From positions 1-32,874 of the forward strand of contig CAJQNR010000168.1 in the NCBI GenBank assembly GCA_905479715.1: a DNA stretch of 32,874 bases, written 5' to 3'. Source of the stretch: an uncultured Sphingorhabdus sp. (lineage in GTDB: Bacteria; Pseudomonadota; Alphaproteobacteria; Sphingomonadales; Sphingomonadaceae). Below are positions 1 to 32,874 of the stretch, piece after piece. A model generated the notes under the pieces. The model did no database searches. It saw only the letters and a list, made by a program, of their open reading frames with translations, and had not been told where the DNA came from. The number at the start of each line of letters is the position of its first letter. Position 1 is the stretch's first letter. The position numbers were made by a program, and so were the translations under genes.

Positions 1-348
1 CTGCTGCCGCAAGTGCGCGCGGCAATCGAACATTATATAGACCTCTGCCCCCATGTGATGGAGCCGGGCGAAGCGATTTTCCGCGGCAAGCGCGGTGGTC
101 CGCTCTCCCCCAATCTGATCCGCCGCGTGGTCCAGCAGGCGCGGACCAAGCTCGGCCTGTCCGACAGCACCACGCCCCACGCGCTGCGCCACAGCTTCGC
201 CACCCATCTGCTGGCGGGCGGCGCGGATTTGCGGAGCCTGCAGGAATTACTGGGGCACGCAAGCCTGAGCAGCACGCAGGTCTATACGGCGGTCGATACC
301 GCGCATCTGCTGGATGTTTATCAGAATGCGCATCCGAGAGCGGGATAG
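1..348 (+). CDS. xerC: Tyrosine recombinase XerC, C-terminal catalytic part (5' end outside window)
   Basis: The reading frame is open from base 1, so only the last 115 residues are visible. They hold the catalytic end of a tyrosine recombinase: [12 protein letters not shown] (His and Arg at visible residues 60 and 63), [14 protein letters not shown] (His 86, nucleophile Tyr 95), and the terminal HPRA typical of XerC. XerC with XerD resolves chromosome dimers at dif in the cytoplasm by forming a transient 3'-phosphotyrosine. The catalytic spacing looks intact, so this is probably a functional housekeeping enzyme rather than a phage integrase, although XerD or an integron-like recombinase cannot be excluded without the N-terminal half. 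It is followed by a repeat-rich stretch with no co-directional gene close by. Confidence 0.87.
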
Positions 349-361
349 GAATAGTGGCGAC

Positions 362-390
362 CTACTGTCCGCTTTAGGGGAAAAGCAGGC
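362..390. repeat. Dispersed repeat, copy 1 (GTCCGCTTT...AAAAGCAG)
   Basis: The first 14 bases, CTACTGTCCGCTTT, recur exactly at 1329-1342. The second half, AAAAGCAGGC, pairs imperfectly with the first to give a weak dyad. Related decayed copies are at 459-488, 1329-1358, 2417-2440 and about 2490-2500. This looks like a small palindromic intergenic repeat family rather than a gene or an IS. Confidence 0.5.
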
Positions 391-458
391 ATCGAAAACA
401 CGCTAGCTGCCTGTCGGCAACCGCCCCACTTTCGGACGGTCGCATTGCTCCGATCTGA

Positions 459-488
459 TGTCTGCTATGGGCGCAAATGCGGACATTA
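459..488. repeat. Dispersed repeat, palindromic copy 2
   Basis: TGTCTGC at the left end pairs with GCGGACA near the right end around a short AT-containing loop, giving an imperfect dyad of about 30 bases. It shares the TGTCyGCT / GCrGACA arms with the other copies between 362 and 2500. It lies upstream of the exported-protein gene at 607. Confidence 0.45.
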
Positions 489-606
489 GGACGTGCCCCA
501 ATTTGGGACATATCTCCTCATCGCGGCATAGAATTTGCTCACACTCACTCAATGTGTTAATAACTTGTTAGGGTCACGAAAGTTTGATTTAGGGGTATTT
601 TTGATC

Positions 607-1263
607 ATGAAATTCACAAAATTACTGACCAGAGCGACAGCAGTTTCTGCTGTCAGCCTTGCTTTCGCTTCCGCAAGTTCGGCCCAGGCTGCAAGCTTCA
701 TCTTCAGTGTCGATTATGATGGTACGACCGCTTCACTCGCAGCAGGCAGTGATGATCCACTGGCAACCAATCTGGTGGCCGGTGATACGTTTACCTATTC
801 GCTGAACGCGACCGGCGGCCAAGGTTGGACCACAATATCTGCGGGCGACCTGTTTCCGTTTTTCGGTCTGGCCGTTGATGGAAGCGGAAGTCGGCTCGTG
901 GATTACGATCTGAATCTCAATCGACTGGGTTCATCGGTATTTTCCGACAGTGCCTTGGGCATCGAAAATTGCTGCGTGCATCTTGGGACTAATTCCGTAA
1001 GTATCACAAACGGTCTGGAATATGATCAATATGTTCTGGATGTGACAATATTGGATGGCAGTATCGATTCTTTGGCAACTACACTTCTACCATGGCCAGG
1101 TGATGCGCCTGAAGATAACTTTTCCAGCAATATTACGTTCGGTCAGCTGGCCGCACCGGTTCCAGAGCCTGCAACCTGGGCATTCATGATCTTCGGCTTT
1201 GGGGCCATCGGCGGTGCGATGCGTCGTAACCGCAAAGCCAATGTGAAGGTTAGCTTCGCCTAA
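607..1263 (+). CDS. PEPxxWA-CTERM sorting domain exported protein
   Basis: A 218-residue secreted protein of unknown function. The N-terminus is a signal peptide (basic MKFTKLLTR, a hydrophobic stretch, likely cleavage after AQA near residue 28). The body (about 30-180) is Ser/Gly/Asp-rich and acidic, with a Cys-Cys pair (ENCCVHL) near residue 122. The end has the full sorting tripartite: PEPATWA at 186-192, a hydrophobic helix (MIFGFGAIGGA), then a basic tail (MRRNRK). Such proteins are recognised by an exosortase-type enzyme and moved to the cell surface; none is in this window. I prefer the ATG at 607 to an in-frame ATG at 535 because it has AGGGG at 591-595 and begins the signal peptide. 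The gene stands alone, with repeats on both sides and a terminator after it. Its substrate or structural role is unknown. Confidence 0.85.
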   Translation: MKFTKLLTRATAVSAVSLAFASASSAQAASFIFSVDYDGTTASLAAGSDDPLATNLVAGDTFTYSLNATGGQGWTTISAGDLFPFFGLAVDGSGSRLVDYDLNLNRLGSSVFSDSALGIENCCVHLGTNSVSITNGLEYDQYVLDVTILDGSIDSLATTLLPWPGDAPEDNFSSNITFGQLAAPVPEPATWAFMIFGFGAIGGAMRRNRKANVKVSFA

Positions 1264-1285
1264 CACCAAACAGCAAGTTTACCCC

Positions 1286-1320
1286 AAAGCCCTGTCAGAG
1301 TAATCTGGCAGGGCTTTTTG
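1286..1320 (+). terminator. Rho-independent terminator after the PEPxxWA gene
   Basis: The arms AAAGCCCTG and CAGGGCTTT enclose a further CAGA/TCTG pairing, followed by a T-run (GCTTTTTG). It begins 22 bases after the stop codon at 1263, so the upstream gene is probably monocistronic. Confidence 0.88.
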
Positions 1321-1328
1321 TTTGTGTG

Positions 1329-1358
1329 CTACTGTCCGCTTTCGGGATGAAGCAGTCA
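1329..1358. repeat. Dispersed repeat, copy 3
   Basis: CTACTGTCCGCTTT at 1329-1342 is an exact 14-base match to 362-375, and is followed by GGGATGAAGCAGTCA, which corresponds to GGGGAAAAGCAGGCA in copy 1. The two copies bracket the PEPxxWA gene and its terminator in the same orientation. Confidence 0.5.
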
Positions 1359-1625
1359 TTAGGAATAGGGTTTCTCTACGTCCGCTTCCCGACCAGTTTC
1401 GGTCATTTCAACGGACTGGATGGAAATCAAAGGCGGTCGGTCTGGAAGCACCCCAATAGCAGTCGTTCACCGATCAAATGGCGTTGCTCGAAAGCAGACT
1501 TTCAGGCTGTGGATTTGATAGTATTACTCAGCGCCAACGGCGGAGTGAATGCTTTGTGATATAGGCTCGGATAAAGTGACCCCATGGCGATCGTCTAAAG
1601 CGGTATCCATCAAAACCGCGTGAGA

Positions 1626-1751
1626 TCAAATACCGCCACTGTCACTGCTAGCAACAATGCCCTGATCGCCTAGCTTGCGGCCACCATCGCGCTCAATCAC
1701 CAGATCGTTACCATCTCGATAGTCAATTGCCTTGCTGTTGCACGCTATGCG
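1626..1751 (-). pseudogene. Possible frameshifted continuation of the 36-residue GG-leader gene
   Basis: In a frame shifted relative to the small gene at 1723-1833 there are 41 open codons ending in TGA at 1626-1628. The translation contains AIDYRDGNDLVIERDGG and RKLGDQGIVASSDSGGI, which look like real protein (balanced charged and hydrophobic residues, Asp/Gly turns) and not like random antisense. The two frames overlap between about 1723 and 1751, so one indel there would join them into a protein of roughly 65-70 residues, similar in size to the neighbouring 63-residue gene. There is no start codon or ribosome site of its own. This is inference from composition only; I recognise no family. 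Confidence 0.3.
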
Positions 1752-1833
1752 CTAGTTCGTGCGCTGCACCGCCGGTGACTTGGTCGAGTTCAGCTCCGTT
1801 CAGCGCTTCGGTGCTTTTCTTCTTATCAGACAT
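1723..1833 (-). CDS. Double-glycine-leader mini-protein (36 aa)
   Basis: This short frame begins MSDKKKSTEALNGAELDQVT and continues GGAAHELAHSVQQQGN before TGA. The first 23 residues parallel the neighbour at 1906-2097: both start M-S/T-D-K-K and both carry ELDQVTGGA, the form of a double-glycine leader (acidic helix with Glu-Leu, hydrophobic positions, then Gly-Gly) cut by C39-type peptidases during export. The remaining 13 residues include HELAH, which matches the HExxH zinc motif, followed by SVQQ as in DUF4157 (eCIS core) proteins; in so short a peptide this may be chance. The upstream GAAGA is only a weak ribosome site. The gene lies 72 bases downstream of its sister in the same direction. 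The frame may be a shortened remnant, because a protein-like continuation lies in another frame (1626-1751). No peptidase, ABC exporter or modifying enzyme is in the window. Confidence 0.5.
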   Translation of the reverse strand: MSDKKKSTEALNGAELDQVTGGAAHELAHSVQQQGN

Positions 1834-1905
1834 GATAAGTTCTTCGCAAAGGCACTAGCAACCTCATGCACCGGGATCGGTATTGTTAGCCGTGATGCTT
1901 GATCA

Positions 1906-2097
1906 TCACTGACCTCCACCGCCGGTTTGGAAAGATTTGATCTCTACATTTTGGAGAGTAATCTTATATTTGCTCGTACCGGGATCAACACTGGTTGCCT
2001 TCAATTTGCCTGCACCGCCAGTTACCTGATCCAGCTCGTTTTCTTCAAGTTCGACTGCGCCAGCCTTAGTGATCTTATCGTCTTTCTTATCGGTCAT
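1906..2097 (-). CDS. Double-glycine-leader small protein with Hcp-like tail (63 aa)
   Basis: A 63-residue frame with a good ribosome site (AAGGA at 2106-2110, 8-base spacer). The N-terminal 29 residues are a charged leader: MTDKKDDKITKAGAVELEEN, then ELDQVTGGA with the Gly-Gly cut site. The remaining part, about 34 residues, contains KYKITLQNVEIKSFQTGGGG. This pattern (aromatic, alternating beta strand, then Ser/Gly-rich turn) resembles, from memory, the strand of T6SS Hcp proteins reading roughly YLIITLKEVLVSSVSTGG. It could be a ribosomally made exported peptide, a truncated GG-leader Hcp-like protein, or the remnant of a longer gene. The sister gene at 1723-1833 shares the leader. The surroundings are AT-richer and repeat-laden, which fits horizontal or relaxed sequence. 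Function unknown; the coding assignment is fairly secure, the homology is inference. Confidence 0.65.
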   Translation of the reverse strand: MTDKKDDKITKAGAVELEENELDQVTGGAGKLKATSVDPGTSKYKITLQNVEIKSFQTGGGGQ

Positions 2098-2177
2098 CGC
2101 TATTGTCCTTGGTTAGGATGTTGCTTGCAGACCCGTTATTCATCGCGTTACTCTATTCGAGGGTGCGCCACATCACA

Positions 2178-2199
2178 GACGCAGATTTTTCTGCGCGTC
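2178..2199. promoter_or_regulatory. Stem-loop in the leader region of the GG-peptide genes
   Basis: CGCAGA (2180-2185) and TCTGCG (2190-2195) pair around TTTT, extended by GAC/GTC with one bulged base. It lies about 80 bases upstream of the 63-residue gene on the minus strand. It could be part of the 5' untranslated region or a decayed terminator; no function is demonstrated. Confidence 0.35.
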
Positions 2200-2416
2200 G
2201 GAAGCACAACATGCTGTTTTTTAATGCAGAAAATATAGGAAAAAAACGACGTACGCTGAGAAATTTATGGACTTGGTTCCTTGAATGCGATCCGCGACAC
2301 GCTAGACCCGCCGGCAAGATCACCACCTAACGCAAGATGCATATTGACCCCGTTTGTCTCATTCGCGGAGGGTGGACGTCTTGATGGGCTGTGCGTGGAG
2401 GCTGATGACAGCTTTT

Positions 2417-2440
2417 CGCTTTAGGCACCCAAAAGCAGAC
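2417..2440. repeat. Dispersed repeat, copy 4
   Basis: CGCTTTAGG and AAAAGCAGAC match the two halves of copy 1 (370-390), with three extra bases in the middle. A further half copy, GTCCGCTTTCAGGA, follows at 2490-2503 just downstream of the dedA stop codon (minus strand). Confidence 0.4.
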
Positions 2441-2535
2441 AGGTAACTAACCACCCACTTGCTGCCAGTGAAAACAACCAGGGTTAGCGTCCGCTTTCAG
2501 GACTGAACGAACACCTTCGGTTCGCCTGGCCCGCC

Positions 2536-3138
2536 TCACCCCTCACTCGGCCGCCAGAAAATAATCCGCCAGACATAGACCACCACCAGCAACCCGATCA
2601 CACCCAGTGACACCGGCCCGAGATATTGCCCGATATCGTCGATATTCTGCTGCAGCATATATCCGGCATAGACCAAAGCGCTGTTCCAGACCGCGGCGCC
2701 GGCGCTGGTGGCGAGGATGAAGCGTTTGTGCGACATGCCGAACAGGCCGGCGGGCACGGAAATCATCGTGCGGATATTGGGGATGAAGCGGGCGACGAAA
2801 ACCACCCACTGACCGTAATTGTCAAAAATCCGGTCGATCCGGTTGACCGTTGCGACATCGAGCGTCAGCCAGCGGCCATGTTTGCGGACAAAGGCGCGAA
2901 GGTCGTCCTCGTTCCAGTGGCGGCCGAGCATGAACCAGACATAATTGCCGATGACCGAACCGATCGTGCCGACCAGCACCAGCCATGCCGGGTGGAAAGT
3001 CCCATGCCCAACGCCGACGCCGCCCAGCCCCATGATCAGCTCGGACGGGATTGGCGGAAAGATATTTTCCAGCGCCATCAGCAGAGCGATGGCCCAATAG
3101 CCGCCCTGCTCGATCAGGTCTGTGACCCAGCTGCTCAT
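2536..3138 (-). CDS. DedA family membrane protein
   Basis: A 200-residue inner-membrane protein of the DedA/SNARE-associated (PF09335) family, whose members are linked to flipping of undecaprenyl phosphate or phospholipids and to membrane homeostasis. Visible signatures are ENIFPPIPSELIM (about residues 24-36, the conserved acidic/proline re-entrant segment) and VARFIPNIRTMISVPAG (about 115-131, the FxRFxPxxR motif). Hydrophobic segments flank these, with a C-terminal helix LGVIGLLVVVYVWRIIF. The length is normal for the family. It follows gshB by 21 bases on the same strand, so the two are probably co-transcribed. The ribosome site is weak. The specific substrate cannot be told from sequence. 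Confidence 0.9.
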   Translation of the reverse strand: MSSWVTDLIEQGGYWAIALLMALENIFPPIPSELIMGLGGVGVGHGTFHPAWLVLVGTIGSVIGNYVWFMLGRHWNEDDLRAFVRKHGRWLTLDVATVNRIDRIFDNYGQWVVFVARFIPNIRTMISVPAGLFGMSHKRFILATSAGAAVWNSALVYAGYMLQQNIDDIGQYLGPVSLGVIGLLVVVYVWRIIFWRPSEG

Positions 3139-3159
3139 CTTGCGCTGCCCGGCGCGGAT

Positions 3160-4116
3160 CTATTGCGCCGCAAGCCGCCGCTCGATCGCATCCCAGATCA
3201 TGCCCGACGTATCGGTGCCGTTGAAATTGTCGATCGCAACGATGCCGGTCGGCGAGGTCACGTTGATTTCGGTCAGCCATTTGCCGCCGATCACGTCGAT
3301 ACCGACGAAGATCAGGCCGAGCCGTTTGAGGTCAGGCCCCATTGCCGCGCAGATTTCCTTCTCGCGCTCGGTCAGCTCCGCCGCCTCGGCATAGCCGCCC
3401 TGCGCGAGATTGCTGCGAAACTCGCCTTCGCCGGGCTTGCGATTGATCGCGCCGGCGACTTCGCCGTCGACCAGCACGATACGTTTGTCGCCCTGATGCA
3501 CTTCGGGAAGGAAGGGCTGGACCATATGCGGTTCCGGCCAGGTCTGGTTGAACACTTCGAACAGGGCGCTGAGATTGCTGCCGTCTTCGGGCACCAGGAA
3601 GATCGCCTTGCCGCCATTGCCGTGCAGCGGCTTGACCACCACCCCGCCATGTTCGGCCTGGAACGCGCGCACTTCGTCGAGATCGCGGGTGATCAGGGTT
3701 GGCGGCATGAACTGGGCGTAATCGAGCACATAGACTTTCTCCGGCGCGTTGCGGACGGAGACGGGATTGTTGACCACCAGAGTCTCCCTCTCGATCCGCT
3801 CGAGCAAATGGGTCGCAGTGATATAGCCGACGTGGAATGGCGGGTCCTGTCGCATCAGCACGACATCGACATCGCTGCCGAGATCGAGCTTTACCGGATC
3901 ACCAAAAGTGAAATGGTCGCCCTTGACCGGCTGCACCGTCACCGGATGGGCGGGCGTAGTGAGACGGCCATTGGCTTGCAGGGTCAGGCCCTTCACATCA
4001 TAGTGAAATATCTCGTGGCCGCGTTTCTGGGCAGCGAGCATCAGCGCGAAGCTGCTGTCTCCGGCGATATTCACGCTTTCCATCGGGTCCATCTGTACGG
4101 CGATTTTCAGAGTCAT
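3160..4116 (-). CDS. gshB: Glutathione synthase
   Basis: Catalyses the ATP-dependent joining of gamma-glutamylcysteine and glycine, the second step of glutathione synthesis in the cytoplasm. The 318-residue protein has the family's N-terminal domain (KIAVQMDPMESVNIAGDSSF), the MRQDPPFHVGYITATHLLE segment, and an ATP-grasp domain (VVVKPLHGNGGKAIFLV, then VPEDG), ending with LTEINVTSPTGI, where Glu and Asn bind metal. An ATG at 4122 is also in frame, but AAGGA (4123-4127) abuts it directly; the ATG at 4116 gives a normal 6-base spacer, so I chose that. It is the third gene of the minus-strand set rsmI-yraN-gshB-dedA, although the 280-base gap before it contains repeats and could separate transcripts. 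Confidence 0.95.
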   Translation of the reverse strand: MTLKIAVQMDPMESVNIAGDSSFALMLAAQKRGHEIFHYDVKGLTLQANGRLTTPAHPVTVQPVKGDHFTFGDPVKLDLGSDVDVVLMRQDPPFHVGYITATHLLERIERETLVVNNPVSVRNAPEKVYVLDYAQFMPPTLITRDLDEVRAFQAEHGGVVVKPLHGNGGKAIFLVPEDGSNLSALFEVFNQTWPEPHMVQPFLPEVHQGDKRIVLVDGEVAGAINRKPGEGEFRSNLAQGGYAEAAELTEREKEICAAMGPDLKRLGLIFVGIDVIGGKWLTEINVTSPTGIVAIDNFNGTDTSGMIWDAIERRLAAQ

Positions 4117-4197
4117 TTGCATTCCTTAGATATTTTCAAACCCGCTTACTGTTCGCATCCAGCCTAGTCGAGACACATTGGCATTGCGGAACCTGTC

Positions 4198-4215
4198 TCT
4201 CGACTTCGCTCGAGA
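4198..4215. repeat. Short hairpin repeat TCTCGA-loop-TCGAGA
   Basis: TCTCGA and TCGAGA pair around CTTCGC, followed by CGAACGG. This is one of several small hairpin motifs in the gshB-yraN gap and resembles the dispersed TTCGACnnnGAACG-type repeats seen in sphingomonad intergenic DNA. Confidence 0.5.
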
Positions 4216-4312
4216 CGAACGGGGGAAGCAGGTTTCTAGCCATTCATCCCGCTCTTGTCGAAGGGCGTTTTGGTTTAGCGCGGGAAAGGAAAAGTTCGAT
4301 CCGATCTCCGTC

Positions 4313-4333
4313 CGTCCTGAGCCTGTCGAAGGA
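4313..4333. repeat. Dispersed 21-base repeat, inverted relative to 4807-4827
   Basis: The 21 bases beginning CGTCCTGAGCCTGTCGAAGG are the exact reverse complement of 4807-4827. The two copies flank yraN in opposite orientation, 473 bases apart. The motif is a common intergenic repeat of sphingomonads (established from general knowledge; not searched here). Confidence 0.75.
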
Positions 4334-4396
4334 TGGCTCCAGTCGGAGAGGCGTGGTTCGGCGGGCTTACCACCAACGGCAGGAAGCAAAATTGCC

Positions 4397-4750
4397 TCAG
4401 AATCCGTGCCAGACATTGGGGAGATGGATCGGCATGCGTCGGGGTGCGACCAAGATCACGTCGATCCGCGCGTCTTCGCCCTTGGTGCAATATTGCGGAT
4501 AGAGGATTTCCACCGCATCGGCGACGCGGCGGAGCCGTTTCAGATCGATCGACTGTTCCAGATCTTGCAGCTTCGTGCGCGCCTTGACCTCGACGAAGGC
4601 GACCAGGCCGCCGCGTTTGGCGACCAGATCAACCTCGCCGCGCGGGGTCCGCACCCGTTCGGCCAATATCCGCCAGCCTTTCAGGCGCAGGAAGCGGGCG
4701 GCGGTCTTTTCGGCCTGGCGGCCGCGTTTCTCGGCAGCCTCGCGTTTCAT
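4397..4750 (-). CDS. yraN: YraN family (UPF0102) nuclease-like protein
   Basis: A 117-residue protein with the YraN signature: GRQAEKTAARFLRLKGWRIL (residues 10-29), then TPRGEVDLVA and VAFVEVKART. The GEVDL...EVK pattern is the metal-binding core of restriction-endonuclease-like folds (Holliday-junction-resolvase type), but the biological role is not settled. The gene sits next to rsmI, a neighbourhood also seen in enterobacteria (rsmI, lpoA, yraN), with the LpoA-like gene here divergent on the other side of rsmI. It is bracketed by an inverted pair of the 21-base dispersed repeat. Confidence 0.9.
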   Translation of the reverse strand: MKREAAEKRGRQAEKTAARFLRLKGWRILAERVRTPRGEVDLVAKRGGLVAFVEVKARTKLQDLEQSIDLKRLRRVADAVEILYPQYCTKGEDARIDVILVAPRRMPIHLPNVWHGF

Positions 4751-4806
4751 TCAGGCGGTGCCGGATGGGCTGGATTTGTCGCACCGGAGGTCTTCGCTTG
4801 GCCAGG

Positions 4807-4827
4807 TCCTTCGACAGGCTCAGGACG
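4807..4827. repeat. Dispersed 21-base repeat, second copy
   Basis: TCCTTCGACAGGCTCAGGAC plus G, followed by AACGG, is the exact reverse complement of 4313-4333. It lies in the 100-base gap between rsmI and yraN, so it may be transcribed within that operon. Confidence 0.75.
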
Positions 4828-4850
4828 AACGGTGTGGAGGCGGTAAGCGC

Positions 4851-5690
4851 TCATTTTTCCGACTTCCAGCGATTGGCCAGTTCGTAGAGCGCCTTGCGGT
4901 CGGTGTTGAAGGCTTTCGCCACCTCGCCGGCCGCTTTTGACGCCGGCAGCCGGACCAGGGCTTCGCGCAGCGCCGCCTCGATATCGGCTTCGCTCGCGGC
5001 TTCCGGCGCGCCCGGTGGGCCGATGATGACGACGATCTCGCCTTTCGGCTTTTCCGCAGCATAGCGGGTGGCAAGCTCGCTCAGCGAACCGGATACCGCT
5101 TCCTCGAACCGCTTGGTGATTTCGCGTACGACCGCAGCCTTGCGGTCCCCCAGCACAGCCAGCGAGTCGGCCAGCATGGCGCCCAGCCGCGAACCGTTTT
5201 CGTAGAAGATCAGGCTGGCGTTGAGCGTCTTCAATGCGGTCAGTGATTCGCTGCGGGCCTTGGTCTTGCTGGGCAGAAAGCCTTCGAAAAGAAACCGGTC
5301 GCTGGGCAGGCCCGACAGGGTCAGCGCGGCAATCGCGGCGCTCGGGCCGGGAATCGTCGTGACATACAGCCCCGCCGCCTGCGCATCGCGGACCAGCTTG
5401 TAACCGGGGTCGGAGATCAAAGGCGTTCCTGCATCGCTCACCAGTGCGACAATTTTACATCGCACCGCGTCCAAAATAGCATCGCGATCAGCCGCCGACT
5501 TATGGTCATTATAGACCATCATCTTTGACTTTTTACCGATATGATTCAACAATTTACCGGTGACTCTTGTATCCTCGACCAAGATGATATCGGCGCGGGC
5601 GAGGGTTTCCTCGGCGCGGCGGGACAAATCTCCAAGGTTGCCGATTGGGGTGGCGACGATATAGAGACCGGATTGGGCAGGAGCAGACAT
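4851..5690 (-). CDS. rsmI: 16S rRNA (cytidine1402-2'-O)-methyltransferase
   Basis: A 279-residue SAM-dependent methyltransferase of the tetrapyrrole-methylase fold that modifies C1402 in the ribosomal P site. Visible motifs are LYIVATPIGNLGDLSRRAEE (residues 9-28), ILVEDTRVTGKLLNHIG, ALVSDAGTPLISDPGYKLV (SAM loop) and IPGPSAAIAALTLSGLPSDR, then FEGFLPSK and the C-terminal GEIVVIIG strand. The length is normal. The start codon at 5690 lies directly against the ATG of the plus-strand lipoprotein gene at 5691 (CATATG), so the promoter must lie inside that gene. First gene of the minus-strand set with yraN, gshB and dedA. Confidence 0.96.
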   Translation of the reverse strand: MSAPAQSGLYIVATPIGNLGDLSRRAEETLARADIILVEDTRVTGKLLNHIGKKSKMMVYNDHKSAADRDAILDAVRCKIVALVSDAGTPLISDPGYKLVRDAQAAGLYVTTIPGPSAAIAALTLSGLPSDRFLFEGFLPSKTKARSESLTALKTLNASLIFYENGSRLGAMLADSLAVLGDRKAAVVREITKRFEEAVSGSLSELATRYAAEKPKGEIVVIIGPPGAPEAASEADIEAALREALVRLPASKAAGEVAKAFNTDRKALYELANRWKSEK

Positions 5691-6884
5691 ATGACGGTCA
5701 TGGCAGACAAGCTATATCAAGGACAAGATCAAACCCGCAGGCGCGGCTTTTTGAAATGGGCGGGCGTATCCGCATTCGTCCTGCTGGCCGGTTGCGAAAC
5801 CATGGTTCCGCGCGGTGCCGAACCGGCGCCAACCGCCACCCCGACACAGCCATCGGTGACCACCGGATTGCCCGACGACCAGAAACATCACCGCATTGCC
5901 CTGCTCGTGCCGCTATCCGGCAAGAACGCCGGCGTCGGCCAGTCGCTCGCCAATGCCACCACCATGGCGCTGCTCGATACCAAGGCGGAGAATATCCGCA
6001 TGACCAGCTATGACACGGCCAAGGGCGTGACCGCGGCGGCGCAAAGCGCCATCCGCGATGGCAACAAGCTGATCATCGGTCCGTTGCTCAGCGACAATGT
6101 CGTCGCGACCGCCAATATTGCCCGGCCGGCCGGCGTTCCGATATTGAGCTTCTCGAACGACAGCGGCGTTGCCGGCAACAATGTCTATATTCTCGGCCAT
6201 ATCCCGTCCCAGTCGATCAACCGGGTCGTCGCCTATGCCAAATCGAAAGGCATGACGCGCTTTGCGGCGCTGGTGCCCAATGGCGTCTACGGTCAGCGGG
6301 CATCCTCGACCTTGCTGCGCAGCGTGAAGGATGTCGGCGGCACAGTGGTGTCGATCCAGACCTTCAACCGCGATTCCAAGTCGATCGAGGCCGCGACCAA
6401 GAAGCTTCCGCAAAATGGTGATTTCGAAGCGGTTCTGCTGGCCGACAATGGCGACATGGCGATCAAGGCGGCCCCCTATATTCGCAAAAATGCCAGCGGC
6501 ACGGCAAAAATCCTCGGCACCGACCTGTGGAACACAAGCAGCAATCTGGCCGGCGCGCCCTCGATGCGCGGTGCCTGGTTCGCCAGCGTTTCCGACAGCC
6601 TGTACAAGCAATATGCCGACAAATATCGTGCCCGCTACGGCAAGGCGCCGTTCCGGCTCTCGAGCCTCGGCTATGATTCGGTGTTGCTGACGGTCAAGGT
6701 CGCCCGCGACTGGAAAGTGGGATCGCCCTTTCCGATCAACAAGCTGACCGACAAGGGCGGCTTCATCGGCCTCGACGGTGTCTTCCGGTTCAAGGCCGAC
6801 GGCATTTCGGAACGGGCACTGGAAGTCCAGGAAATTCGCAGCGGCAGCTTTGCGGTGGTGGATCCGGCGCCAAAGGGTTTTTGA
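5691..6884 (+). CDS. Penicillin-binding protein activator, LpoA/LppC-like lipoprotein
   Basis: A 397-residue lipoprotein: basic N-terminus with a twin Arg (QTRRRGFLKWAG), hydrophobic segment and lipobox LLAGC near residue 39, then a Thr/Pro-rich linker. The body is a periplasmic-binding-protein type I fold beginning RIALLVPLSGKNAGVGQSLA, with IIGPLLSDNV, PILSFSND, GMTRFAALVPNGVYGQRASS and a C-terminal SLGYDSVLLT. This matches the YraM/LpoA (PF04348-like) group, outer-membrane lipoproteins that activate the peptidoglycan synthase PBP1A, and its position beside rsmI and yraN agrees. It lacks the N-terminal TPR domain of enterobacterial LpoA. The start at 5691 has AGGAG at 5679-5683 with a 7-base spacer; an ATG at 5700 is an alternative. 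An ABC-type amino-acid receptor is less likely. Confidence 0.85.
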   Translation: MTVMADKLYQGQDQTRRRGFLKWAGVSAFVLLAGCETMVPRGAEPAPTATPTQPSVTTGLPDDQKHHRIALLVPLSGKNAGVGQSLANATTMALLDTKAENIRMTSYDTAKGVTAAAQSAIRDGNKLIIGPLLSDNVVATANIARPAGVPILSFSNDSGVAGNNVYILGHIPSQSINRVVAYAKSKGMTRFAALVPNGVYGQRASSTLLRSVKDVGGTVVSIQTFNRDSKSIEAATKKLPQNGDFEAVLLADNGDMAIKAAPYIRKNASGTAKILGTDLWNTSSNLAGAPSMRGAWFASVSDSLYKQYADKYRARYGKAPFRLSSLGYDSVLLTVKVARDWKVGSPFPINKLTDKGGFIGLDGVFRFKADGISERALEVQEIRSGSFAVVDPAPKGF

Positions 6885-6922
6885 CGGAACCGCTTCCTTA
6901 CCGACTGGAAAAATAGAAATCT

Positions 6923-7000
6923 CGTCGTCCCGAACTTGTTTCAGGACCCCTTGATTTAGCGCATTGCCGTTGGAGGTCCTGAAACAAGTTCAGGATGACG
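6923..7000. repeat. Large inverted repeat between convergent genes
   Basis: The left arm (6923-6950, containing GAACTTGTTTCAGGACC) and right arm (6972-7000, containing GGTCCTGAAACAAGTTC) are nearly perfect reverse complements around a loop of about 21 bases. A related pair lies in the atpA-atpG gap. The element belongs to the GTCATCCTGAACTTGTTTCAGGA family of sphingomonad intergenic repeats. It sits between the convergent lipoprotein and transaldolase genes and could stop transcription in both directions, although there is no T-run. Confidence 0.8.
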
Positions 7001-7044
7001 GTTTAATTCTGGATAACGATCAATTCTGGATAGTGATTGTCAGA

Positions 7045-7698
7045 TCAGCCGATATTCTGGCCGGTCGATTCCCAGTCCTTGAGAAAGCCTTCGAGCCCCT
7101 TGTCGGTCAGCACATGCTTGAACAGGCCGCGAATGACATTGGGTGGCATGGTGCCGACATCGGCACCGATGCGGGCGGATTCGAGCACATGGATCGGATG
7201 GCGGATCGAGGCGACCAGAATTTCCGTATCAAAGGCATAATTGTCGTAGATCAGCCGGATATCCTCGATCAGCGTCATGCCGTCGAGGCCATTGTCATCG
7301 TGGCGACCAACGAACGGCGAGATGAAGCTTGCGCCCGCCTTGGCCGCGAGCAGCGCCTGATTGGCCGAGAAACACAAGGTGACATTGACCATCGTCCCTT
7401 CGCTGGTCAGCGCCTTGCAGGTCTTCAGCCCGTCGATGGTCAACGGCACCTTGATGCAGACATTGTCGGCAATCTTGCGCAACACTTCCGCCTCTTTCAT
7501 CATCGTTTCGAAATCGAGCGCAATGACTTCGGCGGAAACCGGTCCGTCGGTCAGGCCACAGATTTCCTTGGTCACTTCCATGATATCGCGACCCGATTTC
7601 TTGATCAGCGAAGGATTGGTCGTGACCCCGTCGACCATGCCGGTCGCAGCAAGGTCAGCGATTTCCGCGGTATCGGCGGTATCTACGAAAAATTTCAT
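7045..7698 (-). CDS. Transaldolase, small (fructose-6-phosphate aldolase-like) type
   Basis: A 217-residue class I aldolase of the TalC/Fsa subgroup, which transfers dihydroxyacetone units in the non-oxidative pentose phosphate pathway or cleaves fructose 6-phosphate. Visible features are [13 protein letters not shown] at the N-terminus, [20 protein letters not shown] with the Schiff-base lysine at about residue 83, [22 protein letters not shown] and [12 protein letters not shown]. The length is typical of the short form and unlike the TalB type of about 310 residues. Sequence alone does not separate transaldolase from fructose-6-phosphate aldolase activity. It appears monocistronic: convergent with the lipoprotein gene, with a gap of 139 bases to the DUF4197 gene upstream. 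Confidence 0.93.
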
Positions 7699-7837
7699 CG
7701 GGCTGACTCCAAATATAAGGGAATGGCAAATGTTGCCAATGACCTATCCGCTTTCCGCGAGGCGTGGAACTGTCACCCGGCCTTTGCGGCCAGAAAGCTG
7801 TGGATAGATTGGGGGAAAATTGCGGGACAAAAAGCCG

Positions 7838-8518
7838 CTAAAAGGCCTTCCCGACACCCAGTACCGCGATCAGCAGGGGATCATTGGTAGATCGCGGATT
7901 GGCGCGGATGGATTCTTCCTGCGCGCCGATCGAGCGATAAATGGCCTCGTTGACCTGATTTGCCACGTCGCGGCTGATGCTGGAAAGGTCGACATTGGTT
8001 GCTTGCGACAGCACGAGATTGATAATTTCATTGTCGAACAGCTTCAGCCCCTCCCCGACGCCCGGCAACATCCGGTCGACCAAGCTGTTGCCCAGTTGCC
8101 GCTGCAGCACACTGGTCGCCGCGCGCGGTCCGCCGTTGATGATCGCGGCCGCATCGGCAATGCTCATGTTGCGGATGGTTTCCGCCACGATCGGTGCGGC
8201 AAGTTCGGCACCTTTTTCTGCTGCCCGGTTGACCTGCTTGAGCAGGCGAGCCTGAACGGACTGGGAACGCAGCAAGGCAGTTGCGACGCTGGTCACCCGG
8301 GATCCGCCGAGCGAATCCGGCACCGCGATCCGCGCGACCTGGCTGTCGAAAAAACCGTTCGGCTGCATCAGTTCGGCGAAGGCATTTTGGGATGACAGGG
8401 TCAGCAGCCGCTTGACGGCTTCCGTGAGACTGAGGCCCGGCAGGCTCGAACAGCCGGGAAGCGCAAGCAATCCGGCGGCGGCGCCGAAGCCCAGTAGTGC
8501 CCTGCGATGATAGATCAT
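7838..8518 (-). CDS. DUF4197 domain lipoprotein
   Basis: A 226-residue exported lipoprotein. The N-terminus MIYHRRALLGFGAAAGLLAL is a signal with lipobox ALPGC (Cys 23). The rest matches the DUF4197 pattern: LSLTEAVKRLLTLSSQNAFA, a KQVNRAAEKGAELAAPIV segment, INGGPRAATSVLQRQ, and a helical C-terminus ending DPLLIAVLGVGKAF. These proteins are periplasmic or membrane-attached, of unknown function. The gene is divergent from priA, with only 59 bases between the starts, so their promoters must overlap or lie within the genes. Confidence 0.85.
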   Translation of the reverse strand: MIYHRRALLGFGAAAGLLALPGCSSLPGLSLTEAVKRLLTLSSQNAFAELMQPNGFFDSQVARIAVPDSLGGSRVTSVATALLRSQSVQARLLKQVNRAAEKGAELAAPIVAETIRNMSIADAAAIINGGPRAATSVLQRQLGNSLVDRMLPGVGEGLKLFDNEIINLVLSQATNVDLSSISRDVANQVNEAIYRSIGAQEESIRANPRSTNDPLLIAVLGVGKAF

Positions 8519-8577
8519 TCCGTCTCTCCCCTTTTCGTCAAAGCAAGAATGACGAATGATGTTTCCGTGCCTATAGC

Positions 8578-10749
8578 ATGAATATGAATCGCGTTCGTGT
8601 ACTCCTGCTTAACGCCGCCCTCGGCCCGCTCGATTACCGGGTCCCGGAGGCTATGCAGGTGGAACCGGGCTCGATCGTAATGGCGCCGCTTGGCCCGCGC
8701 AAAATGCCCGGCGTTGTTTGGGAGGCCGACAGTTTTCCGGTGGAGGAAATCGACCCGAAAAAATTGCGCCCCCTGCTCGAAGTCCGCGATGTACCGCCGC
8801 TGCGCGCGCCCCTGCGGCGGCTGATCGAGTGGACGGCCGCTTATTATTTCGCATCGCCGGCCTCGGTGCTGCGCATGGTGCTTTCCAGCGGAGCAGCCTT
8901 TGCCGACAATCGCCCGATCAGCGAATATCGTCTGAACGGAACGGTGCCGAACCGGATGACGCCGCAGCGGGAACAGGCACTGGAAAAGCTGATCGGCGTA
9001 CAAGGTACGATCAGCGAACTCGCCAATAAGGCCGGAGTATCTGTCGCGGTGATCCGGGGACTGGAAAAGCTCGGCATGTTCGATCGGGAAGAAGTGTCCC
9101 CGTTCGCATCCACCACCAACCCCTCGCCCGATTTTGACACGGTCGATCTCAGCGCGGATCAGCAAAATGTCAGCAATATTTTGATCGAAGCGGTGCGCGC
9201 ATCGCAGTTCAAACCCTTTCTGCTCGACGGCGTGACCGGTTCGGGCAAGACCGAAGTCTATTTCGAGGCGGTTGCCGAAGCCTTGCGTCAGGACAGGCAG
9301 GTGCTGGTGTTATTGCCGGAAATCGCGCTGACCGAGCCGTTTCTCAACCGCTTCCACGCGCGCTTCGGGGCCGAGCCGCTCGCCTGGCACAGCGGCATGA
9401 AGCAGTCGGAACGCAAGAGGAACTGGCGGGCGCTGGCCGACGGCAACGCCAAGGTGATCGTTGGCGCGCGTTCTGCTCTGTTCCTGCCTTATGCCAATCT
9501 CGGCCTGATCATCGTCGACGAGGCGCACGAGACCAGCTTCAAACAGGAAGACGGCGTCCGCTATCATGCGCGCGATGTAGCAATCATGCGTGGCTTGCAT
9601 GAGAAGATACCGGTCATTCTCGCTTCCGCCACACCGGCGATCGAGAGCCAGCATCAGGTCGAACAGGGCAATTATGAACTGCTGGAACTGCCTGCACGGT
9701 TTGGCGCGGCGACGATGCCCGACATCGAGGCGCTCGACCTCACGCAGGATGTGCCACCGCGCGGAAACTGGCTGGCACCGACGCTGGTCCATGCGCTGGA
9801 GGAAAATCTGGAGCGCGGCGAACAGTCGCTGCTGTTTCTCAACCGCCGCGGCTTTGCCCCGCTCACCCTCTGCCGGACCTGCGGCCACCGGATCGACTGC
9901 CCCAATTGCACCGCCTGGATGGTCGAGCACCGCCTGACCCGGCGCCTCGCCTGCCACCATTGCGGCCATGTCATGCCGATCCCGGAAAAATGCCCGGAAT
10001 GCGGCGACGAAGACAGTCTTGTGGCCTGCGGTCCCGGGGTCGAGCGGATTTGCGACGAGGTCAAAATGCTGTTCCCTCAGGCCCGCACGGCGATCGTCAC
10101 ATCCGATACGATCTGGTCGCCGCAACGCGCCGCCGATTTCGTCAACCAGATGGAAGCCGGCGCGATTGACATTGTCGTCGGCACCCAGTTGGTAACCAAG
10201 GGCTATCACTTCCCCAATCTGACTTTGGTCGGCGTGGTCGATGCCGATATCGGGCTCGAAGGCGGCGATCTGCGCGCCGCCGAACGCAGTTTCCAGCAGA
10301 TCGCGCAGGTCGCCGGACGCGCCGGTCGCGCGGAAAAGCCCGGCCATGTCTATGTCCAGACCCGGATGCCGAACGCGCCGGTGATCCAGGCGCTGATCAA
10401 GAATGACCGCGAAGGTTTTTACGCCGCCGAGATTGAAGCGCGGCGGCAGGCACTGGCCCCGCCGTTCGCACGGTGGGCGGCGATCATCGTTTCGTCGGAA
10501 GACAATAGCGAGGCGATGGAGACCGCGCGCCTGATCGGACAGACCGCACCGAAGCTCGATGGTTTCTCGGTCTTCGGCCCCGCGCCCGCACCGCTGGCGA
10601 TGCTGCGCGGTCGGCACCGGCACCGCTTGCTGGTTCATGCCTTGCGGTCGGTAGACCTGCAGCACATCATGCGCGACTGGCTGGAACAGCTGGAATGGCC
10701 GCGCGCCGTTCGGGTCGGGGTGGATATCGATCCCTATAGTTTTGTCTGA
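8578..10749 (+). CDS. priA: Primosomal protein N', replication restart helicase
   Basis: A 723-residue 3'-5' helicase that reloads the replisome at stalled forks. Order of domains: N-terminal DNA-binding domain (VRVLLLNAALGPLDYRVP), a winged-helix part, a helicase lobe with Walker A GVTGSGKT (218-225) and DEAH (314-317), then eight zinc cysteines (432, 435, 441, 444, 459, 462, 472, 475) that bind two zinc ions. The second lobe holds VGTQLVTKGYHFPNLTLVGV and QVAGRAGRAEKPGHV. All key residues are present. The protein starts MNMN, so the ATG six bases further on is also possible; no strong ribosome site distinguishes them. A modest terminator follows at 10788. Confidence 0.96.
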   Translation: MNMNRVRVLLLNAALGPLDYRVPEAMQVEPGSIVMAPLGPRKMPGVVWEADSFPVEEIDPKKLRPLLEVRDVPPLRAPLRRLIEWTAAYYFASPASVLRMVLSSGAAFADNRPISEYRLNGTVPNRMTPQREQALEKLIGVQGTISELANKAGVSVAVIRGLEKLGMFDREEVSPFASTTNPSPDFDTVDLSADQQNVSNILIEAVRASQFKPFLLDGVTGSGKTEVYFEAVAEALRQDRQVLVLLPEIALTEPFLNRFHARFGAEPLAWHSGMKQSERKRNWRALADGNAKVIVGARSALFLPYANLGLIIVDEAHETSFKQEDGVRYHARDVAIMRGLHEKIPVILASATPAIESQHQVEQGNYELLELPARFGAATMPDIEALDLTQDVPPRGNWLAPTLVHALEENLERGEQSLLFLNRRGFAPLTLCRTCGHRIDCPNCTAWMVEHRLTRRLACHHCGHVMPIPEKCPECGDEDSLVACGPGVERICDEVKMLFPQARTAIVTSDTIWSPQRAADFVNQMEAGAIDIVVGTQLVTKGYHFPNLTLVGVVDADIGLEGGDLRAAERSFQQIAQVAGRAGRAEKPGHVYVQTRMPNAPVIQALIKNDREGFYAAEIEARRQALAPPFARWAAIIVSSEDNSEAMETARLIGQTAPKLDGFSVFGPAPAPLAMLRGRHRHRLLVHALRSVDLQHIMRDWLEQLEWPRAVRVGVDIDPYSFV

Positions 10750-10787
10750 TTTCCGGGACAGCCAGGGAGAAGCAGGGCAGAAACACC

Positions 10788-10809
10788 AACCGGCTCGACA
10801 CCGGTTTTT
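10788..10809 (+). terminator. Probable terminator after priA
   Basis: AACCGG (10788-10793) pairs with CCGGTT (10801-10806) around CTCGACA, followed by a short T-run. The stem is only 6 bases, so efficiency may be modest. It begins 39 bases after the priA stop. Confidence 0.5.
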
Positions 10810-10922
10810 GCCTTGCCGGCGCGCTGGCTCGCATGCGCTCGCAACCATCCCCAGCCCTAGCTTGAACAGGAGGGGCTAAAGGGAAGTGCAAACTTCCTTT
10901 GAAAATCCTTCCGAATTAAAGC

Positions 10923-12479
10923 ATGAGCCGATCCATGATCAAAAAGCTATTCCTGCTCGTCGCAATCACCACCGCAAGCCTGCTCACCGGCCCTGCCCAG
11001 GCCGATCCTGCGGATATCAGCGCCGCCAGCCGTTCGGTTGTGCGCGTCGTTCTTGCCGCCAAGGATGGCGACAAGGTTGCCTTTGTCGGCCACGGCAGCG
11101 GTTTTGCGGTTGCGCCGGACAAGATCGTGACCAATGCCCATGTCGTCGAGATCGCGCGGCAGGAAGCTTCGGTCGTTATCGGCATCATCCCCTCGCAGGG
11201 TGGCACCAGCTATGGCGGAAAGATCATCGCTTATTCGCCCGGCAATGACCTTGCTCTGATTCAGGTGCTCGATGGCGGGCGGTTGCCACCAATGGCAATT
11301 TTTGGTGGTCCGGTTGCTGATGGCGCCGACGTGGTGGCAATCGGCTATCCCGGCTCTGTCGACCGGGCCCAGGGGCTCGATCTCGATGATCTGATCAATC
11401 CGATGTCGCCGGTCAAGACCACCGGCACGGTTTCCGGTGGTCGCTCGACCAAGCAATTCGATACGATTCTCCACACCGCACCGATTGCCTCGGGCAATAG
11501 CGGCGGACCGCTGATCGACAATTGCGGCCGGGTATTGGGCGCGAACAGCTTTGGCTCGATCAGCGACGGCAATGATGCCGAATTCGGCTTTGCCGTATCG
11601 GCGCGCGAAATACTGAGTTTCTTGCGCAAAGCGGGCGTAAAGGTGAGCGCAACCGCCACGCCATGCCGTTCTGCGGCGGAGATCAGCCTCGGGGAACAGC
11701 AGCGCGAAGCCGCTGCCCGTGCCGCGGTCGAAGCGGCGAAGGAGGCAGAAGCCGAAAAGCGTCAACAGGCGGAAGCCAAATTGCGCACCAGCATATCGCA
11801 GGACATCATCGCCGAGCGCGAAAACCGCATGGCAATAGCCGCGCTGATGCTGGTGCTGTCCCTGCTCGCAGCCGGTGGCGCCGCTATTCTGATGGTACAG
11901 GGCAAGCGCAACCCGGCAATCGGGGCAGCGGGCGGCGCGGCCATATTGGTGCTTGGCGCAGTGATCGTCTTTCTGTCACGACCGGATTTCACCGAAATCG
12001 ACGATCGGGTCGCCGCAGCGTTGCAAAAGAGTGAAGACAAAAGCGTGCCGCAACCGGCCAACATCGCCACATCCGGCAAATATCAATGCACGATCAACCC
12101 GCAACGCAGCCGGATCACCGTGTCCCAGGAGAATGAACTGCCACTCGAATGGGCTGAAGGCGGCTGCGTCAACGGGCGCACCCAATATGGCCGCGACGGC
12201 GCGAAATGGTCGCGGGTATTTGTCCCCAATCAGGAGCAGACGGTCACCATCAGCAGCTTCCAGCCGGATCGCAGCGAGTTTACCGAAGAGCGCTACCTGA
12301 TGGGACTGGACGCGATGACCAAGGCAAGGGAAATCCGCGCAAAATATGGCAACAAGGCCTGTACCACCGATGTCAAGGCACTGGCCGATATCGAGGATAT
12401 GGTGAAGGCGATCAGGGCGGAGCTGCCCTCTCAGGCCAACGAGAGTCTGGTTTACGAGTGCACAAAAGTGGAGAGCTGA
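10923..12479 (+). CDS. Trypsin-like serine protease with two-helix anchor and C-terminal Cys domain
   Basis: A 518-residue exported protein. Residues 1-27 form a signal peptide (cleavage near AQA). Residues 35-240 are a Trypsin_2/DegP-type protease with an intact triad: TNAHVV (His 73), GNDLALI (Asp 109), GNSGGPL (Ser 193). A charged Ala/Glu/Lys-rich segment (about 255-300, likely coiled coil) leads to two hydrophobic helices (about 303-325 and 332-352). A C-terminal domain with four cysteines follows (KYQC, GGC, NKAC, YEC), which could make two disulfides. There is no PDZ domain, unlike HtrA/DegP. With a cleaved signal, protease and C-terminal domain would both face the periplasm, the helices forming a hairpin. 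An in-frame ATG (MIKK) lies 12 bases downstream, and the ribosome site is unclear. Substrate unknown. Confidence 0.8.
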   Translation: MSRSMIKKLFLLVAITTASLLTGPAQADPADISAASRSVVRVVLAAKDGDKVAFVGHGSGFAVAPDKIVTNAHVVEIARQEASVVIGIIPSQGGTSYGGKIIAYSPGNDLALIQVLDGGRLPPMAIFGGPVADGADVVAIGYPGSVDRAQGLDLDDLINPMSPVKTTGTVSGGRSTKQFDTILHTAPIASGNSGGPLIDNCGRVLGANSFGSISDGNDAEFGFAVSAREILSFLRKAGVKVSATATPCRSAAEISLGEQQREAAARAAVEAAKEAEAEKRQQAEAKLRTSISQDIIAERENRMAIAALMLVLSLLAAGGAAILMVQGKRNPAIGAAGGAAILVLGAVIVFLSRPDFTEIDDRVAAALQKSEDKSVPQPANIATSGKYQCTINPQRSRITVSQENELPLEWAEGGCVNGRTQYGRDGAKWSRVFVPNQEQTVTISSFQPDRSEFTEERYLMGLDAMTKAREIRAKYGNKACTTDVKALADIEDMVKAIRAELPSQANESLVYECTKVES

Positions 12480-12570
12480 ACGACGTCCATTGCCAATAGC
12501 CGGGCACCGACAGGGGAACCAATTGCGAAAAACCATGTTGGTTGGGGTATAGGCAATCGAAGGAAATCAG

Positions 12571-13314
12571 ATGACCGACGAAACGGCAGTCCCGAAACAG
12601 CCCGACTATTCCGGCCTGAAGGCGGTATTTATCAACTGCACGCTCACCCCCTCCCCCGCGTTCAGCCACACCGAATGCCTGATGGATATGGTGCGCGCCA
12701 TCATGGAAGACGCCGGTACGTCCGTGCAATGCTTTCGAAGCGTCGATCATGACATCGCCCCCGGCATCTATCCCGACATGACCAAACATGGTTTCGACCA
12801 CGACTCCTGGCCCGCCATTTCCGAAGCGGTAATGGCCAGCGATATCCTTGTCATCGGCACCCCGATCTGGCTTGGTGACGTCTCGTCGGAATGCCGCAAG
12901 ATTATCGAACGACTCTACGCCCATTCCGGTGAGACCAATGACAAGGGGCAGTATATTTTCTATGGAAAAACCGGCGGCGTGGTGGTCACCGGCAACGAAG
13001 ATGGCGTCAAACATTGTGCCATGAGCACGCTCTACTCGCTCGGACATATCGGCTATACCATACCCCCGCAGGCCGACGCCGGGTGGATCGGACCTATTGG
13101 CCCCGGCCCTTCCTACGGGGACGAGAAAGACGATGGCGGCCGGGTCGGATTTGACAGCGATTTCACCCAGCGCAACGCGACTTTTCTGGCCTGGAACCTG
13201 ATGCACATGGCGCATATGCTCAATCAGGCGGGCGGCATCCCCGGCTATGGCAATTCGCGGGAAGCCTGGGATGACGGTACGCGATATAACCATCCCAATC
13301 CGGAATATCGTTAA
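12571..13314 (+). CDS. Flavodoxin-like NAD(P)H-dependent oxidoreductase
   Basis: A 247-residue protein with an FMN-reductase/flavodoxin-like pattern: LKAVFINCTLTPSPAFSHTE (first strand and phosphate-binding loop), ASDILVIGTPIWLGDVSSEC (the conserved P-I-W-x-G flavin loop) and GKTGGVVVTGNEDG. A C-terminal extension rich in Gly/Pro and His follows. It is probably a cytoplasmic flavoprotein reductase; the acceptor cannot be named. AAGG lies shortly before the ATG. The gene converges with ada, with two bases between the stop codons, and follows the protease gene by 91 bases. Confidence 0.8.
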   Translation: MTDETAVPKQPDYSGLKAVFINCTLTPSPAFSHTECLMDMVRAIMEDAGTSVQCFRSVDHDIAPGIYPDMTKHGFDHDSWPAISEAVMASDILVIGTPIWLGDVSSECRKIIERLYAHSGETNDKGQYIFYGKTGGVVVTGNEDGVKHCAMSTLYSLGHIGYTIPPQADAGWIGPIGPGPSYGDEKDDGGRVGFDSDFTQRNATFLAWNLMHMAHMLNQAGGIPGYGNSREAWDDGTRYNHPNPEYR

Positions 13315-13316
13315 GC

Positions 13317-14369
13317 CTAGACCGGGCGGTCTTCGCGAGACTCTTTTTGCAGCAACTGTTCCTTGATCTCGAGACCATAAGCATAGCCCCCCATCGTTCC
13401 GTCGCTGCGCACCACCCGGTGGCAGGGAATCAGGACGGCGACATTATTGGCACCATTGGCACTGCCGACCGCACGGACGGCCCTGGGCTTGCCTATCGCG
13501 GCAGCGATATCGGCATAGCTGCGGGTTTCGCCTTCGGGGATTTTGCGCAATTCTCGCCAGACCGCTTCCTGAAAGGCGGTGCCCTGCACGTCGAGCGGAA
13601 TATTGTGGGGACGGCCCGGCGTCTCCACCTGTGCCGCCACTTCCGCGAACAGCGATGCAAAGGCATCGCCTCCCGGCTTCAAATCCGCATTCGGAAAACG
13701 GCGGCGCAAATCCTGCTCGCTTTCGTTGAAGGACAGACAGCAGACACCCTTGTCGGTTGCCGCAACCATCATCGGTCCCAGCGAAGTCTCGATACAGGCC
13801 CAGTGCACGGTCACCCCTGCCCCGCCGTTCTTCCACGCGCTTGGCTTCATACCCATCTTCCGGCCCATTTTCTGTTCCTCGTAAAAGCGGGAGGCCGAAC
13901 CATAGCCAGCATCGTAAATGGCTTCGGTTACCGATGCCCCGCCCGCCAGGGCATCCTTGACCCGTTCGGATCGCAAGGCCCGCGCATAGACTGCCGGTGA
14001 CAATCCGGTTTGCCGTTTGAAAATCCGCTGGAGATGGGTGGGGGAATAGCCGGTCAGATCCGCCAGTTCGTCGAGCTTCGGTGCGCTCTCGGCCGTCCGA
14101 ATCGCATCGATCACCGCCTTGACCGCCGCTTCATCACGCGCCACGTCATTCGGGCGGCAACGCAGGCAGGCGCGCAATCCTGCTGCTTCCGCCTGTTTCG
14201 CGCTGGCGAAGAATCGGACATTTTCGCGTTTGGGATGGCGGGCAGCGCAAGAAGGGCGGCAATAAATGCCGGTGCTCAGAACGCCGGTGACGAACGCCCC
14301 GTCAAAGGACCGGTCGCGGGCCTGCACGGCGTTCCAGGCTTTATCGCTGTCAATCTGGCCGCCGTTCAT
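13317..14369 (-). CDS. ada: Bifunctional DNA repair methyltransferase/transcriptional regulator Ada
   Basis: A 350-residue protein with all three Ada parts. The N-terminal zinc domain has four cysteines (37 in GIYCRPSC, 41, 68, 71 in CLRCRP), where the first takes methyl groups from phosphotriesters. An AraC-type helix-turn-helix follows (about 85-180, GYSPTHLQRIFKRQTGLSP). The C-terminal O6-methylguanine methyltransferase holds PCHRV with acceptor Cys 316. Methylation of the N-terminal Cys normally turns Ada into an activator of the adaptive response. The start at 14369 has AGAGG upstream and forms an ATGA overlap with the stop of the DUF1203 gene, so the two are probably translationally coupled. 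Confidence 0.94.
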   Translation of the reverse strand: MNGGQIDSDKAWNAVQARDRSFDGAFVTGVLSTGIYCRPSCAARHPKRENVRFFASAKQAEAAGLRACLRCRPNDVARDEAAVKAVIDAIRTAESAPKLDELADLTGYSPTHLQRIFKRQTGLSPAVYARALRSERVKDALAGGASVTEAIYDAGYGSASRFYEEQKMGRKMGMKPSAWKNGGAGVTVHWACIETSLGPMMVAATDKGVCCLSFNESEQDLRRRFPNADLKPGGDAFASLFAEVAAQVETPGRPHNIPLDVQGTAFQEAVWRELRKIPEGETRSYADIAAAIGKPRAVRAVGSANGANNVAVLIPCHRVVRSDGTMGGYAYGLEIKEQLLQKESREDRPV

Positions 14370-14839
14370 GATTCGAACCTCTTTACCCGCGCAGCAAAAC
14401 ATCCATAGGCTGCGTTATGCACATCTATATAGGCAACCTCATCCAGTTCAAACAGCTGGCGAATCACCCTGTCCGCCTCTCCGGGCGAAGCCAGACTCGC
14501 TGTTTTCAGCATGGCATCCTCACCAAACGCCCGCATTGCCAGATTGCGGCCGTCGAAAACCGGAGGAACGGCATCAATATATTGCGCCGCCGCCGATAAT
14601 CCTGTCCGAACAAAGATCGCGTAGCAATTCCGGTAGGGGGTATCGACATCATGCGATATGTGATGAAATAATATCACCTCTTCCCCGACGTCTGCATCTT
14701 CCAGAGATATCCGGCAGGGAAAACCGGGTCTGGATGTCGCAATCATTCGAACCGCGCCGAGCGAGGAAAGCTCCGCATCGCTTGCATTATCAAGGGCTGT
14801 GGCAATATCCGGGTTCAGTCCGGTGATTTGATAGGTCAT
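14366..14839 (-). CDS. DUF1203 family protein
   Basis: A 157-residue protein, probably cytoplasmic, matching the DUF1203 pattern: MTYQITGLNP at the start, the IATSRPGFPCRISLEDADVG segment, EEVILFHHI, TPYRNCYAIFVR and a C-terminal AYIDVHNAAYGCFAARV. Function unknown. I prefer the start at 14839 (GGAGA with a 6-base spacer) to the in-frame ATG at 14872. Its stop overlaps the ada start as ATGA, so it is the first gene of a two-gene unit with ada and may belong to the alkylation response (inference from context). Confidence 0.82.
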   Translation of the reverse strand: MTYQITGLNPDIATALDNASDAELSSLGAVRMIATSRPGFPCRISLEDADVGEEVILFHHISHDVDTPYRNCYAIFVRTGLSAAAQYIDAVPPVFDGRNLAMRAFGEDAMLKTASLASPGEADRVIRQLFELDEVAYIDVHNAAYGCFAARVKRFES

Positions 14840-15127
14840 CGGGATTCTCCATCGCTGGTTGATGAAATCCATCTAGATGGCGCTGGCAAGCGCGGCGTCC
14901 CGTATCTTGCGTTCAAAGCAAAATAATATCTGACGGATAATTGAGAGCGGCAAAAAACCGCTGCTTTCACTTACTATGCAAATGATTCCCAAAGCCGTCT
15001 TGCATCGCAGCAAAATGGTTGCTAGACGCCGCGCATCCGTGGGCGGAATCGCCGGATTTCCGGTCATAAAGCGGACCATTTCATAAACGGTTTTCAGACC
15101 ATATTTGGGTCAGGGAGAAGCAAACGC

Positions 15128-15682
15128 GTGGATCATTCCAGCGGCATCAGAGCGAGTTTAGCGGGGCGTTACGCCACAGCTTTGTTCGCGCTTGCAGAAG
15201 AAAAGAAGAGCATCGATGAAGTGCAGGCCAGCCTCACGACATTGAATGCGGCATTGGCTGAATCGGATGACCTGAAGGCGCTGATCAGCAGCCCTGTCCT
15301 GTCCCGAGAAGATGCTGGCAAGGCAATCGCGGCCATCGCCAAGGCACTTGGCCTCGACAAATTGTCGACCAATATGCTCGGTGTGCTCGCGGCCAACCGT
15401 CGTCTTGACCAGATACCGGCTGTCATTCGGGCATTCTCCACTCTGGCTTCAGACCATCGTGGCGAGATCACTGCCGAAGTGACGTCAGCTCATCCTCTCG
15501 ATGACAAGCAGATTAAGGCGCTCAAGGCGCAACTCAAGAAACGTGTGGGAAGCGATGTTAGCGTTTCCACCGCCGTTGATTCGTCCATATTGGGCGGGCT
15601 GGTCGTAAAAATCGGCAGCCAGATGATCGACAGCTCAATTAAAACCCGTTTGAACACCCTATCGCAAGCCATGAAGGGCTAA
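15128..15682 (+). CDS. atpH: ATP synthase F1 delta subunit
   Basis: A 184-residue delta (OSCP-like) subunit, part of the peripheral stalk linking F1 to the membrane sector. It starts with GTG at 15128, with GGGAG about a dozen bases upstream. Typical features are GRYATALFALAEEKKS near the N-terminus, the long helical N-terminal domain, and C-terminal ITAEVTSAHPLDD and SILGGLVVKIGSQMIDSSIKTRL. First gene of atpH-A-G-D-C. As in other alphaproteobacteria, the Fo genes are not here; they are expected elsewhere in the genome. Confidence 0.96.
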   Translation: MDHSSGIRASLAGRYATALFALAEEKKSIDEVQASLTTLNAALAESDDLKALISSPVLSREDAGKAIAAIAKALGLDKLSTNMLGVLAANRRLDQIPAVIRAFSTLASDHRGEITAEVTSAHPLDDKQIKALKAQLKKRVGSDVSVSTAVDSSILGGLVVKIGSQMIDSSIKTRLNTLSQAMKG

Positions 15683-17224
<1,542 letters not shown>

Positions 17225-17229
17225 TCTCT

Positions 17230-17291
17230 CGTCATCCTGAACGCTTTCAGGATTGCGGGTGACTAGATGCTGAAACCGGTTCAGCAAGACG
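17230..17291. repeat. Inverted repeat in the atpA-atpG gap
   Basis: CGTCATCCTGAACGCTTTCAG (first 20 used: CGTCATCCTGAACGCTTTCA) begins the left arm (17230-17254) and TGCTGAAACCGGTTCAGCAA the right arm (17268-17291); they pair with several mismatches. It is a diverged member of the family that makes the hairpin at 6923-7000. It lies within the operon, just upstream of the atpG ribosome site. Confidence 0.65.
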
Positions 17292-17306
17292 AATTAAGGA
17301 GCCAAT

Positions 17307-19653
<2,347 letters not shown>

Positions 19654-19663
19654 TAGATTGAAT

Positions 19664-19826
19664 CCTTCTCCCTCGAGGGAGAAGGTTACGGAGGCTTGCT
19701 GGATTGCCAGCTAGCCGAAGTTGGATGAGGGTGCTTCCTTGCATCAGATGGCAGAACGCCCTCACCCAGCTATGACCGGGCAGCATGCTGTCAGGTCGTC
19801 GCAACCCTCTCCCTCGGGGGAGAGGG
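19664..19826. repeat. 163-base composite palindromic element between atpD and atpC
   Basis: It is bounded by two 22-base palindromes: 19664-19685 (arms CCTTCTCCCTC and GAGGGAGAAGG) and 19805-19826 (arms CCCTCTCCC and GGGAGAGGG around TCGG). Between them are GATGAGGGTG (about 19724) and CGCCCTCACC (about 19758), which also pair. The whole can fold into a long cruciform-like structure. This kind of CTCTCCC/GGGAGAG element is a known type of dispersed repeat in many proteobacteria. It has no open frame and lies within an operon. Confidence 0.8.
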
Positions 19827-19841
19827 ATAAAGGATAAGAAA

Positions 19842-20099
19842 ATGGCAGATCTACATTTCGAACTCGTAACCCCTGAAAAGCTCGTCCGGTCGGATGATGT
19901 ATTCATGGTTGTGGTGCCCGGTACCGAGGGTGATTTTGGCGTACTCGCCAATCACGCGCCGGTGATGTCGACGATCCGCGATGCCGATCTGGTCATCTAC
20001 GCCACCGAAGGCGGAGCACCGGAAACGATTTCGGTTCAGGGCGGCTTTGCCCAGGTCGACGAAAAGGGCCTGACGGTTCTGGCCGAGGCCACTTCCTGA
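19842..20099 (+). CDS. atpC: ATP synthase F1 epsilon subunit, short form
   Basis: An 85-residue epsilon subunit consisting only of the N-terminal beta-sandwich ([50 protein letters not shown]). The C-terminal pair of helices, present in the usual proteins of about 130-140 residues and responsible for ATPase inhibition in E. coli, is absent: the stop follows LAEATS directly. The start at 19842 has AAGGAT at 19830-19835; an in-frame ATG at 19785 would read through the repeat element. I believe the short form is common in sphingomonads, so it is probably a lineage trait rather than a truncation. Convergent with the flippase gene, 19 bases away. Confidence 0.93.
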
Positions 20100-20118
20100 T
20101 CTGATCCTTGATCGCCCG

Positions 20119-21447
20119 CTATCCGTCTGAATAGCGCGTAAAAATCCACAACGCCATGTTCGCCAGAAGGCTATAGGCCAATATGGCATACGCTGCGCCG
20201 AGACCGCCCTGCCCCGGTATCAGGATTGCCATCAGGGCCAGCAAGACCGAGACGGCGGCCGTACGGATCCAGAGAATTGCCTTTGGCCGACCAGCCGCCA
20301 TCAAATTGGGTTCAAAATTGACGCCCCAAAGCTCGATCCCGGCAGCCAGAGACAGAACCAGCAATATCGGATAGGCCGGCAGGAACGCATCCCCCCCAAT
20401 CAGCTGCAACGCCGGCTTTCCGAGAAAAACCGCGATTATCACCAATAATATGGAGCCGATGGCGGATATGCGGCTGGTCTGCGCGAACAGCGTCTTGCGG
20501 GCTTCGCCGCCCTCGTGCGAATCCACCGCGCTCAGTTCGGCATAGACCGCCCGACCGAGCATATCGGCAAGGCGCGCAACCGCATCCTTCAACTGATAGG
20601 CCAGTCGAAACAGACCGGCGGCGGCAGGCCCCACAAAGAAGCCAACCACCAGCAATGGTACCTGTTGCGCGATCGCCCTTACCGTCGTGCCGAGATTGGT
20701 GATCCACAGAAAGCTGAAAAATTGTGAAAAGCCTTTTGGTGCCGCCAGTATCTCGGACAAGCGAAGGCCGGCAAAGCGAACGGGGGTGACGAGGCGGACC
20801 GTTACCCAATAAGCGATACAGGTGATCACTTCTGCGGCAGCCCAGGCGATCAGGAAGCCCCTGATATCGGGCGAGAAGGTCCATGCCAGCAAGGCACCGG
20901 CAAACCGGGCCAGCGGCGTCATCGCAGCGGCCAATGCGCCATCACGGAAACGGTCGAACAGGCGTAATATCCCGATCGCCGAGGACCGCACACTGAGCAG
21001 GCTGATGACCGCAAACAGGATCGCCATGCCTATCATTTCATCCTGCCAGCCGAACTGCTGGGCAAAAATCACGATCAAGCCCGTAACCAGCAATATACCG
21101 AGCAAAGCCGAGCTGATGTCGAGCAACAGACAGAATGCGGCGAGCCGGTGAATCTCGTCATTTGCCTTTCTCGCCTGCAACTGACTTCCGAAGCGGATTA
21201 CCAGTTGCCAGCTTTCGAAGGAGACAAATGCCGAAGCCACTTGCGCCGTCACCAGAATCAGTGTGAAAGACCCAAATCCCGCGGGGCCGAGCAGCCTGGT
21301 GACCAATGCCAGATAGAATAGGCTCAGAACCGCGCCAAAACCCTTTCCAGCCAGCAGCCAGCCAAGGTTTTTAATTACGCGAGCAAGTGAGCTATTGGTC
21401 TCAAAAAAGGACCGAACCCCGATAATCAACTTGTTATTCAACAGCAC
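20119..21447 (-). CDS. Polysaccharide flippase (Wzx/MOP-type membrane protein)
   Basis: A 442-residue integral membrane protein with roughly 12-14 hydrophobic segments, of the oligosaccharide flippase/MATE-like (MOP) superfamily. The conserved N-terminal pattern is visible: a basic cytoplasmic lead, GWLLAGKGFGAVLSLFYLAL, then VTRLLGPAGFGSFTLILV, where GPAxFG is typical of Wzx-like exporters. Other features are VVGFFVGPAAAGLFRLAYQL and the GGDAFLPAYPILLVL segment in the second half. Likely role: moving lipid-linked sugars across the inner membrane. It is divergent from a CDP-glycerol transferase-like gene with 66 bases between the starts; no other glycan genes are adjacent. The substrate is unknown. 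Confidence 0.85.
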   Translation of the reverse strand: MLLNNKLIIGVRSFFETNSSLARVIKNLGWLLAGKGFGAVLSLFYLALVTRLLGPAGFGSFTLILVTAQVASAFVSFESWQLVIRFGSQLQARKANDEIHRLAAFCLLLDISSALLGILLVTGLIVIFAQQFGWQDEMIGMAILFAVISLLSVRSSAIGILRLFDRFRDGALAAAMTPLARFAGALLAWTFSPDIRGFLIAWAAAEVITCIAYWVTVRLVTPVRFAGLRLSEILAAPKGFSQFFSFLWITNLGTTVRAIAQQVPLLVVGFFVGPAAAGLFRLAYQLKDAVARLADMLGRAVYAELSAVDSHEGGEARKTLFAQTSRISAIGSILLVIIAVFLGKPALQLIGGDAFLPAYPILLVLSLAAGIELWGVNFEPNLMAAGRPKAILWIRTAAVSVLLALMAILIPGQGGLGAAYAILAYSLLANMALWIFTRYSDG

Positions 21448-21513
21448 ACCTGCAATCCGACCAACAGAAAATCATGTCCGCCGAAACCCGTCGGGAATAT
21501 TGGACCCATTTTT

Positions 21514-22665
21514 ATGAAAATTGCTTTCCTGTTCATTGCAGAAGCGTATCAAACTTATCACGGCTACACCATAGCTCTGGAACTCGCCAAACGGGACGGG
21601 TGCGACGTGGTCGCCTATTATAATGATCCGACCGTGCCGGGCCATTTGCAGCGGATAGCCGATGCGAATGGCGTCCAGCCCGTGCCTGTAAAGCGCCTGA
21701 AACGTGGTTTTCTGGGGTGGATAATCCAGTCGGTCCGCATCCTGGGTATGGCAAAAAATCAGGTCATGCGCGCGAATATGGACGAACTCCTATCCTATGA
21801 TATTATCGTTTCGGTCGAAAATACGGTCGCCTGGCTTGCCAAGAGGCGCAAATCTGGTCGCCCTGTTTTCGTGTTCAAGAGTCATGGCGCTGGTGACAGG
21901 GATGTCGCCTGGCATCCCCGTATCGCAGAGTTCGACCTGCTCCTGCCCCACGGGTCCAAGACCGCGGAACGATATCTGGAACAGGGACTTGGCCGGCCCA
22001 ACGCGATCGTAACAACCGGATATCTGAAAACCGATGTCACGGAAAGGCTGCGCGAGGGAAAGCAAGCCTTGTTTGAAAATGATAGACCGGTCGTCATCTA
22101 CAATCCACATAAGGACCGGAAGCAATCCTCCTGGCGCCAGGCAATCGAGCCGATGCTCGACCAGTTTTCCGGGCAGGATCAATTCAACCTGATCGTGGCC
22201 CCCCATATAAAGATGTTCCGCAGACGGTCGGAACAAGCGAGACAGAGGTGGGAAAACCGCAGCACCAAATCCATCCTCATCGACACCTGCTCGGATCGCC
22301 TGCTTAACAACAGCTACACGGTCGCGGCGGATATTTATATCGGGGATGTCAGCAGTCAGGTTTACGAGTTCACGGCTCGGCCCAGACCATGCGTATTCCT
22401 CAATTTCAACAAGATAGAATGGCGGGACAACCCCAATTACCTGTTCTGGCAAATGGGCGAGGTTATTGAAGATCCCGATGAGATATTGGCAGCCGTCGCA
22501 CGCGCGCGGGAACTTCACCCGCAATATATCGAGATTCAGAAAAAATTGACCAGCGATGCATTGGGCGATGACATTCAAAATGGAGCCAAATACGCGGCGG
22601 ATGCCATTATCGACTATTTTCGCTATGGCGAAACGCAGCCCGAACCGAAAAATAAAAGTTCATGA
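21514..22665 (+). CDS. CDP-glycerol glycerophosphotransferase-like (TagB/TagF-type) protein
   Basis: A 383-residue, probably cytoplasmic or membrane-peripheral protein with a GT-B-like two-domain layout. The first domain opens MKIAFLFIAEAYQTYHGYTI. The second carries signatures of the teichoic-acid polymerase family (PF04464-like): FKSHGAGDRDVAWHPRIAEF (about 121-140, His 124), a YNPHKDRKQSSW segment (His 189, equivalent to the family's YAPTWR), APHIK (His 221) and GDVSSQVYEF (267-276, usually xDYSS). Such enzymes transfer glycerol- or ribitol-phosphate; in Gram-negatives relatives build surface glycans. Divergent from the flippase, so the pair may act on the same polymer (inference). Substrate uncertain. 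Confidence 0.72.
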   Translation: MKIAFLFIAEAYQTYHGYTIALELAKRDGCDVVAYYNDPTVPGHLQRIADANGVQPVPVKRLKRGFLGWIIQSVRILGMAKNQVMRANMDELLSYDIIVSVENTVAWLAKRRKSGRPVFVFKSHGAGDRDVAWHPRIAEFDLLLPHGSKTAERYLEQGLGRPNAIVTTGYLKTDVTERLREGKQALFENDRPVVIYNPHKDRKQSSWRQAIEPMLDQFSGQDQFNLIVAPHIKMFRRRSEQARQRWENRSTKSILIDTCSDRLLNNSYTVAADIYIGDVSSQVYEFTARPRPCVFLNFNKIEWRDNPNYLFWQMGEVIEDPDEILAAVARARELHPQYIEIQKKLTSDALGDDIQNGAKYAADAIIDYFRYGETQPEPKNKSS

Positions 22666-22695
22666 AGCCCGAGGCGTTCCCATTCGTCCGACGGT

Positions 22696-23631
22696 CTAGG
22701 CTTCCAGCACTGTTGTTGCCCGACGCGAGCTTCTCCAGAGCAACAACCCGCTGAAAATAATCAATAATCCACCCATCATCGCGGTACCGTCTATCGGGTC
22801 GCCAAAGATAAAGACACTGATCGCCGTCGCGATCAGCAACTGGATATAGACGATTGGCGCAATGGCCGCCGCCGTCGTACGCATTGTCGCCATGAAGAGC
22901 AGGAAATGACAGCCGGAGGCGGTCAGTGCCACCAGCATGCAGCGCAGGATAATGCCCCAGTCCGGAGCCCCGGGAATGGCCATGACGGGGACAAGAAAAT
23001 GCCCGATTACCGCGGCGATGGAGAGAAATATCGCCGCCCAGAAAGCGATATAAAATTGCGCCGCAAAAATCGACCGCTGGCTCGATACCATGCGGTTGAG
23101 GATCAGCATGGACGACATCGCAAAGGCGGATATCAGCGGCAAAATCGCGACCCAGCCAAAGGCTGCAACATTGGGACGCAGCATGATCAGCACACCGGCA
23201 AAGGCGATGAGAGTTGCCACCCAGGTCCGGGGCGGCATTTTTTCTTTTAAAAACCAACCGGAAAACAGGGCTGTCAGGATCGGGTTGACGAACGATATTG
23301 CAACCGCATCGGCCAGCGGCATGATGTAAATCGCGGAGAAAAAGGTGATTGTTCCGACAAAAAGGGCAAATCCGCGCGCCATGTGTGGCCCGGGACGGGT
23401 AACCTGAAAGCCGTGACGCCCTTCGCGCAAAAACAGAATAATGGCCAGAGCCAGCGCACCGATCGAAAACCGCAAGGCCGCTACCGCCGGAGCAGGCCAT
23501 TCGCCCGCCATGGACTTGATAATCGCATCGCCCAGCGGGAAACCGGCAAATGCCACCAGAGCCAGCGTTATACCCCCGGCGGCAGCCTTCCGTTCGAGGG
23601 AAGGATCAGTGCTCAAAACTTTGTCTTTCAT
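22696..23631 (-). CDS. EamA/DMT family transporter
   Basis: A 311-residue membrane protein with about ten hydrophobic helices arranged as two EamA repeats. The second helix pair of the first repeat contains PAVAALRFSIGALALAIILF and PLADAVAISFVNPILTALFS; the second repeat has TTAAAIAPIVYIQLLIATAI and FIFGDPIDGTAMMGGLLIIF. The repeats end with the usual glycine-rich helix and a basic tail (WRSSRRATT). Members export or import metabolites and amino acids; the substrate cannot be inferred. It converges with the glycerophosphotransferase-like gene, 30 bases away. Confidence 0.88.
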   Translation of the reverse strand: MKDKVLSTDPSLERKAAAGGITLALVAFAGFPLGDAIIKSMAGEWPAPAVAALRFSIGALALAIILFLREGRHGFQVTRPGPHMARGFALFVGTITFFSAIYIMPLADAVAISFVNPILTALFSGWFLKEKMPPRTWVATLIAFAGVLIMLRPNVAAFGWVAILPLISAFAMSSMLILNRMVSSQRSIFAAQFYIAFWAAIFLSIAAVIGHFLVPVMAIPGAPDWGIILRCMLVALTASGCHFLLFMATMRTTAAAIAPIVYIQLLIATAISVFIFGDPIDGTAMMGGLLIIFSGLLLWRSSRRATTVLEA

Positions 23632-23789
23632 CCATATTTTTGGCTTAGTGGCTGCGCATCATGACGCAAGCCGCGATAATGATATTCTCAATCATCCCCA
23701 TGCAACTGAACAAATTTTGCGGTTTATTAACCAATTTCGCGGAAAGGGGGCATGTATCTTGTGATATTAGTTAAATCGGACAGAACAGC

Positions 23790-25325
23790 ATGAGCGCATT
23801 TGGCAAGAAAAATGGACTGGGCGGCGGCAAGCCATCCTTTGGTGTCGCCAAGCCGATGAACGGTGGCGGCAAGAAAACTGCCAAATCAGATTTTCCCGAA
23901 GACAATATCGGCGGCAATCAGTTTCCTCCGATAGAATCGATTCCGCTGCCAGGCGAAGGCGCACCGGCACCGGCCCCCGCTGCTCCCGAGCAGAATGATG
24001 CGATGGCGCGGCTTTCCGAACGCTCGCAGCCCATGGCCGAAGGTGGCGACAAGGAAGAAGGCTTCGGAGCCTCTGTCCACAAAATCAAGGAACAGGTGCT
24101 CCCTCGCCTGCTCGAACGCGTCGACCCGGAAGCGGCCGCGACCCTGAACAAGGAAGAACTGACCGAAGAATTCCGTCCGATCATCATGGAAGTGCTGACC
24201 GAGTTGAAGCTGACGCTCAACCGGCGCGAACAATTCGCACTGGAAAAAGTGCTGGTCGACGAGTTGCTTGGTTTCGGCCCGCTTGAGGAGCTTCTGCAAA
24301 ATCCGGACATTTCGGATATCATGGTCAACGGTCCCGAACAGACCTATATCGAAATCAAGGGTAAGCTTGAAATCGCGCCGATCCAGTTCCGCGATGAGGA
24401 GCATCTGTTCCAGATTGCCCAAAGAATCGTGAACCAGGTCGGCCGCCGCGTCGACCAGACGACACCGCTTGCCGATGCCCGCTTGAAAGACGGTTCGCGT
24501 GTCAACGTGATCGTGCCGCCGCTGAGCCTGAAAGGCACAGCGATCTCGATTCGTAAATTTTCCGAAAAGCCGATCACTCTCGACATGATGAAGGGCTTCG
24601 GGTCGATGTCCGAAGAAATGTGCACTGTGCTCAAGATTGCCGGTGCCTGCCGCTTCAACGTCGTGATCTCCGGTGGTACCGGTTCCGGTAAAACGACCAT
24701 GCTCAACGCGATGTCGAAGATGATCGATCCTGGTGAACGCGTGCTGACGATCGAGGATGCCGCCGAACTTCGCCTGCAACAACCGCATTGGCTACCGCTT
24801 GAAACCCGCCCGCCCAACCTTGAGGGCCAGGGCGCGATTACCATCGGCGATCTCGTCAAGAACGCCCTGCGTATGCGTCCTGACCGGATCATCCTCGGCG
24901 AAATTCGTGGCGCGGAATGTTTCGACCTTCTCGCCGCCATGAACACCGGCCATGACGGCTCCATGTGTACGCTTCACGCCAACAGCCCGCGCGAATGTCT
25001 CGGCCGTATGGAGAATATGATCCTGATGGGCGACATCAAGATCCCGAAGGAGGCCATTTCCCGGCAGATCGCGGAATCCGTCGATCTGATCGTTCAGGTG
25101 AAACGTCTGCGTGACGGTTCGCGTCGGACGACCAACATCACCGAGGTGATCGGGATGGAAGGCGACGTGATCGTGACCCAGGAACTGTTCAAATATCAAT
25201 ATATTGACGAGGATGCCGACGGCAAGATCATCGGTGAATATCAATCCGCTGGCCTGCGTCCCTACACGCTCGACAAGGCACGGCAATATGGCTTTAACCA
25301 GCCATTGCTGGAAGCCTGCCTGTAA
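23790..25325 (+). CDS. cpaF: CpaF family secretion ATPase (Tad-type pilus)
   Basis: A 511-residue hexameric ATPase of the GspE/VirB11 superfamily, CpaF/TadA branch, which powers Tad pilus assembly. The first 90 residues are a Gly/Lys/Pro-rich unstructured segment. The NTPase follows with Walker A GGTGSGKT (295-302), Asp box IEDAAEL (321-327), Walker B-like RIILGEIRG (366-374) and His box GHDGSMCTLHAN (387-398). All motifs are intact. Neither cpaB, C, E nor tadB, C is next to it, so its pilus partners, if any, are outside the window. The ribosome site is weak (ACAGAACAGC before the ATG). Convergent with a small membrane protein 8 bases away. Confidence 0.92.
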   Translation: MSAFGKKNGLGGGKPSFGVAKPMNGGGKKTAKSDFPEDNIGGNQFPPIESIPLPGEGAPAPAPAAPEQNDAMARLSERSQPMAEGGDKEEGFGASVHKIKEQVLPRLLERVDPEAAATLNKEELTEEFRPIIMEVLTELKLTLNRREQFALEKVLVDELLGFGPLEELLQNPDISDIMVNGPEQTYIEIKGKLEIAPIQFRDEEHLFQIAQRIVNQVGRRVDQTTPLADARLKDGSRVNVIVPPLSLKGTAISIRKFSEKPITLDMMKGFGSMSEEMCTVLKIAGACRFNVVISGGTGSGKTTMLNAMSKMIDPGERVLTIEDAAELRLQQPHWLPLETRPPNLEGQGAITIGDLVKNALRMRPDRIILGEIRGAECFDLLAAMNTGHDGSMCTLHANSPRECLGRMENMILMGDIKIPKEAISRQIAESVDLIVQVKRLRDGSRRTTNITEVIGMEGDVIVTQELFKYQYIDEDADGKIIGEYQSAGLRPYTLDKARQYGFNQPLLEACL

Positions 25326-25333
25326 TCTTCCCG

Positions 25334-25531
25334 CTATTCGGTTGAAATAAAGCCCAGCCCGAAGGCCAAGGATATACCAAAGGTCAACAATGCCAGTGCG
25401 GTGATTGTTGGCCAGGGCATGAAGCCGACATCTTCAATGTCACGGCGATTGTTGCGCCGCCGGTTGCCGATCTCGGCGATCACGGCAACCGTCCCTGACA
25501 GACCGCACATTACAATCCACAGCGGTGGCAT
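25334..25531 (-). CDS. Small two-helix membrane protein
   Basis: A 65-residue protein with two hydrophobic helices (about residues 4-22, PLWIVMCGLSGTVAVIAEI, and 39-60, PWPTITALALLTFGISLAFG) joined by a strongly basic loop NRRRNNRRDIED, which should lie in the cytoplasm by the positive-inside rule. No family recognised. The ATG is 6 bases after the mmsB stop, and AAAGG lies at the end of mmsB, so it is probably co-translated with mmsB. The composition (ordered helices, polar turn, acidic tail) argues for a real gene. It could serve the adjacent catabolic enzymes or be an unrelated hitchhiker. Confidence 0.6.
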   Translation of the reverse strand: MPPLWIVMCGLSGTVAVIAEIGNRRRNNRRDIEDVGFMPWPTITALALLTFGISLAFGLGFISTE

Positions 25532-25537
25532 GAAAGC

Positions 25538-26419
25538 TCAGCCTTTGGCCAGCATGTTGATGATACCGGAGAAATCCGAGCCGCCCTGCCCTTGCGCTTC
25601 GGCATATTGCTCGTAGAGCTTCGCCGCTTCTGCGCCCATGGGTACTTCTGCTCCGGCGCTCTGCGCGGCTTCCATCGCAAGACGCAGATCCTTGAGCATC
25701 AGGGCAGCGGCGAAACCGCCTTCATAGCCATTATCCGCCGGACTTTGCGGGCCGACGCCGGGAACCGGGCAATAGCTGGTCATCGACCAGCTCTGGCCGG
25801 ATGCCTTGGACGAAATATCGTAGAATGTCTGCAGGTCGAGCCCGAGTTTCTCGGCCATCTTGAACGTCTCGCAGGTCGCGATCATCGACGCGCCGAGCAG
25901 CATGTTGTTGCAGATTTTCGCTGCCTGCCCTGCGCCATTGCCGCCCGCGTGGATCACCGCCTTGCCCATGTCGGACAATATCGGTTCTGCGCGCCGGAAG
26001 CCTTCGTCGCTGCCACCAACCATGAAGGTCAATGTGCCGCCATTGGCCGCCGCAATGCCGCCCGATACCGGCGCATCCACCGGCACAAGCCCCTTCGCAT
26101 CCGCCATGGTCGCGACATCCCGGGCGCTGTCCACGTCGATGGTCGAACAGTCGATCACCAATGTGCCGGGGTTGGCGTTGATGATGATTTCATATTCATA
26201 GACCTTGCGAACATGGGTGCCGGCCGGGAGCATGGTGACGACCGCTTCCATGTTCTGGACCGCCTGCGCGGCGTCGCTGACCGGATGGCAGCCGGCCTCG
26301 CCGGCTTTTGCCAAAGCTTCGCCGGAGAGATCAAAAGCATAGACCTCATGCCCCGCTTTTGCGAGATTGGCCGCCATGCCGCTGCCCATATTGCCGAGGC
26401 CGATAAATCCGATTTTCAT
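25538..26419 (-). CDS. mmsB: 3-Hydroxyisobutyrate dehydrogenase
   Basis: A 293-residue NAD-dependent beta-hydroxyacid dehydrogenase that oxidises 3-hydroxyisobutyrate to methylmalonate semialdehyde in valine breakdown. It has the N-terminal Rossmann motif MKIGFIGLGNMGSGMAANLA, the substrate loop DAPVSGG (115-121) and the catalytic lysine (about 168) in GNGAGQAAKICNN. Length and motifs fit MmsB; a related dehydrogenase such as tartronate semialdehyde reductase is unlikely given the neighbours (enoyl-CoA hydratase, hydroxyisobutyryl-CoA hydrolase, acyl-CoA dehydrogenase, mmsA). It lies 65 bases downstream of the hydratase. Confidence 0.94.
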   Translation of the reverse strand: MKIGFIGLGNMGSGMAANLAKAGHEVYAFDLSGEALAKAGEAGCHPVSDAAQAVQNMEAVVTMLPAGTHVRKVYEYEIIINANPGTLVIDCSTIDVDSARDVATMADAKGLVPVDAPVSGGIAAANGGTLTFMVGGSDEGFRRAEPILSDMGKAVIHAGGNGAGQAAKICNNMLLGASMIATCETFKMAEKLGLDLQTFYDISSKASGQSWSMTSYCPVPGVGPQSPADNGYEGGFAAALMLKDLRLAMEAAQSAGAEVPMGAEAAKLYEQYAEAQGQGGSDFSGIINMLAKG

Positions 26420-26484
26420 TTTACTCTCCAGTGATTGTCAGCGAAACAAAGCCATGCAGCTTCGTCGGGTAGAAGCAGCTTGTT

Positions 26485-27267
26485 CTAGCGTCCCTTCCAT
26501 TGGCCTTCGCGCTTCTCGATAAACGCGGCCATGCCCTCTTTCTTGTCTTCGGTAGCGGTCAATATCTGGAACAGACGGCGTTCGAACACCAATCCCTGCT
26601 CAAGATTATTCTCGAACGCCGCGTTGACCATTTCCTTGTTCACCTGAGCGGCCATCGGCGGCATCGAGGCAACGAGAGCGGCAGATTTCAGTGCTTCGTC
26701 GAGCAGTTCATCATGCGGCACCACGCGGGCGACCAGACCGGAGCGCTCGGCTTCTTCCGCATCCATCATCCGGCCGGTCAGGCACATTTCCATCGATTTC
26801 GCCTTGCCGATCGCGCGGGTCAGGCGCTGCGAGCCGCCCATGCCGGGTGCGACGCCAAGCTTGATTTCCGGCTGGCCGAATTTTGCCCTGTCGCTGGCGA
26901 TGATATAGTCCGCCATCATCGCGAGCTCACAGCCGCCGCCGAGCGAGAAACCGTTGACCGCAGCAATCCACGGTTTGCGGGTCGCCTTGACGATATGGCT
27001 GGTCCATTTGGCGAAGAAATCCTCGAGATAAAAATCTGCTGCGGCCTTGTCGTACATTTCCTTGATATCGGCACCGGCGGCAAAAGCCTTGTCGCCGGAA
27101 CCGGTCAATACAGCGCAATTTTGCGTGTCGTCCGCCTGGAATGCGGCGAAAGCCTCGATCAGTTCGTCGAGCACCTCGCTGTTCAGCGCGTTCAGCGCTT
27201 TTGGCCGGTTGAGGGTAATCAGGGTAACCGCACCCTTTTTCTCGGTGAGGATTGTTTCGTAAGTCAT
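26485..27267 (-). CDS. Enoyl-CoA hydratase
   Basis: A 260-residue crotonase-family enzyme. It has the oxyanion-hole segments [11 protein letters not shown] and [20 protein letters not shown], with the two expected catalytic acids in GGCE and [15 protein letters not shown]. In this setting it would hydrate methacrylyl-CoA to 3-hydroxyisobutyryl-CoA, although fatty-acid enoyl-CoAs are also plausible substrates. I chose the start at 27267: its ATG overlaps the preceding stop as ATGA, and GGAAG lies five bases upstream. An ATG at 27279 is in frame but inside the previous gene. Confidence 0.93.
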
Positions 27268-28307
27268 AGGGGCTTCCATTCTTCTGTTTCTGGCAGGGGC
27301 GCGAAAATCGCATCAATCCATTCGTCGGTCACCTCTTCGGGCGTCGCCGGATCCCATTTCGGATCATTGTCCTTGTCGATTATCAGTGCCCGCACGCCTT
27401 CGAGAAAATCGTGCATCACCAGCACATGATAGCCGATGCGATATTCGTTGCGCATTTCATCGGCGAAGCTTTCCATCGCTGCGCCCTCCTTGAGCTGGCG
27501 CAGCGCCACCTTGCAGGTCTGCGGGCTTTTCGTGCCCAGCGTATCACGCTCCTTGAGCGCCCAGTCACTTTCATCGGCTTCCAGCGCGGCAAGGATGTCC
27601 TCAAATCGGTCGGAGGCAAAAAACTTGTCGATCTTGTCAAGATTCTTGGTGATCCGGGCTTCGGGAATATTGCCGGAAAGCTGGCCCAATATGCCCTCGA
27701 TCCGGTCGGGCTTTTCTGCGATCCGTTGTTTGGCCTCTTCCAGGGCTTCCGACGGCAGATAATGGGTCGCGATACCCACTTCCTTGCACTCGGCGCCATC
27801 CAGACGCGCGCCGGTCAGCGCCAGAAACTGTCCGAGCCTTCCTTCGAGTCGGGAGAGATACCAACCGCCGCCAACATCGGGGAATAGTCCGATCCCGGTC
27901 TCCGGCATGGCAAAACGTGTATGTTCCGTCGCCACCCGATATTGGGCGGGTTGCGAAATGCCAACGCCACCGCCCATGGTGATCCCGTCCATGAACGCGA
28001 CCACGGGTTTGGGATATTCAAACAGCAGATGGTTGAGCTGATATTCCTTGTAGAAGAACGCGCGACCTTCCTTGCCGTCCTTCATCCCGGATTCGCGCAG
28101 CATGGCGATATCGCCGCCAGCGCAGAATCCCCTGCCCTCGCTATGGTCGATGATCACCGCTTCCACTTCGTCATCGTCGCGCCATGCGAGCAGCGCCTCG
28201 GTCATCCCGAGACACATGTCAAGGTTGAGCGAATGGATGACTTTGGGCCGGTTCAGGCTGATATGGCCAACCCGCCCGGTTTTTCTGATAATGAGATCTT
28301 CTGTCAT
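27264..28307 (-). CDS. 3-Hydroxyisobutyryl-CoA hydrolase
   Basis: A 347-residue crotonase-superfamily hydrolase that frees 3-hydroxyisobutyrate from CoA in valine breakdown. Signatures: [41 protein letters not shown], and [20 protein letters not shown], where the Glu and Asp are the catalytic pair that distinguish HIBCH from simple hydratases; the length, about 90 residues longer than a hydratase, agrees. The start at 28307 has AGGA five bases upstream; the ATG at 28334 would overlap the dehydrogenase. It is followed by the hydratase with a 4-base overlap. Confidence 0.93.
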
Positions 28308-28317
28308 GTTTTTCCTA

Positions 28318-29457
28318 TTAGCGAAGCAGTTCACGCGAAACGATCATCCGCATGACCTGATTGGTCCCTTCCAATATGCTATGCACCCGCAAATCGCGCC
28401 AGAAGCGCTCGATCGGATAATCCTGCAAATAGCCATAGCCGCCAAAAAGTTGCAGCGCATCGTTGACAATCTTGCTGCCATTGTCGGTTGCCAGCCGCTT
28501 TGCCATCGCGGCAAATTTTGTCTTGTCCGATGCGCCCTCGGTCACTTTCGCCGCCGCAAGATACAGCAACGCGCGAGACGCTTCAAGATCGGTTGCCATA
28601 TCGGCGAGCATGAACTGGGTGTTCTGGAAATCGCTGATCGCCTTGCCAAATTGCTTGCGCTCTTTGGTATAATTGACCGCTTCATCGAGACAGCGCTGCG
28701 CACCGCCGAGCGAGCAGGCGCCGATGTTCAGCCTTCCACCGTCCAGCCCCGCCATCGCGATACGAAAGCCTTCGCCCTCGTCCCCGACGCGGTTTTCAGC
28801 CGGAATCCGGACATTGTCGAAATTGACCTGGGCGGTCGGCTGCGAATGCCAGCCGAGCTTCTTCTCGTTTGCGCCAAAGCTGACGCCTTCCATATCCTTC
28901 TCGATGACCAGACAGGTCACGCCTTTCGCCCCGTCGTCGGAGGTGCGCGTCATCGTGACATAGATTTCATTCTCGCCGCCGCCGGAGATAAACTGTTTCG
29001 AGCCGTTGACGATATAGTCGTCGCCATCGCGGACCGCCTTGGTCTTGAGCGACGCCGCATCAGACCCCGCCCCGGCTTCGGTCAGGCAATAGCTGGCGAT
29101 TTTTTCCATCGGCACGAGATCGGGAAGATATTTGTCCTTCACCGCCTGTGCACCATAGGTATCGATCATCCAGCTGGCCATATTGTGGATCGAGACAAAG
29201 GCGCTGGTCGAGGGACAGCCATAAGCCATCGCTTCCATGATGATCGCTGATTCGAGACGTCCGAGACCAATGCCTCCCGACTCTTCCGACACATAAATGC
29301 CGCCGAAGCCGAGGTCTGCGGCCTGTTTGATCGTGTCGCGCGGGAAGATATAATTTTCATCCCATTCCGCCGCAAAGGGCGTAATCGCATCGGCGGTGAA
29401 TTTCTGCGCCATTTCCTGAATGGCGAGCTGATCTTCGGTCAGGGAAAATTGGGTCAT
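28318..29457 (-). CDS. Acyl-CoA dehydrogenase, probably isobutyryl-CoA dehydrogenase
   Basis: A 379-residue FAD enzyme with the family's three domains. Motifs: YCLTEAGAGSDAASLKTKAV (flavin/substrate loop), YIVNGSKQFISGGG, and a C-terminal LEGTNQVMRMIVSREL in which Glu 363 is the catalytic base. In this cluster it most likely oxidises isobutyryl-CoA to methacrylyl-CoA, passing electrons to ETF; the chain-length preference is inferred from neighbours. Its ATG overlaps the stop of the upstream dipeptidase gene (ATGA), so translation may be coupled. The hydrolase follows after 10 bases. Confidence 0.92.
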   Translation of the reverse strand: MTQFSLTEDQLAIQEMAQKFTADAITPFAAEWDENYIFPRDTIKQAADLGFGGIYVSEESGGIGLGRLESAIIMEAMAYGCPSTSAFVSIHNMASWMIDTYGAQAVKDKYLPDLVPMEKIASYCLTEAGAGSDAASLKTKAVRDGDDYIVNGSKQFISGGGENEIYVTMTRTSDDGAKGVTCLVIEKDMEGVSFGANEKKLGWHSQPTAQVNFDNVRIPAENRVGDEGEGFRIAMAGLDGGRLNIGACSLGGAQRCLDEAVNYTKERKQFGKAISDFQNTQFMLADMATDLEASRALLYLAAAKVTEGASDKTKFAAMAKRLATDNGSKIVNDALQLFGGYGYLQDYPIERFWRDLRVHSILEGTNQVMRMIVSRELLR

Positions 29458-30701
29458 ATCGGTTTCTTGCTTTTTGCCATGGTTGCGGCGGTTGATTCGG
29501 CTCCCCGCATTACCCGCAATATATTGCGGCGGGCAATCTTTGCCAGGTCGCCAGCGCTATAACCGCGCCTTGCCAGTTCGGCAAATAGTGCAGGATAAGT
29601 GGAAACATCAGCCATGTCGTCGGGCGTAAAGGGGATTCCGTCAAAATCACCGCCGAGGCCGATATGATCTATGCCAGCGACGGCGCGAATATGATCAATA
29701 TGGTCGGCCACATCTTTTACGGTTACCGACGGCATCGGATGTGCATCACGCCAATTGGCAAGATAGGTCGTGCGGGCGGACTCATCTCCGGGATATAAGG
29801 CAGCGGCGCGGGCTTCTTCGGCCTTTGCCGCAGCGGCCCAGTCCCGGTTCTTCGCATTGAGGTAAGAAGGCACAAAGGTGACCATCACCACCCCGCCATT
29901 GGCCGACAACCGTTTCAGAACCGAAACGGGTACGTTGCGGGAATGTCTGGTCACGCCATCGGCAGAGCTATGGCTGAATATCACCGGTGCTTTTGTCACA
30001 TCCAGCGCATCATTCATGGTGGCTTCGGAAACATGGCTGAGATCAACAATCATCCCGAGCCGGTTCATTTCCTGCACCACCGACACGCCAAATTCGGACA
30101 GACCGTCGCTTTTGGGCGCGTCGGTCGCGCTATCGGCCCAGTCGAGCGTCTTCCAGTGGGTCAGGGTCATATAGCGTGCACCGAGCGCATAGGTCTGCCT
30201 GAGCACGGCGAGAGAATTGCCGATTGAATGGCCGCCCTCCATGCCGATCAGCGAGGCGATACGGCCATTGCTTTGCGCCGCCTCTACATCATCAGCGGTC
30301 AGCGCCAGTTGCAGATAATCGGGATAGGTATCGACCAGCCGGTGGACAATATCGATCTGCTCGATCACCCGCTGTACCGCTTCAAATTCCGGCAATTCTG
30401 GGTCGATCCAGACCGACCAAAATTGACCGCCAACCCTGCCCTGCCGGAGTCGGGCAATATCGGTGTGCATTGGTTTCGGATTGGCCCCGGTGGTCGGCAG
30501 CGTGTTGCGAAAGTCAAATTGGGAAAAATCGCTCCCGAACCGCTCGGCAATCTGTTCCGGTGCGTCATTATGCCCGTCGATCACCGGGCTGCTGGCGAGC
30601 GCCTTCTCTGCGATCTGCTCGGGCGTTTGGGCCAGCACAGGTGGTCCGCCCAACAGGGCGATACCCAGAATTAGACTGCGGACGATATTGATCGTTTTCA
30701 T
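29454..30701 (-). CDS. Membrane dipeptidase (peptidase M19 family)
   Basis: A 415-residue exported dipeptidase. A signal peptide (MKTINIVRSLILGIALLGG, cleavage near LAQ at residue 25) leads to an M19 metallopeptidase with zinc ligands His 44 and Asp 46 in DGHNDAP, Glu in GMEGGHSIGN, His in DLSHVSE and His in FSHSSADG, plus GLGGDFDGI near the C-terminus. It would hydrolyse dipeptides in the periplasm. The start at 30701 begins the signal sequence; its ribosome site (GGAG) is unusually close, and an ATG at 30737 lies in the preceding gene. It overlaps the acyl-CoA dehydrogenase start by four bases, although its function is unrelated to valine breakdown except by supplying amino acids. Confidence 0.9.
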   Translation of the reverse strand: MKTINIVRSLILGIALLGGPPVLAQTPEQIAEKALASSPVIDGHNDAPEQIAERFGSDFSQFDFRNTLPTTGANPKPMHTDIARLRQGRVGGQFWSVWIDPELPEFEAVQRVIEQIDIVHRLVDTYPDYLQLALTADDVEAAQSNGRIASLIGMEGGHSIGNSLAVLRQTYALGARYMTLTHWKTLDWADSATDAPKSDGLSEFGVSVVQEMNRLGMIVDLSHVSEATMNDALDVTKAPVIFSHSSADGVTRHSRNVPVSVLKRLSANGGVVMVTFVPSYLNAKNRDWAAAAKAEEARAAALYPGDESARTTYLANWRDAHPMPSVTVKDVADHIDHIRAVAGIDHIGLGGDFDGIPFTPDDMADVSTYPALFAELARRGYSAGDLAKIARRNILRVMRGAESTAATMAKSKKPI

Positions 30702-30711
30702 GCTCCGGGGT

Positions 30712-31692
30712 CTAGTCGTGCAGGACCCTCTCGGCAAATAGCTTTTTTGCTACTTTTTGATCATTACGCTTGTACCAGCGATTGCCGATATTGCGTTCCG
30801 CCGCGAGCATCTGGGTGCGGGTCCCGTCGGCGAATGCAACATCCGGCTCCATATTGGCAATCGGATCGCGATAGGCCTCATCGGCAGAAACAATGATCCA
30901 GCCCTGCTTTTTCAACGCTGCGGCCAGATCATCAACAAACATCGCGGCAAGATCGGTTTCGTGCAGCAATATCATCTGTACCGGCGACCTGCCCAGCGTC
31001 CGTCGCGCCAGATCGTCGGAAAATTCAGCCGATTCCACATAGGATTCGACAAAAAGATCGCGCAGCGCATTCCAGTCCATGATCTTTCCCGCCTTGGACG
31101 CCGAAATCGCCATATCCTCGAGATACCAGTCCGATGCATCGACCGTGACATAGCCGTTCATCAAGCCGCGTTGCTTGAGACCGGCGCGCACCGCATCGCG
31201 CTTCGCCTTGTTTTTTCTTCCCTCGTCGAGGAACGGAAAGCGGAACCAGGGACGGTAATTGGGCTTGTCTTTCAGCCATGTCTCCGCCGCATCAACATCC
31301 GCAAGAAATGCCGTGACCGTTTCGGAAGAAAGCTTGCTGTGATTGGCGGTGTGATTGGCGAGGACATGCCCGGCCCTGGCATAGGCCGCAATATCGGCAG
31401 CGTCATCGTCATAAGCGGTAATCCGCCCCGGATTGATAAAAAAGACAGCCTGTTCGATGCCTGCGGTTTTCAGCGCCTCGATCAGCAACCCGGGCCTTGT
31501 ATCCGGCTCCAGAAACGCGCCGGCGCCGCGCGGAGCGTCGTCGAAACTGAAGGCTATGCGTTTGTCGGAGGCGGTGACCACCGACGGCGGGTACACCGTC
31601 TCACTTGCGACATTCTCCGGACGCCAAAAGGCGAACAAAATGATTGCCAGCAAAAAAGATGGCAAAAGCAGCTTTGGTGACAGCGCTAGCAA
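30712..31692 (-). CDS. Polysaccharide deacetylase family protein
   Basis: A 326-residue NodB-type (carbohydrate esterase 4) protein with an N-terminal membrane anchor or signal (LLLPSFLLAIILFAFW). Motifs: FSFDDAP (Asp 51, Asp 52), HTANH (His 114 and His 118, metal ligands), RFPF (Arg 151), DASDWYLED and a late LLHETD. These support a metal-dependent deacetylase acting on peptidoglycan or another surface sugar polymer. The C-terminus (about 275-326) is a basic extension. It lies between mmsA and the dipeptidase on the same strand, about 128 bases after mmsA and 10 bases before the dipeptidase start. Confidence 0.85.
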   Translation of the reverse strand: MLALSPKLLLPSFLLAIILFAFWRPENVASETVYPPSVVTASDKRIAFSFDDAPRGAGAFLEPDTRPGLLIEALKTAGIEQAVFFINPGRITAYDDDAADIAAYARAGHVLANHTANHSKLSSETVTAFLADVDAAETWLKDKPNYRPWFRFPFLDEGRKNKAKRDAVRAGLKQRGLMNGYVTVDASDWYLEDMAISASKAGKIMDWNALRDLFVESYVESAEFSDDLARRTLGRSPVQMILLHETDLAAMFVDDLAAALKKQGWIIVSADEAYRDPIANMEPDVAFADGTRTQMLAAERNIGNRWYKRNDQKVAKKLFAERVLHD

Positions 31693-31741
31693 TGCGACAC
31701 CGGTATCAATGTTGCGTGGACAGTCATGTTCACCATGTCCG

Positions 31742-31772
31742 CCCGAAATGCCGGAATTTCCAGCATTTCGGG
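31742..31772. repeat. 31-base near-perfect palindrome between mmsA and the deacetylase gene
   Basis: CCCGAAATGC and GCATTTCGGG form the outer arms, and the inner GGAA/TTCC pairs extend them with one mismatch. There is no T-run on either side, so it is either a weak terminator, a processing hairpin or a protein-binding dyad for a regulator. It lies 49 bases after the mmsA stop (minus strand). Confidence 0.6.
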
Positions 31773-31820
31773 AGACTTGTCCTGATTTGGAACTTTATCG
31801 TTCCCAAGCCTTACCGGCGT

Positions 31821-32874
31821 TTACCCCATGGTCGGAATGACAAAGGCATCCTTGTTGCCGCCGTCGGCGGTGCCGTCGGGCCAGCGCTGAGTGATCGTCT
31901 TGACCTTGGTCCAGAATTTCACGCCTTCCATGCCGTGCTGGTTGGTGTCACCAAAAGCCGAACGCTTCCAGCCGCCGAAGCTGTGATAGGCAACCGGCAC
32001 CGGGATTGGCACGTTGATGCCGACCATGCCGACATTGACGCGGCTGGCAAATTCACGGGCGGCGTGGCCGTTGCGGGTGAAGATCGCGACGCCATTGCCA
32101 TATTGATGCTGGCTGGGCAGCGTGAGCGCTTCCTCGAAATTCTTGGCGCGGACGATCTGCAGCACGGGGCCGAAAATTTCTTCCTTGTAGCTTTCCATAT
32201 CGGGAGTGACACGGTCGAACAGGGATGGTCCGATGAAACAGCCTTCTTCGTGGCCCTGCAGCGAGAAGCCGCGGCCATCGACGACCAGTTCGGCGCCTTC
32301 ATCAACGCCCTTCTGGATCCAGCCTTCGACCCGCGCCTTTTGCGCCGGATTGACCATCGGCCCGTAATGGGCTTCTTCATCGGTCGAGATGCCGACCCGC
32401 AAGGCAGCCATCGCCGGGATCATTTTTTCGCGCAGACGGTCAGCGGTGTCTTCGCCCACGGGAACAACCACCGGCAGCGCCATGCAGCGTTCGCCGGCCG
32501 AACCAAAGGCAGCGCCAGAGAGATCGTTCACAACCTGATCAAGATCCGCGTCTGGCAGAACGATGCCGTGGTTTTTCGCGCCACCCATTGCCTGGACCCG
32601 TTTGCCCGCGGCAACGCCGCGCTGGTAAACATAATGGGCGATATCCGAAGATCCGACAAAGCTGATCCCGCCAATGGCCGGATGATCAAGAATGGCGTCG
32701 ACCATTTCCTTGTCCCCTTGCAGACATTGCAGGATGCCTTCCGGCAGGCCCGCTTCGAGCATCAGTTCGACCAGCCGCACGGGAACCGAAGGATCACGCT
32801 CGGACGGCTTCAAAATGAAGGCATTGCCGGTCGCGATCGCCGGACCGAACATCCACATCGGAATCATCGCCGGG
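31821..32874 (-). CDS. mmsA: Methylmalonate-semialdehyde dehydrogenase (acylating), C-terminal two-thirds
   Basis: The frame is open to the right edge (the visible part reads PAMIPMWMFGPA at its start), so about 350 of the usual ~500 residues are present. The enzyme converts methylmalonate semialdehyde to propionyl-CoA using NAD and CoA. Visible features: FILKPSERDPS (cofactor-binding), GISFVGSSDIAHYVY, GGAKNHGIVLPDADLD, GSAGERCMALPVV with the catalytic Cys, and EEIFGPVLQIVR. The NPIPVPVAY-like segment is seen as VPIPVPVAYHSFGGWK. It is the first gene of the visible valine catabolism set on the minus strand. Confidence 0.94.
   Translation of the reverse strand, partial: PAMIPMWMFGPAIATGNAFILKPSERDPSVPVRLVELMLEAGLPEGILQCLQGDKEMVDAILDHPAIGGISFVGSSDIAHYVYQRGVAAGKRVQAMGGAKNHGIVLPDADLDQVVNDLSGAAFGSAGERCMALPVVVPVGEDTADRLREKMIPAMAALRVGISTDEEAHYGPMVNPAQKARVEGWIQKGVDEGAELVVDGRGFSLQGHEEGCFIGPSLFDRVTPDMESYKEEIFGPVLQIVRAKNFEEALTLPSQHQYGNGVAIFTRNGHAAREFASRVNVGMVGINVPIPVPVAYHSFGGWKRSAFGDTNQHGMEGVKFWTKVKTITQRWPDGTADGGNKDAFVIPTMG

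What the first reader, a model, noticed from the sequence alone, without database searches (positions are those of the whole stretch)
1723..2097. Tandem pair of double-glycine-leader mini-proteins in an accessory stretch
Two adjacent same-strand small genes (63 and 36 residues) share an M-S/T-DKK start and an ELDQVTGGA leader ending, yet differ completely after the Gly-Gly. That is the arrangement expected for exported, C39-peptidase-processed peptides with variable cores. No peptidase-transporter, modification enzyme or immunity gene is in the window, so their export partner would be encoded elsewhere. They lie in a lower-GC, repeat-rich interval beside a surface-sorted PEPxxWA protein. This is the best candidate here for an undescribed small-peptide system.
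Basis: partly seen in the sequence, partly recalled or inferred. Interest (0 to 1): 0.72.

Follow-up and report, generated by a model that had tools for sequence, protein, structure and literature searches.

The report
Exported peptides resembling injection-machine parts
Two tiny bacterial genes encode peptides with the tag for cut-and-export by a dedicated transporter found elsewhere in the same genome, and the small peptide family they belong to carries short pieces resembling parts of bacterial syringe-like weapons, a combination I found no description of.

Summary
In detail: two minus-strand genes (63 and 36 aa) share a canonical double-glycine leader and differ after Gly-Gly. They belong to a real peptide family. 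Contig C174 of the same genome has an NHLM-type export operon (TolC, HlyD, C39-peptidase ABC, second ABC, cNMP protein), four precursors with the same leader and a deiminase-fold enzyme. Three other sphingomonads have the same operon, each with about ten precursors; two also have distant orphan precursors like the window pair. The family is rare (4 of 397 genomes of the family). The new point is the cores. In a Pfam scan, 37 cores hit eCIS_core (5 cores), T4-gp19 tail tube (2), PAAR-like (2) and Hcp (1) among seven families; 37 shuffled cores hit four unrelated families once each. Only eCIS_core is strong on its own. P0001's core fits an Hcp stretch better than each of 1000 shuffles; P0002's core resembles the HExxH-QQ end of the eCIS core domain, below cut-off. 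Other cores fit the eCIS ATPase, and one is a clear DUF1559 excerpt. Best reading: peptides cut and exported by the C174 machine, carrying mimics of injection-machine parts, perhaps to interfere with such machines. Export is well supported by sequence, mimicry fairly so for the family; the function is inferred.

The parts
1906..2097 (-). P0001, 63-aa precursor: long-form double-glycine leader (residues 1-28) and a 35-aa core
   Evidence: leader form shared with L007:11500 and L047:9348
2014..2097 (-). leader of P0001 (MTDKKDDKITKAGAVELEENELDQVTGG), predicted C39 cut after Gly-Gly
1909..2013 (-). core of P0001; core residues 7-35 align to positions 90-118 of an Hcp profile, 0 of 1000 shuffles as good (9.5 bits)
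   Evidence: no Pfam match, no PDB match
1723..1833 (-). P0002, 36-aa precursor: short-form leader (residues 1-22) and a 14-aa core AAHELAHSVQQQGN
1726..1767 (-). core of P0002; matches positions 65-78 of the 79 of eCIS_core (HExxH...QQ), 13.8 bits, below the family cut-off of 22
   Evidence: paralogue L007:3387 is above the cut-off
1834..1905 (-). 72-base spacer between the two genes; weak Shine-Dalgarno-like GAAGAA before P0002
2098..2115 (-). stretch just upstream of P0001 with AAGGA, a plausible ribosome binding site

Best explanation
The window pair are orphan precursor peptides of a multi-peptide secretion system whose machine lies on contig C174 of the same genome. Shown by sequence: both carry a canonical C39 leader and belong to a rare family of sphingomonad peptides, most of them encoded in tandem arrays inside an NHLM-type operon. 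Inferred from known families: the C39 domain cuts after Gly-Gly during export, HlyD and TolC carry the cores outside, and the conserved deiminase-fold enzyme modifies arginines in other members (the window cores have none). Supported by statistics for the family: cores carry short motifs of contractile injection machines (tube proteins Hcp and gp19, the eCIS ATPase, the eCIS core domain, less surely PAAR-like) and of a few other families, joined by Gly/Ser/Lys-rich linkers. Inferred: the released peptides act by mimicry, for example by competing at conserved interfaces of such machines or particles in neighbours. My estimates: exported and cut by the C174 machine 0.85; injection-machine motifs real at family level 0.8; P0001 truly Hcp-like 0.65; interference with injection machines as function 0.3.
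For: Leader and family. Operon on C174 by NCBIfam: HlyD TIGR03794 263.9 bits (cut-off 156.2), C39-ABC TIGR03796 910.1 (853.3), ABC2 TIGR03797 692.4 (709.4, just under), cNMP protein TIGR03896 103.6 (161.05, under), TolC-like TIGR01845 279 (210.05). Same gene order in L038, L039 and P. marina L047; own C39-ABC 81, 81 and 76% identical to theirs. Enzyme: AlphaFold model pLDDT 88.8; best PDB folds are putative peptidyl-arginine and agmatine deiminases, best E 1.8e-12; HIDMF and Cys359 invariant in the 21 sequences aligned. Cores: Pfam scan of 37 cores against 24,736 families versus 37 shuffles; gp19, Hcp, PG-binding and DUF1559 had been written down as guesses before and then turned up. Hcp profile: 8 of 43 cores better than all 1000 of their shuffles, P0001 among them; 21 control profiles give 0 to 3 of 43 cores at 0 of 300, Hcp 11. 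gp19 profile: 2 of 44 cores at 0 of 1000 and one at 1. eCIS ATPase: DSHDAYANLEVSHLK on DSHDRYANQEVSFLL, E 0.0078. Solved tail-tube chains 8bl4 and 9r9h at E 0.083 and 0.088. DUF1559 at E 3.5e-8, above cut-off. 9 of 9 peptide pairs tested between G009 and G021 have pN below pS, in leader and in core. In 44 cores no 17-residue stretch exceeds 1.28 in hydropathy.
Against: Apart from eCIS_core (3.9e-6), the Pfam E-values of the scan (0.016 to 1.3) are no better than those of the shuffles (0.016 to 0.22); what differs is that they fall on related families, and cores of the same type in different species are not independent. P0001's core has no Pfam hit and no PDB hit; its Hcp score is 9.5 bits; it is not among the 32 best rows against eCIS or tail loci, while control DNA gives it a match at E 0.072. 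P0002 is below the eCIS_core cut-off. Several matches are not of injection machines: DUF1559, FG-GAP, PG_binding_3, DUF4438, Peptidase_M60, a weak DNA_binding_1. The ORF comparison is modest: at E<0.05, 4 real matches, 1 in control DNA, and 0, 0, 0, 0, 4 in five shuffled sets; at E<0.2, 13, 3, and 1, 2, 1, 1, 4. Both window cores lack arginine, so the deiminase-like enzyme has nothing to act on there. No promoter above chance, no expression data, no function tested.
Confidence: 0.55

Rival explanations
1. Ordinary multi-peptide bacteriocins or signalling peptides of the NHLM kind; the likeness to injection-machine parts is incidental, or a relic of the DNA from which the cores were built, and has no bearing on function.
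For: An NHLM operon with many variable precursors is typical of such systems (PMC2887384 and PMC3140520, passages read). Some motif matches come from unrelated families, and most are weak one by one.
Against: Cores are hydrophilic without membrane-like stretches; injection-machine families recur in the Pfam scan while shuffles give unrelated ones; motif letters are kept between species.
Confidence: 0.4
2. The window pair are decaying duplicates stranded away from the operon; P0002 in particular is a shortened copy of the L007:3387 type, and neither is made.
For: P0002's core is 14 aa, the other 43 cores 33 to 68; the pair lies in a stretch without a match in 11 relatives' loci, between the DedA gene and xerC; no promoter above chance.
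Against: Intact frames, a plausible ribosome site before P0001, leaders constrained at protein level, and orphan precursors elsewhere: 5 peptides at four loci in P. marina, one on another contig in G009, and one beyond TolC on the other strand in G021.
Confidence: 0.2
3. The cores are substrates or tags that ride on an injection machine made by the same cell, so the motifs serve docking into the cell's own particles.
For: Motifs are from tube, ATPase and core-domain proteins.
Against: None of the four genomes has an Hcp match even at E<=10; their only eCIS_core matches above cut-off are in the arrays themselves; the own genome has no gp19 match (which did not test the other three by name).
Confidence: 0.05

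Closest known systems
NHLM/NHLP export systems (TIGR03794, TIGR03796, TIGR03797; Haft et al. 2010, PMC2887384, passages read)
   Same: Same three-gene exporter with C39 peptidase; Gly-Gly precursors in several copies
   Different: Precursors have a short class-II-type leader, not the nitrile-hydratase or Nif11 leader; no thiazole/oxazole or lanthionine enzyme among the operon proteins that I annotated; a deiminase-fold protein sits in the operon
Double-glycine peptides and class II bacteriocins (TIGR01847 signal; cyanobacterial set of PMC3140520, passages read)
   Same: Leader pattern L-12, E-8, L-7, V/I-4, GG; variable cores; tandem precursors
   Different: Hydrophilic cores without membrane-like stretch, with motifs of injection-machine proteins; no immunity gene recognised (not searched for as such)
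Archaeal island with a C39 peptidase and several Gly-Gly-leader proteins (PMC6393860, passages read)
   Same: C39 peptidase beside many Gly-Gly-leader proteins, read there as bacteriocin-like or quorum sensing
   Different: Archaeal; the paper names DUF4157 only in another context, not as a core of such peptides, in the passages I saw
Citrulline RiPPs (citrulassins with a peptidylarginine deiminase; search listing and abstract starts only)
   Same: A deiminase with peptide precursors
   Different: Not lasso peptides; own enzyme has no Pfam family at E<=0.1; activity untested
Contractile injection systems (eCIS, T6SS, phage tails)
   Same: Short motifs of Hcp, gp19 tube, ATPase, eCIS_core, less surely PAAR-like
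   Different: Only excerpts behind an export leader; no such machine found in the four genomes by Hcp and eCIS_core searches

Membership tests
Double-glycine (C39-processed) precursor peptides | Leader with L-12, E-8, L-7, V/I-4, G-2, G-1 before the core (pattern recalled; in part in PMC3140520) | tested here: met
   P0001 and P0002 fit at all six positions; 43 leaders tallied
Double-glycine (C39-processed) precursor peptides | Cognate C39-peptidase ABC transporter in the genome | tested here: met
   two C39 matches over cut-off; TIGR03796 over cut-off on C174
Double-glycine (C39-processed) precursor peptides | Cleavage after Gly-Gly and export | not testable with these tools
   needs mass spectrometry
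NHLM/NHLP export system | Three-gene exporter TIGR03794 + TIGR03796 + TIGR03797 | tested here: met
   the first two over cut-off; TIGR03797 is 692.4 against 709.4, aligned over positions 14-686 of 686, so strictly just under
NHLP or N11P precursor families | Long nitrile-hydratase-like or Nif11-like leader (TIGR03793, TIGR03798) | tested here: not met
   neither family is listed for P0001 and P0002 at E<=1 or for the four C174 precursors at E<=0.1
Class II bacteriocin | Bacteriocin signal profile TIGR01847 over its cut-off of 15.7 bits | tested here: inconclusive
   two of four C174 paralogues over it (16.8, 18.0), one under (13.7), one not listed; P0001 13.3, under, P0002 not listed
Class II bacteriocin | Antimicrobial activity and immunity gene | not tested
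   no assay possible; no dedicated search for immunity genes
eCIS core domain (PF13699) | Score over the curated cut-off of 22 bits | tested here: not met
   P0002 14.9 bits, 13.8; paralogue L007:3387 27.8, met, but only over positions 58-77 of 79
T6SS Hcp (PF05638) | Score over the curated cut-off of 23.5 bits | tested here: not met
   no Pfam match for P0001's core; likeness by shuffle test only
Peptidylarginine or agmatine deiminase (enzyme on C174) | Deiminase fold with conserved active-site His and Cys | tested here: met
   fold matches; HIDMF and Cys359 invariant in 21 aligned sequences; that these are the active-site residues is inferred
Peptidylarginine or agmatine deiminase (enzyme on C174) | Deiminates peptide arginine | not testable with these tools
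   needs enzyme assay; both window cores lack Arg

The most novel reading that the evidence does not exclude
A bacterial arsenal of secreted peptides built as strings of short mimics of conserved parts of contractile injection machines (tube, ATPase, core domain, spike), cut and exported by an NHLM-type machine and in part deiminated, that disables or deflects injection machines or tailed particles of rivals: a peptide-based anti-injection defence of a kind not described in what I searched.
Probability: 0.25. Interest if true: 0.93.

Novelty: new variant of a known kind. Interest (0 to 1): 0.72.

Why it matters
Double-glycine peptides are usually read as bacteriocins or signals. Here a rare, conserved sphingomonad set carries hydrophilic cores with recognisable pieces of syringe-like weapons, next to a deiminase-fold enzyme without a Pfam name. 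If the mimicry is functional, bacteria would have an exported peptide defence against injection machines, a possible source of inhibitors; if not, it shows how precursor cores can be built from pieces of other proteins. Either way it is a defined, testable system, with one member in a named isolate, Parasphingopyxis marina GrpM-11.

Tried and rejected
Pore-forming bacteriocin as product: set aside because none of 44 cores has a membrane-like stretch. An own injection machine as partner: set aside because the four genomes have no Hcp match at E<=10 and no eCIS_core match above cut-off outside the arrays; gp19 was tested by name only in the own genome. Viral origin: the deiminase alignment finds no relative in viral contigs; the peptide alignment could not be used there. 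Plasmids: one peptide core gave no match and P0001 one unrelated weak match. PDB searches with eight cores: one gave the two tail-tube chains plus an unrelated one; six gave nothing; one gave three weak splicing-factor matches. PHROGs gave one weak match for 10 cores. The deiminase relatives in other phyla (46 loci): my leader profile finds precursors only in the sphingomonad ones, L046 and L047, and in L044, the same place as L047; precursors with other leaders would be missed. The second C39 match (C135) looks like part of another, Fap-like locus, by reading the ORFs only. A protein-fragment 'memory' reading was considered and set aside: the G009 and G021 arrays hold the same peptide types in the same order, with one (the NAWP type) missing in G021. 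Motif names AAA for KYIGETEKNL, CIS tube for QYNPET and PG-binding for VDGxxGP were first recalled; the ATPase one was later seen against proteins of eCIS or tail loci, PG-binding as a weak PG_binding_3 match, CIS tube not at all. Limits of the controls: shuffles keep composition only; 20 of the 21 control profiles are single sequences, weaker than the 12-sequence Hcp profile (12 of 21 Hcp matches were used); control rows whose ORF was itself a precursor were dropped before counting, and the loci compared were chosen for gp19 matches and their surroundings, not proven to be eCIS throughout. An earlier, smaller run (64 ORFs) gave 7 matches at E<0.05 against 0 in three shuffled sets.

Full report
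What is there. Each starts M-T/S-DKK and ends its leader in ELDQVTGG. I saw nothing else in the window that belongs to the system. The neighbour at 607-1263 is a PEPxxWA-CTERM protein.

It is not chance. Searching the own genome (2.86 Mb draft, 189 contigs, 89.5% complete; the window is on contig C168) with P0001 gives four matches: itself and three on contig C174, the best at E 1.8e-7. A C39 peptidase search gives two matches, one of them on C174. Reading C174 (L007) shows, in one direction: a TolC-like protein, three double-glycine precursors, a 367-aa enzyme, HlyD, C39-ABC, a second ABC, a cNMP-binding protein, a fourth precursor and a methyltransferase. NCBIfam names the exporter as the NHLP/NHLM system; two of its three parts pass their cut-offs and the third is 17 bits under.

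The family. A profile of the six own peptides finds 4 of 98 genomes: the own one, G009 and G021 of the same genus, and a weak match in G083 (E 0.079) that I take as unrelated. Of the 32 same-genus genomes in that call, 3 have it. A profile of 35 peptides finds 4 of 397 genomes of the family (own, G009, G021, G405), and only the own genome in 385 of the class and 249 of the phylum. The enzyme alignment finds 3 of 396 genomes of the order. These samples overlap. By the leader profile G009 holds 11 precursors between TolC and the enzyme and one on another contig; G021 holds 10 there and one beyond TolC on the other strand. P. marina holds 8 in its array, 2 after the cNMP gene and 5 orphans at four loci. 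With the own 6 that makes 44 precursors. A truncated further copy of the operon, with a C39-ABC protein 91% identical to the own, is on a contig labelled Hyphomicrobiales (L059). Orphan precursors like the window pair are thus usual for this family. The C39 leader pattern holds across the 43 leaders tallied.

Two leader forms. P0001 has a longer leader (KITKAGAVELEEN...), shared with L007:11500 and four P. marina peptides. A methyltransferase lies beside such peptides in the own genome and in P. marina (50% identical) and was not found in the 20-kb stretches of G009 and G021, which have no long-leader peptides. That is a lead for a second modification, from four genomes only.

The enzyme. The 367-aa protein has no Pfam family at E<=0.1 and one weak NCBIfam match (E 0.027). 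Of the homologues fetched I aligned 21 sequences, four of them sphingomonad; they keep WAxD, GGN, HIDMF and Cys359. The AlphaFold model (pLDDT 88.8) matches a putative peptidyl-arginine deiminase, 1xkn (E 1.8e-12), and many agmatine deiminases. Forty of 44 cores contain Arg; both window cores do not. So deimination can only concern other members.

The cores. I had collected 38 cores and scanned the 37 of at least 20 residues against Pfam (P0002's 14-aa core was left out). Seven families were hit: eCIS_core by 5 cores (best 3.9e-6), Phage_T4_gp19 by 2 (0.016), DUF4438 by 2 (0.048), Tox-PAAR-like by 2 (1.3), PG_binding_3 (0.021), Peptidase_M60 (0.039) and T6SS_HCP (0.17) by 1 each. The same number of shuffled cores hit four unrelated families once each, at 0.016 to 0.22. 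So only eCIS_core is strong by itself; the point is that four of the seven real families belong to contractile injection systems (assignment recalled), and that gp19, Hcp, PG-binding and DUF1559 had been written down before the scan. In each of the four genomes the best eCIS_core match of the whole genome is in a precursor, above cut-off in three; P0002 is the second best in its own genome. None of the four genomes has Hcp.

Further tests. Against a profile of 12 alphaproteobacterial Hcp proteins (of 21 matches), 8 of 43 cores beat all 1000 of their shuffles and a ninth is beaten once; they fall on the start, the middle and the end of Hcp. P0001 is one of the eight (core residues 7-35 on Hcp 90-118, 9.5 bits). 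Twenty-one control profiles gave 0 to 3 cores at 0 of 300; Hcp gave 11. A gp19 profile gave two of 44 cores at 0 of 1000 and one at 1. Against 144 ORFs of loci chosen around gp19 genes, cores match the tube protein (9e-5) and the ATPase (DSHDAYANLEVSHLK on DSHDRYANQEVSFLL, 0.0078). Counts there: at E<0.05, 4 real, 1 in 145 control ORFs, and 0, 0, 0, 0, 4 in five shuffled sets; at E<0.2, 13, 3, and 1, 2, 1, 1, 4. So this last test is suggestive, carried by the tube and ATPase matches. An orphan P. marina core is a DUF1559 excerpt at E 3.5e-8, above cut-off, and others weakly match FG-GAP (0.015) and DNA_binding_1 (0.32), so the motifs are not only from injection machines. P0001's core by itself gets nothing from Pfam or the PDB, which tempers the claim for the window pair.

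Selection. Nine of nine peptide pairs tested between G009 and G021 have fewer amino-acid than silent changes per site, in leader and core. For P0001 against L007:11500 the leader is kept (pN 0.14, pS 0.83) and the core, of another type, is not (pN 0.55, pS 0.73). For P0002 against L007:3387 the leader has pN 0.26, pS 0.67 and the short core pN 0.13, pS 0.89.

Context. Of 11 other same-genus genomes with this DedA gene, 7 have xerC within the 1.5-kb flank, at gaps of 24 to 1175 bases; in 4 it is not within the flank. In the window the gap is 2188 bases and holds the PEPxxWA gene and the pair, and the stretch 1264-2535 has no blastn match in those 11 loci. The pair thus lies in an accessory stretch.

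Reading. Export and cleavage by the C174 machine follow from the leader and the known action of C39 transporters (PMC2887384 and PMC3140520, passages read). The hydrophilic cores speak against membrane pores. I propose that the peptides work by resembling conserved parts of injection machines, which is inference. Seven literature searches, judged by their listings and by passages of three papers, showed no paper on double-glycine peptides with such cores; most subscription journals and preprints are not held there. I call it a new variant of a known kind: the export system is known, the cores, as far as I could see, are not.

Noticed in passing
L008 (own C135:18000-26182), 5661-7035 minus and 4043-5545 plus: A second C39 peptidase without ABC domain beside a secreted protein with DEELNELRGG and a 500-aa outer-membrane-like protein; looks like a Fap-type fibre locus (name recalled, not tested).
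   Followed up: partly
window 366, 476, 1333, 2432, 2488 and five more: Short repeat TGTCCGCTTT (up to 1 mismatch), 10 copies against 2.25 expected, half of them in the first 2.5 kb.
   Followed up: partly
L048-L091: The deiminase-fold enzyme family occurs in cyanobacteria, Pontibacter, Lentzea, Algoriphagus and others without sphingomonad-type leader peptides within the fetched flanks.
   Followed up: partly
L007:11959-13341 and L047:18411-19625: Methyltransferase (MethyTransf_Reg domain in the own copy) beside long-leader precursors in both genomes, not found in the 20-kb stretches of G009 and G021.
   Followed up: partly
12 of 44 cores; 5 of 44 cores: Two recurrent core ends, Gly-rich (such as ASGGGNGI) and MERVFEDE or MERVFDDE, of unknown meaning.
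   Followed up: no
L039:826-2442 minus: A serine-recombinase-like ORF (by eye) near the G021 operon, which may bear on its patchy spread.
   Followed up: no
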